Assembly: GCA_002356455.1 (NCBI GenBank)
Contig: AP017968.1
Location: 2,666,001-2,730,000 of the forward strand
Direction of reading: 5' to 3'
DNA from: Fusobacterium varium
Lineage (GTDB): Bacteria; Fusobacteriota; Fusobacteriia; Fusobacteriales; Fusobacteriaceae
DNA length: 64,000 nt
How positions within the stretch are numbered: the stretch's first letter is position 1; the number at the start of each line of letters is the position of its first letter. This document shows, piece after piece, positions 1 through 64,000 of the stretch. The position numbers and the translations under genes were made by a program. The notes under the pieces are model-generated. The model worked only from the letters and a program-made list of their open reading frames with translations, did no database searches and was not told where the DNA came from.

Positions 1-2
1 AA

Positions 3-326
3 ATTAGTGAGGCTGAAAAAATGTCTATGAAATTTGCTCTTAAAATATTAAGAAGACTTTGTAAAGTTAAACTTGTTGAATCTTTTAGAGGAATCAAAGG
101 AGGATACAAATTAAAAAAGTCTGCAGACGATATCAGTCTGAGAAGTGTAATAGAATTTATTCAAGGTGATCTTTTTATTAATACAAGTTTAAAGAATGTA
201 AATTCTGCTAAAAAAGTTGAAGCTGATCCTGTAAATTCTCTGCTTTATTCTATTCAGGAAGATGTCAAGAAAAAATTAAGTGATACAAGTTTTAAAGATT
301 TAAGAGATGCTTCAGCTCAACAATAA
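3..326 (+). CDS. Rrf2-family transcriptional regulator, C-terminal part (5' truncated by window)
   Basis: The frame is open to the left edge, so the start lies outside the window. The visible 108 codons begin inside the winged helix-turn-helix. The stretch leading into KILRRLCKVKLVESFRGIKG and the GGYKL that follows is the typical Rrf2 recognition helix and wing (one repressor lineage includes IscR, CymR and NsrR). The dimerisation and ligand part follows, but I see no Cys cluster in this fragment, so it does not look like an Fe-S IscR type as far as it goes. The ATG at 21 is inside the domain and is unlikely to be the true start. Family assignment is good; the regulon is unknown. Confidence 0.75.
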   Translation: MSEAEKMSMKFALKILRRLCKVKLVESFRGIKGGYKLKKSADDISLRSVIEFIQGDLFINTSLKNVNSAKKVEADPVNSLLYSIQEDVKKKLSDTSFKDLRDASAQQ

Positions 327-344
327 AGTTTAATATTAAATATT

Positions 345-377
345 AAAGGACTTGCTCAGTTAAGCAAGTCCTTTTTC
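345..377. terminator. bidirectional intrinsic terminator
   Basis: A 12-bp stem (AAAGGACTTGCT / AGCAAGTCCTTT) with a 6-nt loop and T-runs on both sides lies between the convergent rrf2-like gene and the symporter. It can terminate both. Confidence 0.8.
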
Positions 378-1709
378 TTATTTTTCTATATAATTTTTTT
401 CATATTCTTTTAATGATTCAACAGCTTTATATGTAAGAGGATATACCCCCATCAAATTAACTATTGTCATAAGTCCTAATCCTAGATCAGCTAAATTCCA
501 TACTAAAAAGTTCTGTCTTACTCCACCAACAAAAAGCATTATCAGAGTAAAGATTTTAAATGCTTCCTGAAGCCATGGTTTGTTACATAAAAAGGCTAAA
601 TTTGGTTTAGCATAGAAACTTACACCTAATATAGTACTGAAGGAAAATAGAAACAATATAACAGCTGTAAATATAACTCCCCAGTTTCCTACTTGATATC
701 TGAATGATTCCTGAAGAAGAGTCATTCCTCCAAGCCCTTCTGGTATATCTCCCCTTGATAGTAATATAACAAAAGCTGTTGCACTGCATATCAATACAGT
801 ATCTACAAATACTCCTAGTGCCTGAACCAAGCCCTGTTTTACAGGGTGATCTATATCTGCTGCTGCCGCTGCACATGGAGCAGAACCTGATCCTGCTTCA
901 TTAGAAAATAAACCTCTCTTTACTCCCTGCATTATTACGCTTCCAAATGTTCCACCCAAAAACTGTCTTATTCCAAAAGCATGTTCAAAAATATCCTGAA
1001 TAACTGCTGGAAGTATAGTTATATTTTTTATTATAATAAAAATAACCACAACAAGATAAATAGCTGCCATTGCAGGAACCATTTTATCCAATACTTTCAC
1101 TATTTTATCTCTTCTTCCAAAGAGAACTGCTGCTGCCAATATTACAATAACTATAGATGTAGTTCTTGTATTTATTCCAAATGCAGTATTAAAAGATTCT
1201 GTAACAGAATTAGATATTATTTGAAAAACTCCAGCCCAGCATATAAGAGCAAATATTACAAATAAAACTCCCAGCCATTTTTTATTCAATCCTTTTGTGA
1301 GAAAATATGGAGCCCCTCCTCTATATCCACCTTGTGGATCTTTTTCTCTGTATATTAAAGCTATTGTTGATTCTACAAATGCAGTAGCTGAACTTAAAAG
1401 AGCCACTATCCACATCCAGAAAACCGAACCTGGCCCTCCTACAGATACTGCTGCTACTACTCCAGCTAAATTTCCTACCCCTACTCTTGAAGCTGTACTT
1501 ATACAAAAAGCTTGAAACGAACTTATTCCCTCTCTGTTCTTTTTTGTTTTTTCAGTTATAAGAGATATCATATGTCCAAATAATCTGAATTGCACTCCTC
1601 TTGTTCTTATTGTAAATATTATTCCACTTATTACCAGTATTGCTACAAGCAGGTTTTTATTCCACATAATATCATTTATAATATTGACTATTGACTCAAA
1701 AGAATTCAT
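378..1709 (-). CDS. Alanine/glycine:cation symporter family (AGCS) protein
   Basis: A 443-aa inner-membrane protein of the AGCS family (AgcS/DagA/AlsT), which imports alanine, glycine or related amino acids with Na+. Family signatures are clear: RVGVGNLAGVVAAVSVGGPG followed by SVFWMW near the N-terminus, GGAPYFLTKGL, and EAGSGSAPCAAAAADIDHP in the middle. About 10-11 hydrophobic segments are visible. The start is ATG 1709 (MNSFESIV), because the longer frame upstream would place the GGAGGA ribosome site inside the coding sequence. It is probably monocistronic: a hairpin lies upstream (1733-1807) and a terminator downstream. Substrate (Ala, Gly or Gln) cannot be decided from sequence. Confidence 0.9.
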   Translation of the reverse strand: MNSFESIVNIINDIMWNKNLLVAILVISGIIFTIRTRGVQFRLFGHMISLITEKTKKNREGISSFQAFCISTASRVGVGNLAGVVAAVSVGGPGSVFWMWIVALLSSATAFVESTIALIYREKDPQGGYRGGAPYFLTKGLNKKWLGVLFVIFALICWAGVFQIISNSVTESFNTAFGINTRTTSIVIVILAAAVLFGRRDKIVKVLDKMVPAMAAIYLVVVIFIIIKNITILPAVIQDIFEHAFGIRQFLGGTFGSVIMQGVKRGLFSNEAGSGSAPCAAAAADIDHPVKQGLVQALGVFVDTVLICSATAFVILLSRGDIPEGLGGMTLLQESFRYQVGNWGVIFTAVILFLFSFSTILGVSFYAKPNLAFLCNKPWLQEAFKIFTLIMLFVGGVRQNFLVWNLADLGLGLMTIVNLMGVYPLTYKAVESLKEYEKNYIEK

Positions 1710-1732
1710 TTTTCCTCCAATTTTTAAATACA

Positions 1733-1807
1733 AAAAGAGCCTGATACAAAAATACTTTTTAACCTCTGATATGAATAGATTAAGTAATTTTTGAATTAGA
1801 CTCTTTT
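1733..1807. repeat. Imperfect inverted repeat / terminator of a dispersed family
   Basis: The left arm starts AAAAGAGCCTGATACAAAAA. The right arm, read on the other strand, starts AAAAGAGTCTAATTCAAAAA and continues TTACTT. It separates the PP-loop operon from the symporter gene. The same arm sequence recurs at 63842-63899 (AAAAGAACCTGATTCAAAAA), so this looks like a member of a repeated terminator family. Confidence 0.6.
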
Positions 1808-1833
1808 AATTTTACTTTATTTTTTCTATTCTG

Positions 1834-2835
1834 CTATCCTACTATTTGAAACTCTTTTATTTTTTGTTCTACTTCTTCAATATTCACTGGGGGAACCTTT
1901 ACTATATTACCATTTATTCTTACTTCTATTTCCACTTTCCCTTTAACCTTAGAATATCTTGAAAACAGATTTAATGCAAACTGTTTTTCTTCTTCTGTAA
2001 AATTTCCATAACCAAGTATATGTGGCCCTGCCATTTGACAACCTGTTATATGAAAACTTCCTATTTCTTTATATTGGTCTATTTTATTATTTCCTTCTTC
2101 ATCTCTTCCAATAAAAAAATATTTTCCCTTATCCAATCTATAAAATCTTCCTATTTTTAACAAATGAAATAAATATGATTCCTTTTCCTCAAGCAATCCA
2201 TCTTTTTCTATTATCTCCAACCTGTCTGAGTAAGCTGGGTCTGTCAGCAAACATCCCCCTCCTGGTGTAGGATAATCCTCAATCCCATAATATTTCATGA
2301 GATCCATCTGTCTGCCTCTCCCTCTCCCTTGAATATCCAGAAGTTGTTCTCTGTCTATCCATCCTTCTAATTCAGCTTTACTTGGAGGAAGAAGTTTAGC
2401 TGACAATGGTCTTAATACTAAATCATCCATTCCTGAAAGTTTTTTTACCTTTTCCAATGCTGCTGCATTTTGTGACATTGGTCTTTGTCCAAGTACTTCT
2501 CCAGATATTACAAATTGTGCTCCATATGTTTCTAAAAGTTCTCCTGCAATTTTAAACATTAAAGAATGACAGTCAATACAAGGATTCATATTTTTTCCTC
2601 TGCCATATACAGGATTTTTTAATATTTCTGTATGTCTGCTTTTAAAATCAATATATTCTAATTTTATTCCAAGCTGTTCTGCCATTTTTTCTGCTTTTTC
2701 GTTTTTTCCTCCAAAAAAATGCGAAACAAAATTCAAGGCTATAACTTCTATGCCTTGATCTTTTACAACTTTTACAGCAAGTGCACTATCCAGCCCTCCA
2801 GAAAAAAGAGCCAATGCCTTTATCTTTTTTTCCAC
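1834..2835 (-). CDS. PP-loop ATPase of the MnmA/ThiI-like tRNA-thiolation superfamily
   Basis: A 333-aa protein with an N-terminal PP-loop (LFSGGLDSALA, residues ~10-20) that would adenylate a substrate. It also has a Cys pair in NPCIDCHSLMF (~81-91) and the block GEVLGQRPMSQ. These are shared with MnmA/ThiI-type tRNA sulfur-transfer enzymes, but the length and the C-terminal half (GGGCLLTDP, then HITGCQMAGPHILGYG) differ from both. It is therefore a related subfamily, often annotated as a tRNA thiouridylase. It is the last gene of the pgm-hemW-yggS-sepF operon, starting 2 bp after the sepF stop. A tRNA modification role is inferred from the family. Confidence 0.7.
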   Translation of the reverse strand: MEKKIKALALFSGGLDSALAVKVVKDQGIEVIALNFVSHFFGGKNEKAEKMAEQLGIKLEYIDFKSRHTEILKNPVYGRGKNMNPCIDCHSLMFKIAGELLETYGAQFVISGEVLGQRPMSQNAAALEKVKKLSGMDDLVLRPLSAKLLPPSKAELEGWIDREQLLDIQGRGRGRQMDLMKYYGIEDYPTPGGGCLLTDPAYSDRLEIIEKDGLLEEKESYLFHLLKIGRFYRLDKGKYFFIGRDEEGNNKIDQYKEIGSFHITGCQMAGPHILGYGNFTEEEKQFALNLFSRYSKVKGKVEIEVRINGNIVKVPPVNIEEVEQKIKEFQIVG

Positions 2836-2837
2836 TT

Positions 2838-3386
2838 CTATTTTTCCTCTCTTCCAAAATCTAAAATTGTTCTGCCTTTACTGTCTTTTTTTCCTTCATA
2901 GTATACTTTCATACTCTTAGGAACAGCAGTATATACTTTTTTACTTATTTCAATGAAACTTGCACCTTTTATACTCATAGCTCCAGCTAAGAAATCCATT
3001 AATCTTTGAGCTGTAGGAAGGTCTAAATATTCAAGATTTAAAGTTACCATTTTATCACTTTTTATATATGTGGCTATCTTTTTACAATCAGCAAAAGTCT
3101 TAGGATCTACAAATATAGTCTGATAATTTCCTCCAGCATTTAATTCAGCTTCAAGGCTTGAAGAAGATTTACCATATCCACCTAAATTTAATGGTGTATT
3201 ATCTTTAGGAGTTGGAACTTCCTGCTCTTTTCCATTAGAATTTACTTCAATTATTCCAGTGTCATCAAGTCCTTCCAATCCTTCCATATCATCTATTTCA
3301 TTTGTTTCAGGATTATCTATCCCTAAAAGTTCTTTTAAATCTTGAAAAACTTTAAAAGAGTTTTTTCCGCCTTCTTTTTTCTTCAT
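2838..3386 (-). CDS. sepF: Cell division protein SepF homologue
   Basis: A 182-aa protein. Residues ~90-175 match the SepF fold: a VDPKTFADCKKIATYIKSDK block, then VTLNLEYLDLPTAQRLMDFL and an AVPKSM end. SepF polymerises and tethers FtsZ to the membrane. The first ~85 residues are acidic linker; the N-terminus (MKKKEGGKNSFKVFQDLKEL) could form the membrane-binding amphipathic helix. An AGGAGG site precedes the start. It lies between yggS and the PP-loop gene; yggS-sepF adjacency is also typical of Firmicutes. Confidence 0.85.
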   Translation of the reverse strand: MKKKEGGKNSFKVFQDLKELLGIDNPETNEIDDMEGLEGLDDTGIIEVNSNGKEQEVPTPKDNTPLNLGGYGKSSSSLEAELNAGGNYQTIFVDPKTFADCKKIATYIKSDKMVTLNLEYLDLPTAQRLMDFLAGAMSIKGASFIEISKKVYTAVPKSMKVYYEGKKDSKGRTILDFGREEK

Positions 3387-3400
3387 TTTATTAAAACCTC

Positions 3401-4078
3401 CTATTGAAAAATCTTTCTGCCTACTCTTATTAATGTTGCCCCTTCTTCTAATGCTATCTTATAATCATTAGTCATTCCCATAGAAAGTTCAACTAATTTT
3501 CCTTTGAACCATTTCTCATTTAGTTCATTTTTTATTTCTCTTAATCTTCTAAAAACACTTCTTAATAGTTCTTCATCATCAATAAATGGTGCCATAGTCA
3601 TTAATCCTATGATATTTATATTTTTTAATTCCATTAATTGAGGAAGTTCCTTATACAATTCCTCAAGCTCATATCCTTCTTTACTTTCTTCTCCAGCTAT
3701 GTTTATTTCAAGCAGAACATCAATGACTCTATCATATTGCTTTGCTCTTTTGTCAATTTCCTGAGCAAGAGACAGTTTATTTACTGAATGTATCATCTTT
3801 ACATATTCAGCAATATATTTTACTTTATTTTTTTGAAGATTTCCAATAAAATGCCACTCTACATCTTTTATTCCCATTTCATTGAATTTTTCCTGTTTCT
3901 CTTTCATAACTTGAGCTTTATTTTCTCCAAAAATTTTTACTCCACAATTCACTATCGGAATCATCTCTTCTGCTCCTACATACTTTGTAACAGCTATAAA
4001 TCTTGATTTTTCAGGATTTAATGAGTGTTTTTTTATATCCACTTCTATTTCTGAAATATTTTTTTTAATATCACCCAT
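3401..4078 (-). CDS. YggS-family pyridoxal-phosphate homeostasis protein
   Basis: A 225-aa PLP-binding protein of the YggS/PLPBP family, a single TIM barrel without known enzymatic activity that buffers PLP. Visible landmarks are the PLP lysine in RFIAVTKYVG (~27-36), FGENKAQVMKEKQ, WHFIGNLQKNKVKYI, LSMGMTNDYKIALEEGATLIRVG and a final GRKIF. The length is normal. It lies 14 bp downstream of hemW in the same operon and upstream of sepF. Confidence 0.92.
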   Translation of the reverse strand: MGDIKKNISEIEVDIKKHSLNPEKSRFIAVTKYVGAEEMIPIVNCGVKIFGENKAQVMKEKQEKFNEMGIKDVEWHFIGNLQKNKVKYIAEYVKMIHSVNKLSLAQEIDKRAKQYDRVIDVLLEINIAGEESKEGYELEELYKELPQLMELKNINIIGLMTMAPFIDDEELLRSVFRRLREIKNELNEKWFKGKLVELSMGMTNDYKIALEEGATLIRVGRKIFQ

Positions 4079-4092
4079 TATTTTTCAACTCC

Positions 4093-5169
4093 TTATACAA
4101 ATTCATCTAATACATCATTCGCGACCATAAGCCCTTTTCTGGTCAAAATAAAGTATTCTCCATTTTTTGTAAGATAACCTCGTTTTTCAAGAGATATACA
4201 CTTCTCTATATACTCTCCTTCTGGCTTAACTCCTTTTTTTAAAAGTCTAAAACCTAGAATATATTTATATTCCTCTTTTTCTTTTAAAGTTATCTTTTCT
4301 TTTTCAGCAACTGGTTTTATTCTACTTTCTATACTATCATAATATTCTAAAAATTTCATCTGATTTTTATATCTCATATCATTAATATATCCAGAAGCTC
4401 CTAAACCAATTCCTAGATATTCTTTATTTTCCCAGTATTTTGTGTTATGGACAGCTTCTTTTTCAGGCAGAGAAAAATTAGATATTTCATAATGAATATA
4501 TCCTGCCTCTTCAGCTGTATCTATTATTTTTTCAAACATATCTGCTTCTATTTCATTTTCAGTTTCTCTTAAAAGACCTTTTTTTAATTTTTCAAAAAAT
4601 ACAGTTCCCTCTTCCCAAATAAGTGAATAAATAGAAAAATGTTCTGGCTTCATATTTAAAAGTTTTTTTAAATCATTCTCTACTTCTTTTATACTTTGTC
4701 CTGGCAGTGAAAACATCAAATCAAGACTTATATTTTCAAATCCAGCTTTTCTTGCATTGTAATAAGTTTCTATCCCTTCTTCTGATGAGTGCATTCTTCC
4801 AAGTATTCTCAAATATTTTTCATCAAATGATTGTATTCCTATACTCAATCTATTTATTCCGATTTTTTTTAATTGGACAAGTTTGTCATAATCTACAGTC
4901 TTAGGATTTACTTCAAGAGTTACCTCTGCTCCTTCTTTTATATCTAGTTTTTCCAATATTCTTTCTATATCTTCTAAATCCAAAAGAGAGGGGGTCCCAC
5001 CCCCAAAGTAAACTGTATTATATTTATATGGAGGATATAAGTCTATTTCCTTCAATAAATAATCCACATATTTCTTTCTGCTCTCTTTATCAGATTTGAA
5101 TGATAGAAAATCGCAGTAATTACATTTGTTCAAACAGAAAGGAATATGTATGTATATCCCATCTACCAT
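4093..5169 (-). CDS. hemW: Radical SAM heme chaperone HemW-like protein
   Basis: A 358-aa radical SAM protein. The CX3CX2C cluster motif is Cys12, Cys16, Cys19 (PFCLNKCNYCDF), followed by YFGGGTPSLL. HemW (formerly HemN-like coproporphyrinogen oxidase) inserts heme into respiratory proteins. The C-terminal HemN-like domain is present (KYWENKEYLGIGLGASGY). HemW has CX3CX2C with the following Phe, and this sequence fits it better than true HemN. In a mostly fermentative organism its client is unclear. It sits between pgm and yggS, 20 bp from each. Confidence 0.85.
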   Translation of the reverse strand: MVDGIYIHIPFCLNKCNYCDFLSFKSDKESRKKYVDYLLKEIDLYPPYKYNTVYFGGGTPSLLDLEDIERILEKLDIKEGAEVTLEVNPKTVDYDKLVQLKKIGINRLSIGIQSFDEKYLRILGRMHSSEEGIETYYNARKAGFENISLDLMFSLPGQSIKEVENDLKKLLNMKPEHFSIYSLIWEEGTVFFEKLKKGLLRETENEIEADMFEKIIDTAEEAGYIHYEISNFSLPEKEAVHNTKYWENKEYLGIGLGASGYINDMRYKNQMKFLEYYDSIESRIKPVAEKEKITLKEKEEYKYILGFRLLKKGVKPEGEYIEKCISLEKRGYLTKNGEYFILTRKGLMVANDVLDEFV

Positions 5170-5189
5170 TGATTTTCCTCCATTTAATA

Positions 5190-6920
5190 TTATAATGAAT
5201 CTACATATGCTTGGAATCCTGATTTAATATTCTCAAGTTTAGTTAATGATTTTTCTTTAGTTGAGTCTACCACGCAGATATAATATTTGATTTTTGGTTC
5301 AGTTCCAGAAGGTCTTGCTGTTACATAAGTTCCGTCTTCAAGTATGAATTGGATAACATCTGATTTAGGCAGATCTATTTTTGAAGTTTCTCCAGTTTTC
5401 ATATTTTTTTCTACTTGAAGTTTAAAATCTTTGTAGCATTCAACTTTTCTTCCAGCTACTTCTGTATGTTCATGTGTTCTTAGGTTCTCCATTATTCTTC
5501 CGATTTCTTCCAATCCATCTTTACCTTGTTTAGTGATAGCAACTGTTTCTTCAACAAACCATCCATATTTATCATATAGTTTATTTAATTCTTTATATAC
5601 AGTTGTCCCAATACTATTATAGTAAGCAGCCATTTCAGATATCATCAAAGTAGCTACTACAGCATCTTTATCTCTTACATGTGTACCAACTAAATATCCT
5701 ATAGACTCTTCAAATCCAAACAGGAAAGTTCCATCTAATTCTTTAGTTTCAAACTGTCTGATTTTTTCTCCTATGTATTTGAATCCAGTAAGTGTTCTGT
5801 ATAGTTTTATTCCTTTGTCTTTAGCTATTACATCAAGCATAGGTGTGGAAACTATTGTAGATATTACAGCTCCATTAGCTGGTATATTTTTATTCATTTC
5901 TAATAGATAGTTCATTAAAAGAACTCCTATTTGATTTCCATTAGGATATACCCAGTTTCCTTCATTATCTCTAATTGCCATACCAGCTCTATCAGCATCT
6001 GGATCATTAGCAAGGCAGATATCTGCTCCTATTTTATCTGCAAGTTCTGTACTTAATTTAAATACTGACTTATCTTCTGGATTAGCATATGGACAAGTTG
6101 GAAACATTCCATCTGGCATTTCCTGTTCAGGTACTGTATATACGGAGTCAAATCCCATTTCTTTTAACACTCTCTGTACTGCTACCCTTCCTGTTCCATG
6201 AAGTGGTGAATAAACTATTTTAAAATCTTTCTTTCCAGGTATATCTCTATTGATAGCCTGTTTTTCTACTTCTTCTACAAATCTATCATCTATTTCTTTA
6301 CCAATATACTCCAATAATCCTTTAGATTTTGCTTCATCCTCTGAAATCATTTTTATGTCACTGAATATATCTACATTATTTACTTTATTTACTATACCAC
6401 TTGCTTGAGGCTCTACTATTTGAGCTCCATCTTCCCAATATACTTTATATCCATTATATTCCTGTGGATTATGAGAAGCAGTTACCATTACCCCTGCCTG
6501 AGCTTTTAATTCTCTTGTAGCAAATGATAACTCAGGTGTTGATCTTAATGATGTAAAAAGATAAGCCTTTATCCCGTTCCCTGCTAAAACAAGAGCTGTA
6601 TTTAATGCATATTCAACTGAACCTATTCTGCAGTCATAAGCTATAGCCACTCCTTTTTTCTTTCCAGTTTCACCTGTACTTTCTATTATATAATCAGCAA
6701 GTCCTTGAGTTGCTTTTCTTATAGTATACTTATTAATTCTGTTTTTTCCTATTCCCCTTACTCCTCTCATTCCAGCAGTACCAAAACTCAAATCAGTATA
6801 AAATCTACTTTCAATTTCTGTATCGTTTCCTTTTATACCCATTAATTCTTCTCTATCCTCTTTGTCAAGATAATCTGAATTCAGCCACATTTCATATCTT
6901 TTTATAATTTCTTTTTCCAT
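5190..6920 (-). CDS. Phosphoglucomutase / phosphomannomutase (alpha-D-phosphohexomutase)
   Basis: A 576-aa phospho-sugar mutase that interconverts hexose-1- and hexose-6-phosphates. All four family loops are visible: the phosphoserine loop TASHNPQEYNGYK, the metal loop ANDPDADRAG, the sugar loop GFEESIGYLVG and the phosphate loop ARPSGTEPKIKYY. The length is typical of the PgcA-type bacterial enzyme. The start is ATG 6920: the ATG six bases upstream abuts GGAGGA directly, whereas 6920 has normal spacing. It is the first gene of the operon running to the PP-loop gene. With galU (33.8 kb) it would supply UDP-glucose. Confidence 0.9.
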   Translation of the reverse strand: MEKEIIKRYEMWLNSDYLDKEDREELMGIKGNDTEIESRFYTDLSFGTAGMRGVRGIGKNRINKYTIRKATQGLADYIIESTGETGKKKGVAIAYDCRIGSVEYALNTALVLAGNGIKAYLFTSLRSTPELSFATRELKAQAGVMVTASHNPQEYNGYKVYWEDGAQIVEPQASGIVNKVNNVDIFSDIKMISEDEAKSKGLLEYIGKEIDDRFVEEVEKQAINRDIPGKKDFKIVYSPLHGTGRVAVQRVLKEMGFDSVYTVPEQEMPDGMFPTCPYANPEDKSVFKLSTELADKIGADICLANDPDADRAGMAIRDNEGNWVYPNGNQIGVLLMNYLLEMNKNIPANGAVISTIVSTPMLDVIAKDKGIKLYRTLTGFKYIGEKIRQFETKELDGTFLFGFEESIGYLVGTHVRDKDAVVATLMISEMAAYYNSIGTTVYKELNKLYDKYGWFVEETVAITKQGKDGLEEIGRIMENLRTHEHTEVAGRKVECYKDFKLQVEKNMKTGETSKIDLPKSDVIQFILEDGTYVTARPSGTEPKIKYYICVVDSTKEKSLTKLENIKSGFQAYVDSL

Positions 6921-7257
6921 ACCCATTCCTCCAAATATCTTAAAATTTTTAGTTCAATTTAAAATTATTCTATTATATATTATACCTCATTTAAACCTTA
7001 TTTAGAAAATATTTTTAAAAAATTTTTTTTAAATTTTCAATTTTTTATGTTATGGTGTTTCATTTTTCTAGTTGAATGACTTATAAATATACAAAACATT
7101 TATAAAATTTAACTTTATCACAAAATAATATATTATATATATTTGAAATATATATAAAAAATGTGGTATATTAATTGTTGCAGTATATTTTATATATAAT
7201 TAGAATATAAATTTTTTACGGTATAAAACAATGAATATTTTCAAGGAGGACACAAAA
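6921..7257. other. Divergent intergenic region pgm / gltS
   Basis: This is 337 bp of very AT-rich DNA between divergent genes. It holds TATAAT at 7195-7200 and several TATATA runs, but no -35 at good spacing that I would defend. Beyond the gltS ribosome site (AAGGAGGACAC) I see no gene and no conserved RNA. Confidence 0.5.
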
Positions 7258-8445
7258 ATGATATTAAATCTTACCACTATTCAGACTATGGCTTTAGCTG
7301 TCTTAGTTCTTTATTTGGGAAAATTTATTAACAACACTTTTAAATTTTTAAAAGAAAACTGTATCCCTGATGCGGTTACAGGAGGAACTATATTTTCTAT
7401 AGTAACTCTAATAGGACATGAAACTGGTATTTTTTCTTTTATTTTTGAGGATACTTTGAGAGAAGTCTTCATGATAGCTTTTTTTACAACTGTTGGTTTC
7501 TCTGCAAGTATAAAATTGCTGAAAAAAGCTGGAATACCAGTATTAATGTTTCTTTTGGCAGCTATAGGACTTGCTATACTTCAAAATGTATTTGGTGTAG
7601 CAATGGCTAAATTTCTTCATATTAATCTTCTTATTGGACTTGCTACTGGCTCTCTTGCTACAACAGGAGGTCCTGGTACTGCCGGTGCTTTTGGTCCTAT
7701 CATAGAACAGTTTGGTGCTCAAGGAGCAACTATGGTTGCTATGGCAACTGCCACTTACGCTCTTATTGCTGGAAGTATTATTGCTGGTCCAATATGTAAA
7801 AGACTTATAAAGAAACATGAGCTGCTTGAAAAGAAAAATAATAAATCTGATTTTGAAAGCTCTGGAAGTAAAAATGAATTTCTTTCTGCTAAAAGAGTTC
7901 TTCCAACTGGATTTCAAATTGTTATAGCCATGGGAGCCGGAAGCTTGATTTCAAATTTTCTAAGCAGTTTAGGTTTAGTTCTTCCTCCATATATAGGAGC
8001 AATGTTCGCTGCATCTATTATGAGAAACATGTCTGACTATTCAGGAAAATTTGAAATTGATTTGGATATAATCTCTATTATTGGAAGTTTTACTCTTGCT
8101 ATGTTTCTTTCAATGACACTTATGAGTTTCAAATTATGGGAATTAAAAGAATTAGCTCTGCCTTTAATCCTTATGCTTGTTGGTCAAACTATTCTTATGG
8201 GGGGATTTGCATATTTTGTTACTTTCAATATTACTGGTAGAGATTATGATGCTGCTGTTATGACAGGTGGACACTGCGGATGTGGTTTTGGTACTACTCC
8301 AAAAGCTCTTGCTAATATGGAAGCTCTCACAGAAAAATATTTACCATCACCTAAAGCATTTTTTGTTATTCCTATTGTTGGTGGACTATTTATTGATTTT
8401 TTCAATGCTGCTATTATCACATTTTTTATAAATCTGGTTAAATAA
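7258..8445 (+). CDS. gltS: Sodium/glutamate symporter
   Basis: A 395-aa inner-membrane protein of the ESS (GltS) family, importing glutamate with Na+. The N-terminus (MILNLTTIQTMALAVLVLYLG) matches the family start. It has the two re-entrant-loop signatures, one per half: TGSLATTGGPGTAGAFGP and TGGHCGCGFGTTPKALANME. About ten membrane segments are visible. The start at 7258 is chosen because AAGGAGG lies just upstream; an in-frame ATG at 7231 precedes that site. It is monocistronic, ending at a bidirectional terminator. Confidence 0.93.
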   Translation: MILNLTTIQTMALAVLVLYLGKFINNTFKFLKENCIPDAVTGGTIFSIVTLIGHETGIFSFIFEDTLREVFMIAFFTTVGFSASIKLLKKAGIPVLMFLLAAIGLAILQNVFGVAMAKFLHINLLIGLATGSLATTGGPGTAGAFGPIIEQFGAQGATMVAMATATYALIAGSIIAGPICKRLIKKHELLEKKNNKSDFESSGSKNEFLSAKRVLPTGFQIVIAMGAGSLISNFLSSLGLVLPPYIGAMFAASIMRNMSDYSGKFEIDLDIISIIGSFTLAMFLSMTLMSFKLWELKELALPLILMLVGQTILMGGFAYFVTFNITGRDYDAAVMTGGHCGCGFGTTPKALANMEALTEKYLPSPKAFFVIPIVGGLFIDFFNAAIITFFINLVK

Positions 8446-8465
8446 TCCCCTTTTTTAACCTGAAT

Positions 8466-8497
8466 CAAAAAACCTCTCCTAAAAGGAGAGGTTTTTA
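8466..8497. terminator. Bidirectional terminator between gltS and groEL
   Basis: A perfect 9-bp GC-rich stem ACCTCTCCT / AGGAGAGGT with an AAA loop (8472-8492), flanked by A-run and T-run, sits between convergent genes. Confidence 0.9.
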
Positions 8498-8511
8498 TTA
8501 TTCTATTATAA

Positions 8512-10417
<1,906 letters not shown>

Positions 10418-10446
10418 AACATATCCCTCCATTTATTATTTTTTTA

Positions 10447-10473
10447 TTAGCACTCGATGATGATGAGTGCTAG
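10447..10473 (-). promoter_or_regulatory. CIRCE element (HrcA operator)
   Basis: TTAGCACTC-N9-GAGTGCTAG differs from the CIRCE consensus at the last base only. It sits between the groESL promoter and groS, where HrcA repressor would block transcription. Confidence 0.95.
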
Positions 10474-10486
10474 TTTTTACATATAT

Positions 10487-10515
10487 ATATTAAAACATTT
10501 ACTTTTCTCTGTCAA
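10487..10515 (-). promoter_or_regulatory. groESL promoter
   Basis: TTGACA (10515-10510), a 17-nt spacer and TAATAT (10492-10487) on the minus strand. The CIRCE lies just downstream around the expected transcription start. Confidence 0.85.
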
Positions 10516-10613
10516 TACTTTTTTTCAATTTTTTATTTTCTTTTTATGACTCTTGTATTTTGATTTTTTTATTGATAAAATATCTAAATAGCATATTTAT
10601 CTTGGGAGGATTC

Positions 10614-11966
10614 ATGCAAAAAGAAAAAGTAGATTTATCTGAATTTTATAAGAGTTTCCTTACTATTGGAATACCTTTAATGATACAGCAGCTCATATCT
10701 TCATCACTAAACTTTATCGATAATCTGATGATAGGAAGATTAGGAACTGAATTTATTGCTGCAGTTGGATTTGCCAACAGTGTCTACAGGATACTGGATC
10801 TTTTCTTATTTGGATTATGTAGTGGTATGGGAGTATTTATAGCTCAATATTTTGGTAAAAAAAACTTTGAAATGATAAGAAGAATATTAGGAAAACTTGT
10901 TCTTGCAGGTATTACTCTTTCTCTTATCTTTTCTATTATCACTTTTATTGGAGCTGAAAAAATAATTGGAATTTTTACTAAAGAACCACAGGTTTTATCT
11001 ATTGGAGTATCTTATATTAGAAGAGCACTGTTTTCTTATACATTTTATGCCATCTCTTTTAGTATAGGTTTCTGTCTAAGAGCTATGGGACTTACTAGAA
11101 TACCTATGATATCTGCTTCTATTGGTGTTACTGCAAATACATTTTTCAATTACTGCTTTATATATGGTAATTTAGGATTTCCACGTTTAGAAGAAAAAGG
11201 AGCTGCTTTAGCAACTGTTATTGCTAGAATGTTAGAACTTTTAACTATTTTATTTATAGTTTATAAAAAAGATTTTAATTTGAAGGGAAATATCCAATCA
11301 TATTTAAATCTTCCTAAAAATCTTATAAAAGAAATAATAAAAATTTCTACTCCTGTTTTTCTTACAGAAATGTTGTGGATACTTGGAGTAGTTTCTCTTT
11401 CAGTAGCATATTCAAAACTTGGAACTACACAGGCAGCCTGTGTACAGATAGCTGATATTATCACTGCTATTTCCTCTATATTATTTATGGGAATATCTAA
11501 TTCAGCTTCAGTTATAATTGGACATACTATTGGAAAGGGAGATAAAAATAAAGTTATTACATATTCAAGAAAAATACTGCAAATAGCTTTTGGAATGGCT
11601 GTAATTAGTCTTTTACTTGTTCAAGGTCTTACTAATACTATTGTTTCATTGTATCATCTGCCACCAGAAACACATATAATGGCTGTGAAAACTATGAGAA
11701 CTGTTGGTATGTTTGTTTTTCTAAAAATGATTAACTGGACTCTGCTTATAGGATTATTCAGAGCAGGAGGAGATACAAAAGTTGCATTTTGCTTAGATAT
11801 ATTTCCGCTATGGTTCTATGCCGTTCCAGTGGCTTTTATTGGAGCATATTACAAAGTACCTGTTTATATTTTAGTTGGAATAGCAGATTTTTCAGAAGTT
11901 ATAAAACTTGCTTCTTCATTATTCAGATATAAAACTTTAAAATGGATAAGAGATGTCACTGTATAG
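10614..11966 (+). CDS. MATE-family multidrug/organic cation efflux protein
   Basis: A 450-aa inner-membrane transporter of the MATE family with two six-helix halves. Typical blocks are GIPLMIQQLISSSLNFIDNLMIGRLG and AVGFANSVYRILDLFLFGLCSG in the first half and GANS-like GISNSASVIIGHTIGKGD in the second. It exports drugs or metabolites using Na+ or H+. The start is ATG 10614 after GGGAGGA; the longer frame starts ahead of that site. It is followed 8 bp later by a small acidic protein gene, so both are probably co-transcribed. Confidence 0.9.
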   Translation: MQKEKVDLSEFYKSFLTIGIPLMIQQLISSSLNFIDNLMIGRLGTEFIAAVGFANSVYRILDLFLFGLCSGMGVFIAQYFGKKNFEMIRRILGKLVLAGITLSLIFSIITFIGAEKIIGIFTKEPQVLSIGVSYIRRALFSYTFYAISFSIGFCLRAMGLTRIPMISASIGVTANTFFNYCFIYGNLGFPRLEEKGAALATVIARMLELLTILFIVYKKDFNLKGNIQSYLNLPKNLIKEIIKISTPVFLTEMLWILGVVSLSVAYSKLGTTQAACVQIADIITAISSILFMGISNSASVIIGHTIGKGDKNKVITYSRKILQIAFGMAVISLLLVQGLTNTIVSLYHLPPETHIMAVKTMRTVGMFVFLKMINWTLLIGLFRAGGDTKVAFCLDIFPLWFYAVPVAFIGAYYKVPVYILVGIADFSEVIKLASSLFRYKTLKWIRDVTV

Positions 11967-11974
11967 GAGAAAAA

Positions 11975-12427
11975 ATGATAGATAAAGAATTTACAGAAGA
12001 TATATACGACATAGAACAGGAACCTCTAGATTTAAATATTTCAACTTTTGGGAAATACTTTCCAGCTAAAAGTTTAGAAAAAGTTCTTGGAGATTCTCTT
12101 TATGATAATTATTTCAGTGAAAATAGAATATGGAAAGATGAAATTTTACTTGATTATATAAAAGCTAGAATAGAAAAGATAAAACAGCAGAAATCTTTAG
12201 ATAAAGAAGATAATATAATCTTGAAACTCTTTGAAGTATTTGAGCTTATGTATGAAGCCGAAAAAAATACTGACGAAGATTTTGCAATGCAATATCTAGA
12301 CCTTTATGATGAAAAAGAAATCCTACTTAAATTGATGATGATGATAGAAAAGAAATTTAAGGATTCTCTTGATACAGCCCTTGACCTTATAATTGGACAA
12401 TCTTTTTCAGATATTAGCGAAGAATAA
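11975..12427 (+). CDS. Acidic protein of unknown function downstream of MATE gene
   Basis: A 150-aa protein rich in Asp, Glu and Lys, with no signal peptide or membrane segment. I do not recognise the family. It appears mostly alpha-helical (LEKVLGDSLYDNYF, then DYIKARIEKIKQQKSL). The start at 11975 has AGGAGA at good spacing; an earlier in-frame ATG at 11942 would overlap the MATE gene by 25 bp. A terminator follows at once, so it ends the MATE operon. Confidence 0.7.
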   Translation: MIDKEFTEDIYDIEQEPLDLNISTFGKYFPAKSLEKVLGDSLYDNYFSENRIWKDEILLDYIKARIEKIKQQKSLDKEDNIILKLFEVFELMYEAEKNTDEDFAMQYLDLYDEKEILLKLMMMIEKKFKDSLDTALDLIIGQSFSDISEE

Positions 12428-12431
12428 AAAA

Positions 12432-12462
12432 ACTGCCTTCATAATTTGAAGGCAATTTTTTA
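12432..12462 (+). terminator. Intrinsic terminator
   Basis: TTGCCTTCA-type stem (TGCCTTCA / TGAAGGCA) with a 4-nt loop followed by a T-run. It ends the MATE operon and can also serve the minus strand. Confidence 0.8.
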
Positions 12463-12479
12463 TTCTCATAATTTTATTT

Positions 12480-12587
12480 TTAAAATTCTTCATTAGTTTT
12501 ATTTTCTTTTATAGTTTGAATAATTCCCAACATAAAAAGATAGATAAAATAAAATGGCAAAAATATACAATACAGTATTTTTTTCAT
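12480..12587 (-). CDS. Putative 35-aa membrane microprotein
   Basis: A short ORF with a GGGGAGAG site 3-4 nt before its ATG. The product has a Lys start (MKKILYC), one strongly hydrophobic segment (IFLPFYFIYLFMLGII) and a charged tail KENKTNEEF. That is the architecture of a single-pass small membrane protein. It lies between the MATE-operon terminator and the YczE-like gene, on the same strand as the latter. It may be chance; no homologue is known to me. Confidence 0.4.
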   Translation of the reverse strand: MKKILYCIFLPFYFIYLFMLGIIQTIKENKTNEEF

Positions 12588-12688
12588 AATCTCTCCCCAG
12601 AACTTATCGTCCAATTTTATTTTACAATAAATGATTTCCTGAATTTTAATTTCTAAATTGAAAGATAATTCAGGATTTCTGTTTATAT

Positions 12689-13345
12689 TTATTTTGCTTT
12701 TCCAATTTTACTTAAGTGTTTTATTTCTTCTTTGATATTTCTATGCTGAAGTTCTTTCACATCTACATTATAATATTTAAACATTATCTCTAAAATAATT
12801 CCCATAGAGAGAGCTGTAATTATTGTTCCCAGCCCAAGTTCCCCTCCCAGTACCCATCCTAAAGAAAATGCGATTATTTCTATTACATTTTTTATAAGTC
12901 CTACTGAATATTTTGTTCTTTTAGTAAGTATCTGCATAAATCCATCTCTTGGTCCACATCCCATTCCCTGTACCATATATAGAAAAATACCATAACTATA
13001 AATTAAAATCCCTATCAATAGCATAACTATTTTTAAAGGCAGAGATTCTGCAATTGGAATAAAATTTAAATATAATATTAAATCCATAAAAACTCCTATG
13101 GACATAAAGTTCAACACTGTTCCAAGACCTATTGGCTGTCCTAAAAATATATCTAATACAACTATCATTAAGCCTAATCCTATACTTGCCTGCCCTATCG
13201 TTATTCCCAGAGTTTTAGATAATCCCTGATGAAGAACATCCCATGGAGATAATCCAAGGTTTGCCTTTAAAATTACCATACATCCCAATGCACAAGCAAA
13301 CAATCCAATAAATAATTTAATAAATCTTATAACTTCTTTTTTCAT
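12689..13345 (-). CDS. YczE/YyaS/YitT-family integral membrane protein
   Basis: A 218-aa polytopic membrane protein with about five or six helices. The motif KANLGLSPWDVLHQGLSK, the following GQASIGLGL and the later MGCGPRDGFMQ are characteristic of the YczE-like family. Function is unknown; in some bacteria members sit beside transporters or biosynthesis genes. It starts after a GGGGAAAAGGGG site and stands alone. Confidence 0.75.
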   Translation of the reverse strand: MKKEVIRFIKLFIGLFACALGCMVILKANLGLSPWDVLHQGLSKTLGITIGQASIGLGLMIVVLDIFLGQPIGLGTVLNFMSIGVFMDLILYLNFIPIAESLPLKIVMLLIGILIYSYGIFLYMVQGMGCGPRDGFMQILTKRTKYSVGLIKNVIEIIAFSLGWVLGGELGLGTIITALSMGIILEIMFKYYNVDVKELQHRNIKEEIKHLSKIGKAK

Positions 13346-13774
13346 TTTTCCCCTTTTCCCCCTGAATAAAATGTTGCTATTTTACAATACTTCTATCTTA
13401 CTACATATTCATTTTTATTTCTATGATTTTATCAGTAATTTTAAAATTCATTTTTTACACTCCTTAACATTTTTCTACTTTTACTTTGTATTTTAACATA
13501 TCATGACAAAATCTACTACTTATTCATATTATTTGTATTTTATTTTTATAATTAATCAACCTTGGTTTCTATCTTAATATAAATTTTCTAAAATAAAATT
13601 TACTTAATTTAATTTTTTTTATGATATAATAAAATATATTTTATGGAGGTGTGGTTTTATGAAAAAAATGGATAGTGTATTCTTCCTATAATAGGAAGGT
13701 GCTCTAAGAACCCTTTCTATTTATAGGATTTGAAAATAAAAATTCAAATATTAATAATAGTAAAGGAGAAAAAA
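13346..13774 (+). promoter_or_regulatory. Leader region of rsgA with an 11-codon ORF and hairpins
   Basis: This is 429 bp without a large gene. TATAAT lies at 13625-13630. A strong GGAGGTG site precedes a 10-residue ORF (MKKMDSVFFL, 13659-13691). Its TAA stop forms the loop of a 7-bp hairpin CTTCCTA-TAA-TAGGAAG (13682-13698). The 3' arm can alternatively pair with ACCCTTTCT further down, so two exclusive structures are possible. No T-run follows. A leader-peptide or translational switch for rsgA is an inference. Confidence 0.4.
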
Positions 13775-14740
13775 ATGAATAATTATAGAGTTATATCTGT
13801 AGGAAAAAATATATACAAAATTTCAAATGGAACTGAAGAAATCAATTCTGTCATAACTGGAAAAATGATATTGGAAAAATTATTTCCAGTAGTTGGAGAT
13901 TATGTTGCTGTCAGTGAAGAAAAGCAAATAATTGATATACTTCCCAGAAAAACGAAACTATCCAGAAAAGCTGCTGGAAAAGATATGAGAGAGCAGGTTA
14001 TAGTCAGCAATGTTGACTATATTTTTATAGTTACTTCTTTAAATGATGATTTCAATATAAAAAGACTGGAAAGATACCTCACTTTGGTATATGATTCTGG
14101 TGCTGCTCCAGCTTTTATTTTAACTAAAGCTGACTTGGAAAATAATACTTCTGAAAAAATATCTGAATTGGAATCTATTGCTTTTGGTGTTCCTATTTAT
14201 ATCGTTTCATCTTATGAAGATAAAGGCATTGAGGAACTAAAAGATTATTTAAAAAATGGTTCTACTATTGCTTTAATAGGTTCTTCAGGAGTAGGAAAAT
14301 CAACTCTCATCAATAAACTTATTGGAGAGGATATTATCAAAACTTTTAATATCAGAGAATCTGATTCTAAAGGAAGACATACTACTACAAGCAGGGAAAT
14401 ATTTAAAGTTGGAAATGGTTTCATAATTGATACTCCTGGTATGAGAGAACTTCAAATATGGAATGGAGATACTGACACTGTATTTAAGGACATTGAAGAG
14501 TTTGCTCTGCAGTGCAAATTTGCTGACTGTACTCATATTTCTGAACCTCATTGTGCTGTCATCAAGGCTGTTGAAACAGGAGAACTTTCACAAGAAAGAT
14601 TAGAGAATTATTTCAAACTGAAAAAAGAAATAGCAAATACTCAAAACAGACTTTTACATGGACATAAATTTATGGAAAAAGAAAAAGTAAAAAATATGAT
14701 GGGATCTTTGAGTGCAAGAAAAAAACTTAATAAAAAATAG
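13775..14740 (+). CDS. rsgA: Ribosome small-subunit-dependent GTPase A
   Basis: A 321-aa circularly permuted GTPase acting late in 30S maturation. The order is OB-fold N-terminus, G4 (ILTKAD), G1 P-loop (GSSGVGKSTLINKL), switch region (GRHTTTSRE), G3 (DTPGMRELQ) and a C-terminal zinc knuckle (CKFADCTHISEPHC). The order G4-G1-G3 identifies RsgA/YjeQ. The start at 13775 follows AAAGGAG; an upstream in-frame ATG at 13730 lacks a site. Confidence 0.95.
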   Translation: MNNYRVISVGKNIYKISNGTEEINSVITGKMILEKLFPVVGDYVAVSEEKQIIDILPRKTKLSRKAAGKDMREQVIVSNVDYIFIVTSLNDDFNIKRLERYLTLVYDSGAAPAFILTKADLENNTSEKISELESIAFGVPIYIVSSYEDKGIEELKDYLKNGSTIALIGSSGVGKSTLINKLIGEDIIKTFNIRESDSKGRHTTTSREIFKVGNGFIIDTPGMRELQIWNGDTDTVFKDIEEFALQCKFADCTHISEPHCAVIKAVETGELSQERLENYFKLKKEIANTQNRLLHGHKFMEKEKVKNMMGSLSARKKLNKK

Positions 14741-14775
14741 GTTCTGCACAAAATTTAATAATTAACTTTATCTTT

Positions 14776-14825
14776 TTGACAGAGTAGGTATCCTATGTTA
14801 GAATACAAATACCCCTATCAGTATA
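14776..14825 (+). promoter_or_regulatory. csoR promoter and overlapping CsoR-like operator
   Basis: TTGACA (14776), 17-nt spacer, TAGAAT (14799-14804). A TACCCCTATCAGTATA sequence (14810-14825) follows at the expected start site and resembles the ACCCCTATAGGTATA sites in front of the P-type ATPase operon (17860-17895). This suggests autoregulation. Confidence 0.65.
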
Positions 14826-14839
14826 AAGGATGGTGTCAA

Positions 14840-15112
14840 ATGAAAAAATGTATGGATTCTAAAACTCTCCACGTGAGAATAAAAAAAATTATTGGACAAT
14901 TAAATGCCATAGATAAAATGATTGATGAGGATATTCCATGTGAAGATGTCCTTATTCAAGTTAATGCTACTAAAAGTGCTCTGCATAAAGTTGGACAAGT
15001 TATACTTGAAGGTCATCTGAATCATTGTGTTCGTGAAGGTATAGAGCATGGGGATTCTGAAAAAACTATTGAAAAATTTACTAAGGCTATTGAACAATTT
15101 TCAAGAATGTAG
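14840..15112 (+). CDS. CsoR/FrmR-family metal-sensing repressor
   Basis: A 90-aa all-helical repressor. The Cu(I)-type ligand set C-x24-H-x3-C is present as Cys34, His59, Cys63. In known CsoR proteins these bind Cu(I) and release DNA. The start at 14840 gives a normal-length protein (MKKCMDSKTL); the upstream ATG at 14795 overlaps the promoter. Sites like the one in its own promoter precede the small protein and P-type ATPase at 17.9-20 kb, so those are its probable targets. A Ni- or sulfide-sensing paralogue remains possible. Confidence 0.85.
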   Translation: MKKCMDSKTLHVRIKKIIGQLNAIDKMIDEDIPCEDVLIQVNATKSALHKVGQVILEGHLNHCVREGIEHGDSEKTIEKFTKAIEQFSRM

Positions 15113-15131
15113 CTACTAAAAAATTAAAAAG

Positions 15132-15195
15132 AAAAAGAGGATTCCTCTAAGGAGAAAAGTATTAAATCTAATCTCCTTGAAGATATCCTCTTTTT
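15132..15195. terminator. Bidirectional terminator between csoR-like gene and hydrogenase gene
   Basis: A long interrupted stem: AAAAAGAGGAT and AAGGAGA on the left pair with TCTCCTT and ATCCTCTTTTT on the right. It lies between convergent genes. Confidence 0.8.
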
Positions 15196-15230
15196 TAATT
15201 CAGACAGATTTCTTGCTGTCTTATTTCATC

Positions 15231-17273
15231 TTAATAGTTTTCAGCTTTTCTTTCAAAGTAAGCTTTAGCAAATCCACAAGTTGGACAGCTTTCAGGAGCT
15301 TCAGCACCATAATGTACATGTCCGCACTGTCTGCACATCCATTTAGTTTCTCCCTCATTTTTGAATACAAGGTTTTTCTCAACATTAGCAAGAAGTTTTA
15401 AATATCTTTCTTCATGCTCTTTTTCTACTCTAGCTACATTTTCAAATTTAACAGCTAACTCTTCAAACCCTTCTTCTCTTGCTTCTTTAGCCATACGAGC
15501 ATACATATCTGTCCACTCACCATTTTCTCCCTCAGCAGCAGTTTTTAAGTTTTCAGCTGTATTTCCAAGTCCGTGGAATTCTTCATACCACATTTTAGCA
15601 TGTTGACTCTCTTGCTCAGAAGTTTCCATAAATATAGCCGCTATTTGCTCGAATCCCTCTCTTTGTGCTACTTGTGAGAAATATTTATATTTGTTTCTAG
15701 CTTGTGATTCTCCAGAAAAAGCTTCCATAAGATTTTTCTCAGTTTTAGTTCCTGCATATTTGCTTCCAGAAGCTTTCTCCTCTTCTACTAAAACAAATTT
15801 GTCTGCCCCTTGTTTACATACTGGGCACTTTTCAGGTGCAGTTTCCCCTTCATGAATATATCCACATACTGTACATCTAAATTTTTTCATATTATCCTCT
15901 CCTTTTCCTAATTCTTTGCTTCTATCATAATATTGAGTATGCAGCATTTTTTCTGCCAGCTCACTCAATGGATGATCATAAAACTCTTTGTATAACGCTA
16001 TTATTTCACTATTTTCATGACTGCTTCTTATCGGTGTAAGTGTATCTTTTTTATATAGGTTATCTATTCTTTTCTGATTTATCTCATCTCTTTCTGCATC
16101 GAGATCTTTAGGCTGACCTCCTCCACCAATACATCCACCTGGACAAGTCATCACTTCTATAAAATGATACGATTTCTCACCATTTTTAACTTTCTCTATA
16201 ACCTTATCCGCATTCTCTGTACCATATATTACTGCTACATTTACAATTAAGTCTCCAACCTTTATTCCAGCTTCTTTTATTCCTTCCATTCCACGAACTT
16301 CTTTTAATTCGAATAAGTCAGCAGGTGCTTTTTCATGAGTAACATACTCATAAGCTGTACGAAGTGCTGCTTCCATTACTCCACCTGTATTTCCAAATAT
16401 TATTCCTGCTCCTGTAGATTCTCCCATAACTTTATCAAATGATGATTCCTCTAAAGCTTGAAAGTCTATTCCTGCTTCTTTAGCCCAAAGAGCCAGCTCT
16501 CTTGTAGTGATTACATAATCCATATCACGCATATCTTCTATTCCAAGTTTTTTACCTGCATCTTTCATTTCATCTCTGCGAATTTCAAACTTTTTCGCTG
16601 TACATGGTGTCACAGCTACATTTACTATTTTTTCAGAATCAATATTCATCTTTTTAGCAAAATAAGTTTTTATAGTTGGACCCTGCATTCCAATAGGGCT
16701 CTTTGCAGTAGACAGATTAGGCAGTATTTCTGGATGATAGATCTCTGCATATTTTATCCATGCTGGACAACAGCTTGTAAACTGTGGCAAAGGTTTGCTT
16801 CCAGTAGTTATTCTTTGAATAAGTTCGCTTGCTTCCTCCACTATAGTAAGATCAGCTGCAAAGTTAGTATCAAGAATATAGTTTCCTCCCAATGCTCTCA
16901 AAAGAGATACCATCTTTCCTTCTACTAAGCTTCCTTTCTCCATTCCAAATTCTTCACCCAAGGCTACTCTTACTGAAGGAGAAGTTGAAAAAATAACTAT
17001 CTTATCTTTGTTTTTTACTTCTTCAGCAATTTGCTGATATTCATATTTTTCAGTAATGCTATTTACAGGACATACATTAGCACATTGACCACAGTTAATA
17101 CAAACAGCTTTATCATTTGTATCTCTCAAACTATAAGTTCCATGTACTCCTATATAATCCTTACATATTTCCTTACACATACCACATTTAATACATTTTT
17201 CTTCAAAACGCATAATTGATGGATTATCAAGTTCAATAGGAACTCTAATATCCATTGACAAATGTTTGCTCAT
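15231..17273 (-). CDS. FeFe hydrogenase - rubredoxin - rubrerythrin fusion protein
   Basis: A single 680-aa frame joining two redox proteins. Residues 27-68 hold two 4Fe-4S ferredoxin motifs. The H-cluster domain follows with L1 TSCCPAW (Cys168/169), L2 TPCTAKKFE (Cys224; Thr replaces the usual Met) and L3 [14 protein letters not shown] (Cys377/381). From Met462 comes a rubredoxin knuckle (CTVC...CPVC, 467-486), a rubrerythrin diiron four-helix domain (~505-640) and a C-terminal rubredoxin (CRQC...CPTC). Rubrerythrin reduces H2O2; the hydrogenase domain could feed it electrons from H2 or ferredoxin. It lies 28 bp downstream of perR, supporting a peroxide-defence role. An internal ribosome site may also yield the rubrerythrin alone. 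Confidence 0.9.
15888..15903 (-). promoter_or_regulatory. Internal ribosome site and ATG inside the hydrogenase-rubrerythrin gene
   Basis: AGGAGAGG lies 5 nt before an in-frame ATG (start base 15890, residue Met462) exactly at the junction between the hydrogenase part and the rubredoxin-rubrerythrin part. Translation from here would give a 219-aa free rubrerythrin. It looks like the former start of a separate gene. Confidence 0.6.
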
Positions 17274-17301
17274 GACATTTCCTCCTAGAAATATTTTTTC
17301 C

Positions 17302-17679
17302 TTATATTTTTTTCTTACATTCCTTACATATTCCTACAAACTCTAAATTATGACTTTCTATTAAAAATCCATCCTCTTCTTCATGGTCTATTATTTCATG
17401 ATAGGGATAAGTACTGTCAATTATTTTTCCACATATTTTGCACCTCAAATGGTAGTGTTTTTCTGTATGAGGATCGTATCTGTCTTCTCCATCTGGAGAA
17501 CTTATTTTAGTGATTATTCCTTCTTTTTCAGCCTCATTCAATACTCTAAAAACTGTAGCTCTGCTTACTTTATATCCATTTTTTTCTAATTCTTCCATCA
17601 ATACTGCTGCTGTAGGATGGTTGTCTAATTTCTGTATTACTTCAAATATAGCTTTTTTTTGCGGTGTATTCCTTTTCAT
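17302..17679 (-). CDS. Fur-family regulator, PerR-like
   Basis: A 125-aa Fur-superfamily repressor with an N-terminal winged helix ([16 protein letters not shown]) and a C-terminal metal domain. [14 protein letters not shown] has Asp69 at the position that is Asp in peroxide-sensing PerR and Glu in most Fur proteins. CxxC pairs (CKIC, CKEC) would hold structural zinc. The upstream position in a two-gene operon with a rubrerythrin fusion supports PerR. Peroxide sensing is inferred, not proven. Confidence 0.85.
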
Positions 17680-17715
17680 TCTAACACCTCCTTATTAATA
17701 CTTAGTCTCAATAAG

Positions 17716-17744
17716 ATAATAATATATTTTTTATAAAAAATCAA
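17716..17744 (-). promoter_or_regulatory. perR-hydrogenase/rubrerythrin promoter
   Basis: TTGATT (17744-17739), 17-nt spacer, TATTAT (17721-17716) on the minus strand. The AT-rich stretch after it (TTATTGAGACTAAGTATTAA) is a candidate PerR site but matches the known box poorly. Confidence 0.55.
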
Positions 17745-17849
17745 GCTTTTTTTCGTCTTTATACAAGAGTATGGATCATATTTTTATTCCAGCCAAAGAA
17801 AATACTGGAAAAGAATCAATTTATTTTAAATAATTTTTTTATTTTTTTC

Positions 17850-17895
17850 TTGACTTCATATACCCCTATAGGTATAATTATACCCATAGGGGTAT
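17850..17895 (+). promoter_or_regulatory. Promoter with double CsoR-like operator
   Basis: TTGACT (17850-17855), 17-nt spacer, TATAAT (17873-17878). ATACCCCTATAGGTAT covers the spacer (17860-17875) and a near-exact inverted copy ATACCCATAGGGGTAT follows (17880-17895). Together they form a large dyad typical of CsoR-family control. Repressor binding would cover both the -10 and the start site. Confidence 0.8.
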
Positions 17896-17937
17896 AATGC
17901 TTTTACATCCAATTTTTAATTATTAAAGGAGGAGTTT

Positions 17938-18105
17938 ATGTATTTTACTATTTTCATGATCATAGCTGGTTTTTGTCTTCTGCTTGCTGGACTTCATTTT
18001 TTCATCAAAGAAAAGCACGATAAAGACAGTAGAAAAGTTTATGGAAGTATGCTTTTAATAGGAATAGTTGTAATTATAACTAATTTTTTAAAATTTAATT
18101 TATAA
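17938..18105 (+). CDS. Small membrane protein (55 aa) upstream of metal P-type ATPase
   Basis: An ORF starting after AAAGGAGGAG. The product has two hydrophobic helices (FTIFMIIAGFCLLLAGLHFF and SMLLIGIVVIITNFL) joined by a charged loop KEKHDKDSRK. It is the first gene after the CsoR-like operator and lies 22 bp before the ATPase, so it is part of the metal-efflux operon. I do not recognise a family. It could be an accessory subunit of the ATPase, which itself lacks an N-terminal metal-binding domain. Confidence 0.7.
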   Translation: MYFTIFMIIAGFCLLLAGLHFFIKEKHDKDSRKVYGSMLLIGIVVIITNFLKFNL

Positions 18106-18127
18106 AACATCGAAGGGGGAAAATACT

Positions 18128-19993
18128 TTGGAAAAAGCAGAAAAATTTTTAAGTAGTATTCCTATGACAATCATAGGAGGAATATTTTTAGGAATAAGTC
18201 TTGTTTGTATGCTTATTGGGATAGAACTTCCTGTAAATCCAGCATGGATACCAATAATAATATCTGGAATTCCAATCCTATATGGAGCAGCAACAGATCT
18301 TTTTTGTAAAAAAACTATATCGTCTGAATTATTGGTTTCTATTGCAATAATAGCTTCTATCACAATAGGTGAAATATTTGCTGCTGGAGAAATAGCATTT
18401 ATTATGGCTATAGGTGAAATATTGGAAGATATTACTGTAAACAGGGCAAAAAAAGGTATCAGCCAGCTTATTAAATTATCTCCTCAGCAAGGACGTAAAG
18501 TAATAAAAGAAAATAAAAAAATAATAGAAAACATTGTTCCAATTGAAGAAATATGTAAAGATGATATTCTAAGAGTACTTCCTGGAGAAACGATTCCAGT
18601 AGATGGAAAAATTATTTTTGGAAACTCATCTGTTGATCAATCTATAATGACAGGTGAGTCATTACCTATTGATAAAGCCATTGATGATGAAGTATTCTGT
18701 GGTACTTTAAACTGTGATGGCTCTATTGATATTATAGCTACTAAGGTGGGAGAAGATTCTTCACTTCAAAAACTTATAAGAATGGTAAAAGAGGCTGAAG
18801 AAAACAAGGCTCCCATGCAGCGAATAGTTGATAAGTGGGCTGGTGGGCTGGTTCCTGCTGCTTTAATAATAGCTGTCATTGCTTATTTCCTTACATCTGA
18901 TATCATTAGGGCTGTTACTGTTTTAGTTGTATTCTGTCCTTGTGCTCTGGCTCTTGCCACTCCTACTTCTATTATGGCAGCTGTTGGACAGGCTTCTAAA
19001 CATGGAGTTTTAATAAAATCTGGAGAAGCTTTAGAAAAAATGGGAAAAGTTAACTGTGTTGCCTTTGATAAAACAGGAACTTTAACTTTTGGTAAACTAA
19101 AAGTCAGTAATATTATCACTATCTCATCAGTAACTGAAAAAGAATTGTTGAAATTGGTATGCTCTTCTGAAAAAAGATCTGAACATCTCTTAGGAAAAGC
19201 TATTGTAGAATATGGAAAGAAAGAAAATATTGAATTTTTAGAGGTTGAAGATTTTAAAATGATATCTGGAAAAGGAATTATAACAAAGATTGAAAATGAT
19301 GAAATATATTGTGGAAACAGTAAATTTCTTCAAGAACAAGGAATATTCTTAGATGAAAGTATCGAAAAAAATTTAGAAAATCTTCATAAAGAAGGAAAAA
19401 TCTCTATCTTAATAGGAAAAAATAAAAAATATATAGGGATAATAGCTTTATCAGATACTATTCGTCCAACTGCTAAAGAAATGGTAAAAAAATTAAAAAA
19501 TATGGGAACAAAAGTGGTTCTGCTCACAGGAGATCATAAACAAACAGCAGATTACTTTGCCAAAGAAATAGGAGTTGAAAATGTTTATTCAGAACTGCTT
19601 CCAACAGAGAAAGTTACATATATAAAAAAATTGGAAAAAGATGGAAATAAAATCTGTATGATAGGAGATGGAGTAAATGATGCTCCTGCTTTAAAAACTG
19701 CTGATGTAGGAATAGCCATGGCAAGTATGGGTACTGATATTGCAATTGAAGCTTCTGATATTGCTCTTATGGGAGATAATATAGAAAAAATTCCCTATTT
19801 GAAAAAATTATCTGCAGCCACTATAAAAACTATAAAGTTCAATATAACAGCTTCTATGACCATAAACCTTGCTGCGATTATTTTGTCAGTTCTTGGTTTA
19901 CTAAACCCTATAACAGGAGCTCTTGTTCATAATGTTGGTTCTGTACTTGTAGTTTTGAATGCTGCTTTACTTTATGATCGAAATTTTGTATAA
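18128..19993 (+). CDS. Heavy-metal-transporting P1B-type ATPase
   Basis: A 621-aa inner-membrane pump. It has the actuator TGES (SIMTGESLPIDK), the membrane metal site CPC (VVFCPCALALATP), the phosphorylation site DKTGTLTFGK, HP-domain residues (SEKRSEHLLGKAI) and the hinge GDGVNDAPAL. There is no N-terminal HMA/CxxC domain, so it is short for the family. The last helix (ALVHNVGSVLVVLNAALL) is nearer to Zn/Cd/Co-type than to classic Cu+ pumps, but the CsoR-like operator suggests copper. Substrate is therefore open (Cu, Ni, Zn/Cd). The start codon is TTG with AAGGGGGA upstream. Confidence 0.9.
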   Translation: MEKAEKFLSSIPMTIIGGIFLGISLVCMLIGIELPVNPAWIPIIISGIPILYGAATDLFCKKTISSELLVSIAIIASITIGEIFAAGEIAFIMAIGEILEDITVNRAKKGISQLIKLSPQQGRKVIKENKKIIENIVPIEEICKDDILRVLPGETIPVDGKIIFGNSSVDQSIMTGESLPIDKAIDDEVFCGTLNCDGSIDIIATKVGEDSSLQKLIRMVKEAEENKAPMQRIVDKWAGGLVPAALIIAVIAYFLTSDIIRAVTVLVVFCPCALALATPTSIMAAVGQASKHGVLIKSGEALEKMGKVNCVAFDKTGTLTFGKLKVSNIITISSVTEKELLKLVCSSEKRSEHLLGKAIVEYGKKENIEFLEVEDFKMISGKGIITKIENDEIYCGNSKFLQEQGIFLDESIEKNLENLHKEGKISILIGKNKKYIGIIALSDTIRPTAKEMVKKLKNMGTKVVLLTGDHKQTADYFAKEIGVENVYSELLPTEKVTYIKKLEKDGNKICMIGDGVNDAPALKTADVGIAMASMGTDIAIEASDIALMGDNIEKIPYLKKLSAATIKTIKFNITASMTINLAAIILSVLGLLNPITGALVHNVGSVLVVLNAALLYDRNFV

Positions 19994-20229
19994 AATATAA
20001 AAATATTAACTGGTTGATTTAAAAGTAAAATTTAATTTTAAAAATTTAAAAATGGAGCTGTATTTTTGGCTCTCTTTTGTCGAAAAATTATTAAAATTAT
20101 GTATATACTTAAAAATCAACTTTTTTTATAATCTATGTCTGTTAATTGCTTGTAAAAAATATTGATTTTTTTTGTATTTTAATATATTATCCTCTTGTAT
20201 AGTAAATAAATTTCAATAAGAGGTGAAAA

Positions 20230-20481
20230 ATGAATGTAAGAAAACAAATAAACAAAGAAGTCATCATTACCATTATTCTTTATTTAATATATTTTTTATG
20301 GTGGTATTTCTGGGGATATATTGATGAAAATATTTCTCCTTCAGAATACAAATTTATTTTTGGATTGCCAAGATGGTTTTTTTATTCATGTGTTGTTGGA
20401 CTTTTTTTAATTAATATACTTGTCTTTCTAGCAATAAAATTCTTCTTTAAAGATATTAACTTAGAAGAGGAGGAAAAGTGA
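20230..20481 (+). CDS. YhdT-family (DUF997) small membrane protein, PanF partner
   Basis: An 83-aa protein with two membrane helices and the aromatic LYFLWWYFWGYI-type segment of the YhdT family. YhdT genes are commonly found directly before panF, as here, where its TGA overlaps the panF ATG by one base (TGATG). It is probably an accessory subunit of the symporter; the biochemical role is unknown. Confidence 0.8.
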   Translation: MNVRKQINKEVIITIILYLIYFLWWYFWGYIDENISPSEYKFIFGLPRWFFYSCVVGLFLINILVFLAIKFFFKDINLEEEEK

Positions 20482-21923
20482 TGATAATAATTCCTATTAT
20501 AGTATATATCTTAATTATTCTTTTTATTGCATGGAGAATGGGAAAATACAAAAATGAAAATGGAAAATTTATTGAAGAATATTTTATTGGAAGCAGGAGC
20601 ATGGGAGGACTTGTCCTTGCCATGACTCTGATTAGTTCTTATGTTGGAGCCAGCTCTTTTATAGGCGGTCCCGGAATAGCATATAAATTAGGGCTCAGCT
20701 GGGTATTTCTTGCTTGTATTCAAGTTCCTACTGCTTTTCTCACTCTTGGAGTATTGGGAAAAAAGCTTGCCATTATATCAAGAAAAATAAATGGTGTCAC
20801 TATAACAGATTTTTTAAGAGCAAGATATGAGAGCAACCTTGTTATTATTCTTTCATCTCTTATGATGCTCATATTTTTCATTGGAACTATTGTAGCTCAA
20901 TTTGTAGGAGGAGCCAGATTATTTGAAAGTGTTACAGGATATTCCTATACTCTAGGATTGATTATATTCTCTGCTGTGGTTATTATCTATACAACTTTCG
21001 GAGGATTCAGAGCTGTAACTATAACAGATGCCATACAGGGAATAGTCATGCTTCTTGCCACTGGGCTTTTATTTGTGATAATCCTGAATAAAGGCGGCGG
21101 CATGGAAAACATCATGAAGAAAGTTCTTGAAACTAATCCTTCTCTCCTGACTCCTGATGGCGGAGGTGCTGTATCAAAACCTTTTATATTATCTTTCTGG
21201 ATGCTGGTAGGAATAGGAGTATTAGGACTTCCTGTCACTGAAGTTCGATGTATGGGATTTAAAGACAGTAAAGCTATGCATAGAGCTATGATAATCGGAA
21301 CTTCATTTGTAGGTCTGCTTATGCTTGGAATGCATCTGGTTGGAGTGATGGGAATAGCAGTAGAACCTGGAATTGAAGTAGGAGATAAAATAATCCCTAT
21401 TCTTGCAATAAAAAATATGTATCCAATACTTGCTGGTATATTTATTGTCGGCCCTTTAGCAGCTATAATGTCATCTGTAGATTCTCTTTTGATAATGTCA
21501 TCAGCTGCTATTGTCAAAGATTTATATATAAACTACATAGAAAAAAATCCCAGTGAAGCAAGAATTAAAAAGCTTTCTCTGGCAACTTCCCTCACACTGG
21601 GAATAATTGTTTTTGTTTTAGCTTTAAATCCTCCACAGCTTCTGGTGTGGATAAATCTCTTTGCTCTGGCTGGGCAGGAAGCTGCTTTTTTCTGTCCTAT
21701 ACTCTTTGGATTATACTGGAAACAAGCTAATGCTACTGGAGCAGCTGTTTCTATGATATTCAGTGTAGTATCTTATCTCTACATGGTAGTTATGGATATA
21801 AAATTCATTGGTATGCATCAGATTGTCCCTGTAATAATTTTTTCTGTAATACTTTTTGTTGGAGGTTCTTTCCTTGGAAAGCCTAATTCACAAAAGGTTG
21901 ACAACTTATTTTTTGGTAAGTAA
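20481..21923 (+). CDS. panF: Sodium/pantothenate symporter
   Basis: A 480-aa member of the SSF family. Evidence is the EEYFIGSRSMGGLVLAMTLI start of the core, the SYVGASSFIGGPGIAYKLGLSW motif, GGFRAVTITDAIQG and the MSSVDSLLIMSSAAIVKDLY helix. PanF imports pantothenate with Na+ for CoA synthesis. ATG 20481 is preferred, 7 nt after AGGAGG; a GTG one codon upstream is possible. Pairing with yhdT supports PanF over proline or other SSF carriers. Confidence 0.88.
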   Translation: MIIIPIIVYILIILFIAWRMGKYKNENGKFIEEYFIGSRSMGGLVLAMTLISSYVGASSFIGGPGIAYKLGLSWVFLACIQVPTAFLTLGVLGKKLAIISRKINGVTITDFLRARYESNLVIILSSLMMLIFFIGTIVAQFVGGARLFESVTGYSYTLGLIIFSAVVIIYTTFGGFRAVTITDAIQGIVMLLATGLLFVIILNKGGGMENIMKKVLETNPSLLTPDGGGAVSKPFILSFWMLVGIGVLGLPVTEVRCMGFKDSKAMHRAMIIGTSFVGLLMLGMHLVGVMGIAVEPGIEVGDKIIPILAIKNMYPILAGIFIVGPLAAIMSSVDSLLIMSSAAIVKDLYINYIEKNPSEARIKKLSLATSLTLGIIVFVLALNPPQLLVWINLFALAGQEAAFFCPILFGLYWKQANATGAAVSMIFSVVSYLYMVVMDIKFIGMHQIVPVIIFSVILFVGGSFLGKPNSQKVDNLFFGK

Positions 21924-21956
21924 GTATCATTTTTTTGTAATTTTTAAAAATTTTCC

Positions 21957-21985
21957 TTGCATTTTTTTCAATTTAGGTTTATACT
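21957..21985 (+). promoter_or_regulatory. Promoter of the first binding-protein/M20 operon
   Basis: TTGCAT (21957-21962), exact 17-nt spacer, TATACT (21980-21985). Transcription would start near 21992, about 28 nt before leader ORF A. Confidence 0.7.
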
Positions 21986-22019
21986 CTGGTCAACAAATAA
22001 ATCAAGGGGAGGTTAGAAT

Positions 22020-22169
22020 ATGTTTTTATTTAACATAATAATATTTGTCATATGTATAATAGTGCTCATACTCGGTTCTAATAAAATTTCATATGCCAAT
22101 AATTATGTTAAGGTCAATTTAAACATTATTCGACTTTTCAAAGGTTCAAAAATATATAGCTTGAATTAA
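22020..22169 (+). CDS. Putative attenuation leader peptide A (49 aa, Ile/Val/Leu-rich)
   Basis: A short ORF with AAGGGGAGG at ideal spacing. Residues 2-18 (FLFNIIIFVICIIVLIL) contain seven Ile, two Val and three Leu. The stop is ~120 nt before an intrinsic terminator. Both the 5' promoter and the 3' terminator are shared in layout with leader B (28158-28325). Known ilv/leu leaders stall the ribosome at such codons when branched-chain tRNAs are uncharged. A single-pass membrane microprotein is the alternative, since the run would also make a helix. Confidence 0.5.
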   Translation: MFLFNIIIFVICIIVLILGSNKISYANNYVKVNLNIIRLFKGSKIYSLN

Positions 22170-22195
22170 ATTTGGATGGTACAGCCATATATTAA

Positions 22196-22258
22196 GTTCC
22201 TATTGATAAATATTCTGCATTCTTTGTAGTACTCTCTATGAGTCTATCTATATAGGAA
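22196..22258 (+). other. Leader hairpin shared with leader B
   Basis: GTTCCTATTGATA at 22196-22208 can pair with TATCTATATAGGAA ending at 22258. The same TTCCTATTGATA starts a hairpin at 28299-28333. This is the only clear primary-sequence match between the two leaders apart from their terminators. Confidence 0.5.
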
Positions 22259-22287
22259 TGAAATATAAAATGTCGTTTTAGTTATTA

Positions 22288-22316
22288 AAGCAGCCTAACT
22301 GGCTGTTTTTTTTTAT
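22288..22316 (+). terminator. Attenuator-type terminator upstream of binding-protein gene 1
   Basis: CAGCC-TAACT-GGCTG stem followed by nine T, then TATACAAAAT. It lies between leader ORF A and the structural genes with no other promoter evident downstream, so read-through is needed. It is near-identical to 28396-28422. Confidence 0.75.
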
Positions 22317-22352
22317 ACAAAATATTAAAAAATAACTTTAGGGGGAATAAAA

Positions 22353-22496
22353 ATGAAAAACTTTAAAACTAACTATTCAACACTACTCTGTTCATCACTA
22401 TTACTAAATGCTGGAAGAAATATTGCTAATTCTATCTTTAATAATTTTGATGATAAACACAGGGAGTGGTATAAATGGAAAATAAAAATAAAGTAA
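22353..22496 (+). CDS. Small ORF (47 aa) overlapping the start of binding-protein gene 1
   Basis: Starts after AGGGGGAAT, in the position where binding-protein gene 3 starts in the paralogous operon (28447). The product (MKNFKTNYSTLLCSSLLLNAG...) ends in a basic-aromatic tail WYKWKIKIK and overlaps the next gene by 22 bp in another frame. It may act in translational coupling or be the remains of a displaced start. No family recognised. Confidence 0.4.
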   Translation: MKNFKTNYSTLLCSSLLLNAGRNIANSIFNNFDDKHREWYKWKIKIK

Positions 22497-24049
22497 TAAA
22501 AAGAATTGGAGTGGCAGCTGTTGCAGCAGCAGTTATATTTTTTACAGGAATGAATGTCATTGCTACTGATAAAAAAACTGAAACTAAGAAAACTGAAACA
22601 GTTAAACCATATAAAGAAAATATTGTAATAGCTTCAAAAGCTGATGCTAAAACACTTGATCCGCAAAGAACTATTGACACAACATCTAACAAAACTATTC
22701 GTTTGATATTCAATGGATTGTTGTCACTAGATAAAGATTTGAATATTCAGCCTTGTTTAGCTGAAAGCTGGGAAGCAGTAGATGATACAAACACTGTATT
22801 CCATTTGAAAAAAGGGGTAAAATTTCACAATGGGGATACAATGACTGCTGAAGATGTAAAATTTTCTATAGACAGAGCAAGAGTTTCTAATCAAACTGCT
22901 TATTTATATAAACCAATAACTGAAGTTACTGTTATTGATGAAAATACTGTAAAAATAACTACTGAAAAACCTTTTGGTCCTTTATTGACAAATTTGGCTC
23001 AAACACAAGGGTGTATAGTGAGCAAAAGAGCTGTGCAGGAAGTTGGAGAAGAAAATTTCTTCCAGCACCCAGTAGGAACTGGACAATATAAATTTAAAGA
23101 ATGGATACCTGGAGACAGAATAATCGTTGAAGCTTTTGATGAAGCTTTCCAAGGTGCTCCAAAAGTTAGACAGATTACTATGAGGACTATAACTGAAGTA
23201 AGCAACAGAATGATAGCTTTGGAAACTGGTGAAGCTGATATCGCTTTTGATATTGGAATAATGGATAAGGAAGCTGTTAAAAATAATAAAAATATGGAAT
23301 TTTTAGAAGTTGCTTCTCCATCTTCATTGTACTTAGGATTTGACCAGACAACTCCTGAATATCAAAATAAAAAATTAAGACAGGCAATAGCTTATGCTGT
23401 AGATACTAAAGTCTTGGCTGACGCTGTATTCAGAGGTTCTGCAATAGCTGCTGACTCTGCTTTGCCAAAAGCTTGTCCTGCTCACATCACTCCAGCTAAA
23501 CAATATGATCAAGATATTGAAAAAGCTAAACAATTAATGGCTGAAGCTGGATACAAAGATGGATTGAATATAGAGTTGTGGGTAAATGACGATGGTCCTA
23601 GAACTGATATGTGTGTAATTATGCAGGAACAGTTAAAAGCCATTGGAATCAATGCTGAAATTAAAATATTTGAATGGGGAGCATATGTATCAAGAACTGC
23701 TCAGCCTAACAAGCAATTATACTTGCTTTCTTGGAATTCTACTAGTGATGGAGATGCTGCCTTATATGCTTTATTCCACTCTACTCAACAAGGATTGTCA
23801 GGAAACAGAAGTTACTATAAAAATGAAAAATTAGATGAAGTTTTAGATAAAGCAAGATACTCAGTTAATCAGGAAGAAAGAACAAAAATGTATCAGGAAG
23901 CTCAGGAAATATTACAGGAAGATATTCCTCACTACACTTTAGTATATCCAATGTTGAATGTAGCTATAAGAAAAAATGTAAAAGATATGATATTCAGAAA
24001 CGATGGATATATCAGTGTTGAAAACATGTATGTTACAAATGAAAAATAA
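22475..24049 (+). CDS. Peptide ABC transporter substrate-binding protein (family 5), copy 1
   Basis: A 524-aa periplasmic SBP_bac_5 (DppA/OppA-like) protein. It has an N-terminal signal segment (VAAVAAAVIFFTGMNVIA) without a lipobox Cys, so it should be soluble in the periplasm of a diderm cell. Family landmarks are SKADAKTLDPQ, LAESWEAVDD, FHLKKGVKFHNGDTMTAEDV, PVGTGQYKFKEWIPGDRI and VRQITMRTI. No permease or ATPase gene is nearby, so it must use a transporter encoded elsewhere. It is paired with the M20 amidohydrolase gene 30 bp downstream. Ligands are probably di/oligopeptides or N-acyl amino acids. Confidence 0.88.
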   Translation: MENKNKVIKRIGVAAVAAAVIFFTGMNVIATDKKTETKKTETVKPYKENIVIASKADAKTLDPQRTIDTTSNKTIRLIFNGLLSLDKDLNIQPCLAESWEAVDDTNTVFHLKKGVKFHNGDTMTAEDVKFSIDRARVSNQTAYLYKPITEVTVIDENTVKITTEKPFGPLLTNLAQTQGCIVSKRAVQEVGEENFFQHPVGTGQYKFKEWIPGDRIIVEAFDEAFQGAPKVRQITMRTITEVSNRMIALETGEADIAFDIGIMDKEAVKNNKNMEFLEVASPSSLYLGFDQTTPEYQNKKLRQAIAYAVDTKVLADAVFRGSAIAADSALPKACPAHITPAKQYDQDIEKAKQLMAEAGYKDGLNIELWVNDDGPRTDMCVIMQEQLKAIGINAEIKIFEWGAYVSRTAQPNKQLYLLSWNSTSDGDAALYALFHSTQQGLSGNRSYYKNEKLDEVLDKARYSVNQEERTKMYQEAQEILQEDIPHYTLVYPMLNVAIRKNVKDMIFRNDGYISVENMYVTNEK

Positions 24050-24079
24050 AATAGATAAATAAAAATGGGAGGAACCAAT

Positions 24080-25258
24080 ATGAAAACTATAGATTTAGCT
24101 AAAAAGAACCACGATTATGTCATACAAATGAGAAGAGAATTCCACATGAATCCAGAAGTGAGCATGCAGGAATATAATACTTGCAGAAGAATAAAAGAGG
24201 AACTTGAAAAAATGGGTGTTGAATATAAAGGGATAGCTGGTACTGGAGTAATAGCTACTATCAAAGGAACTAAACCTGGGAAAACTGTAGCACTTAGAGG
24301 AGATATAGATGCTCTGGCTGTTGTAGAGGAAACTACTCATGACTACGTTTCTAAAGTTCATGGAATGATGCATGCCTGTGGACATGACACTCATGGAGCT
24401 ATGCTTCTTGGAGCTGTAAAAGTTTTAAATGAAATGAAAGATGAAATAGAAGGTACTGTTAAATTCTTCTTCCAGCCAGGAGAAGAGGTAGGAAAAGGAG
24501 CTGCTGCTATGGTAGCAGAGGGAGCTCTTGAAGGTGTAGATGGTGTTATGGGAATACACATATCTTCTGATATGCCTGTTGGAACTATAAATGCTGATCC
24601 AGGACCTAGAATGGCTTCTGCTGATTGCTTTAAAGTAACTATTACTGGAAAAGGCGGACACGGAGCAAGACCAGAGCAATGTATAGATGCTGTTGTAGTA
24701 GGTGCTGCTACTGTTATGAATCTTCAATCAATAGTAAGCAGAGAACTTTCTCCATTTGACCCTGTTGTAGTGACTACTGGATCAATAAAATCTGGAACTA
24801 GATTTAATGTAATAGCTCCTACTGCTGTATTGGAAGGAACTGTTAGATATTATAAACCTGAATACAAACAAGTCATAGCTGATGCTATTGAGAGAATAGC
24901 TAAGTCTACAGCTGAAGCTTACAGAGCTACTGCTGAAATGGAATATTCTAGTCTTGTAAAACCTACTATCAATGATGATGCTTGTGCTGAACTTGCTCAA
25001 GAATCAGCTGCTAAAATAGTTGGAAAAGAAAATGTAGTACATACTCCTGCTGGTACAGGTGGAGAAGATTTCTCTGAATTTTCTTCAATAGTTCCAGGAG
25101 TTATGACTAGACTTGGAGCTGGAAATGTGGAAAAAGGAATAACTTATCCTCACCATCATGGAAAATTTGATGTGGATGAAGATTCTTTTGTTTATGGAGT
25201 TGCATTTTATGCACAATATGCTATCGATTATTTAAAGAAAAATCCTAAGCCCCTCTAA
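24080..25258 (+). CDS. M20-family amidohydrolase (aminoacylase/carboxypeptidase type), copy 1
   Basis: A 392-aa zinc metalloenzyme of the M20D/hippurate hydrolase group, which cleaves N-acyl or aminoacyl bonds. Metal motifs are MHACGHDTHGAML, PGEEVGKGAAAMV and the C-terminal HHHGKFDVDED. The dimerisation insert begins at KVTITGKGGHGARPEQ. The start at 24080 follows GGGAGG; a preceding in-frame ATG at 24065 lies in front of that site. There is no signal peptide, so it acts in the cytoplasm on what binding protein 1 brings in. A stem spanning its stop codon (25242-25268) sits before gene 2. Confidence 0.88.
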   Translation: MKTIDLAKKNHDYVIQMRREFHMNPEVSMQEYNTCRRIKEELEKMGVEYKGIAGTGVIATIKGTKPGKTVALRGDIDALAVVEETTHDYVSKVHGMMHACGHDTHGAMLLGAVKVLNEMKDEIEGTVKFFFQPGEEVGKGAAAMVAEGALEGVDGVMGIHISSDMPVGTINADPGPRMASADCFKVTITGKGGHGARPEQCIDAVVVGAATVMNLQSIVSRELSPFDPVVVTTGSIKSGTRFNVIAPTAVLEGTVRYYKPEYKQVIADAIERIAKSTAEAYRATAEMEYSSLVKPTINDDACAELAQESAAKIVGKENVVHTPAGTGGEDFSEFSSIVPGVMTRLGAGNVEKGITYPHHHGKFDVDEDSFVYGVAFYAQYAIDYLKKNPKPL

Positions 25259-25292
25259 GGGGCCTTGGGAATAACTAAGGAGATGTGAAAAA

Positions 25293-26861
25293 ATGAATTA
25301 TAAAACGTTTAAAAAACTCGGAATGTGTATGTTATTGGTTTGTGTTGGATTATTTAGTGCTATGAAACTTTCTGCCTCATCAAAAGATGAGAAAAAAACA
25401 GATCCTGCTGCTACTTCTGCTAAAGTCCAACTGAAAGATACTCTTGTTGTAGCAATGAAGTCTGATCCTAAGACTGTTGATCCTCAAAAGAGTATTGATA
25501 CTATGTCTAATAAATCTATCAATCTTATGTATGACTCTCTTTTAGAATTAGACGAAAACCTTAATGTAGTTCCTGCTCTTGCTGAAAGATGGGAAAGAAT
25601 TGATGAATATAGTGTTGTTTTTTATTTAAGAAAAGGTGTTAAATTTCATAATGGAGATGAACTGAAAGCTGAAGATGTTAAATTTACATTGGAAAGAGCT
25701 GTTGCTTCTCCTCAAACTATGTATCTTTACAACCCTATTTCTGAAGTTACAGTTATAGATGACTATACTGTAAAAGTTACTACAAAGGCTCCTTTTGGTG
25801 CTCTTTTACAAAACCTTGCTGCTGTTCAGGGAGGAATTGTAAACAAGAAAGTAGTAGAAGCTGCTGGGGATGATTATGTTAAAAATCCTGTAGGAACTGG
25901 ACAATACAAATTCAAAGAATGGCTTCCTGGAAACAAGATTGTTTTTGAAGCGTTTAATGATTCATATCACGGTGCTCCTAAAATCAAAGAGATCACTTTC
26001 AAAACTGTTCCTGAAGTAAGCAACAGAATGATCTATTTGGAAACTGGGGAAGCTGATATCTCTTTTGACATTGGTCTTATGGATAAAGAAGCTGTTAAAA
26101 ATCATAAAAATTTAGAGCTGCTCGAAGTTGAATCTCCTTCTATCCTTTACATTGGATTTGACCAAAGTGTACCTAAATTCCAAAATAAAAAATTAAGACA
26201 GGCAATCGCCTATGCTATTGATAATAATGTTTTTGTAGATGCAATCTTCAGAGGTTCAGCTGTTGCTGCTGATTCAGTTATGGCTAAAGCTTCTCCTGCA
26301 TACAATCCTAATGTAAAAAAATATGACCAGAATATCGAAAAAGCTAAAGAACTTTTAAAAGAAGCTGGATATCCTAATGGACTTGACCTTCAATTATGGG
26401 TAATGGATGATGGTCCTAGAGTGGATATGTGTGTAATTATTCAAGATCAACTAAAAGCTATTGGTATCAATATCGAAATCAAAGTTTTTGAATTTGGAGC
26501 TTATGTATCTAAGACAGCTCTTCCTGACAAAGAACTTTATTTCCTTTCATGGAATTCATCTGGAGATGGAGATGCTTCTCTTTATCCTTTGTTCCATTCC
26601 ACTCAGCATGGAGCATCTGGTAACAGAAGTTTCTATTCTAACAAAGAGATTGATGCTCTTTTAGATAAAGCAAGAACTTCAGTAAATCAAGATGAAAGAA
26701 CTGAAATTTATAAAAAAGTACAGGATATTCTTCAAGAAGAACTTCCTCATTACACTTTAGTTTATCCTAAATTAAACCTTGCAAAAAGTACTAAAGTAAA
26801 AGGTATGATCTTCAAGAAAAATGGATATGTTGATTTAACAAAAGCATATGTTGAAAAATAA
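25293..26861 (+). CDS. Peptide ABC transporter substrate-binding protein (family 5), copy 2
   Basis: A 522-aa paralogue of copies 1 and 3, with signal peptide LGMCMLLVCVGLFSAMKLSA. The two Cys lie within the hydrophobic core and do not form a convincing lipobox. It conserves SDPKTVDPQKSIDT, FYLRKGVKFHNGDELKAEDV, NPVGTGQYKFKEWLPGNKI and GNRSFYSNKEIDALLDKA. It follows M20 copy 1 by 34 bp without a visible promoter, so it belongs to the operon controlled by leader A. Confidence 0.87.
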   Translation: MNYKTFKKLGMCMLLVCVGLFSAMKLSASSKDEKKTDPAATSAKVQLKDTLVVAMKSDPKTVDPQKSIDTMSNKSINLMYDSLLELDENLNVVPALAERWERIDEYSVVFYLRKGVKFHNGDELKAEDVKFTLERAVASPQTMYLYNPISEVTVIDDYTVKVTTKAPFGALLQNLAAVQGGIVNKKVVEAAGDDYVKNPVGTGQYKFKEWLPGNKIVFEAFNDSYHGAPKIKEITFKTVPEVSNRMIYLETGEADISFDIGLMDKEAVKNHKNLELLEVESPSILYIGFDQSVPKFQNKKLRQAIAYAIDNNVFVDAIFRGSAVAADSVMAKASPAYNPNVKKYDQNIEKAKELLKEAGYPNGLDLQLWVMDDGPRVDMCVIIQDQLKAIGINIEIKVFEFGAYVSKTALPDKELYFLSWNSSGDGDASLYPLFHSTQHGASGNRSFYSNKEIDALLDKARTSVNQDERTEIYKKVQDILQEELPHYTLVYPKLNLAKSTKVKGMIFKKNGYVDLTKAYVEK

Positions 26862-26890
26862 AAGCTGAACCAGCTGGGAGGAAAAAATAA

Positions 26891-28066
26891 ATGCAGACTA
26901 AAAAATTAGCAGAAAAATAATATAAAGATTATGTAATAAAAATGAGAAGAGAATTTCATATGAATCCTGAAGCAAGTATGGAGGAATACAACACTTCAAG
27001 AAGGATAAGAGAAGAGCTGGACAAAGCTGGTATTGAAAACAGAAGCATAGCTGGTACTGGGGTTATAGCAACTATCAAAGGTGAGCATCCCGGAAAAACT
27101 GTAGCTCTGAGAGGTGATATTGACGCTCTGGCTGTAATAGAAGAAAGTGGAAAGGAATATGCTTCAAAAATACATGGACTTATGCACGCCTGTGGACATG
27201 ATACACATGGAGCTATGCTTCTTGGTTCTGCTATGGTTCTCAATGAAATGAAAGATAAAATAAATGGAACTGTTAAATTTTTCTTCCAGCCTGGTGAAGA
27301 AGTTGGCAAAGGAGCTGCTGCTATGGTAGCTGAAGGAGCTCTTGAAGGAGTAGATAGTGTTATGGGAATGCATATTTCCAGTGGACTTCCTTCTGGAACC
27401 ATAAATGCTGATCCTGGTGCTAAAACAGCTTCTGCAGATTACTTTAAAATAACTGTTACAGGAAAGGGAGGACATGGTGCCGAACCTGAAAAAACAATAG
27501 ATGCTGTTGTTGTTGGTTCTGCTATTGTTATGAATATTCAATCTCTTGTAAGCAGAGAATTCAGCCCTTTTGATCCTCTGGTTGTAACAATAGGCTCTAT
27601 CCACTCTGGAACTAGATTTAATGTAATAGCTCCTAGAGCTGTTATTGAAGGAACTGTAAGATATTATAATCCTGAATTTAAAGAAAAAGTGCCAGCTGCA
27701 ATTGAAAGAATAGCTAAGGCTACAGCTGAAGCATATAGAGCAAGTGCTGAAATGGAATATTCTAATCTAGTAAAAATCACTATCAATGATGACATCTGTA
27801 CTTCTATAGCGCATGAATCTGCTGGAAAAATAGTTGGACAAGAAAATGTAGTAGAAACTCCTCCAGCTACTGGCGGAGAAGATTTTTCTGAATTTTCTTC
27901 TATTGTTCCTGGAGTTATGTGCAACTTAGGTGCCAGAAACGAAGAAAAAGGTACTACATATCCACATCATCATGGAAAGTTTGATGTAGATGAAGATGTA
28001 TTTGTAGATGGAGTAGCATTCTATGCTCAATATGCCCTTGATTTCTTAGAAAAAAATAAGGATTAA
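26891..28066 (+). pseudogene. M20-family amidohydrolase, copy 2, interrupted by an in-frame TAA at codon 10
   Basis: The gene starts normally at ATG 26891 after GGGAGG and encodes MQTKKLAEK, then TAA (26918-26920), then YKDYVIKMRREFHMNPEAS in the same frame. Copies 1 and 3 read through the same stretch (for example KSQELAKEYKDYVLNMRREFH). The rest is intact, with MHACGHDTHGAML, PGEEVGKGAAAMV and HHHGKFDVDED. Restart at ATG 26942 would remove only 17 residues but has no ribosome site. It is a nonsense mutation, a sequencing error, or a gene rescued by reinitiation. Confidence 0.75.
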
Positions 28067-28086
28067 AAAATTTTTAAAAATATTTC

Positions 28087-28115
28087 TTGACTTTTCGTTT
28101 TTTTAGTATTACAAT
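28087..28115 (+). promoter_or_regulatory. Promoter of the second binding-protein/M20 operon
   Basis: TTGACT (28087-28092), exact 17-nt spacer, TACAAT (28110-28115). Start expected near 28122. Confidence 0.75.
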
Positions 28116-28157
28116 CCTCTACAAGAAGTAATCATTTTGAAAAGGAGGACACAGGGT

Positions 28158-28325
28158 ATGTTAAGAACTAACTTAGAATTTAGAGCATTTGTATATTTTT
28201 ATTACTTTTACTACTTTTTTTACTTTTACTTTAAAAGAAATATATATACAATTATCTCTGATGTTAGGTTTAGTTTTCATAGTTTTAATAACTTTTGTGT
28301 TCCTATTGATATCAGTCGTAATTAA
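28158..28325 (+). CDS. Putative attenuation leader peptide B (55 aa, Phe/Tyr run)
   Basis: A short ORF with AAAGGAGG upstream. Residues 11-25 read FVYFYYFYYFFYFYF, i.e. 14 aromatic residues of 15 (bases 28188-28232). Its stop lies inside a hairpin (28299-28333) and an intrinsic terminator follows 70 nt later. Such a run is expected for a leader that senses charged tRNA-Phe and tRNA-Tyr and is odd for a real membrane protein. Alternative: a T-rich low-complexity stretch that happens to be open. Confidence 0.55.
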   Translation: MLRTNLEFRAFVYFYYFYYFFYFYFKRNIYTIISDVRFSFHSFNNFCVPIDISRN

Positions 28326-28333
28326 TAGGGAAC
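28299..28333 (+). other. Leader hairpin overlapping the stop of leader B
   Basis: GTTCCTATT pairs with AATAGGGAAC with one bulged G; the leader TAA is at 28323-28325, in the 3' side of the loop and stem. A ribosome ending translation here would disrupt it. Matches the hairpin at 22196-22258. Confidence 0.55.
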
Positions 28334-28395
28334 CCTTATTGGTTATGAGTGTATAAGTCAAATGATTATTTTAGGATAAATAAAAGTATATTTAG

Positions 28396-28422
28396 AGCAG
28401 CCTGACTGGGCTGCTTTTTTTT
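28396..28422 (+). terminator. Attenuator-type terminator upstream of binding-protein gene 3
   Basis: AGCAGCC-TGACTG-GGCTGCT stem followed by a run of T and TATACAAAAT. It lies 25 bp before gene 3 with no intervening promoter, so it must be read through for expression. Confidence 0.8.
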
Positions 28423-28446
28423 ATACAAAATTTAAGGGGGAAAAAA

Positions 28447-29997
28447 ATGAACAAGAAAATTTTAAAAACATTGGGATTGATACTAACGATACTGATATTA
28501 GTTGGATTTGGAAAAACTGTTGCTGCTGAAAAGAAAACTGGTAATGATACTGCTTTAAAAGAGACTCTTGTTATAGCTCAAAAATCTGATGCTAAAACTC
28601 TTGACCCTCAAAAGAGTATTGATACTGTTTCAAACAAAGTTATGCAGATGATGTTTGATACTTTGACTTCTATGGATGAAAATCTTAATATCGAACCAGG
28701 GCTTGCTGAAAAATGGGAAAGAGTAGATGATTACAGCATGATCTTCCATTTGAGAAAAGGAGTTAAATTCCACAATGGAGATACAATGACTGCTGAAGAT
28801 GTAAAGTACTCTCTTGACAGGGCAATAGCTTCTCCACAGGCTTCATACCTTTTTAATCCAATAAAAGAAGTTGCCATCATTGATGAAAACACTGTAAAGG
28901 TAACTACAAAAGAACCTTTTGGTCCTTTGCTAAAACATCTGTCTACTACTAATGGTTCTATTATCAACAAAAGAGCTGCTGTAGAGGCTGGGGATGATGT
29001 TTTCAAAAATCCTGTAGGAACTGGACAGCATAAATTCAAAGAATGGATAACAGGAGACAGAATAGTTCTTGAATCATTCCCTGAGAGTTGGAAAGGTGAA
29101 TCAAAAATAAAAAATGTAGTTTTCAAAAATATCCCTGAAGTAAGCAACAGAATGATATCTTTGGAAACTGGTGAAATAGATGTAGCTTTCGATATTGGTA
29201 TCATGGACAGAGAAGCTGTTATGAATCACAAGAAGCTTGAATTAGTAGAAGTGGAAGCTCCTTCAAGTCTTTACCTTGCTTTTGATCAGACAAATCCATT
29301 ATTTGCTGATATCAGAGTAAGACAAGCCATTGCTTATGCTGTAGACAACAGAGTTCTTGCAGAAGCTGTATTCAGAGGTGCTGCTGTTCCGGCAAACTCA
29401 ACACTTCCTACTGTAGTAGCTGGATACAATCCTGACTCTAATATCTATGAAGTAAATATAGAGAAAGCTAAGGAGCTTTTAAAAGAAGCTGGATACCCAG
29501 ATGGCTTCAATATAAAATTATGGGTAAATGATGAGTCTACAAGAGTTGATATGTGTGTTATCATTCAAGATCAGCTGAAAGCTGTTGGGATAAATGTTGA
29601 AATAGAAGTTTTTGAATGGGGAACTTACCTTTCAAAAACATTAGAGCAAAATAAACAACTGTACCTTTTCTCATGGAATGTATCTTCCGGAGATGCTGAC
29701 GCTGCTCTATACCCAATGTTCCACTCTTCACAGAGAAATGGTTCAGCTAACAGAAGCAACTATGTCTCTAAAGAAGCTGATGAGCTTTTAGATAAAGCAA
29801 GAAACTCTGTAAATGAAGATGAAAGAAACCTTATTTACAAAGAGGTACAAGTTATACTTCAAAGAGATCTTCCTCATTACACTTTAGTTTTTCCTAAACT
29901 TAATCTGGGAATGAATAAAAATGTAAAAGGGCTTGTTATGAAAAAAACTGGTTATATAGATATCACTAACACTTACATAACAAAAGATAATAAATAA
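28447..29997 (+). CDS. Peptide ABC transporter substrate-binding protein (family 5), copy 3
   Basis: A 516-aa periplasmic binding protein, paralogous to copies 1 and 2, with a non-lipoprotein signal (LGLILTILILVGFGKTVAA). It conserves KSDAKTLDPQKSIDT, FHLRKGVKFHNGDTMTAEDV and NPVGTGQHKFKEW. Regions around the binding cleft differ among copies (GVSSGDADAALYPMFH-type here), so ligand preference may differ. It is the first structural gene behind the Phe/Tyr leader, suggesting that its peptides supply aromatic amino acids. Confidence 0.87.
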   Translation: MNKKILKTLGLILTILILVGFGKTVAAEKKTGNDTALKETLVIAQKSDAKTLDPQKSIDTVSNKVMQMMFDTLTSMDENLNIEPGLAEKWERVDDYSMIFHLRKGVKFHNGDTMTAEDVKYSLDRAIASPQASYLFNPIKEVAIIDENTVKVTTKEPFGPLLKHLSTTNGSIINKRAAVEAGDDVFKNPVGTGQHKFKEWITGDRIVLESFPESWKGESKIKNVVFKNIPEVSNRMISLETGEIDVAFDIGIMDREAVMNHKKLELVEVEAPSSLYLAFDQTNPLFADIRVRQAIAYAVDNRVLAEAVFRGAAVPANSTLPTVVAGYNPDSNIYEVNIEKAKELLKEAGYPDGFNIKLWVNDESTRVDMCVIIQDQLKAVGINVEIEVFEWGTYLSKTLEQNKQLYLFSWNVSSGDADAALYPMFHSSQRNGSANRSNYVSKEADELLDKARNSVNEDERNLIYKEVQVILQRDLPHYTLVFPKLNLGMNKNVKGLVMKKTGYIDITNTYITKDNK

Positions 29998-30089
29998 TTT
30001 TATATCAATAAATAAAAATATAAGTTAAAATAGATCTAAGATATTAAAGAAATCCATAGTATTTAATATAAATATAACTTAAAAAATAA

Positions 30090-30116
30090 GTAAATATGAA
30101 AATATTTCATATTTAC
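30090..30116 (+). repeat. Perfect intercistronic hairpin
   Basis: A 12-bp perfect stem GTAAATATGAAA / TTTCATATTTAC with a 3-nt loop sits 20 bp before M20 copy 3. No T-run follows, so it is more likely an mRNA processing or stability element than a terminator. Confidence 0.5.
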
Positions 30117-30136
30117 ATTATACAAGGGGGAATAAA

Positions 30137-31306
30137 ATGAAATCACAAGAATTAGCTAAAGAGTACAAAGATTATGTCTTAAATATGAGAAGAGAATTTC
30201 ATATGAATCCAGAACCAAGTCTTCAGGAATATGAAACTTCTAAAAGGATAAAAGCTGAACTGGAAAAAGATGGAATAGAATGTGAAATAGTTGCTGATAC
30301 TGGAGTAGTTGCTACTATCCATGGAGCTAATTCTGGAAAAACTGTTGCACTGAGAGGAGATATTGACGCCCTTGCTGTTATTGAACAGACTGGGAAAGAA
30401 TATGCTTCTAAAGTTCATGGGTTAATGCATGCATGCGGACATGACTCTCATGGAGCTATGCTTTTGGGAGCTGCTAAAGTTCTAAACAGAATGAAAGATG
30501 AAATAAACGGTACTGTAAAGCTTTTCTTCCAGCCAGGAGAAGAGGTAGTGCTTGGTGCTAAAAAAATGATAGCTGCTGGAGTTATGGAAGGGGTAGATGC
30601 AATTATGGGTATCCATGTATCATCTGATGTTCCTTCTGGGCAAATATCTGCTGACAGTGGAGCAAGAATGGCATCAGGAGACATGTTTAAAATAACTGTA
30701 ACTGGAAAAGGGGGACATGGAGCAAGACCAGAGCAGTGTATAGATGCTGTTGTTGTTGGTTCTGCTATTGTTATGAACCTTCAGCCTATTATCAGCAGAG
30801 AGTATTCACCTTTTGACCCTGCTGTACTTACTGTGGGAGAAATTAAATCTGGAACTAGATTCAATGTTATAGCTCCTACTGCTGTATTGAGTGGTACTAC
30901 TAGATGCTACAGCCCTGAAGTTAGAAAGAATTTCTTTGAGTCTATAACAAGAGTAGCTAAATCTACAGCTGAAGCCTACAGAGCCACTGCTGAAGTAGAA
31001 TTTACAGAGGGAGTAGGGCCAACTATCAATGATGATAACTGTGCTGCATTAGCAAGAGAAACTGCTGCTTCTCTTGTAGGAAAAGAAAATGTTATCACTG
31101 TTCCTCCTTCTACTGGAGGAGAGGATTTCTCATTCTTCTCTAATATAGTTCCAGGAATTATGGTAAAACTTGGAACTGGAAACAAGGAAAAAGGAACTGA
31201 CTTCCCTCATCATCATGAAAAATTTGATATAGATGAAGATATGCTTGAAGTTGGTACTGCATTGTATGCTCAATTTGCTTTAAACTACTTAGCTAATGAT
31301 AAATAA
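30137..31306 (+). CDS. M20-family amidohydrolase, copy 3
   Basis: A 389-aa paralogue of copy 1 with metal motifs MHACGHDSHGAML, PGEEVVLGAKKMI and HHHEKFDIDED, and the insert KITVTGKGGHGARPEQ. Cytoplasmic zinc amidohydrolase. Start after GGGGGAATAAA. The central GKGAAAMVAEG of the other copies is replaced by VLGAKKMIAAG, so substrate choice may differ. It is followed 10 bp later by a deformylase-like gene. Confidence 0.88.
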   Translation: MKSQELAKEYKDYVLNMRREFHMNPEPSLQEYETSKRIKAELEKDGIECEIVADTGVVATIHGANSGKTVALRGDIDALAVIEQTGKEYASKVHGLMHACGHDSHGAMLLGAAKVLNRMKDEINGTVKLFFQPGEEVVLGAKKMIAAGVMEGVDAIMGIHVSSDVPSGQISADSGARMASGDMFKITVTGKGGHGARPEQCIDAVVVGSAIVMNLQPIISREYSPFDPAVLTVGEIKSGTRFNVIAPTAVLSGTTRCYSPEVRKNFFESITRVAKSTAEAYRATAEVEFTEGVGPTINDDNCAALARETAASLVGKENVITVPPSTGGEDFSFFSNIVPGIMVKLGTGNKEKGTDFPHHHEKFDIDEDMLEVGTALYAQFALNYLANDK

Positions 31307-31316
31307 GGAGATTGCT

Positions 31317-31802
31317 ATGAAAAGAGAGATTCTGCTTCTTGGAAATGAGAAATTGTATCAAATAAGTGAGCCTGTGAAACCAGATGAAATTGAAACTCTC
31401 AAATCTGTAGTTCAGGACCTCCATGATACATTGATGGATTTTAGGGAAAAATATCACGTTGGACGTGCTATTGCAGCACCTCAGATAGGAGTTAAAAAAA
31501 GACTTCTTTATATGTTCATTGATAAGCCTGTGGTATTTATAAATCCAGTTCTGGAATTTCCTGATAATGAAATGATGGAAGTATTAGACGATTGTATGTC
31601 TTTTCCAAATCTGCTTGTTAAAGTGATGCGTCATAAAAGATGCAGAATAGAATATTTAGATATGAACTGGAAAGAGCAGGTAATGTCTTTAGAGGGAGAT
31701 CTTTCTGAGCTTTTACAACATGAGTTTGATCATCTGGATGGGATATTGGCTACAATGAGAGCTATAGATAATAAATCCTTTGTTATAAAAAATGTTAATT
31801 AA
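31317..31802 (+). CDS. Peptide deformylase-like protein with divergent motif II
   Basis: A 161-aa protein of the peptide deformylase fold. Motif I is GRAIAAPQIG (49-58; usual GxGxAAxQ), motif II is DDCMS instead of EGCLS, and motif III is the intact metal site QHEFDH. The metal ligands (one Cys, two His) and catalytic Glu are therefore present. The start at 31317 follows AAGGAG; an earlier in-frame start at 31296 overlaps the M20 gene. Its place at the end of a peptide-uptake operon suggests it acts on imported N-formyl or other N-acyl peptides rather than on nascent chains; that is inference. Confidence 0.75.
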   Translation: MKREILLLGNEKLYQISEPVKPDEIETLKSVVQDLHDTLMDFREKYHVGRAIAAPQIGVKKRLLYMFIDKPVVFINPVLEFPDNEMMEVLDDCMSFPNLLVKVMRHKRCRIEYLDMNWKEQVMSLEGDLSELLQHEFDHLDGILATMRAIDNKSFVIKNVN

Positions 31803-31825
31803 AAAATAAAATTACTTATATTTTC

Positions 31826-32243
31826 AATAAAAAAAGACCAATCTATTAGATAAAAGAATCTCTTAGACAAGAGAAATATAAAATTATCCTGTATTTTATG
31901 TAATAATTTAGCTAATTTAAAAAGAATAATTTTTTTTAATTTAAGACTAGCTTCAGTAGAAAGAAAATCTATTAATTTTGTTCATAAAATATAAAAGGAT
32001 AAATGAAGGATTACAACAGTTCCACTGTTGCATCTCAGTAATTATAGCAGTTAAAATCTTAACTGCTTAATTACTGGAAACTCATTTCGCTTATCGCTTC
32101 ATTCAAACAGTACCGATTTTGACGAAGTATATCACTTTATTAATTTTACGATTTTCCTTCTAATTTTCGCTAGTCTTAAACTAAGATATTTTTTATAGCA
32201 AATAGTTTCTATTTTATATTTTTTGCTTGGTCTTTTTTTTATT
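31826..32243. repeat. ~418-bp imperfect palindromic element
   Basis: The terminal inverted repeats are AATAAAAAAAGACCAA (31826-31841) and TTGGTCTTTTTTTTATT (32227-32243). Internal paired blocks are TTTAAGACTAGC (31940-31951) with GCTAGTCTTAAA (32169-32180), and AGAAAGAAAATC (31958-31969) with GATTTTCCTTCT (32150-32161). At the centre a strong hairpin CAGTAATTA..GCAGTTAA / TTAACTGC.TAATTACTG spans 32036-32077. No credible ORF lies inside. It resembles a MITE or a large structured intergenic repeat. Confidence 0.65.
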
Positions 32244-32269
32244 ATATTTTTATCTTGGGCTGATCTCTT

Positions 32270-32872
32270 TTATTTTTTTAATTCCTCTATCACTTTATAT
32301 GCCTCATCAGCCATATCTACACATACTTCTGTTTTACATGATGCTTTTTTATTAAATATAGTATTAAAAATAGTATATGCTGCTAAAGTCGATCCTGCTT
32401 CAGAAGCATGTTTATTATCTTTAAAATAAAGCTCAATTTCAGGATGTTTTTTCTTGAAGTTCCACCATATTATTCCCACAGGAGCTACTGCTATATTAAG
32501 TTTTAAACCTAAATTTAAATAAGCATCTGACATAGCTTTCTGTTTATCCTCTTCTCCTTTTAAAGTCCAAGGCATATACAATACAGCTTTTGATCCAGCC
32601 ATTTTTATAAACTTATTAATTGCTTCAACAGAAGTTCCAAGAACTTTTTCATCAAATCCAGATTGAAGGTGCTGGAGCACTACATAGTCATAATCTCCAT
32701 AAAGTATATTAAATCTAACTTCTGGTTCATCTTTATGAAAATCCAATCCCTTATAACCATGTGCTATCATTGTTACTTCCATGGCAATATTATTTTCTTT
32801 GCATATCATTTTAAAAATATGAGGCATATCATTAAAATAAGTATGACTATTTCCTATAAATAAAACTCTCAT
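32270..32872 (-). CDS. SGNH/GDSL-like hydrolase
   Basis: A 200-aa protein beginning directly with the family block I (MRVLFIGNSHTYFNDMP), where Ser is the nucleophile (GNS in place of GDS). The C-terminal Asp/His block is KDNKHASEAGS. No signal peptide, so a cytoplasmic esterase or lipase-like enzyme is likely, with unknown substrate. It starts one base after the EamA stop, so the two form an operon. Confidence 0.75.
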   Translation of the reverse strand: MRVLFIGNSHTYFNDMPHIFKMICKENNIAMEVTMIAHGYKGLDFHKDEPEVRFNILYGDYDYVVLQHLQSGFDEKVLGTSVEAINKFIKMAGSKAVLYMPWTLKGEEDKQKAMSDAYLNLGLKLNIAVAPVGIIWWNFKKKHPEIELYFKDNKHASEAGSTLAAYTIFNTIFNKKASCKTEVCVDMADEAYKVIEELKK

Positions 32873-33742
32873 TTATTCCTCCTTGTTCTTTGTAAGCTCA
32901 CTTATTAAAGTTGAACCTAAAATTAGAACACCTCCTGCTATCTGCAAGAGTCCCATTCTTTCTCTTAAAAATATAGCTGAAATTATTACAGCAGATATAG
33001 GATCTATATAACTCATAACTGCTATAGTTTGACCTTTCAATTCTTTCAAAGATGAAAAATACAGCAGATAGGCAAGTCCAGTATGAACTACTCCCAATAT
33101 CAATATATATGGTATTGAAGGTACAGGCATTCTGAAAATATTAAATCCTTCAACAGTAAATACATAGGGCATAAGTACAACTGCTGCTAAAATTAATTGT
33201 ATGTAAGTTGTTTCAAGACTTTTTAAATTTTTTAGAAATTTATTCATAATCACAACACTGGCATAAAAAGCTGCTGCTGTAAGTCCATAAGAAATTCCTA
33301 AAAAATCATTTCTCCCCTCAGCAGCTCCCCCACTGTTTCCTACTATACGTATCATTCCCAGCATTGCACAGGCAACACAAAGTATTTTTTTTAGAGTAAG
33401 TTTTTCCTTCAGTATAAATGGCGAAAGAAGCAGAACAAAAACTGGTGCAAAATAATAACTTAATGTAGCATTAGAAATAGTTGTATATTTATATGCCTGA
33501 AACAAAAATATCCAGTTCAATCCAATTGCTCCCCCTGATAATAATAGAAGCAGAAGATTTTCTTTTACATCTTTAAAAGAAACTTTATTTTTTGTAAGAA
33601 GAGAAACTACAACAAGAACAATTCCCCCTATTACTCCTCTTACCAATGCTATTTCACTGGAAGTCAAATCTATATTTTTTACAAATAATCCTATTGTTCC
33701 AAATATCAGCATTGCACTTACATTTCTTAACTTCGCTCCCAT
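32873..33742 (-). CDS. EamA/DMT-family transporter
   Basis: A 289-aa inner-membrane protein with ten helices in two EamA repeats (first GTIGLFVKNIDLTSSEIALVRG, second GLTAAAFYASVVIMNKFL). The motif ALVRGVIGGIVLV and the SYIDPISAVIISAIFLRERMG block are typical. The family exports amino acids or other metabolites. First gene of the two-gene operon with the SGNH hydrolase. Substrate unknown. Confidence 0.88.
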   Translation of the reverse strand: MGAKLRNVSAMLIFGTIGLFVKNIDLTSSEIALVRGVIGGIVLVVVSLLTKNKVSFKDVKENLLLLLLSGGAIGLNWIFLFQAYKYTTISNATLSYYFAPVFVLLLSPFILKEKLTLKKILCVACAMLGMIRIVGNSGGAAEGRNDFLGISYGLTAAAFYASVVIMNKFLKNLKSLETTYIQLILAAVVLMPYVFTVEGFNIFRMPVPSIPYILILGVVHTGLAYLLYFSSLKELKGQTIAVMSYIDPISAVIISAIFLRERMGLLQIAGGVLILGSTLISELTKNKEE

Positions 33743-33761
33743 TCTCTCCCCCTATGTATAA

Positions 33762-33800
33762 AAAGAATGATGAGGTGATTTATAAAATCATACTCATCAT
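33762..33800 (-). terminator. Terminator downstream of galU
   Basis: ATGATGAG / CTCATCAT stem (33767-33774 with 33793-33800) followed on the minus strand by a T-run. It separates galU from the EamA gene. Confidence 0.75.
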
Positions 33801-33808
33801 CTTAGTTA

Positions 33809-34690
33809 TTAATCTAATTTAAGTTCTGTTTTTAAATATTTTAATAATTCTTCTCTTGTTTCTTCATTTTTAAGTCCAAACTCTATATTAGCTTTTAGAA
33901 GTCCTACTTTATTCCCAATGTCATATCTTTTTCCTTCAAAGTTGTAAGAAAGAACTCTTTCCCCATCTTTAAGCATATCCAATATAGCATCTGTAAGCTG
34001 TATTTCTCCACCTTTACCAGGTTTAACCTCTTCAAGATACTTGAATATCTTTCCTGTAAGAAGGTATCTTCCAAGACATGCAAAATTTGAAGGTGCTTCC
34101 TCAATAGATGGTTTCTCTATAAAATCTTCTATGACGCAAGTACTTTCATCAAGTCTTTCAATAGGCTTCACTATTCCATATTTTGAAATATCTTTTTCTT
34201 CTACTTCCTGACATCCTACTATACTTGATCCATATTTTTCATATACATCTATCAGCTGCTTAGCTACTGGTCTTTCTGGATTATCTACTATATCATCTCC
34301 CAGAGCTATAACAAATGGATCATCTCCTATAAAAGGTTTTGCTTTTAATATAGCATGTCCCAAGCCTTTAGGAAGGTTCTGTCTCACATAAAAAATATTT
34401 GCCATAGTTGAAAGGTTTTCTATTTTTTCTAAAAGCTCATCTTTTCCATCTTTTTGTAATGTATTTTCAAGTTCATATGAATAGTCAAAGTGATCCTCTA
34501 TAGAATTTTTATTTCTTCCTGTAACAATTACTATATCTGTGATTCCAGATTTTACAAGCTCTTCTACAATATATTGTAAAGAAGGTTTGTCAACTATTAC
34601 AAGCATCTCTTTAGGCTGTGCCTTTGTAGCAGGTAATACTCTTGTTCCTAATCCTGCTGCTGGAATTACTGCCTTTGTGACTTTTTTCAT
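33809..34690 (-). CDS. galU: UTP-glucose-1-phosphate uridylyltransferase
   Basis: A 293-aa nucleotidyltransferase forming UDP-glucose from UTP and glucose-1-P. The signature GLGTRVLPATKAQPKEMLVI with the following VDKPSLQYIVEE is diagnostic; FVIALGDDIVD and EDFIEKPSIEEAPSNFACLG also match GalU. Third gene of an LPLAT-metG-galU operon. Works with the phosphoglucomutase at 5.2 kb to supply surface-polysaccharide precursors. Confidence 0.95.
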   Translation of the reverse strand: MKKVTKAVIPAAGLGTRVLPATKAQPKEMLVIVDKPSLQYIVEELVKSGITDIVIVTGRNKNSIEDHFDYSYELENTLQKDGKDELLEKIENLSTMANIFYVRQNLPKGLGHAILKAKPFIGDDPFVIALGDDIVDNPERPVAKQLIDVYEKYGSSIVGCQEVEEKDISKYGIVKPIERLDESTCVIEDFIEKPSIEEAPSNFACLGRYLLTGKIFKYLEEVKPGKGGEIQLTDAILDMLKDGERVLSYNFEGKRYDIGNKVGLLKANIEFGLKNEETREELLKYLKTELKLD

Positions 34691-34715
34691 TCTATATTTT
34701 CCTCCTGTATATTCT

Positions 34716-36641
34716 TTATTTTGCTCTTGACCCTACTACTACACTTTTATCTACTTCTACTAATTTTAATCCATTTACTTTGTCTTCAGTACTTAAAAGC
34801 ATTCCTTGAGACACTTCTCCTCTAAGTTTAACAGTTTTTAAATTAGTTATAGCAAGAACTTTTTTACCTACTAATTTTTCAGGTTCTGGATATGATTTTG
34901 CAATACCAGAAACTATCTGTCTAGCATGATCTCCAACACTTACTTTAAATTTAAGAAGTTTATCTGCTCCAGCTATTTTTCCAGCTTCTAATATTTCCAC
35001 AACCTGTATTTTTAATTTATCAAATTCAGAAATATCTACAGCATTTTCTATTACTAATTCTGGATTTACTGCCATTGGGTCTTTTTTAGGTTCAAGAGCT
35101 TCTAAATCAAGTCTTGGGAATATTGGTTCAGCATTTCCTAAAATATGCCCAACTGGAAGAAGATTCCATCCTGTAATATCAGCTACTTTAGCATCTCTTA
35201 CAGGTTTATCTATCCCTAACTGATTCCAGATTTTTTGAGCAGCAGCAGGCATATATGGATAAATCATTACAGCAGTTTTATACAATCCATTTACTAAATG
35301 ATTCATTACAACTGCCAATCTATCTTTTTTATCATCATCTTTTGCAAGTGTCCAAGGTGCAGTTTCATCAATATATTTATTAAGTCTTGATATAAATTTC
35401 CATATTGCTTCAAGAGATTTTGAAAATTGAACTATATTCATCTGTTCAGTGACTTCATTTAAAGTTTCATTCCATAAATTTTCTATTTCATCATCAAAAG
35501 TATCTCTTGTTGTTCCAGCAGTAATTACACCATCAAAATATTTTTTATACATTCCTAATGTTCTATTTAATAGATTTCCTAAATCATTTGCAAGATCAGA
35601 ATTTATTCTAGTAACTACTGATTTTGTTGAATAATCTCCATCATTTCCAAATTGAACTTCTCTAAGAAGACAATATCTGAAAGCATCTACACCATATTTT
35701 TTGCTTTCTGCTACTGGATCTACTACGTTCCCTCTAGATTTAGACATTTTTTCCCCTTCAGAAGTCCACCATCCATGAGCAACAACATTATCTGGAAGTT
35801 TTACTCCTGCTGATAAAAGCATACAAGGCCAAATAATAGCATGGAATCTTACTATATCTTTTCCTAACAGATGCATAACTTCTCCATTAGTCCAAAATTT
35901 ATCAAATAATTCAGGATTATTTTCATATCCTACTGCTGTAAGATAGTTAGTAAGAGCATCAAACCATACATAAGTTATATGTCCAGGAGCAAATTCTATT
36001 GGAATACCCCATTCAAAAGTATTTCTTGATATAGATAAGTCTTGTAATCCCTGTTTAATAAAAGAAACAACTTCATTCTTTCTTGAACGAGGAAGAATGA
36101 AATCTGGATGAGAATCTATATGTGCTAAAAGAGCATCCTGATATTTTGACATTTTGAAGAAATATGATTCTTCTTTTACTACTCTTAATTCTTTTCCGCA
36201 GTCAGGACAATGATTTCCATTTACTATTTGATTTTCAGGAACAAATGTTTCACAAGATACACAATATTTCCCTGAATATTCTCCTTTATATATATCTCCA
36301 TTATCATAAACTTTTTTTAGTATTTTCTTTACAGCCTCTTTATGTCTTGGCTCTGTAGTTCTTATAAAATCTGTATATTCTATATTTAAAGCTTTCCACA
36401 TTTCCACAAATTTTGGTGCCATTATATCTGTCCACTCTTGAGGTGTATATCCCTTTTGTTTGGCTGTTTCTTCTATTTTTTGTCCATGTTCATCAGTTCC
36501 AGTCAAAAAGAATACATCGTATCCCATAGTTTTTTTATATCTAGCTATAACATCTGCTGCTATAGTTGTATAAGCACTTCCAACATGTGGATCTCCATTT
36601 ACATAATAAATAGGTGTTGTTACATAAAAATTCTTACTCAT
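34716..36641 (-). CDS. metG: Methionyl-tRNA synthetase
   Basis: A 641-aa class I synthetase. The HIGH-like motif is PHVGSAYTT, the zinc knuckle is CVSCETF with CPDCGK, and KMSKS is intact (GEKMSKSRGN). The C-terminal ~110 residues form a Trbp111-type tRNA-binding domain (DKLKIQVVEILEAGKI ... GMLLSTED). It charges tRNA-Met in the cytosol. Length is typical of the two-domain bacterial enzyme. Confidence 0.97.
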   Translation of the reverse strand: MSKNFYVTTPIYYVNGDPHVGSAYTTIAADVIARYKKTMGYDVFFLTGTDEHGQKIEETAKQKGYTPQEWTDIMAPKFVEMWKALNIEYTDFIRTTEPRHKEAVKKILKKVYDNGDIYKGEYSGKYCVSCETFVPENQIVNGNHCPDCGKELRVVKEESYFFKMSKYQDALLAHIDSHPDFILPRSRKNEVVSFIKQGLQDLSISRNTFEWGIPIEFAPGHITYVWFDALTNYLTAVGYENNPELFDKFWTNGEVMHLLGKDIVRFHAIIWPCMLLSAGVKLPDNVVAHGWWTSEGEKMSKSRGNVVDPVAESKKYGVDAFRYCLLREVQFGNDGDYSTKSVVTRINSDLANDLGNLLNRTLGMYKKYFDGVITAGTTRDTFDDEIENLWNETLNEVTEQMNIVQFSKSLEAIWKFISRLNKYIDETAPWTLAKDDDKKDRLAVVMNHLVNGLYKTAVMIYPYMPAAAQKIWNQLGIDKPVRDAKVADITGWNLLPVGHILGNAEPIFPRLDLEALEPKKDPMAVNPELVIENAVDISEFDKLKIQVVEILEAGKIAGADKLLKFKVSVGDHARQIVSGIAKSYPEPEKLVGKKVLAITNLKTVKLRGEVSQGMLLSTEDKVNGLKLVEVDKSVVVGSRAK

Positions 36642-36674
36642 TATATCTCTCCTCTTTATGATTAGACATTCTTA

Positions 36675-37316
36675 CTAAAAATATTTTTCAGCCTCTTTAT
36701 CTAATTCATTTAATTTATTTTTTAAAATTTCACAATATTCTTCTATATTTGCATCTTTGGGTATTTCTATTGGGTCTCCCATCAAAAATACCATTGTTGT
36801 AAAAGGTTTTGGAAATTGAAATTTATCCCATGCTCTATTAAACGTCCATTTTCTCTTATAGGCCCCTCCCAGGGGAACCATCCGCATCTTTCCCTTTTGA
36901 GCTAAATAAATCATTCCAGGTTTCACCTCATATATAGGTCCTTTTGGTCCATCTACTGGAGTTCCTATACTATATCCTTTTTTCATCAGTTTAATAAGAG
37001 ATATTAAACTGGATGTTGAATTTTTATCCGAAGAACCTCTTACCATATGAAATCCCATTTTTTCCAATGGAACAGAAATAAGCTCACCATCTTTTGATGG
37101 ACTGGCAAGCACTGCTCTTTTCTCTATATAATCAAGACAAAGAGTTGGAGCTACAAGTTTATTATGCCAGAATGCAAAAACATAACTCTCCTCATTTTCT
37201 TTGACTTTTTCATTTTTTATTATTTTTATGTTTAATGTTTTTCCTACTATTTTCAGTATGTAATAAAGAATTAGTCCATACCTTCGATATTTAACTGCTT
37301 CTTTCTCCCTACTCAT
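36675..37316 (-). CDS. DUF374-type lysophospholipid acyltransferase family protein
   Basis: A 213-aa LPLAT-superfamily protein: FAFWHNKLVAPTL carries the HX4-like acyltransferase site, followed by SPSKDGELISVPLEKMGFHMVRGSS and the PVDGPKGPIYEVKPGM block typical of DUF374. The family is associated with lipid A or envelope lipid acylation. The start is ATG 37316 with AGGAGA; a TTG further up lies ahead of that site. First gene of the operon with metG and galU. Confidence 0.8.
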   Translation of the reverse strand: MSREKEAVKYRRYGLILYYILKIVGKTLNIKIIKNEKVKENEESYVFAFWHNKLVAPTLCLDYIEKRAVLASPSKDGELISVPLEKMGFHMVRGSSDKNSTSSLISLIKLMKKGYSIGTPVDGPKGPIYEVKPGMIYLAQKGKMRMVPLGGAYKRKWTFNRAWDKFQFPKPFTTMVFLMGDPIEIPKDANIEEYCEILKNKLNELDKEAEKYF

Positions 37317-37913
37317 GTCAATTCTCCTCAAGTCAATTATAGTATTATTAATTATATCACATTGTACCTATTTTAAAAAGTAGCTTTCTCAAAAACCTTT
37401 CAACCTTTTTATACTTTTTTAAGAAAATATTTTATATTTTTTAATTTAATATTTTATAAAAATTAAATTTAAAGTTGAAAAAATATTTATCACCAAAAAC
37501 TTCTATTACTCATAATTTTATATTCTAAAATTCTTTTATTCTCATTTTATTTTTTTCAACATACTTCCCCCATTTTTTTAACATATGTATGTATTAAATT
37601 TAACATGCATCATTTTTTGTTTTTTTTAACTCTAAAAACTTTTATTTAAAGAATGTTTTAATAAAAAATAGATGTCATTTTTAAAAAGTTTTAAAACATA
37701 GAAATCATCAATATTTGTAAAATATATAAATTAAGATTTGTAAAAAAATTGAGAAAATTTGAACTCAATATATATGCTGACTTCTCAATAAAAAATAAAA
37801 ATCACAAGTATTAAAAACAATTGAAAAATGTGCATCAAGAAAATATATACTTGATTAGTAATACATATATTCTTGATGGAAAATATTGTTGTGATGACAG
37901 CAGGAGGGATTAA
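37317..37913 (+). promoter_or_regulatory. Autotransporter 1 upstream region with promoter and inverted repeat
   Basis: 597 bp of AT-rich DNA with no ORF. The best promoter is TTGAAA (37821-37826), 17-nt spacer, TATATA (37844-37849). An inverted repeat CATCAAGAAaATATA ... TATATTCTTGATG (37833-37878) overlaps the spacer and -10 and the early transcript, and could be an operator. The start has AGGAGG. Confidence 0.5.
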
Positions 37914-40481
37914 ATGAAAAAAAGAATATTTTGGGGACAGTTGATTGCAGCTCTTCTATGTATAGGGAATAGTGCATTTTCTCAAACAGTTTGGACAGAT
38001 GGAGATTTTACTCCATCTAAAGGACATACTTGGATTAATGCGGGAAATTGGGAATATGGAGGAGATGTTCATATTCAAAATATTAATGAAGTTATATTTG
38101 AATCAAATATGGCTGGTAAGCCTAATACTGGTGTGTTAAGCATAGAGGCAGGTGGAAAACTTACAGCTGATGGTATGGTAATTGTAAATCAATTAGGCCC
38201 TACAACTGGAGATGCAGTATTAGTTACTGATGGTGGTAAAGCATGCTTTAATGGAGGACTTACTGCCAATATAATAAACAGCAGCAATAATTACTATGCT
38301 GTTGGAGTTATTAAAGCAAATTCTGAATTTCATGTTAAGGGGGATACTATAATCAATGCTAATTTTGAAAAAGGATATGGGTTATATTTAGGTGAAGGAA
38401 CTACTAACAGCTTTAATAAAAACAGTAATGATTATGGTAGTGTAAATATTTATACTGGAAAAATTGGAGTTTACAGTCTTGGAAATACAGACTTTAATCA
38501 GAATGTAAATATATATCTTAATTCAAATGGAGCAACAGGATTAATTTCCAATAGTACTAATACTTTATCTACTACAACTTTTAATGGTTTTGTTACTGTA
38601 GTAAATAATTCTATCAGTGATAATACATCTAGTGCTTATGGACTTGCAGTATCTAATGCAAATGGTATTCTTAATCTAAATAATGGCGGAAAAATAATAT
38701 TTGGAAACAATTACACTAATGGACACGAAATAGGAATCTATGCCAATAAAGGAATTGTGAATATAACAGGGGATTTTACTGTTCAGAGTAATTCTGGTGG
38801 TATACAAGCTGCCTTTTATGCTGATAATGGTGGAAAAATTAATGCTGTGAATTCTGTTATGAATTTAATAGGAAGTATGTATGCCAACAATAGTTCTCTA
38901 ATACAAATTTCAATGAATGATGGTTCTTTTTGGGAAGGAGCTTCATATATAGGAAATGGGAGTACTACTGACATTACAATGACTGGAAGCCAATGGAAAA
39001 TTACAGATGATTCAGCAGTAACCAATCTAAACATATTAAATGGAACAACTGTTTATCTCAATGCTGATCCAGATTACAATAACTTTACTGCCAGAACTCT
39101 TACAATATCTCAAAATTATTATGGAGATAACAGTACAATAGTTTTTAATACTCAACTTGAAGATGATAACTCTATTACTGATAAAATGATAGTTGAAGGA
39201 GATACCTCTGGAACAACTAAAGTAAGAATTAATAATATGGGAGGAAATGGAGCCTATACACAGAATGGAATTGAACTTATTTCTGTTCTTGGAGTTTCTG
39301 ATGGAGAATTTATAAAAGATGGGAGAATAGTGGCAGGAGCCTATGAATATTTTCTGAATCGTGGTGATGGAATCACTACAGACAATAATAATTGGTATCT
39401 GACAAGTACAATTCCTTCTATTATTCCACCTATTGTTACTCCTCCAGATCCAGTAGATCCTGAACTAATTGTTCCTCCATTAGTAGTTCCACCTACAGCT
39501 GATCCTATTTATCGTCCAGAATCTGGAAGTTATTTGGCAAATGCTGCAGCTGTAAATTCTTTATTTATTCATACACTTCATGATCGTCTAGGAGAAACAC
39601 AATATACAGATACTCTGAATAAAAAAGAAAAAGTATCAAGTATATGGGTAAGAAATATTGGTGGATACAGCACATTTAGAGACAATTCAAATCAATTAAA
39701 AACTACAAATAAAAAGAATGTAATTCAGGTGGGAGGAGATATTGCTGATTGGAGCAGCAATGAAAACAACCGTTATCATTTAGGGTTTATGGCTGGATAT
39801 GGGTTCAATCATAGTAAAACTGAATCAAAGAAAACTTCTTATATTTCAAAGGGAGAAACAGAAGGTTTCAATCTTGGAATATATGGAACATACTATGCTA
39901 ATGAAATTGATAAATCTGGATTCTATACAGACACATGGCTGACATACAGCTGGTTTGATAATGAAGTCCATGGTGAAGAATTAGAAAAAGAAAAATACAA
40001 ATCAAGAGGGGTTACAGCTTCAATTGAAAGTGGTTATAGCTTTAAAATAAAAAATGATGATTCTCATAGAAAAACATATTACATCCAGCCAAAAGCGCAG
40101 ATTATATATATGGGCATTGATACTGATAACCATACTGAAGTCAATGGAACTAAAGTTGAAACTAAAGGAAATGAAAATATTCAAACTCGTGCAGGAATAA
40201 GGGTATACGCAAATCATTTCAACTCTGCAGACAGAAATAACAGCAAGGAAATTCAACCTTTTATTGAAACAAACTGGATTCATAACAGTGAAGATATCAA
40301 AGTATCTATGGACGATGTAAATAATAAGATAAGAGGTACAAAAGATATTGGAGAAGTAAAAATTGGAACAGAAATAAAAATAAATCCTAATTTTAACCTT
40401 TGGGGAAATGTTTCTCATCAATGGGGAGGAAGCGGATATAGAGATACAAAAATTACCATAGGCGTGAAATATAGCTTTTAA
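37914..40481 (+). CDS. Autotransporter outer-membrane protein 1
   Basis: An 855-aa type Va secreted surface protein. Signal peptide MKKRIFWGQLIAALLC.. with likely cleavage after AFS. The passenger (~25-495) is Asn/Gly/Thr/Ser-rich with repeated short beta-strand units of a beta-helix. A Pro-rich linker (PPIVTPPDPVDP, ~498-532) leads to the C-terminal beta-barrel, starting near SSIWVRNIGGYSTF and ending in the aromatic VKYSF. Probably an adhesin or surface decoration; no protease motif seen. Terminator follows at 40512. Confidence 0.9.
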   Translation: MKKRIFWGQLIAALLCIGNSAFSQTVWTDGDFTPSKGHTWINAGNWEYGGDVHIQNINEVIFESNMAGKPNTGVLSIEAGGKLTADGMVIVNQLGPTTGDAVLVTDGGKACFNGGLTANIINSSNNYYAVGVIKANSEFHVKGDTIINANFEKGYGLYLGEGTTNSFNKNSNDYGSVNIYTGKIGVYSLGNTDFNQNVNIYLNSNGATGLISNSTNTLSTTTFNGFVTVVNNSISDNTSSAYGLAVSNANGILNLNNGGKIIFGNNYTNGHEIGIYANKGIVNITGDFTVQSNSGGIQAAFYADNGGKINAVNSVMNLIGSMYANNSSLIQISMNDGSFWEGASYIGNGSTTDITMTGSQWKITDDSAVTNLNILNGTTVYLNADPDYNNFTARTLTISQNYYGDNSTIVFNTQLEDDNSITDKMIVEGDTSGTTKVRINNMGGNGAYTQNGIELISVLGVSDGEFIKDGRIVAGAYEYFLNRGDGITTDNNNWYLTSTIPSIIPPIVTPPDPVDPELIVPPLVVPPTADPIYRPESGSYLANAAAVNSLFIHTLHDRLGETQYTDTLNKKEKVSSIWVRNIGGYSTFRDNSNQLKTTNKKNVIQVGGDIADWSSNENNRYHLGFMAGYGFNHSKTESKKTSYISKGETEGFNLGIYGTYYANEIDKSGFYTDTWLTYSWFDNEVHGEELEKEKYKSRGVTASIESGYSFKIKNDDSHRKTYYIQPKAQIIYMGIDTDNHTEVNGTKVETKGNENIQTRAGIRVYANHFNSADRNNSKEIQPFIETNWIHNSEDIKVSMDDVNNKIRGTKDIGEVKIGTEIKINPNFNLWGNVSHQWGGSGYRDTKITIGVKYSF

Positions 40482-40511
40482 ATAATTTCTAACTAAAATC
40501 TTTTATTATTT

Positions 40512-40545
40512 AACTGCAGATAATAAATATCTGCAGTTTTTTATT
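40512..40545 (+). terminator. Autotransporter 1 terminator
   Basis: ACTGCAGATA / TATCTGCAGT stem (40512-40538) followed by a T-run. Confidence 0.85.
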
Positions 40546-40594
40546 TTAAAACCTTTTATTCTATAAATTATCATATCCACATTATAATATAAAA

Positions 40595-40622
40595 AGAAGC
40601 TGAATAACTCAGCTTCTAAAAA
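40595..40622 (-). terminator. Terminator of wzz-like gene 1
   Basis: AGAAGCTGA / TCAGCTTCT perfect 9-bp stem with a 5-nt loop. A-run on the left gives a T-run on the minus strand. Confidence 0.8.
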
Positions 40623-40625
40623 ATT

Positions 40626-41963
40626 TTAATTTTTAAAAGAAAATCTCATCTTATAATTTTTAGCAAATTCACAAATAAATATTAAAAATATACTTGTAAA
40701 TAATCCCAGTACTGTTCCTACACCTAAAAATAAAATTATTGGTTTTCCAGAATTATTTATTTCTACTGGTGTCAATATTTTTATCATATCCCCATATTTC
40801 ACTTCATAAAATTCTTTATTTATATTATTTGTATCTTCTATTACTTTATTTAATCTATCTGCTAACAAATTTATATTTTCATTTATTGCTTTATTTTCTT
40901 CTTCAGTAGGGTACACAATTTTTAATATTTCTTCTTCTTTAAATTTTATCTCATACTCTACATTTTTTATAGAAGTATTAACAAGAAGATATTTTTCAAT
41001 CAATTTTGAATAATATTCATTTTCAGTTTCTAATTTAATTCCCATTTCTCCCATAGAAGGAACTACAATTTGTCTATTTATTGGTTTATATTCATCTAAT
41101 ACATTTCTTATTACTTTTGACTCTCCAATTAATTTTTCTCTTTTTAAATTAAGAAGTTTTATATCAGCTCTAAGTTTTGTTTCTCTTGTATTTTTAGAGT
41201 TTGATAATCCTTTTATATCCAAAAAAGATTCTAATTTTTTTAACTCTATATTTTGGAGATTATCCAGTCTGTTGTTCAATTCATTAAATGAATATCCTAA
41301 AGTTTTTGAATAATAATTCATTTTATCATCTACAGAAAAATTAAGTTTTAAATTTTTAATTTTTTCATTAAATAATAAAATATAATCATCATAATCATAG
41401 GCTGTACTTACTTTTTCCATAAATAAAATTTCACTTTTAGGTTTATATTTATTTTCAAATTCTTCTACTACACCAATTGAAAGTTTTTCTAATATCTCTT
41501 TATTCATTTCTTTTAATTTTATTTTATACTGTGTAGGATAATAACTTAATATTTCTCCTTTCTTTAAAGCACTTTCTATTTTTTGTGAAATATTATTAGG
41601 TACTATTCCATCAATACTCAATGAATTTCTAAAATCTGCAAATTCTTTGGCTTTTATTTTCTCATTTTTAAATTCTGCAAATACAGAATTTAAAATATTT
41701 ATACTTACAAGATTGTCTTTTAAAAAAGGAGTTTTATCTGGATTTAGTCCTGTTTCCAGTTCAGGATAATTAAGTCCTATTACTACACTTGTTGTCATAT
41801 TTTTTTTGTTAAAAATATACCCAGCTATTCCTGAAATAAAAATAATTGATATTGTTACAGCTATCATCATTAATTTATGATTCAATAAAATTTTAATTAA
41901 TTCCATCAAATCAATTTCTTCATCTTCTTGATTTTGATAAACTCTTTCTTCTAATTGATTCAT
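40626..41963 (-). CDS. Wzz-type chain-length determinant protein 1
   Basis: A 445-aa inner-membrane polysaccharide co-polymerase. N-terminal acidic segment EEIDLMELIKILLNHK, TM1 at ~30-50, a long periplasmic helical part, Pro-containing TM2 near the C-terminus (KPIILFLGVGTVLGLFTSIF). Wzz proteins set O-antigen or capsule chain length with a Wzy polymerase. No glycosyltransferases or wzy lie nearby. Divergent from wzz 2, with which it shares the start MNQLE. Confidence 0.8.
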   Translation of the reverse strand: MNQLEERVYQNQEDEEIDLMELIKILLNHKLMMIAVTISIIFISGIAGYIFNKKNMTTSVVIGLNYPELETGLNPDKTPFLKDNLVSINILNSVFAEFKNEKIKAKEFADFRNSLSIDGIVPNNISQKIESALKKGEILSYYPTQYKIKLKEMNKEILEKLSIGVVEEFENKYKPKSEILFMEKVSTAYDYDDYILLFNEKIKNLKLNFSVDDKMNYYSKTLGYSFNELNNRLDNLQNIELKKLESFLDIKGLSNSKNTRETKLRADIKLLNLKREKLIGESKVIRNVLDEYKPINRQIVVPSMGEMGIKLETENEYYSKLIEKYLLVNTSIKNVEYEIKFKEEEILKIVYPTEEENKAINENINLLADRLNKVIEDTNNINKEFYEVKYGDMIKILTPVEINNSGKPIILFLGVGTVLGLFTSIFLIFICEFAKNYKMRFSFKN

Positions 41964-41998
41964 TTACTTTCTCCCTTTTTGTTTTGATTTATAGGGAG

Positions 41999-42027
41999 AT
42001 TTTAACTCATTTAAATATTTTTGTCAA
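41999..42027 (-). promoter_or_regulatory. Promoter of wzz-like gene 1
   Basis: TTGACA (42027-42022), 17-nt spacer, TAAAAT (42004-41999), minus strand. Confidence 0.75.
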
Positions 42028-42167
42028 TATATAATTCTATTTTAAACACAATTAAATCATTAAATATTCATCTGATTATAATAAAATAGCTTGATTTTCA
42101 AGTTGGATTATTACCCCTCTTTAAAACAAATAAAAATACTATCTTCTATTTTTTCCAACAATAAAAA

Positions 42168-42196
42168 TTGACAAAAAATATATTATAAGATAAAAT
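42168..42196 (+). promoter_or_regulatory. Promoter of wzz-like gene 2
   Basis: TTGACA (42168-42173), 17-nt spacer, TAAAAT (42191-42196). It gives a 5' UTR of about 80 nt. The remainder of the 322-bp divergent region shows nothing else I can name. Confidence 0.75.
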
Positions 42197-42285
42197 TATT
42201 TGTGAATACAGGCTTTTCCAACTGATAAAAACTTATATATCTCTACTAGAAATTAAAATTATAAAAATTATATATAGGAGTTGTT

Positions 42286-43242
42286 ATGAATCAATTAGAA
42301 AAAAAAGAATATTACGAAGAAGACGAAATAGATATCTATGAACTAGTAGACATTATTATCAAAAGAAAGATATTAGTTTTAGTAATTTTTATTATTTGTT
42401 CTTTACTTGGATTAGGAGCTGCTTTTTTCGTTAGAAGCTTTAGACAGGATACTTTAGCATTAAAGTTTAATATTAACTATGCTAAACTTGAGAATAATTA
42501 TTTCTTTGCAAAATCTGGTTTAAATTTTACAAAAATAAATGTAGATAATATTCTAATTACTAATAAATATGTTGATGAATTCTTCAAACTGGAAAAATTA
42601 AATGAACTCTATTTAGAAAAAGTAAAAGAGGGAAACAGAAATGATTATTCAAGATCTAAATTTTTAAATGATATTCTAAAAGTTTCATTTAATAGAGATA
42701 CTAACAGCTATACAGTATCGGTCACTATGAAAAAAGATCAGGAACTTCAAAAAGACATATTAAATAAATACATTACTATTATAGAATCCCTTATCAATAT
42801 TCAGGTTGATGATGAAATAGAAAATAGATATACTTTTGTTGAGTCTGAAAATAGAATTTCAAGAGAAAAACTTAATAAAATTGAAAATAATATTAAAGAA
42901 ATACTTGAAAAAGAAAAAAATAATTTAAATAAAGATACTAATCTTAAAGAATTTATTGAATATACTAATCCTGTTTTATCTGTAGAAAGAGAAAAAGTAA
43001 CTAATTTATATAATCAAAGTTCTGAAATGCTTATTGGACTAAATGGACTAAAAAGAGATGATGAAATAAAAAATATAATCTCTTTAGACTCTTCTATTTA
43101 TGAAATAGAGACAAAAAGTAAAGCTAAGATGATTTTAGCAGTTGGAATTTTATTAGGAATAGTATTGGGAATAATGAGTGCTTTTATAGCTGAATTTATA
43201 GATAATTATAAAAAAAGAGCAATTGCTCTTATAAAAAAATAG
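42286..43242 (+). CDS. Wzz-type chain-length determinant protein 2
   Basis: A 318-aa relative of wzz 1 and 3: acidic N-terminus (EEDEIDIYELVDIIIKRK), TM1 (ILVLVIFIICSLLGLGAAFFV), a periplasmic helical region, TM2 (MILAVGILLGIVLGIMSAFIAEF) and a short basic tail. Monocistronic with its own promoter and terminator. Role in surface polysaccharide length control inferred. Confidence 0.8.
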   Translation: MNQLEKKEYYEEDEIDIYELVDIIIKRKILVLVIFIICSLLGLGAAFFVRSFRQDTLALKFNINYAKLENNYFFAKSGLNFTKINVDNILITNKYVDEFFKLEKLNELYLEKVKEGNRNDYSRSKFLNDILKVSFNRDTNSYTVSVTMKKDQELQKDILNKYITIIESLINIQVDDEIENRYTFVESENRISREKLNKIENNIKEILEKEKNNLNKDTNLKEFIEYTNPVLSVEREKVTNLYNQSSEMLIGLNGLKRDDEIKNIISLDSSIYEIETKSKAKMILAVGILLGIVLGIMSAFIAEFIDNYKKRAIALIKK

Positions 43243-43245
43243 TAA

Positions 43246-43275
43246 AAAAAGCTGTTTTATAACAGCTTTTTTATT
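43246..43275 (+). terminator. Terminator of wzz-like gene 2
   Basis: AAAGCTGTT-TTAT-AACAGCTTT stem with T-run on the plus strand and A-run on the left. Confidence 0.85.
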
Positions 43276-43298
43276 TTATAACCATACTTCAATTATAA

Positions 43299-43331
43299 AA
43301 GGCTGCATATAATTACTCTATATACAGCCTT
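43299..43331 (-). terminator. Terminator of carAB operon 1
   Basis: AAGGCTG(C)ATATA / TATATACAGCCTT stem; reading on the minus strand it ends in CAGCCTTTTATA. Confidence 0.7.
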
Positions 43332-43353
43332 AATAAATTTTAAATTTTTTTAA

Positions 43354-46300
43354 TTAAATCTTACTTACATCAAATACATCTAATTTTGCTTCATCTACAT
43401 GTCTATCCTGCATTCTAAGTATAGCACTAATTGTATCTAAAGATGTTAAAACTTCCACTCCATATTCTATTGCTGTTCTTCTCATTTTGAATCCATCTCT
43501 TTGAGCATCATTTGCTTTTGTTGGTGTATTTATCAGTAGATCTACTTCTCTATTTTTCAATATATCTGATATATTTGGTGATGGTTCATCTATTTTATTT
43601 ACTATTGTTGCCTCTACTCCATTTTCTGCCAAGAATTTCTGTGTTCCTTTTGTTGCATATAGAATTGATCCATGCTCAACTAAACTTTTGGCTATTGGCA
43701 AAAATTCCTCTTTATCTTTATCTCTGATTGTCACAAGTATTTTTCTGTCTTTTATAATATGTACTCTCTTTGCTCCTAACAGCCCTTTATAGATAGCTTC
43801 ATCAACATTATTTCCTACTCCCAATACCTCTCCTGTTGATCTCATTTCTGGTCCTAATGATACTTCTACACTCGATAATTTTTCTGTTGAGAATACTGGT
43901 ACTTTTACTGCTACTACATTTGGTTTCTTATAAATTCCTGTTCCATATGCCATATCTTTAAGTTTTTCTCCCAAGGCTACTCTTGTTGCTATTTCAATAA
44001 CTGGTACTCCTGATACTTTTGAAATATATGGAACTGTTCTTGATGATCTTGGATTTACTTCTATTACATAAAGTTCATTTTCATATGCAATAAACTGAAT
44101 GTTCATCATTCCTTTTACTTCCAGAGCCTTCGCTATTTTGTAAGTTATTTTAAGTATTTTATCCTCTGTTCCTTCATATAGATTTTGTTGAGGATAAATA
44201 GTAATTGAATCTCCTGAGTGAACTCCAGCTCTTTCCAGATGCTCCATTACTCCTGGGATAAGTACTTCTTCACCATCGCACACTGCATCTACTTCCAATT
44301 CTATTCCATTTAGATATTTATCTATCAATACTGGATTTGAAGGATCTCTGTCAAATGATGCTTCTAAATATTTTACTAGATTGTACTCATCATGACAGAT
44401 TTCCATTCCCTGTCCTCCAAGTACATATGATGGTCTTACTAATACTGGATATTTTATCTCATTTGCTATTTCTATTCCATGAGCTACATCCCATACTGCT
44501 CTTCCTTTTGGTCTTGCTATATTTAAAACCTCCATCATTTCTTCAAATCTTTCTCTGTCCTCTGCTTCATCTATTTTGTCTGCGCTTGTTCCTATGACTT
44601 TGATTCCTCTGTCGCTCAAATCATTTGCTAATTTGATTGCTGTCTGTCCTCCAAATTGAAGTATTACTCCTTCTGGTTTCTCTTTTTCAAGTATATTCAT
44701 TATATCTTCTGTTACCAGTGGTTCAAAGTATAGTTTATCTGCTGTTGAGAAATCTGTTGATACTGTTTCTGGATTATTATTGATTATTATACTTTCTATT
44801 CCTAACTTTTTCAATGTCTTTACTGCATGAACTGTACAGTAATCAAATTCTATTCCCTGACCTATTCTGATTGGTCCTGAACCTATTACTACAATTTTTC
44901 TTCTATCAGATACTTCCACTTCATCATATTGATCATATGTTGAATAATAATATGAAGATGAAGCTTTAAATTCTCCAGCACAAGTATCTACCATTTTATA
45001 TACTGGTAATATATGATGTTCTTTTCTCTTAGAAGTTATATCTTCTTCACTTATTCTCATTAATTCAGCAATACCTTTATCTGAGAATCCTTTCTTTTTA
45101 AGTTTTCTTAGATATATTTCATCTAAATCTCTAAGAGACATTCTTTTTACTATTTCCTCTTGTTTTACAATCCACTCAATTTTTTCCATAAAGAATTTAT
45201 CAATTCCTGTTATCTTTTGCAGTTTTTCTTTGATATACCCTCTTCTCAGCATTTCTGCAACTATAAAGATTCTTTCATCATCTGGTTTTACTACTGCTGC
45301 TTTTAATTCTTCCATAGTCATTTTTTTAGCTACTGGATGTTCTAAGTTATATCTTCCAATTTCCAGTGATCTGATACCTTTCAAAAATGCTGCTTCAAAG
45401 TTATTCCCTATTGCCATAACTTCTCCTGTTGCCATCATTTTTGTTCCTAATCTTCTGTTTGCCTTTTTAAATTTATCAAATGGCCATTTAGGTATTTTTA
45501 CAACAATATAGTCTATTGTAGGATCAAAGCAAGCATAAGTAGTTTGAGTTGCTTCATTTACTATTTCATTGAGAGTATACCCCATAGCCAGTTTTGTTGA
45601 CACTCTTGCTATTGGATATCCTGTTGCTTTAGAAGCTAATGCTGATGATCTTGATACTCTTGGATTAATCTCTATTATTGCATATTCAAATGATTTTGGA
45701 TGCAGAGCAAACTGCACATTACATCCTCCAATAACACCAACTTCATTTACTATTTTCACAGCTGAGGCTCTAAGCATTCTGCATTCCTTGTCAGATAAAG
45801 TTTGTGTAGGGGCAACAACTATTGAATCTCCAGTGTGGATTCCTACTGGATCCACATTTTCCATGTTACATACAACTATAGTATTTCCATTTTTATCTCT
45901 TATTACTTCATATTCAATTTCTTTCCATCCATAAATAGATTTTTCAAGCAAAACTTGACCTACCATTGACAATGAAAGCCCTTTCATTAGAATGTCTTCC
46001 AGTTCATTTGGATCATTTGCTATTCCACCGCCAGTTCCTCCAAGTGTGTAAGCAGGTCTTACAACTACTGGATATCCTATTTCTCTAGCTACTTCAAATC
46101 CTTCTTCAAGACTTTCAACAATTTTACTTTGAATAATAGGTTCTCCAAGTTTATTCATAGTTTCTCTGAAGATTTCTCTGTCTTCTCCTTTTTTTATAGC
46201 TTCCACAGATGTTCCTATTACTTTTACTCCATATTTTTCAAGAATACCTTTTTCATGTAATTCAACCACCATGTTCAGACCAGTCTGTCCTCCCATTCCT

Positions 46301-46560
46301 GCAATTATAGAATCAGGTCTTTCTTTGGCTATCACTTTTTCAACAAAATCTGCTGTAATTGGTTCAATATATATTCTGTCAGCTACTGCTTTATCTGTCA
46401 TTATTGTTGCTGGATTAGAGTTTATAAGTACAACCTCTATTCCCTCTTTTTTTAGAGTCTCACAAGCTTGAGTTCCTGAATAGTCAAACTCTGCTGCCTG
46501 TCCTATTATGATTGGTCCTGAACCTATTACTAATGTTTTTTTTATAGACTTATCTAACAT
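43354..46560 (-). CDS. carB: Carbamoyl-phosphate synthase large subunit, copy 1
   Basis: A 1068-aa synthetase subunit with two ATP-grasp halves ([23 protein letters not shown] and [23 protein letters not shown]) and a C-terminal MGS-like allosteric domain. It makes carbamoyl phosphate from ammonia, bicarbonate and two ATP. It is full length and, on sight, intact. The second copy is at 58086-61292; long nucleotide tracts are nearly identical, while the central linker and N-terminal half differ. It lies 10 bp after carA copy 1, whose glutaminase site is degenerate. Confidence 0.96.
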
Positions 46561-46570
46561 TTTTCCCCTC

Positions 46571-47713
46571 CTAATTCAGATATCCTTCTGCTGCCTCAAT
46601 ATCTTCAGCTTCAAAGTTTTCATCATATTCACTGCTGTGCTCATCATCAATACCTTGTGTATTTACCCCATTTTCAATTAATGATAAAAAGTCTGTAAAC
46701 ATATTATTTGAATCTTCTGTACAAAGGTCTGGCATAAATTGAATTCCCATAGCTGCAAGAGTATCACATCTGAATCCTTCTATTGTTTTATCATTTAGGT
46801 TAATATGTGTAGCCTCAGAATATATTCCTAATTTCTCTATTGAATATCCATGATTTTGATCTGTTATATATATTTTATTTCTTTTTAAATCCTCTACTGG
46901 ATGATTTGATCCTCTATGTCCATTTTTCATCTTTTTTATACTTCCACCTAAAGCTAAATTAAGAAGCTGTGCTCCTAAAGATATTCCAAGCACAGGAACA
47001 TTTGCCAAAGTTCCTCTCACTGTTTTCACTATCTGCACCATTTCATCTGGATTTCCAGGTCCACTTGAAATAATCAACCCATCAAGATTATGCTTCAATA
47101 ATTCATTTGATGAAGTATTATAAGGAAATACAGATACAGCAAATCCCATTTTTTCAAGTAAATCTAAAGTACTTCTTTTTACTCCTAAGTCTAATACTCC
47201 CATTTTTAAACCATTTCCACCAATTTCAATTATGCCTTTTCTGCTTACTTGTTCTGCTGCATTTTCACAAGAAAAATTATCAAATCTTTCTTTTAATTCC
47301 TTATGAGTTAATTCTTTATCTGTAATAATAGCCTTCATTGAACCATTATCTCTTATTATTTTAGTTAGTTCTCTAGTATCTACTCCTTTAAATCCAACTA
47401 CATTATATTGACTTAAAAAACCTTCTAAAGTCATTTCACATCTGAAATTATTTGGAAGTTTTGCATCTTCTTTTATAATAAATCCTTTCAAATGTATTTT
47501 ATCTGATTCCATATCCTCAAGATTTAGACCATAGTTTCCTACCATTGGATAAGTCATAACAACTATTTTTCCATAAAAAGATGGGTCAGTTAAAACTTCC
47601 TGATAACCAGTCATTCCTGTAGTAAAGACTATTTCTCCTGTTGTTTCCCCAAAATGTCCAAAAATCTTTCCATCAAAACTCATACCATTTTCTAGAATAA
47701 GCTTTCCTTTCAT
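46571..47713 (-). CDS. carA: Carbamoyl-phosphate synthase small subunit, copy 1, glutaminase site lost
   Basis: A 380-aa CarA homologue. The fold is intact ([46 protein letters not shown]), but class I amidotransferase residues are not. Aligned with copy 2 position by position, the nucleophile Cys245 is Ser (GISLGAQ), His248 is Ala, His327 is Met and Glu329 is Asp (QFMPDL). It also carries a ~30-residue acidic C-terminal tail ([18 protein letters not shown]). Human CPS I likewise replaces this Cys by Ser and uses free NH3. It is therefore probably a structural subunit of an ammonia-dependent synthetase. It lies behind a leader ORF and attenuator. Confidence 0.9.
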
Positions 47714-47725
47714 CTTACCTCCTCT

Positions 47726-47758
47726 AAAAAAAAAGATATAACTATAAAAGTTATATCT
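47726..47758 (-). terminator. Attenuator in front of carAB operon 1
   Basis: A perfect 10-bp stem AGATATAACT / AGTTATATCT (47758-47749 with 47743-47734) with a 5-nt loop and a nine-T run on the minus strand, followed at once by the carA ribosome site. The stop codon of the leader ORF abuts the stem with no gap. Confidence 0.85.
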
Positions 47759-47899
47759 CTATAATAAAAAAATTAAATTACAATCATATAGTGTAAAATT
47801 AGAAAAAATTTTTCTTAAATAAAATTTAAAAAGTGAATAAAAAAAATTTGGTATAAATATCTGCTCAGTGATTTCCCTTGATATTTTTTCCCTTTTCAT
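47759..47899 (-). CDS. Leader ORF of carAB operon 1 (46 aa)
   Basis: Starts with ATG 47899 after AGGAGG and ends with TAG at 47761-47759, immediately before the attenuator stem. The product starts MKREKISREITEQ and becomes Phe/Leu/Ile/Tyr-rich because the RNA has several U-tracts. E. coli pyrBI has a 44-codon leader with U-tracts where UTP shortage pauses RNA polymerase so that the ribosome can block the terminator. The same layout is seen here; mechanism is inferred. Confidence 0.7.
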   Translation of the reverse strand: MKREKISREITEQIFIPNFFYSLFKFYLRKIFSNFTLYDCNLIFLL

Positions 47900-47928
47900 C
47901 TCTTTCCTCCTAATTTTTACTAAGAAGT

Positions 47929-47957
47929 ATTATAACGATTTTTCACTAATTTGTCAA
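47929..47957 (-). promoter_or_regulatory. carAB operon 1 promoter
   Basis: Perfect TTGACA (47957-47952), 17-nt spacer, perfect TATAAT (47934-47929). Start near 47922. Confidence 0.9.
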
Positions 47958-48083
47958 GAGGTTTTAAAACATAATTATTCTCTAAATATTCTTTTAAATA
48001 ATTATATCAAATAATCAATTGACATGCTATATTTTTTAATGTAACATTTATAAATATCAAATAATATAAGGCTGGAGGGAAAA

Positions 48084-49289
48084 ATGTTTAAATTAGAAAG
48101 TATTAAAAAAGAACTTTATGCTGTTGAAGATACTTACAAGAAAGATATTGAAACTGTTTGTGACTATATTTTTAAGAATCCAGAACTTGGAGAAAAAGAG
48201 TTTCTTTCTTCAACATATCTTATAGATCTCTTAAAGAAAAATAATTTTTCTGTAAAAGAAAACTATTGTGGTCTTCCTACTGCTTTTAGAGCTGAATATG
48301 GTGATAATGACGGTCCAAGTATAGCTTTTTTAGCTGAATATGATGCTCTTCCTGGATATGGCCCCGACAAGGTACCAGGACATGCCTGCGGCCATAACTG
48401 GATAGCTGCTGGAACTTATGGTGCTGCTCTTGTTTTATCAAAATTTAAAAATAATTTCAAAGGCAAAGTAATATTGATAGGAACTCCAGCTGAAGAAACT
48501 TTAGGTGGAAAAGTAAACATGGTTGAGCAAAATGCCTTTGACGACATCGATATTGTACTTCAAATGCACTTGGAAGCTAATAATAATCTCAATTGTAAAA
48601 CTTTGGCTATTGACTGCATCAAATTTCAATTCACTGGCAAAGCTGCTCATGCTGCCGCCCATCCAGATGAAGGAATAAATGCTTTAGATGCTGTTCAGTT
48701 GATGTATAGTGGTATTAATTGTTTAAGACAGCACATAACTTCAGATTCAAGAATTCATGGTATTATTACAAGTGGTGGAGATGCTCCTAACACTGTTCCT
48801 GATTTTGCTGAATGTAAATTTCATATTAGAGCAAATGACAGAGGTTATTTAAACTCCCTTACTCAAAAAGTTATTAATTGTGCAAAAGGTGCCGAACTTA
48901 TGACTGGTGCTGTTTTGAAATATGAAAAATATGAAAATTCATTTGATAATCTTTTGAATCTTCCATCTCTACAGGATTTAATGAGAAAAAATCTTATAGA
49001 AGTTGGTGTGAGTAATTTTCTTGATGAAAAACATGGAGCTAGTGGTTCTTCTGATATTGGAAATGTCAGTCAAGTGTGTCCTACTATGTATACAGAACTG
49101 GCTCTTAATATTGATGAAGTATGTTTTGTTCATGATGAAGCATATTTAAAATATGTAAATTCAGATGAAGCATATGATAAACTTCATAAATCTGTAAAGG
49201 CTATGACTGGAACTGCTTTAGAACTTTATCTTGAACCTGAATTATTAAAAGTTGTTAAAGATGATTTTAAAAAGTTTAAAAGAAACTAG
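48084..49289 (+). CDS. M20-family amidohydrolase (AbgB/ACY1L2-like)
   Basis: A 401-aa zinc amidohydrolase of the subgroup that includes AbgB. Motifs: AFLAEYDALPGYG, GHACGHNWIAAGTYGAA and GTPAEETLGGKV; a dimerisation insert beginning FTGKAAHAAAHPDEGINALDA; and GSSDIGNVSQVCPTMY. It cleaves amino-acyl or p-aminobenzoyl-glutamate-type amide bonds in the cytosol. Distinct from the three M20 copies at 24-31 kb. It has its own start (TGGAGGG) and no partner in this operon; the YfcC gene downstream has separate control. Confidence 0.85.
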   Translation: MFKLESIKKELYAVEDTYKKDIETVCDYIFKNPELGEKEFLSSTYLIDLLKKNNFSVKENYCGLPTAFRAEYGDNDGPSIAFLAEYDALPGYGPDKVPGHACGHNWIAAGTYGAALVLSKFKNNFKGKVILIGTPAEETLGGKVNMVEQNAFDDIDIVLQMHLEANNNLNCKTLAIDCIKFQFTGKAAHAAAHPDEGINALDAVQLMYSGINCLRQHITSDSRIHGIITSGGDAPNTVPDFAECKFHIRANDRGYLNSLTQKVINCAKGAELMTGAVLKYEKYENSFDNLLNLPSLQDLMRKNLIEVGVSNFLDEKHGASGSSDIGNVSQVCPTMYTELALNIDEVCFVHDEAYLKYVNSDEAYDKLHKSVKAMTGTALELYLEPELLKVVKDDFKKFKRN

Positions 49290-49427
49290 TCTTTATCATA
49301 TAGGCATAGTCTTTAATTTTATTATACCTATATTTTATATTTATAAAAAAAATACATTTAATTAATTTATTATATTTTACTTTTTACCTATGTTGACGTA
49401 TAATCAGCCTTATAAAAATAAAAAGAA

Positions 49428-49592
49428 AGATAGAGGTGCAGAAAACATTAGTATGATCATTTAGTCTGGCAGACATTGAGATGATCAGAAAGGGGATTTT
49501 GCCGAAATGAAAGAAAATGCTGGAATTCTTTTGTTGGGAGTATAAAAAATATTTATACTACTGTCATTGATTATTTCAATGGAGTGCTATCT
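49428..49592 (+). ncRNA. Lysine riboswitch (L-box)
   Basis: Conserved L-box elements occur in order: AGATAGAGGTGC (P1 5' and core), AGTATGATC, a hairpin GATCAT...ATGATC holding GTCTGGCAGAC, GAAAGGGGATTTTGCCGAA, CTGTCATTG, and TGGAGTGCTATCT closing P1 (AGATAG with CTATCT). This matches B. subtilis lysC segment by segment (GAUAGAGGUGC ... GAAAGGGGA ... GCCGAAG ... CUGUCA ... UGGAGGGCUAUCU). A terminator follows at 49643. High lysine should stop transcription of the YfcC-family transporter gene. Confidence 0.92.
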
Positions 49593-49642
49593 GTGATCCT
49601 GATCTATGTGCATTTTTGTATTGCATATAATTAAGTTTTTTT

Positions 49643-49677
49643 GTCACAGTTTAGTTCTTTAAACTGTGACTTTTTTA
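49643..49677 (+). terminator. Terminator of the lysine riboswitch expression platform
   Basis: GTCACAGTTT / AAACTGTGAC stem (49643-49652 with 49661-49670) followed by TTTTTT, 64 bp before the transporter start. Confidence 0.9.
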
Positions 49678-49740
49678 TTTTATAATTTTTTTCAAAAACA
49701 TATTTTTATATTAAATAAAAACATCTTGAGGGAGGAAAAA

Positions 49741-51147
49741 ATGTCAGAAAATACTACTAGAAAAAAATTTACAATGCCACACACTTATGTGATAATTGGA
49801 ATCATTCTTGTTATACTAACTATTTTAACTTATATTATACCAGCAGGTACATATGAAAGAGCTGTAGACCCTGTTTTAAACAGAACAATGGTTGTTCAGG
49901 GTTCATTCAAATATATCGAACAAACTCCTGTATCTCCATTCCATATGTTTATGGCAGTGGTAGAAGGATTAGTTTCTACTGCTGATATTATATTTTTCAT
50001 ATTCTTTGCTTATGGCTTTGTGTATCTTTTAATAAAAACTGGAGCATTTTATGGTTCTCTTGGTTCTCTTATTAAAAAATTCAATGGAAAAGAAACTATG
50101 ATATTTCCTATTTTTATGATAGTATTTGGTATCTGTGGCTCTACCTTTGGGCTTTATGAAGAAACTTATGGACTTCTTCCAGCTTTCATGGGAATATCTG
50201 TAGCCTTAGGGTATGATGCTTTAGTTGGTGGAGCTGCAGTTATCCTTGGTACAGCTACTGGATTCGCTGCTGCTACTCTTAATCCATTTACAATAGGAAT
50301 TGCACAAGGAATTGCAGAACTTCCTATTGGTTCTGGAATTGGTTTAAGAATTATATGTTTTATTGTTTTTCAAGGAAGTGCAATCATTTATCTTATGCTT
50401 TATGCAAGAAAAGTAAGGCTGCATCCAGAACTTTCAATTGTTAAAGATGTTAAATTTAATTTTTCAAATGGTATGAATCGTGAAGAGATGGAACAGCTTC
50501 CTTTTAATGGAAAACATAAACTTATCATGCTGCTTTTTGTTGTAACTATAGCTTTGCTTGTATATGGCACAAGTCAGCTCGGGTGGTATCTGAATGAACT
50601 TTCTACTCTCTTCTTTATTATGATGATAATTACTGGATTAGTAGGGGGCTATAACTTCAGTCAAATAGCTTCTCTTTTTATAGAATCAGTTTCTGATGTC
50701 ATATTTGGAGCAATGGCAGTTGGAGTAGCAAGATCACTTACTATTGTAATGGAAAATGGACATATAATTGATACTATAATTAATTTTATGGCTAGTACAC
50801 TTTCTACTATGCCTAGAACTATTGCTGCTGTTGGAATGGTGGTTGTACAAAATTTCATCAATTTTTTCATACCTTCAGGTTCAGGACAGGCAGCTACATC
50901 TATGCCTATCATGGCTCCTTTGGCAGATGCCATTGGACTTACAAGACAGACAGCTGTGCTTGCCTTCCAATTCGGAGATGGTTTCTCTAATATGTTTTGG
51001 CCTACATCAGCAGCTACTGTCTGTGGACTTATGAGTCTTCCAATAGAAAAATGGTATAGATTTATCACTCCATTATTTTTATTTATGTTCCTGCTGCAAA
51101 TTATATTTATGGTTATAGCAGTAGCAATTAATTATGGACCATTTTAA
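49741..51147 (+). CDS. YfcC-family transporter, probable lysine (or related) permease
   Basis: A 468-aa inner-membrane protein with ~12 helices of the YfcC/DcuC-like group (signatures LTYIIPAGTYER, FFAYGFVYLLIKTGAFYG, GSTFGLYEETYGLLPAFMG, IPSGSGQAATSMPIMAPLAD, GDGFSNMFWPTSA). Members are annotated as dicarboxylate or basic amino acid carriers. The start is ATG 49741 after GAGGGAGG. Placement behind a lysine riboswitch strongly suggests uptake of lysine or a lysine precursor. Ends in a terminator at 51161. Confidence 0.85.
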   Translation: MSENTTRKKFTMPHTYVIIGIILVILTILTYIIPAGTYERAVDPVLNRTMVVQGSFKYIEQTPVSPFHMFMAVVEGLVSTADIIFFIFFAYGFVYLLIKTGAFYGSLGSLIKKFNGKETMIFPIFMIVFGICGSTFGLYEETYGLLPAFMGISVALGYDALVGGAAVILGTATGFAAATLNPFTIGIAQGIAELPIGSGIGLRIICFIVFQGSAIIYLMLYARKVRLHPELSIVKDVKFNFSNGMNREEMEQLPFNGKHKLIMLLFVVTIALLVYGTSQLGWYLNELSTLFFIMMIITGLVGGYNFSQIASLFIESVSDVIFGAMAVGVARSLTIVMENGHIIDTIINFMASTLSTMPRTIAAVGMVVVQNFINFFIPSGSGQAATSMPIMAPLADAIGLTRQTAVLAFQFGDGFSNMFWPTSAATVCGLMSLPIEKWYRFITPLFLFMFLLQIIFMVIAVAINYGPF

Positions 51148-51160
51148 TATTTTAGAAAAA

Positions 51161-51192
51161 AAGGCTGCAGCTTCTGCTACAGCCTTTTCCTA
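51161..51192 (+). terminator. Terminator of YfcC-family gene
   Basis: AAGGCTG...CAGCCTT stem with inner CAGC/GCT pairing and a short T-run. Confidence 0.75.
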
Positions 51193-51314
51193 CTATTTAT
51201 GTATATATTATTTATAACTTCTATTCTTTTATTATCTTCCAATAAAAGATGTCTTCAAAAAAACGTCAACAGCGGTTTTGCCAGTTCTATCATAACTTTC
51301 TCCTGTTCTTCTTA

Positions 51315-54300
51315 TTAAAACCTATACCCTAAATTAATTCCTACTATCCATTCACCTTTAGTCTTATTCTTTCCAGATTGATTATGTGAATCTCTCTCTA
51401 TTGCATAGCTTCCCTTTACATCAAACAGAACTCCATTTTCTAGTTCAAGTGTATATTTAGCATTCAATCCTAAGCTATGTTCATTCTTATGAGCAACCAG
51501 TATATCAAAGTCACTTGCATTTTTTCCTTTAAATCTTCCTATGATATATTCTTCATCTGCACCATTAAGCAATCTTATATAGCTTATTCCTGCTGACAAT
51601 ATACTCTTTCCTTTTTCATGTGGTATCACTTTTTTCAGGTCTATTCCCACTTTGGCTGATGTATAATCAAATGATTTTGAATCTGTTTCTATTGCTAAAA
51701 TTCTGCTTCCTTCATCTGCTTCATCCTGTTTTATATATGTATATGACAGTGTTCCATAAGGCTCTAAGTATAGATTATCTCCAATATTATGAGAATATCT
51801 TCCATTCAAATAGATATCATATGCCATATCTGAATATTTCTCATCATAACTATGTCCACCTGTTGTTCTTCTGTCTGCGTCATACTCTGAATACTGTATT
51901 CCTGCTCCTGCTTTCAATGTTAGGTTTCCCTTGTAGTTTTCTATAAATGCTCCTATATATCCACTGTTTCCTTTTACTTTTGACATTGACAGTTCAGCTT
52001 CACTTTTATTTCCGCCTACTGCAACTCCTAATGATATATTTTCAGAATACCCATATTTACCCAGTACATAAGCTCCAGTAAGTTTCATATCCACATCTGT
52101 TTCCGCTGTTCCTCCATCAAACTTATGATAATTCTGTCCATAATATGTGTCTTTGCTTCCTCCATCTGCATGAGTAAGCCCACCCATTATCATCCATTTA
52201 TTTAATTCAGGTTTGAACTGGTTGTCTGCAACTATCTCCCTAAATATCCCCATTGATTTTCTTGATAATTCACTTGAGAATGAGTATGGAGTTTCTGTAT
52301 AGATACTTCCTAAGTAACTCATAAGAGTTTTAAGCTGTTCCTCATCACTCATATTTTCATCATAACTAGTTCCTAAACTTCCATTAGAAGCAATTAGTAC
52401 TCTTAAAGCATTTAAGTTATCATCTGTACTACTGTATATTCCTTTGTAGATATTATTTAATGAATTATATCTTTTTTGTGAAGGGTTAGAAGGTGTATCC
52501 ACTGCCTCTGATTTGTATATTTTATCTAAATGTAAATCATCTAAAGAAGTTCCTGCACTTAAGATTAATTCTTCTCCTTCTTTAAACACTGCACTGTCTA
52601 TTGCTGAGCTGGCTCTTATATACAAATTTTCTATATAAATATCTGTCATATCTATTTTTTCACGTTTGCCAATATTATGAGTTATAAAATTTATACTTCC
52701 TATTGTATTTTTGTCAGTTCCTTCACCAGTTATTACCAATTTTTCCCCATTATTTTGAAGTGCATGAGATGGTCTGGTTATTGGAAATCCATCCTCAAAC
52801 TCTGCATCTGCTAAATTTCCCGAAAAAGTATCAGTTAATCTTAGATTCAAGACACTATTTTCTCCTATTGTTATAGAATTTACACCTGTTATTGACATTC
52901 CTTCAAAAAGTGTCACATTACCTTTAATTCCAATATTATCAAATCCAGATATGTCATGTAATACATTTATTTTTTTAGCTCCAGCTGCTCTCATTCCTTC
53001 CATATTCTCAAAAAAATTAAGAGTATTGTCTTTTCCTAAAGCCTCTATTTTTCCATTGACAACAGAACCTCCAGAAAGAGTGACCTCATTATTATCTCCT
53101 TCAACTCTTATTACTGAAGTAATATTAATTACATCTTTATCCTTATAATTTCCATTAATAATAGAATTTTTTTCAAGAATAAGTTTATTATTATCTCCAA
53201 TTATTCCTATTGTAGGAAGTTCTATAGTTGAATCTAGTCTATCTCCTAGAGCTCCTCCATTAATTATAGAACTTTCTATTGTAAGTTTTGAATCTTCTGT
53301 CATAGTTATAGCCTTTCCATATGAATTAACCTTAGTATTTTCTAATTTTAAATCTGACTTTTCTTTCATATCTATTGCTTCATCATATCCATTAACTATT
53401 GAATTACTTACAACATTCCCTCTTTCTTCTATTACAAGAGTTTTTTCTACTCCATTAAGTATATGTTTGTTATAATTATTATTTCCATTTTTTAGTTCTA
53501 AAGATTTGTAATCAGTTATTTTTCCATCACCTTGTATTGTTGCTGCCACATTTAAAATTTTATAATTCTCTCCATTTATGCTTACTATTTTTTCTGCTCC
53601 AAAATTATTTTTATATTTATCTTTACTTTTATATACTCTATTTTCATCAGCTGTAAAAATCAATCCATTATTCTTTATTTCATTGCCATTCCCATCATTT
53701 TCTACAAAAGTAATCCCATCACTAACTACTTCATCTCCTCCGCTTATAATTAATCCATAGTTAGTTCCTGACTCTATTTTTCCAGGAACACCATAAGGAT
53801 AGCTATTATCAATAGCATATTTACTTCCATATATAATTCCATTATTCAATAGTCTTGAAATATTTCCATTTTGGATATATATTCCATATCCCTTTAACTT
53901 TTCACCACTAGGTTCATCATTATTAATTCCATATACAATTCCATTATTTAATATTTTTTGGTCAACCTTATTTGATTGTACAGAAAATGTTAAGCCTGAA
54001 CTTGTATTTCCTGAACTCTTTTTTATAGAATAAATTATTCCATCATTTTCTAAAATATCTAATTCTTTTGCTAAAACTCCATGTGACATATTGTTTCCTG
54101 TACTAGTTTCAAAAATCATCCCCCTATTTTTTATAATTCCATTCGTTCCTACCTCATGTACTCCTGCTATATTCCTGCTAGTAACACTTGAGTTTCCATA
54201 AATCATTCCACTATTCAGTAATTTAAAGTTATCTTCTCTGTTATATATACCTTTTCCATCTCCTTCATATGACTCCCCATAAATCAGTCCATAGTTAACT

Positions 54301-54920
54301 ACTTCTAAATTTTTTCCATAGTTGTCTATTCCATTTACTGCTGCTTGAGAAGGTGAATCTACTTTTGCTGAAATAATTCCTTCATTTTCTATATTTGTTT
54401 TCGTTATATTTTCATCTATTTTTATCCCTGAACTTGTCTGAATCCCTCTTTCTGAATAAATAAACCCATTGTTTTGAATAGTAAATTCTATAGCTGAGTC
54501 TGATATATTTATCCCAGTATTGTTTGAGCATTCCTCACTCTTTACCCCTATTACATTTTCATTTATAATTGTAAATTTTTCTTCCAATGAAGACAGTTTT
54601 ATTCCATAGGAATAATTAAGAGAACTAGAACCTTTTTCTGATATTCTTGAACTATTAATATATACATTATCTTTAAATGTATTATATTTATAAAATCCAT
54701 TTATAGCCTCTCCTATAGAAGTATTAGGTGATGCTCCACCTGATAATGCTGTAAAATTTATATTTCCATTTTCTTTTTTTATTTCTAACCCTGCCATCTC
54801 TTTTCCAGCACCTATGATGGTTGTGCATGACAGTAAAAATCCTATTACTGTTCCTATTGTTATATTGATGTTCCTCTTTTTATTGCTCTTTTTTAATGCT
54901 TTTATGACTTTATCAATCAT
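51315..54920 (-). CDS. Autotransporter outer-membrane protein 2 (large, phase-variation candidate)
   Basis: A 1201-aa type Va autotransporter. Long basic N-region (KALKKSNKKRNINITIG) and hydrophobic core (TVIGFLLSCTTIIGAG) form an extended signal peptide. The passenger has many repeats of the type NNGIIYG / NSGMIYGNS / NYGLIYGES spaced ~20-30 residues apart, i.e. a beta-helix. The barrel (~910-1201, from LNKWMIMGGLTHADGG) ends in NLGYRF. The start at 54920 follows GAGGGGG; the frame extends upstream to 54935. The region before it holds inverted recombinase-like sites around a promoter facing away. Predicted adhesin with on/off expression. Confidence 0.9.
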   Translation of the reverse strand: MIDKVIKALKKSNKKRNINITIGTVIGFLLSCTTIIGAGKEMAGLEIKKENGNINFTALSGGASPNTSIGEAINGFYKYNTFKDNVYINSSRISEKGSSSLNYSYGIKLSSLEEKFTIINENVIGVKSEECSNNTGINISDSAIEFTIQNNGFIYSERGIQTSSGIKIDENITKTNIENEGIISAKVDSPSQAAVNGIDNYGKNLEVVNYGLIYGESYEGDGKGIYNREDNFKLLNSGMIYGNSSVTSRNIAGVHEVGTNGIIKNRGMIFETSTGNNMSHGVLAKELDILENDGIIYSIKKSSGNTSSGLTFSVQSNKVDQKILNNGIVYGINNDEPSGEKLKGYGIYIQNGNISRLLNNGIIYGSKYAIDNSYPYGVPGKIESGTNYGLIISGGDEVVSDGITFVENDGNGNEIKNNGLIFTADENRVYKSKDKYKNNFGAEKIVSINGENYKILNVAATIQGDGKITDYKSLELKNGNNNYNKHILNGVEKTLVIEERGNVVSNSIVNGYDEAIDMKEKSDLKLENTKVNSYGKAITMTEDSKLTIESSIINGGALGDRLDSTIELPTIGIIGDNNKLILEKNSIINGNYKDKDVINITSVIRVEGDNNEVTLSGGSVVNGKIEALGKDNTLNFFENMEGMRAAGAKKINVLHDISGFDNIGIKGNVTLFEGMSITGVNSITIGENSVLNLRLTDTFSGNLADAEFEDGFPITRPSHALQNNGEKLVITGEGTDKNTIGSINFITHNIGKREKIDMTDIYIENLYIRASSAIDSAVFKEGEELILSAGTSLDDLHLDKIYKSEAVDTPSNPSQKRYNSLNNIYKGIYSSTDDNLNALRVLIASNGSLGTSYDENMSDEEQLKTLMSYLGSIYTETPYSFSSELSRKSMGIFREIVADNQFKPELNKWMIMGGLTHADGGSKDTYYGQNYHKFDGGTAETDVDMKLTGAYVLGKYGYSENISLGVAVGGNKSEAELSMSKVKGNSGYIGAFIENYKGNLTLKAGAGIQYSEYDADRRTTGGHSYDEKYSDMAYDIYLNGRYSHNIGDNLYLEPYGTLSYTYIKQDEADEGSRILAIETDSKSFDYTSAKVGIDLKKVIPHEKGKSILSAGISYIRLLNGADEEYIIGRFKGKNASDFDILVAHKNEHSLGLNAKYTLELENGVLFDVKGSYAIERDSHNQSGKNKTKGEWIVGINLGYRF

Positions 54921-54977
54921 CTTCTTCCCCCTCATAAAATAAATTTTAAAAACTAATTTTTTCTCTTAATAAAATAC

Positions 54978-55147
54978 TGTTCCCTTTAATATAAAAAGGC
55001 GAACAATAAAGTGCTTTCAACCTTTATTTTTAAGGTTCATTATTTTTTAAAATTTGTTTTTCTTCAATATTTGTATATTGATTTTTTAAAGTTTAAAGAG
55101 TATAATAGATATTATAAAGTGTTCGCCTTTTTATATAAAGAAGAACT
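54978..55147. promoter_or_regulatory. Candidate invertible promoter segment
   Basis: Two 28-bp sites face each other: site 1 at 54978-55005 (minus orientation) and site 2 at 55120-55147 (plus). Each is 11 bp + 6 bp + 11 bp, with arms TGTTCGCCTTT and about AAAGAAGAACT; both have the spacer TTATAT. The first 17 bases are identical. This is the architecture of tyrosine-recombinase core sites. The 114 bp between hold a promoter at 55078-55106 pointing right, away from autotransporter 2. Inversion would place the start ~92 nt before its ATG. A dyad operator is the alternative reading. Confidence 0.6.
55078..55106 (+). promoter_or_regulatory. Promoter inside the candidate invertible segment
   Basis: TTGATT (55078-55083), exact 17-nt spacer, perfect TATAAT (55101-55106), directed right. 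In this orientation it has no gene to drive before the terminators at 55403-55483. Confidence 0.7.
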
Positions 55148-55402
55148 AAAACTAATTTAGTAGTTTTTGAAAACTATCTTAATTTATAGTTTTAAATCAA
55201 TTATTTTTTATTTTATCTATTTAAAATTTTTCTACAAATGAACTTTTCTTTTTATAATCTCTCTTATCCATTTTTTTAACAAATAGAGATAATATTTATT
55301 TGTGATATACCCATAAAAAAATTTCCGCTGTAGTTATTCAATTCTATATATATTAAAAAATTATATCTAAAATTTCTCTTTATAATTTCCTAAAAAATAA
55401 AA

Positions 55403-55483
55403 ATGACTGAATAAATATATAAATTTATCCAGTCATTGGTCTAGAATCTGACACCTCAGCAGAGGTGTATTTTTATTTTTATT
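55403..55483. terminator. Two hairpins between the invertible segment and wzz-like gene 3
   Basis: ATGACTGAATAAAT / ATTTATCCAGTCAT (55403-55436) reads into a T-run on the minus strand and should end the wzz 3 transcript. ACACCTC-AGCA-GAGGTGT (55451-55468) is followed by ATTTTTATTTTT on the plus strand and should stop transcripts coming from 55113. Confidence 0.65.
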
Positions 55484-55493
55484 ACTTTTTTAA

Positions 55494-56306
55494 TTATTTT
55501 ATTCTGTCAATTTTCAGCATATTTTTCAAAGTATATTTTTCCCAAAATTCATATAAAAAAATTACTATTATTCCTAATATTATTCCACAAAAATTTATCA
55601 TTAAGAATTTTGATATAAAATTATCTTTTTCTTCCATAATTATAGAATCCACTTCTATCATATTTTCATATTTTCTTTGAAGTTTTAGCCCTGTAAGTAT
55701 TTTTAAATATTCTAAATCCTTATCCATAAATTTTTTTAATTCTTTTTTTCTGATAATATCCGTGGTCTTAGCTGCCTCTAAAGAAAGTACTTCAATATTT
55801 TTTATTATATTCTTTTCTTCTGCTATAATTATTTTTTCTATTCTTTCTGTTATATATTTATTTATTTCAAATAATATATTATCTTTTTCATTAAATAATT
55901 TTTCTCCATTTTCACTTTTTAAAGAATACATAATATTTTCTTTTTTTAAATTTCTTATCTCTATTATATTACTTCCCAAATCATATTCTTTTACATCTTC
56001 TATAATAAAATTATCTTTCTGTATTTTATCTTGTTTTATATATTGGGATATATTTTCTATATTCAATTGTGGAAATATAAGTCCTGATTCCTTGAATAGT
56101 TTATCTGATACTATTTTTTCTTTTCTTATATGAAACTTTATATCTAAAATATTTTTTCTGCTTTTATAATGAAAATATCCCAATATTACACTTATAACAA
56201 AAATTATAGAAATAATTAAAAAAAATACTCTTTTTCTTTTAAAAAAAATATCTGCAATTTCATAGATATCTATTTCTTCTTCATTTTCTATTTTATCTTT
56301 CTCCAT
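55494..56306 (-). CDS. Wzz-type chain-length determinant protein 3 (short)
   Basis: A 270-aa protein with the same plan as the other two Wzz-like genes: acidic EEEIDIYEIADIFFKRK, TM1 (RVFFLIISIIFVISVILGYF), periplasmic helices and TM2 (MINFCGIILGIIVIFLYEFW), then a basic tail. It is shorter than usual for Wzz. ATG 56306 with GGGG upstream is preferred over the frame start at 56330. It lies between recombinase-like sites 2 and 3. Confidence 0.72.
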   Translation of the reverse strand: MEKDKIENEEEIDIYEIADIFFKRKRVFFLIISIIFVISVILGYFHYKSRKNILDIKFHIRKEKIVSDKLFKESGLIFPQLNIENISQYIKQDKIQKDNFIIEDVKEYDLGSNIIEIRNLKKENIMYSLKSENGEKLFNEKDNILFEINKYITERIEKIIIAEEKNIIKNIEVLSLEAAKTTDIIRKKELKKFMDKDLEYLKILTGLKLQRKYENMIEVDSIIMEEKDNFISKFLMINFCGIILGIIVIFLYEFWEKYTLKNMLKIDRIK

Positions 56307-56873
56307 TGATGACCCCTTATTCACTTTCATTTTTTGCTAAAAAATTCATTCTAATCCTTTTTACTGTTTTCTAATATTTAAAAATATTATTTATAAATTT
56401 ACATTCCATCTGGCTATTTTAAAATTATTTTTCAATCATAACTATCTCTTTTCCAGAAAAAATTCAATTTATAAAAGTGTTCTTGTTTATGTATAAAAGA
56501 GAACTTTTTTATATTTTTTATCTGTTTCTAAAAAACTCTTTAAATGATTTTTTTCTTCTTTAATACGTTAAAATTTTATCTTTTTATAAAAAATAAAAAT
56601 TGATTATTTTATTTTTTCATGATATATATTACTTATTAGGAATAAAGGCATTTTTAGTATTTTTTATTCTAAATTATATGTACGTCTTTATACATAAAAA
56701 AGAACTCTAGTTTTTTTACTTTAATTTTCTAGTTTTTTAAAATTCTTTTTTCTATTCTTTTCTCTTTATCCTTTTCGTTTTTTATTTCACTCTGCTTAAC
56801 TCCTCTTAACTATTAATTTTCTATAATTTTTTCTATAATAATAATTATAAACTTTTCAGTTAAGGAGACAATA
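56307..56873. repeat. Intergenic region with recombinase-like sites 3 and 4
   Basis: 567 bp of AT-rich DNA. Site 3 (56478-56505) is TGTTCTTGTTT-ATGTAT-AAAAGAGAACT and site 4 (56679-56706) is TGTACGTCTTT-ATACAT-AAAAAAGAACT, both in the orientation of site 2. Outer arms and 11-6-11 layout match sites 1 and 2, but spacers differ. No ORF otherwise; several TATAAT strings lie just before the repA-like gene. Confidence 0.55.
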
Positions 56874-57917
56874 ATGGAATATATAACTAAAGATTATTTA
56901 GAAAAACAAGGATTTTATCAGCTTAATAGAAATCTTTTCAATAACAATGCCTATCGCAGAAAAATCACAAAATTAAAAACTATTAAAAATCAAAAAATAA
57001 AAGTAACTGCTATTGAAGAAACATTGAGTGATACATCCAAACTTCTTTATACTATTTTACTGAATCAATATAATCGTTCTTTAGAAAATGGATGGTTTGA
57101 TTCTGAGGGAAGAATATATATAAAATTCTCTGTAAATAAACTAGCTCAATATATGGGAAAAAGCAGGGATACTATTATAAAATATAAAAAAGAACTTGAA
57201 AACAATAAATTAATAAAAATAATTTCTGATAAAAGTAATCGCAGTGATTATATTTTTTTAGGAAAGTTAAAAGTAATTTCTTTGAAAGAAGAAAAAGAAA
57301 ATAGTAAATATGAAAAAGTAAAAACTATTATTTCAACATTTAAAGCTGAAGATATGCAGTCGACATCTTCATGCATATCACTCGATATAGTCGACTCAGG
57401 ATTGGTCGATAATATCGACTCTATAAAACTAACTAATAAAACATATAATAAAACTACTACTGATAGTTTTAAAATAAATCCTTTAAATTTTTCTATAGAA
57501 AACAATAGTAGTAAATTTTTATTTCTCAATAAAAAAGAATATAAAAATATGAATGATACTACCAAATTAAATATAATAAATACTATTCCTAATATTACAG
57601 AAGATGTATTCAAAAAAATATATGTCCTCACAGAAAAAGAATTAAAATTTGGAAAAATAAAAAATTTTAATGCTGTATTGTATAAAGGATTGAAAGGTGA
57701 ATGGATATATTCAGAAAAAATTAAAATAAATAACTCTGCTTTAGATGAAGAAAAGAAAATAAAAAGAGAGTATAACTACTATATTGAGTATTTTCAATGT
57801 ACAGGAAATTTTGAAGAGGCATTTGAGAAATTTAAAAATGCAATTAAATTATATTCTCCTGAAATATATAATTCATATCTAACCTCTTTTGAAACAATAA
57901 AAAATATAAATATATAA
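56874..57917 (+). CDS. RepA_N-type replication initiator-like protein
   Basis: A 347-aa protein whose residues ~50-115 match the RepA_N / replication initiator A domain: LSDTSKLLYTILLNQYNRSL, NGWFDSEGRIYIKFSVNKLA and SRDTIIKYKKELENNKLIKI, a winged helix used to bind plasmid origins. The C-terminal half is less conserved. Starts after TAAGGAG. No partition, mobilisation or other plasmid gene is adjacent, so it may be a plasmid remnant or a chromosomal DNA-binding regulator. TCGA-rich repeats lie within it. Confidence 0.75.
   Translation: MEYITKDYLEKQGFYQLNRNLFNNNAYRRKITKLKTIKNQKIKVTAIEETLSDTSKLLYTILLNQYNRSLENGWFDSEGRIYIKFSVNKLAQYMGKSRDTIIKYKKELENNKLIKIISDKSNRSDYIFLGKLKVISLKEEKENSKYEKVKTIISTFKAEDMQSTSSCISLDIVDSGLVDNIDSIKLTNKTYNKTTTDSFKINPLNFSIENNSSKFLFLNKKEYKNMNDTTKLNIINTIPNITEDVFKKIYVLTEKELKFGKIKNFNAVLYKGLKGEWIYSEKIKINNSALDEEKKIKREYNYYIEYFQCTGNFEEAFEKFKNAIKLYSPEIYNSYLTSFETIKNINI
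57360..57422. repeat. TCGA-rich iteron-like repeats inside the repA-like gene
   Basis: TCGA occurs five times in ~60 bp (57360, 57382, 57391, 57406, 57415). Two 16-bp units, TCGATATAGTCGACTC and TCGATAATATCGACTC, repeat with a 24-bp period and each is a dyad. In RepA_N plasmids the origin repeats lie inside the rep gene at a similar place. Confidence 0.5.
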
Positions 57918-58011
57918 AAGATTAAAGGAGGTTTTTATAAAAAAATTATTTAGAATTTTAGAAGTATTATTATCTAATTTTTATTCAAATATATATTTTT
58001 ATATAAAAAAA

Positions 58012-58045
58012 TACCTAAAATCTTAGTTAGCTAAGATTTTAGGTA
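58012..58045 (-). terminator. Terminator of carAB operon 2
   Basis: A perfect 15-bp stem TACCTAAAATCTTAG / CTAAGATTTTAGGTA with a TTAG loop; T-run on the minus strand side. Confidence 0.8.
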
Positions 58046-58085
58046 CTATATAAATTTATTAAAACTCCATACTATTTTTTATTTA

Positions 58086-61000
58086 TTAAATCTTACTTAC
58101 ATCAAATACATCTAGTTTATCTTCTTCAATATGTCCATCCTGCATTCTAAGTATAGCATTAATTGTATCTAAAGCTGTCAATACATCTACTCCATACTCT
58201 ATTGCTGTTCTTCTCATTTTGAATCCATCTCTTTGAGCATCATTTGCTTTTGTTGGTGTATTTATCAGTAGATCTACTTCTCTATTTTTCAATATATCTG
58301 ATATATTTGGTGATGGTTCATCTATTTTATTTACTATTGTTGCCTCTACTCCATTTTCTGCCAAGAATTTCTGTGTTCCTTTTGTTGCATATAGAATTGA
58401 TCCATGCGCTATCAAACTCTTAGCTATTGGTAAAAATTCCTCTTTATCTTTATCTCTGATTGTCACAAGTATCTTTCTGTCTTTTATAAGATGTACTCTG
58501 TTAGCTCCTAGCAATCCTTTATAAATAGCTTCATCAACATTATTTCCTACTCCCAATACCTCTCCTGTTGATCTCATTTCTGGTCCTAATGATACTTCTA
58601 CACTCGATAATTTTTCTGTTGAGAATACTGGTACTTTTACTGCTACTACATTTGGTTTCTTATAAATTCCTGTTCCATATGCCATATCTTTAAGTTTTTC
58701 TCCCAAGGCTACTCTTGTTGCTATTTCAATAACTGGTACTCCTGATACTTTTGAAATATATGGAACTGTTCTTGATGATCTTGGATTTACTTCTATTACA
58801 TAAAGTTTATGTTCATATGCAATAAACTGAATGTTCATCATTCCTTTTACTTCCAGAGCCTTCGCTATTCTCTTAGTTATTTCTAAAAGTTCAGCTTCTG
58901 TTCCTTCGTATAAGTTTTGCTGAGGATAAATAGTAATTGAATCTCCTGAGTGAACTCCAGCTCTTTCCAGATGCTCCATTACTCCTGGAATAAGTATATC
59001 TTCTCCATCACATATAGCATCTACTTCCAATTCTATTCCATTTAGATATTTATCTATCAATACTGGATTTGAAGGATCTCTGTCAAATGATGCTTCTAAA
59101 TATTTTACTAGATTGTACTCATCATGACAGATTTCCATTCCCTGTCCTCCAAGTACATATGATGGTCTTACTAATACTGGATATTTTATCTCATTTGCTA
59201 TTTCTATTCCATGAGCTACATCCCATACTGCTCTTCCTTTTGGTCTTGCTATATTTAAAACCTCCATCATTTCTTCAAATCTTTCTCTGTCCTCTGCTTC
59301 ATCTATTTTGTCTGCGCTTGTTCCTATGACTTTGATTCCTCTGTCGCTTAAATCATTTGCTAATTTGATTGCTGTCTGTCCTCCAAATTGAAGTATTACT
59401 CCTTCTGGTTTCTCTTTTTCAAGTATATTCATTATATCTTCTGTTACCAGTGGTTCAAAGTATAGTTTATCTGCTGTTGAAAAATCTGTTGATACTGTTT
59501 CTGGATTATTATTGATTATTATACTTTCTATTCCTAACTTTTTCAATGTCTTTACTGCATGAACTGTACAGTAGTCAAATTCTATTCCCTGACCTATTCT
59601 GATTGGTCCTGAACCTATTACTACAATTTTTCTTCTATCAGATACTTCCACTTCATCATATTGGTCATATGTTGAATAAAAATATGAAGAATCTGCAGCA
59701 AATTCCCCAGCACAAGTATCTACCATTTTGTATACTGGCTCTATATGGAGATATTTTCTTTTTCTTTCAATATCTTTTTCAGTAACTCCCATTAAAGAAG
59801 CAATTCCTTTATCTGAGAATCCTTTCTTTTTAAGATTTCTTAAATATGTTTCATCTAAGTTCTTAAATTCTGTATCTTTTAAAATTTCTTCCTGCTTAAC
59901 AATCCACTCAATTTTTTCCATAAAGAATTTATCAATTCCTGTTATCTTTTGCAGCTTTTCTTTGATATATCCTCTTCTCAGCATTTCTGCAACTATAAAG
60001 ATTCTTTCATCATCTGGTTTTACTACTGCTGCTTTTAATTCTTCCATAGTCATTTTTTTAGCTACTGGATGTTCTAAGTTATATCTTCCAATTTCCAATG
60101 ATCTGATACCTTTCAAAAATGCTGCTTCAAAGTTATTCCCTATTGCCATAACTTCTCCTGTTGCCATCATTTTTGTACCAAGTTTCTTATCAGCTTTTTT
60201 GAATTTATCAAATGGCCATTTAGGTATTTTTACAACTATATAATCAAGAGCAGGTTCAAAGCAGGCAAAAGTTTTTCCAGTTACTTCGTTCTTTACTTCA
60301 TCCAGCAAATATCCCAATGATAATCTTGTTGCCACTCTTGCTATTGGATATCCTGTTGCTTTAGAAGCTAATGCTGATGATCTTGATACTCTTGGATTAA
60401 TCTCTATTATTGCATATTCAAATGATTTTGGATGCAGAGAAAATTGTACATTACATCCTCCTATAACCCCTATTTCATTTACTATTTTGATAGCAGAAGT
60501 CCTAAGCATTTGATACTCTCTGTCAGATAAAGTTTGAGAAGGTGCAACAACTATTGAATCTCCAGTGTGAATTCCTACTGGATCAATATTTTCCATATTA
60601 CATACTGTTATACAATTTCCATCTTTATCTCTTATTACTTCATATTCAATTTCTTTCCATCCTAAAATAGATTTTTCAATAAGAACTTGTCCTACTCTTG
60701 ATAAAGCTAGTCCTTTCATAAGTATATCTTCAAGCTCTTTAGGATTATATGCAAATCCACCACCAGTTCCTCCAAGTGTATAAGCAGGTCTTACAACTAC
60801 CGGATATCCTATTTCTCTAGCTACTTTAAATCCATCTTCAAGATTTTCAACAATTTTACTTTGAATAATAGGTTCTCCTATTTTCTCCATAGCTTCTCTG
60901 AATAGTTCTCTGTCTTCTCCTCTTTTTATGGATTCAATAGGTGTTCCTATTACTTTTACCCCATATTTTTCAAGAATACCTTTTTCAGATAGTTCCACAG

Positions 61001-61292
61001 CCATGTTTAATGCTGTCTGCCCTCCCATTCCTGCAAGAATAGAGTCAGGTCTTTCTTTGGCTATCACTTTTTCAACAAAATCTGCTGTAATTGGTTCAAT
61101 ATATATTCTGTCAGCTACTGCTTTATCTGTCATTATTGTTGCTGGATTAGAGTTTATAAGTACAACCTCTATTCCCTCTTTTTTTAATGTTTCACAAGCT
61201 TGAGTTCCTGAATAGTCAAACTCTGCTGCCTGTCCTATTATGATTGGTCCTGAACCTATTACTAATGTCTTTTTTATAGACTTATCTAACAT
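58086..61292 (-). CDS. carB: Carbamoyl-phosphate synthase large subunit, copy 2
   Basis: A 1068-aa enzyme, same length and architecture as copy 1 (two ATP-grasp halves, oligomerisation linker, MGS-like allosteric domain). The linker region ([23 protein letters not shown], then [17 protein letters not shown]) and scattered N-terminal positions differ from copy 1. The stretch around 59018-59650 is almost identical at the DNA level to 44286-44920, including synonymous sites. Paired with a CarA that keeps its catalytic residues, so this is the ordinary glutamine-dependent synthase. Confidence 0.96.
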
Positions 61293-61316
61293 TTTATTCC
61301 TCCCTCAAACTTTAAA

Positions 61317-62369
61317 TTAACCTTCTATAACTTGCAAGAAATCATCAAATAAATAATCAGAATCAGATGGTCCAGGCCAAGCTTCTGGATGATATTGTAC
61401 ACACATTATTCTCAATTCATTACTTTTCATTCCCTCAATAGAATTGTCATTCAGGTTTATATGAGTCACTTTCATAGCTTCTGGTACATTATCTACAACA
61501 TAACCATGATTTTGTGATGTTATAAATATTTTATTTTTTTCTAAATCTTTAACTGGATGGTTACATCCTCTATGTCCATATTTTAACTTAGTTGTTGATC
61601 CACCTAATGCCCATGCTAAAAGCTGATGTCCCAAACATATCGCAACTATTGGAAGTTTTCCTACTATCTTTTTTATTTCATTTATTACTTCTGTAAGATC
61701 TGCTGGATCTCCAGGTCCATTTGAAAGAAATAGTCCATCAAGGTTATAGTTCATTATTTCCTCAGCAGTTGTATTCCAAGGGAAAACTACCATGTGACAG
61801 TTTCTTTTCTTAAAGCTTCTAAGTATATTTCTTTTGATACCAAAATCCATTACTCCAATTCTTTTTCCTGTACCTGGTATCTCATAAATTTCTTTTGTAC
61901 TTACTTTACTTACAGCATCTTTATTACAAAATTTTTCAAAATGTTCATCTATTTCTTTTTGAGTAAGGTCTTGAGAAGTAATTATAGCTCTCATAGCTCC
62001 CTCTTCTCTTATTATTTTTGTAAGCTGTCTTGTATCTACACCTTTAAATGCTACAACTTTATTTTGTCTTAAAAAACCATCTAAAGTCATTTCACATCTA
62101 AAGTTATTTGGAAGTTTTGCATCTTCTTTAATTACAAATCCCTTCAGATGTATTTTAGAAGATTCCATATCTTCTAAATTTATTCCATAATTCCCTATCA
62201 TAGGATATGTCATTACTACTATCTGTCCGCAATAAGAAGGATCTGTTAAAAGTTCCTGATATCCTGTCATTCCTGTATTAAAAACAAGTTCACCAACAGT
62301 TTCACCTAACTCTCCAAAAATCTTTCCTTCAAAACTCATACCATTTTCAAGAATAAGTTTTCCTTTCAT
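61317..62369 (-). CDS. carA: Carbamoyl-phosphate synthase small subunit, copy 2 (active type)
   Basis: A 350-aa glutaminase subunit. The triad is intact: Cys245 (AICLGHQ) and His327/Glu329 (QYHPEA). It hydrolyses glutamine and channels ammonia to CarB. It lacks the acidic C-terminal tail of copy 1. The start follows GGGAGG. It lies 24 bp before carB copy 2 and behind a leader ORF and attenuator. Confidence 0.96.
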   Translation of the reverse strand: MKGKLILENGMSFEGKIFGELGETVGELVFNTGMTGYQELLTDPSYCGQIVVMTYPMIGNYGINLEDMESSKIHLKGFVIKEDAKLPNNFRCEMTLDGFLRQNKVVAFKGVDTRQLTKIIREEGAMRAIITSQDLTQKEIDEHFEKFCNKDAVSKVSTKEIYEIPGTGKRIGVMDFGIKRNILRSFKKRNCHMVVFPWNTTAEEIMNYNLDGLFLSNGPGDPADLTEVINEIKKIVGKLPIVAICLGHQLLAWALGGSTTKLKYGHRGCNHPVKDLEKNKIFITSQNHGYVVDNVPEAMKVTHINLNDNSIEGMKSNELRIMCVQYHPEAWPGPSDSDYLFDDFLQVIEG

Positions 62370-62401
62370 TTGACCTCCCGTAATTTAAAAGTTTTCCTAA
62401 A

Positions 62402-62434
62402 AAAAAAGATACAACAGTTTGTCATACCTTTTTT
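62402..62434 (-). terminator. Attenuator in front of carAB operon 2
   Basis: On the minus strand AAAAAAGGTATGACA pairs with TGTTGTATCTTTTTT (15 bp including G-U pairs, 3-nt loop) and runs into T's. The leader ORF stop codon (62435-62433) overlaps the base of the stem. Confidence 0.8.
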
Positions 62435-62558
62435 AAGATAAATATATGTGAATTAATTTTAAAGACAATATTCCTATAAAAACTTTAAAAACAAATGTAA
62501 AAGAATTGAAAATAGAATCATTTATCTTCTTTAATGATAAAATTTTTATTCCTTCCAT
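62433..62558 (-). CDS. Leader ORF of carAB operon 2 (41 aa)
   Basis: Starts with ATG 62558 after AGGAGG and ends at TAA 62435-62433, inside the base of the attenuator stem. The peptide (MEGIKILSLKKINDS...) is unrelated in sequence to the leader of operon 1, but length, U-rich composition and stop/terminator overlap are the same. That points to translation itself, not the product, being important, as in pyrBI attenuation. Confidence 0.7.
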   Translation of the reverse strand: MEGIKILSLKKINDSIFNSFTFVFKVFIGILSLKLIHIYLS

Positions 62559-62588
62559 TCCTTTACCTCCTTTTTTTTACTAAAAGAA

Positions 62589-62617
62589 AGTATATCTATT
62601 TTTTCAAATTATGTCAA
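62589..62617 (-). promoter_or_regulatory. carAB operon 2 promoter
   Basis: TTGACA (62617-62612), 17-nt spacer, TATACT (62594-62589), minus strand. Confidence 0.85.
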
Positions 62618-62717
62618 GAATTTTTTAATAATATCCACTTTAAATTTTTTTTATGCCTCCTTTCTATACATTTTTTGTAAAATATTAAAAAAATATAAAT
62701 TTTTTTAGTTTCTTGTA

Positions 62718-62746
62718 TTGACTATTGTTCATTTATGTGATAATAA
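62718..62746 (+). promoter_or_regulatory. grdX-like gene promoter
   Basis: TTGACT (62718-62723), 17-nt spacer, TAATAA (62741-62746), 18 bp before the ATG. The short leader includes GGGAGGTG. Confidence 0.65.
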
Positions 62747-62764
62747 AATAGCGGGAGGTGCATC

Positions 62765-63148
62765 ATGGATTTTATAATTATCACTAATAACAATAAAGTT
62801 TATAATTTTTACAAAGAAACAAATGATGTTTTTTATTTTCAAAAAAAAGATTTCCTAGATCTCTTAGAGATAGTAAAAGAAGAAATATATAAAGGTCATA
62901 AACTTCTTTCTGATCCTATCATGTATAATCTGGAAAATTCTGAGAACCCATATAAATCTATTGCTGTTTCTAAAAACACATTTTTAGATGATGGAACTCA
63001 AAAAAAATTAATTGATGGAGTAATCAGTATAGCTAAAAAAATTCCAAACAGAAAAAATTTCTCTGAATTTTCAGAAAATATTTTAGAAGAATTTAGATTT
63101 ATTGATTTAAATCTTTTAACTGATGGAACTAAATCTTTTAGTTATTAA
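62765..63148 (+). CDS. grdX: GrdX-family protein
   Basis: A 127-aa protein with family landmarks: N-terminal IIITNNNKVYNF, central GHKLLSDPIMYNLENSENPYKS (the GHxLLxxP...NPYKS block). GrdX genes accompany glycine/sarcosine/betaine reductase operons in Clostridia, but the function is unknown and no grd gene is seen in this window. Followed 17 bp later by a GTG-started gene, so both form an operon. Confidence 0.8.
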   Translation: MDFIIITNNNKVYNFYKETNDVFYFQKKDFLDLLEIVKEEIYKGHKLLSDPIMYNLENSENPYKSIAVSKNTFLDDGTQKKLIDGVISIAKKIPNRKNFSEFSENILEEFRFIDLNLLTDGTKSFSY

Positions 63149-63165
63149 TTATTCGGAGGTGGACT

Positions 63166-63837
63166 GTGGTTCAATTTTATTTTAAAAGAATCCTTGAGAA
63201 AATAAATTTTAATTTTATTCCTGTTTTTAATCTGGAAGATGATTCTATTTATGGCTACAAAATTATAAAGGATTTTTCTGTAATAGGATTCAATGATAAA
63301 GATCTTATGTACCAAATGGCCTTTGAAGATGATACATTTGAAACTCTTGTTTTAAAACTTCTTGAAAAGTCATTTCAAATGGCTATTGAAAATAATTATA
63401 ATGATAAGAAGCTTTTTTATACTTTAAGATTGAATTATGTCCTGGACAATAGTATATTCTTTGATAGAATTCATACATTGATATCTACACTTAAGTTTAA
63501 TGAGGATAATATTATTTTTGATATAAAAGGAGTAACAGATTGGGAAAAATTTTATGAAGAAACTAAAAACTGTAACTTTAAATATCTTAAACTTAATAAA
63601 GAAGATAGGGGCATCCCTGTAAATTTAAATGTAGTTGCTCAGGAAAAACCAGAACTCATTGAAATCAGAGATGTACAAAATTTTTCACTTATAAAAGAAT
63701 ATATAGACAATAATATCAAAATAATTTTTAACACAAATACTGATTCTTCTTTAACTAAAGAAGAATTAAAAAAAATAGGAGTAGACTATTATTATTACTT
63801 TAATAAAAATAAACAATTTTATGAAACTGAACTATAA
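63166..63837 (+). CDS. Degenerate EAL-domain-like protein
   Basis: A 223-aa protein starting at GTG with CGGAGGTG at good spacing. It resembles an EAL phosphodiesterase fold: the opening NFIPVFNLEDDSIYGYKII parallels the family's QPIvdl..g.i.GxEaL, NIIFDIKGVTDWEKF parallels the later strand-helix, and the last third has the GV-type strand order. The E-A-L motif is GYKII here, so catalytic residues appear lost. Probably a c-di-GMP-binding or purely structural relative; the assignment is tentative. Confidence 0.45.
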   Translation: MVQFYFKRILEKINFNFIPVFNLEDDSIYGYKIIKDFSVIGFNDKDLMYQMAFEDDTFETLVLKLLEKSFQMAIENNYNDKKLFYTLRLNYVLDNSIFFDRIHTLISTLKFNEDNIIFDIKGVTDWEKFYEETKNCNFKYLKLNKEDRGIPVNLNVVAQEKPELIEIRDVQNFSLIKEYIDNNIKIIFNTNTDSSLTKEELKKIGVDYYYYFNKNKQFYETEL

Positions 63838-63841
63838 AATA

Positions 63842-63899
63842 AAAGAACCTGATTCAAAAATTACTATACCTTGATAGTTGTTGAAACAGGTTCTTTTAT
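63842..63899. terminator. Bidirectional terminator of the dispersed repeat family
   Basis: AAAAGAACCTGATTCAA and TTGAAACAGGTTCTTTT pair over 17 positions with one mismatch; ACTAT/ATAGT pairs within. Left-arm sequence matches 1733-1760. Confidence 0.85.
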
Positions 63900-64000
63900 T
63901 TATTTTTTATCTTCCACCCATTGTACAAGGCTCTCTCTTGTTTTTTCTACTATTTCATCATAAGTCATTTTTTCTGGTGAAATTCTATTAAAAAATTTAA
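63900..64000 (-). CDS. C-terminal end of an unidentified gene (cut by window)
   Basis: Minus-strand frame open to the right edge, ending with TAA at 63902-63900 next to the terminator. The visible end reads ...KFFNRISPEKMTYDEIVEKT, then RESLVQWVEDKK. It is too short to assign. Confidence 0.5.
   Translation of the reverse strand, partial: KFFNRISPEKMTYDEIVEKTRESLVQWVEDKK

Follow-up and report, generated by a model that had tools for sequence, protein, structure and literature searches.

A glutaminase-dead carbamoyl phosphate synthetase of Fusobacterium varium and other anaerobes that probably runs on free ammonia

The review PMC6022934 describes the bacterial carbamoyl phosphate synthetase (CPS) as the glutamine-dependent CPS II. 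According to PMC6245113, glutamine hydrolysis depends strictly on Cys-269 and His-353, and the E. coli enzyme can be driven by ammonia only if its concentration is very high and probably beyond the physiological range. PMC4655335 reports that blocking or perforating the tunnel of the E. coli enzyme leaves its activity on external ammonia normal, and that human CPS1 has Ser in place of the Cys, its glutaminase domain being an inactive remnant. An ammonia-fed CPS is known from the vertebrate urea cycle and is not expected in bacteria; the CPS literature that we searched, with most subscription papers outside our reach, yielded no report of a bacterial CarA with a dead glutaminase. The PDB holds structures of the E. 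coli CarA mutants C269S (1c30) and G359F (1m6v), as given in their titles.

We analysed a stretch of 64,000 nucleotides of Fusobacterium varium DNA (contig AP017968.1), called the window here, which carries two carAB copies (Table 1). A sequence-only reading of it had claimed that the small subunit of copy 1, CarA1, has lost its glutaminase active site, and alignment with both E. coli CarA and CarA2 of the same window (58% identity) establishes that loss at the residue level: Cys245 is replaced by Ser, His248 by Ala, His327 by Met and Glu329 by Asp, the E. coli equivalents being C269, H272, H353 and E355. The CPS II residues Cys269, His353 and Glu355 are thus Ser, Met and Asp in CarA1. The tunnel of a CPS II is altered as well, P358-G359 of E. 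coli CarA having no counterpart in the aligned CarA1 and Y261/Q262 of CarB being replaced. We take the P358-G359 loop, G359 and the CarB Y261/Q262 face to line the ammonia tunnel, and Kim and Raushel reportedly described in 2004 a role of R265, P360 and H361 in its wall.

CarA1-CarB1 therefore resembles E. coli CarAB in its two subunits, fold, operon order and CarB synthetase motifs, but differs from it in the missing nucleophile, catalytic His and Glu and P358-G359 of CarA1 and in the changed tunnel patch of CarB1. With human CPS1 it shares the change of Cys to Ser and a glutaminase domain that is present without its nucleophile; unlike human CPS1, it is bacterial, is encoded by separate ORFs for CarA1 and CarB1 rather than as a single chain, is more deeply eroded and sits in a pyrimidine context. 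Human CPS1 also keeps Phe-Gln and Arg in the patch, unlike CarB1, and the dead CarAs and vertebrate CPS I evolved independently. Two of the altered places in CarA1 are those changed in 1c30 and 1m6v, but these are engineered single changes, whereas CarA1 combines several fixed changes, accompanied by matching ones in CarB.

Table 1. Features of the two carAB copies, in window positions
Feature	Position	Strand	Remark
carB1, large subunit of CPS with its synthetase motifs	43354..46560	-	1068-aa ORF
carB1 departures from canonical S/Y/Q	T252 45805-45807, C260 45781-45783, R261 45778-45780	-	
carA1, small subunit of CPS; glutaminase site dead	46571..47713	-	380-aa full-length ORF
carA1 changed codons	S245 46979-46981, A248 46970-46972, M327 46733-46735, D329 46727-46729	-	
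carA1 terminator-like hairpin, then U run	47734..47758, U run 47726-47733	-	directly 3' of leader ORF; attenuator
carA1 leader ORF, 46 codons, U/Phe-rich, AGGAGG upstream	47759..47899	-	
carA1 promoter-like site TTGACA-17-TATAAT	47929..47957	-	12/12 consensus match
carB2, partner of canonical type, 91% identity to CarB1	58086..61292	-	
carA2, canonical CPS small subunit (Cys/His/His/Glu)	61317..62369	-	
carA2 leader ORF, 41 codons, same architecture	62433..62558	-	
carA2 promoter-like site	62617..62589	-	

By both of its domains and by its predicted tertiary fold, CarA1 belongs to the CarA family. It matches PF00988 (171.4 bits) and PF00117 (111.3 bits) above cut-off, and it scores 367.7 bits against NCBIfam TIGR01368 (cut-off 307.35), a model that would probably label it, wrongly, as glutamine-hydrolysing. 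The predicted structure (pLDDT 86, pTM 0.86) superimposed on E. coli CarA with Z 46.5 and an rmsd of 1.7-1.8 over 344-345 residues; beyond residue 351 confidence was low and the tail unstructured. The earlier reading had listed an acidic C-terminal tail among the features of the protein. That tail (348-380) is confined to this genome, two orthologues having different tails and a third none, and together with its low model confidence this led us to reject it as a conserved feature.

The gene was also said not to be decaying, and its full length, intact predicted fold and constrained docking domain agree. We calculated pairwise dN/dS with our own Nei-Gojobori script for seven dead and seven canonical pairs. 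In the CarB-docking domain the dead pairs gave 0.016-0.084 and the canonical pairs 0-0.099; in the glutaminase domain the corresponding values were 0.112-0.288 versus 0.027-0.076. The glutaminase domain of the dead CarAs is therefore under partly relaxed constraint, yet it is held. The motifs SGPG, LG.Q and QNHG of the glutamine-binding neighbourhood are still there in the lineage with Ser.

We then looked across 98 Fusobacteriota genomes, 80 of which bear a CarA. Among the 92 CarA stretches read, four were fragments that could not be judged; of the 88 readable sites 79 were canonical and nine lacked the Cys. Orthologues of CarA1 within the genus were 88% (G027), 87% (G026) and 76% (G029) identical to it. 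The first two have the same Ser/Ala/Met/Asp set and G029 has the near-identical Ser/Ala/Leu/Glu, which argues against chance or sequencing error; the four proteins share the motifs SLGAQ and QF[ML]P[DE]. An alignment of fusobacterial CarAs had been expected to turn up this set, and it did so in three genomes, the other dead lineages having Val or Gly in place of the nucleophile: the motifs are GEVLG with QYMPD or QFMPD in G024, G033, G035 and G036, and GVGLG with QFNPE in G048. Changes unique to one strain and accompanied by relaxed selection had been named as signs that would speak against the reading; the changes recur in orthologues from three other genomes, and some relaxation is present in the glutaminase domain.

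A dead CarA is the sole CarA in six of the 80 CarA-bearing genomes (G024, G029, G033, G035, G036 and G048), five of which are at least 99% complete and one (G033) 86%. A renewed search of G029 with CarA2 and CarB2 again returned one copy of each. In the window's genome (G000), G026 and G027 dead and canonical copies lie side by side, whereas G028 has the canonical pair and no dead copy, so that relatives have retained one copy or the other. In another genome of the sample (G067), a CarA (L167) lies inside a 1433-aa open frame that is probably a CarA-CarB fusion.

The fusobacterial dead CarAs grouped together in the full CarA tree, from which 12 nearly identical fusobacterial rows, all from a single genus, had been left out along with 18 of the 29 clostridial loci L104-L132. 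They did not group in the docking-domain tree, additionally made without all 14 clostridial rows and seven distant rows, although the AU test does not reject a single origin (p 0.646). In the CarB tree (44 rows), which forces two changes, the partner of the G048 protein sits among the canonical CarBs of its own genus; G048 is therefore probably a second origin, and for the fusobacterial dead CarAs two origins are more likely than one.

The sequence-only reading had called the partner CarB intact. This holds for the synthetase motifs of CarB1, but not for the CarA-facing ammonia tunnel region, where it differs from canonical CarBs. The positions altered beside dead CarAs correspond to E. coli A253, D258, Y261, Q262 and R265, which are otherwise invariant in canonical fusobacterial CarBs. 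We compared 25 Fusobacteriaceae CarBs, 16 canonical and nine partners of dead CarAs: Tyr260-Gln261 (E. coli Y261-Q262) was present in all 16 canonical proteins and in none of the nine partners. Within residues 252-264, partners in the Ser lineage were changed at 4 of 11 canonical-invariant positions versus 14 of 419 elsewhere (p 0.0006), those in the Val lineage at 5 of 11 versus 14 of 419 (p 0.00004) and that of G048 at 3 of 11 versus 9 of 419 (p 0.002); since the patch limits were set after the changes had been seen, these p values are optimistic. Nine canonical control groups had 0 of 11 patch changes each, and the result stood when the G047 CarB, which has a 157-column gap, was left out (5 of 11 versus 34 of 514, p 0.0006).

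At the DNA level carB1 and carB2 are 99-100% identical over nucleotides 1620-2250 and 76-82% in other blocks, while carB orthologues between species are about 90% identical over the same 1620-2250 stretch. This patchwork is best read as the trace of a recent gene conversion that would have bypassed a large part of the N-terminal half, the one facing CarA.

In clostridia we found two metagenome-assembled genomes with dead CarAs (L052 and L063). A sample of 150 genomes from the family of L063 gave 126 CarA stretches, 122 readable and four fragments, a count that leaves out one further fragment (G125). With "dead" meaning here that the Cys is absent and nothing more, 92 of the 122 were canonical and 26 lacked the Cys (23 Gly, 3 Ser). 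The remaining four (L106, L268, L274 and L278) keep the Cys with an altered or unreadable His or Glu and could be intermediates; L278 is possibly a truncated gene. Thirteen of 107 genomes had a dead CarA only, where "only" is weakened by unstated bin completeness, and 11 had dead and canonical copies; all 24 carry carbamoyltransferases. On the CarA tree of the clostridia 13 changes are required, three of them forced by starred branches. Tyr-Gln was missing from all five dead partners examined versus 4 of 23 readable canonical CarBs, in all four of which the pair reads HQ (Fisher p 0.001, uncorrected for kinship). Among CarBs beside other CarAs with canonical sites from the L052/L063 search, 10 of 27 readable ones lacked the exact Tyr-Gln, which is counter-evidence to the pairing of CarB with CarA changes.

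Portions of PMC5021804 describe, ahead of the E. coli pyrBI genes, a leader peptide ORF that is translated up to a terminator. The carA1 leader has the same layout, an ORF with a ribosome binding site that runs into a terminator, and the claim that the carA1 promoter and attenuator are intact stood, with a 12/12 promoter match and both attenuator elements in place. Unlike the pyrBI leader, the Fusobacteriaceae leaders precede carAB and pyrBKDFCE. A terminator-like hairpin was found near carA in 49 of 51 Fusobacteriaceae upstream regions (0.01 in shuffles), and a hairpin plus a leader ORF of at least 25 codons in 45 of 51, including all nine dead carA genes; a leader ORF alone occurred at 0.23 in shuffles, which preserve base content only. 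No Rfam attenuator or riboswitch reached the gathering threshold before carA1. Leader ORF and terminator are arranged in the same way ahead of pyrB in G000, G028 and G029 (L098-L100), which links the dead copy to the control of pyrimidine synthesis. UTP may be the attenuation signal.

Each of the nine dead-CarA fusobacterial genomes has exactly one match to the carbamoyltransferase family PF00185, at 105-117 bits, and none in the 165-211 bit class of ornithine carbamoyltransferases (OTC); we accordingly rejected an arginine role in Fusobacterium. In G000, G028 and G029 this gene is the first of the pyrBKDFCE operon, the names of which we assigned from the character and order of the proteins. 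Carbamate kinase above cut-off was absent from all nine genomes and present in 19 of the 98 genomes of the phylum. In the six genomes that have a dead CarA only, no supplier of carbamoyl phosphate for pyrimidines other than CarAB is thus recognised; with one carbamoyltransferase and no carbamate kinase above cut-off, this CarAB must feed pyrimidine synthesis without a glutaminase of its own. These genomes lend good, if indirect, support to the earlier suggestion of an ammonia-dependent CPS, and the nitrogen source of the dead-only CarABs is most likely free ammonia. Glutamine synthetase (PF00120) is found in eight of the nine, so we rejected the idea that the glutaminase was lost because glutamine is no longer made. 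The ninth genome, G048 (L160), is 100% complete and has a dead sole CarA and no detectable glutamine synthetase.

We therefore propose that carA1-carB1 encodes a CPS that would no longer hydrolyse glutamine. CarA1, as its constraint and model support, would remain as the structural, docking subunit of CarB1, and CarB1 would combine bicarbonate with free ammonia, using two ATP, into carbamoyl phosphate. This would go to aspartate carbamoyltransferase (ATCase), the only carbamoyltransferase of the genome, and on to pyrimidines, under a U-rich leader attenuator like that of pyrB. Taken as a whole, we regard this explanation as highly probable. The ammonia requirement of E. coli CPS implies that the fusobacterial enzyme needs either high NH4+ or better ammonia access: amino-acid fermenters may keep ammonium high, or the CarB changes may lower the need. 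Direct entry of ammonia near CarB 252-264, through the patch change and the loss of the CarA loop, is suggested with moderate confidence. Also speaking against the explanation are the relaxed constraint on the glutaminase domain and the presence of glutamine synthetase in eight of the nine dead-CarA genomes, by which glutamine is not lacking.

The high ammonia need of E. coli CPS (PMC6245113) and the glutamine synthetase of these eight genomes would suit a separate glutaminase, or another docking amidotransferase, that hands ammonia over while CarA1 is a mere scaffold. We consider this unlikely, as the carAB1 operon holds no extra gene and the deleted CarA1 loop and altered CarB tunnel region make docking at the former site less likely. 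More doubtful still is the view that another pathway, such as arginine, hydrogenase maturation or O-carbamoylation, draws on a carbamoyl phosphate pool of its own, a version of which the sequence-only reading had entertained: although G000, G026 and G027 each carry two copies, we rejected it as far as carbamoyltransferases go because each dead-CarA fusobacterial genome has a single PF00185 match, an ATCase that lies in the pyr operon where this was read, and because both carAB copies and pyrB share one attenuator type. That CarA1 is a decaying duplicate, tolerated thanks to a CarA2 that also serves CarB1, would fit the faster evolution of its glutaminase domain, its unconserved tail and the absence of the copy from G028. 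We find it very hard to credit given the six genomes with a dead CarA only, the strong constraint on the docking domain, the leader ORF and terminator kept in nine of nine, and a CarB1 that is near identical to CarB2 over nucleotides 1620-2250 yet diverged in its CarA-facing part. Lowest in our estimation is a residual glutaminase activity of CarA1 through Ser245 or another residue. The SGPG, LG.Q and QNHG motifs that persist in the Ser lineage would allow it, but the His and Glu partners are also changed, the place of the nucleophile is taken by Val in the sister lineage and mostly by Gly in the clostridial ones, and human CPS1 with its Ser cannot use glutamine, as sections of PMC4655335 report.

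Beyond the proposed ammonia-fed CarA1-CarB1 of the window, we infer that the dead CarABs would be the same enzyme with another nitrogen donor, parallel origins and a CarB signature, apparently unreported. A wider and more tentative idea, to which we give somewhat less than even credence, is that bacteria have repeatedly made CarAB ammonia-only: the glutaminase would die, the CarA tunnel loop erode and the CarB face of A253, D258, Y261, Q262 and R265 change in parallel, opening a port for free ammonia at physiological levels. Such an enzyme would be the counterpart of CPS I among bacteria, marked by its own CarB signature, and several lineages of anaerobes from ammonium-rich habitats would have no other CPS. 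If so, nitrogen would enter pyrimidine synthesis at a different point in anaerobes of this kind, and glutamine analogues might fail to block the pathway in them. The dead CarABs offer replicate natural experiments on ammonia access without a glutaminase, so far studied by engineered mutants. Because family models name the dead CarAs glutamine-hydrolysing, metabolic models of these organisms probably carry a wrong reaction.

Other features of the window surround the two copies. A gene for an M20 amidohydrolase (48084-49289) adjoins one for a DcuC/YfcC-type transporter (49423-51147, +), directly preceded by a lysine riboswitch (RF00168, 126.5 bits); the pair also lies between two carAB copies in G026 and G027. 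Short proteins with similar, EEIDIYEL-like N-termini and transmembrane ends (40626-41963, 42286-43242 and 55494-56330), which we take to be Wzz-like, flank both carAB copies, and G026 and G027 have similar ones close to theirs. Beside carB2 is a gene for a RepA_N-type replication initiator-like protein (PF06970; 56874-57917, +), the place of which is taken by another gene in G026 and G027.

What the first reader, a model, noticed from the sequence alone, without database searches (positions are those of the whole stretch)
54978..55147. Probable invertible promoter controlling a large autotransporter adhesin
Seen: two 28-bp sites in inverted orientation, each with 11-bp arms around a 6-bp spacer, the same spacer TTATAT, and 17 identical bases. 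Between them a TTGATT-17-TATAAT promoter points away from the 1201-aa autotransporter. The only plus-strand features it reaches are terminator hairpins at 55403-55483. Known: tyrosine-recombinase core sites have this layout and need identical spacers, and invertible promoters control surface structures in several gut bacteria. Inferred: inversion moves the start to ~92 nt before the autotransporter ATG (ON); the sequenced state is OFF. No recombinase gene is in the window.
Basis: partly seen in the sequence, partly recalled or inferred. Interest (0 to 1): 0.88.

Follow-up and report, generated by a model that had tools for sequence, protein, structure and literature searches.

The report
Genome-wide invertible promoters controlling adhesins
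The window holds a flip-switch promoter, now pointing away from its gene, for a large surface protein of a gut Fusobacterium; it is one of nearly 30 such switches in this genome and probably belongs to a single genome-wide system that turns adhesins, surface sugars and DNA-bending proteins on and off.

Summary
Window 54978-55147 is an inverted pair of 26-28-bp sites (GTTCNNCTTT-N6-AAAGNNGAAC) around a TTGATT-17-TATAAT promoter that points away from a 1201-aa autotransporter (PF03797). The same site recurs across the genome as at least 26 inverted pairs. Three related genomes carry many more (87 pairs examined in all). The 6-bp spacer differs between loci but is identical within a pair in 67 of 68 non-redundant pairs (random re-pairing: mean 15.6). 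That is the mark of site-specific strand exchange and argues against a repressor operator. Inversion is seen directly between paralogues: G008:2099442 and G008:2279891 have collinear flanks (82-88%) and a middle that matches (87%) only when flipped at the spacers. Sites occur only in the four genomes of the genus, out of 12, that carry a 198-aa FimB-sized tyrosine recombinase at 75% identity or more; it is the best candidate enzyme, acting in trans. Autotransporter switches are almost all OFF (about 49 to 1). Many switches control tandem HU/IHF-like genes, numbering 48-58 per genome here against 4-15 in congeners. I found no report of this in the held literature.

The parts
54979..55004 (.). 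Left recombination site (26-bp core; outer arm on the gene side; spacer ATATAA at 54989-54994)
55121..55146 (.). Right recombination site (26-bp core, inverted; spacer TTATAT at 55131-55136, identical to the left one in inverted register)
55005..55120 (.). Invertible segment between the sites
   Evidence: homologous segment 77% identical at G000:C1:3625767
55078..55106 (+). Promoter TTGATT-17-TATAAT, now pointing away from the autotransporter (OFF); after inversion it would lie at 55047-55019 on the - strand
51315..54920 (-). Autotransporter (type V secretion) gene, 1201 aa, the regulated gene; beta-domain residues 927-1164
   Evidence: Pfam PF03797, E 6.6e-26; start codon and Shine-Dalgarno
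54921..54933 (-). Shine-Dalgarno region GAGGGGGAAGAAG before the ATG
55451..55468 (+). Terminator-like hairpin that would stop the OFF-orientation transcript
55402..55437 (-). Terminator-like hairpin downstream of the Wzz-like gene
56479..56504 (.). Second pair in the window: left site, spacer ATGTAT
56680..56705 (.). Second pair in the window: right site, same spacer inverted (ATACAT)
56600..56628 (+). Weak promoter candidate TTGATT-17-TATATA in the second segment, pointing away from the Wzz-like gene; the same motif is in homologous segments of G008 and G009
55494..56306 (-). Membrane protein of Wzz-like layout (270 aa), probable target of the second switch; no Pfam or NCBIfam match

Best explanation
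The element is a phase-variation switch. A tyrosine recombinase binds the two quasi-palindromic sites, exchanges strands inside their identical 6-bp spacers and inverts the roughly 140-bp segment that holds the promoter. In the sequenced (OFF) state the promoter fires away from the autotransporter and its transcript meets a terminator at 55451-55468. In the flipped (ON) state transcription would start about 92 nt before the autotransporter's ATG. The same kind of site forms at least 26 pairs across this genome, and locus-specific spacers would keep recombination mostly within a pair. The likely enzyme is a short (198-aa, catalytic-domain-only) tyrosine recombinase at G000:C1:1631168-1631764, or its 76%-identical paralogues, acting in trans. 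Shown: sites, pairing, spacer matching, promoters, orientation relative to genes, and inversion between paralogous and orthologous loci. Inferred: enzyme identity, and actual switching and expression at the window locus.
For: Site pairs across the genome and in three relatives, absent from the other 57 genomes of the family. Spacers identical in 67 of 68 non-redundant pairs against a permutation mean of 15.6 and maximum of 29, while the variable outer-arm positions match only 44-66%. Inversion with collinear flanks: G008:2099442 against G008:2279891, G009:108402 and G009:218373; and G009:2212710 against G009:3783353. One autotransporter switch is ON (G009:958543) while its paralogues are OFF; its middle aligns better inverted (70-76% against 56-63%). 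Full-length 198-aa recombinase orthologues at 96-97% (G008, G009) and 77% (G010), so 4 of 4 genomes with sites; the eight without have nothing above 50%, while the 189-190-aa type is widespread and so is not the enzyme. Catalytic R, HxxR, H and Y align with solved Xer structures.
Against: The window element itself was found in one orientation only. In about 50 autotransporter loci with a scorable promoter only one is ON, so inversion there must be strongly OFF-biased or rare. The four genomes with both sites and recombinase may be a single clade, so co-occurrence counts as few events. No reads, no enzyme assay and no expression data were available. G003 has a 50%-identical recombinase without these sites.
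Confidence: 0.9

Rival explanations
1. The sites are operators for a transcription factor: paired inverted repeats that loop DNA over a promoter, and nothing inverts.
For: The sites are quasi-palindromic and flank a promoter. Nearly all autotransporter promoters point the same way relative to their gene.
Against: An operator model does not predict that the central 6 bp vary between loci yet match exactly within a pair, nor segments flipped exactly between the sites with collinear flanks.
Confidence: 0.04
2. The window element is a fossil: the system is real elsewhere but this copy is locked OFF.
For: Never seen ON here. Decayed partners exist at other loci, for example G000:134290 beside 134442, and 3940472.
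Against: Both window sites keep the arms (1 and 0 mismatches to the arm consensus) and an identical spacer, with an intact promoter, Shine-Dalgarno and open reading frame.
Confidence: 0.12
3. The enzyme is not the 198-aa family but another recombinase (XerC/D-like, or the 189-aa type at 1916827-1917396).
For: Every genome in the genus encodes several tyrosine recombinases, and no recombinase gene sits next to the window element.
Against: The 189-190-aa type and the Xer-like genes are also found in genomes without any site; only the 198-aa type at 75% or more identity tracks the sites.
Confidence: 0.2

Closest known systems
E. coli fim switch (FimB/FimE, fimS)
   Same: Short inverted repeats around a promoter for a surface adhesin; FimB-sized tyrosine recombinase; IHF is part of the fim mechanism (PMC11868660); HU/IHF-like genes abound here.
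   Different: Here dozens of loci per genome carry the site, with locus-specific spacers, and no recombinase gene lies beside the window element.
Bacteroides fragilis Mpi system (Coyne 2003, listed in PMC11868660)
   Same: One recombinase acting globally on many promoters of surface architecture.
   Different: Mpi is a serine recombinase acting on capsule promoters (own knowledge); here the candidate is a tyrosine recombinase and most targets are autotransporters and HU/IHF-like genes.
Clostridioides difficile RecV-type switches
   Same: A tyrosine recombinase inverting several unlinked elements in trans (own knowledge); one switch here also faces a c-di-GMP gene (GGDEF, G000:268521), as C. 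difficile switches do (PMC11868660).
   Different: Different site sequence, Fusobacteriota host, and far more loci per genome.
Gut-metagenome invertons (PhaseFinder studies)
   Same: Inverted-repeat-bounded promoters near surface genes.
   Different: The defined-community inverton survey does not mention Fusobacteriota (PMC11892184); the original survey (Jiang 2019) is not held, so a listing there cannot be excluded.

Membership tests
Invertible promoter (inverton) | Inverted repeats bounding a promoter next to a gene | tested here: met
Invertible promoter (inverton) | The segment is found in both orientations between the same flanks | tested here: met
   Met for the site family at paralogous and orthologous loci; not observed for the window copy itself
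Invertible promoter (inverton) | Both orientations coexist in one culture | not testable with these tools
   No raw reads available
Tyrosine-recombinase core site | Inverted arms of about 10-11 bp around a 6-8-bp spacer that must match between partner sites | tested here: met
   67 of 68 non-redundant pairs have identical 6-bp spacers
FimB/FimE-sized tyrosine recombinase | About 200 aa, catalytic domain only, with R...HxxR...H...Y | tested here: met
   198 aa, PF00589 over residues 11-183; residues aligned with solved Xer structures
FimB/FimE-sized tyrosine recombinase | Acts on these sites | not testable with these tools
   Only co-occurrence, 4 of 4 genomes with sites
Autotransporter (type V secretion) | C-terminal beta-barrel domain PF03797 | tested here: met
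   E 6.6e-26
B. fragilis Mpi-type global serine invertase system | Serine recombinase | not tested
   Serine recombinases (PF00239) were not searched; the site layout points to a tyrosine recombinase

The most novel reading that the evidence does not exclude
The switches form a self-regulating network. A trans-acting FimB-like recombinase flips 26 or more promoters whose outputs include tandem HU/IHF-like proteins, and these specialised DNA benders feed back on which other switches can invert or fire, so that few adhesins are ON at a time. The expansion of HU/IHF-like genes to 48-58 per genome would then be a dedicated regulatory layer of phase variation.
Probability: 0.3. Interest if true: 0.88.

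Novelty: new variant of a known kind. Interest (0 to 1): 0.74.

Why it matters
The genome matches Fusobacterium varium Fv113-g1, described as carrying 44 autotransporters, most of unknown function, with no mention of phase variation (PMC5720691). If most of the 1000-1400-aa class sit behind OFF-biased flip switches, then expression data from one culture, adhesion assays and antigen surveys of these gut bacteria describe only one of very many surface states. The matched-spacer rule gives a simple sequence signature for finding such systems, and the coupling to an expanded family of HU/IHF-like proteins is a testable new question about how many switches in one cell are coordinated.

Tried and rejected
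The viral-contig scan for the site pattern found nothing. Half-site exchange (inner-arm GGC/AGC differences) at G000:2186014 and 2657860 looked like ON states, but promoter direction showed both OFF, so arm letters alone were rejected as evidence of inversion. I checked whether the two autotransporters reported as induced in D-MEM (PMC5720691) are switch-controlled: from locus-tag spacing they are probably the 3300-aa class near 1.79 and 3.68 Mb, and no site pair of this family was found there; the identification is only approximate. Supplementary expression tables were not readable. A plasmid-collection search for the plasmid recombinase region found only a 71% match to a recombinase gene in a Fusobacterium polymorphum plasmid. 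The single-operator reading was rejected on spacer matching and observed inversions.

Full report
Observation. The element at window 54978-55147 is as described: two 26-28-bp sites in inverted orientation, sharing 17 leading bases and the spacer TTATAT, 114 nt apart, enclosing TTGATT-17-TATAAT on the + strand. The autotransporter ORF is on the - strand; its likely start is ATG 54920, after GAGGGGGAAGAAG, giving 1201 aa with a C-terminal PF03797 domain. Virtual inversion gives a leader of 92 nt. Sixty simulated windows of the same dinucleotide make-up gave 3 sites and no pair; the window has 4 sites forming 2 pairs. The second pair (56479-56705) lies between a 270-aa membrane protein of Wzz-like layout and a RepA_N-domain protein.

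A genome-wide family. The window lies in a 4.12-Mb genome of three contigs; its 3,965,155-base chromosome and two smaller contigs match the published size of Fusobacterium varium Fv113-g1 (3.96 Mb and two plasmids, PMC5720691). This identification rests on size and content, not on a named record. The site pattern hits this genome 60 times at up to 3 mismatches, both strands counted, while the backwards control gives 0. At least 26 inverted pairs are present: 24 from the systematic scan, one of them with a decayed right site, plus 2186014/2186165 and 2657860/2658012. Two more have a decayed partner, at 134442 and 3940319. Within the genus only four of 12 genomes have sites, and in the family only these four of 61. 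I examined 87 pairs in G000, G008, G009 and G010.

Why this is recombination. In 67 of 68 non-redundant pairs the 6-bp spacer is identical between partners although 14 different spacers occur; re-pairing within genomes gives a mean of 15.6 and a maximum of 29. The variable positions of the outer arm match only 44-66% between partners, so general similarity does not explain it. Pairs found by arm consensus alone still match in 74 of 77 cases; two of the three exceptions involve a chance third site. The real exception, G010:1564473, lies between tandem paralogues with the two parental spacers at either side, as expected from exchange between loci.

Inversion seen. G008:2099442 and G008:2279891 are paralogous HU-like loci: left flank 82%, right flank 88%, middle 87.5% only when inverted and 59% otherwise. 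G009:108402 and G009:218373 agree with 2279891 against 2099442. G009:2212710 and 3783353 differ in the same way, though less sharply (78% against 68%). By contrast 85 other flank-homologous comparisons have the same orientation. Among autotransporter loci with a scorable promoter about 49 are OFF and one, G009:958543, is ON; its middle aligns better inverted to its six paralogues (70-76% against 56-63%), with flanks that are only partly alike.

Targets. Besides autotransporters, the switches face a glycosyltransferase-9 (heptosyltransferase-like) gene, an MBOAT acyltransferase, a GGDEF diguanylate cyclase, OMP beta-barrel genes, and on one side of 3528583 a sugar transferase. HU/IHF-like genes (PF00216), mostly in tandem pairs, lie downstream in 49 of 87 cases, 20 of them directly behind the switch and the rest mostly behind the autotransporter. 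PF00216 genes number 58, 55, 56 and 48 in the four genomes and 4-15 in the other eight. HU-like switches are found both ON and OFF, unlike the autotransporters. The window autotransporter has no HU-like gene behind it.

Enzyme. Five ORFs of about 194-198 aa on the chromosome and plasmid C2 form one family of short tyrosine recombinases, and a relative is on C3; a separate 189-aa protein is a distant type. The 198-aa gene at 1631168 has orthologues of 96-97% in G009 and G008 and 77% in G010; genomes without sites have nothing above 50%, whereas the 189-190-aa type occurs in most of the genus. In G000 and G008 the gene sits in a conserved neighbourhood with FadA-like adhesin genes and an HU-like pair. 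It is the best candidate, not a proven one; the four genomes may be one clade.

Locus history. In G008 the place between the 492-aa gene and the Wzz-like gene has no autotransporter, so the window autotransporter with its switch was probably gained or lost as a unit. The Wzz-like gene in G008 has its switch ON (TTGACA-17-TATAAT toward the gene), while the weaker TTGATT-17-TATATA in the window's second element points away; the two segments are not homologous, so this is not itself an inversion.

Literature. PMC5720691 reports 44 autotransporters and RNA-seq for the matching strain and does not mention phase variation or recombinases. The phase-variation review and the defined-community inverton survey that I searched do not mention Fusobacteria. 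Searches of the held papers combining Fusobacterium with inverton terms gave no study of this. The main inverton survey (Jiang 2019) is not held, so an uncommented listing there is possible.

Verdict. A real invertible-promoter element, part of a large system that the held literature does not describe in this genus; it works like fim or Mpi-type switching and is unusual in scale, in locus-specific matched spacers and in its coupling to HU/IHF-like genes.

Noticed in passing
window 56479-56705: Second inverted site pair with matched spacer (ATGTAT) between a Wzz-like gene and a RepA_N-domain gene, probably a second phase switch.
   Followed up: partly
G000, G008, G009, G010 (whole genomes): Expansion of HU/IHF-family genes (PF00216) to 48-58 per genome against 4-15 in congeners, mostly as tandem pairs near the switches.
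   Followed up: partly
G000:C1:134290, 3713498, 3940472; G009:C1:1011567, 3109672: A recurrent G/C-rich variant of the site (GGGCGC...GGCGGCT or GGCGCCC) with the partner's spacer kept; it may be a decayed or a differently recognised arm.
   Followed up: no
G010:C1:1564473-1564649: The only pair with unequal spacers (ATACAT/ATCTAT), between tandem paralogues carrying each spacer, suggesting exchange between neighbouring loci.
   Followed up: no
L167 3906-6316 compared with window 49666-56330: G008 lacks the autotransporter and its switch at the syntenic place, so the pair was gained or lost as a unit.
   Followed up: partly
L062 9969-14086: The candidate recombinase gene is followed by small lipoprotein-like genes, FadA-like adhesin genes (PF09403) and an HU-like pair, conserved in G008.
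   Followed up: partly
G000:C1:268521-268688: A switch pair stands before a CHASE-GGDEF diguanylate cyclase, so c-di-GMP levels may also be phase variable.
   Followed up: no
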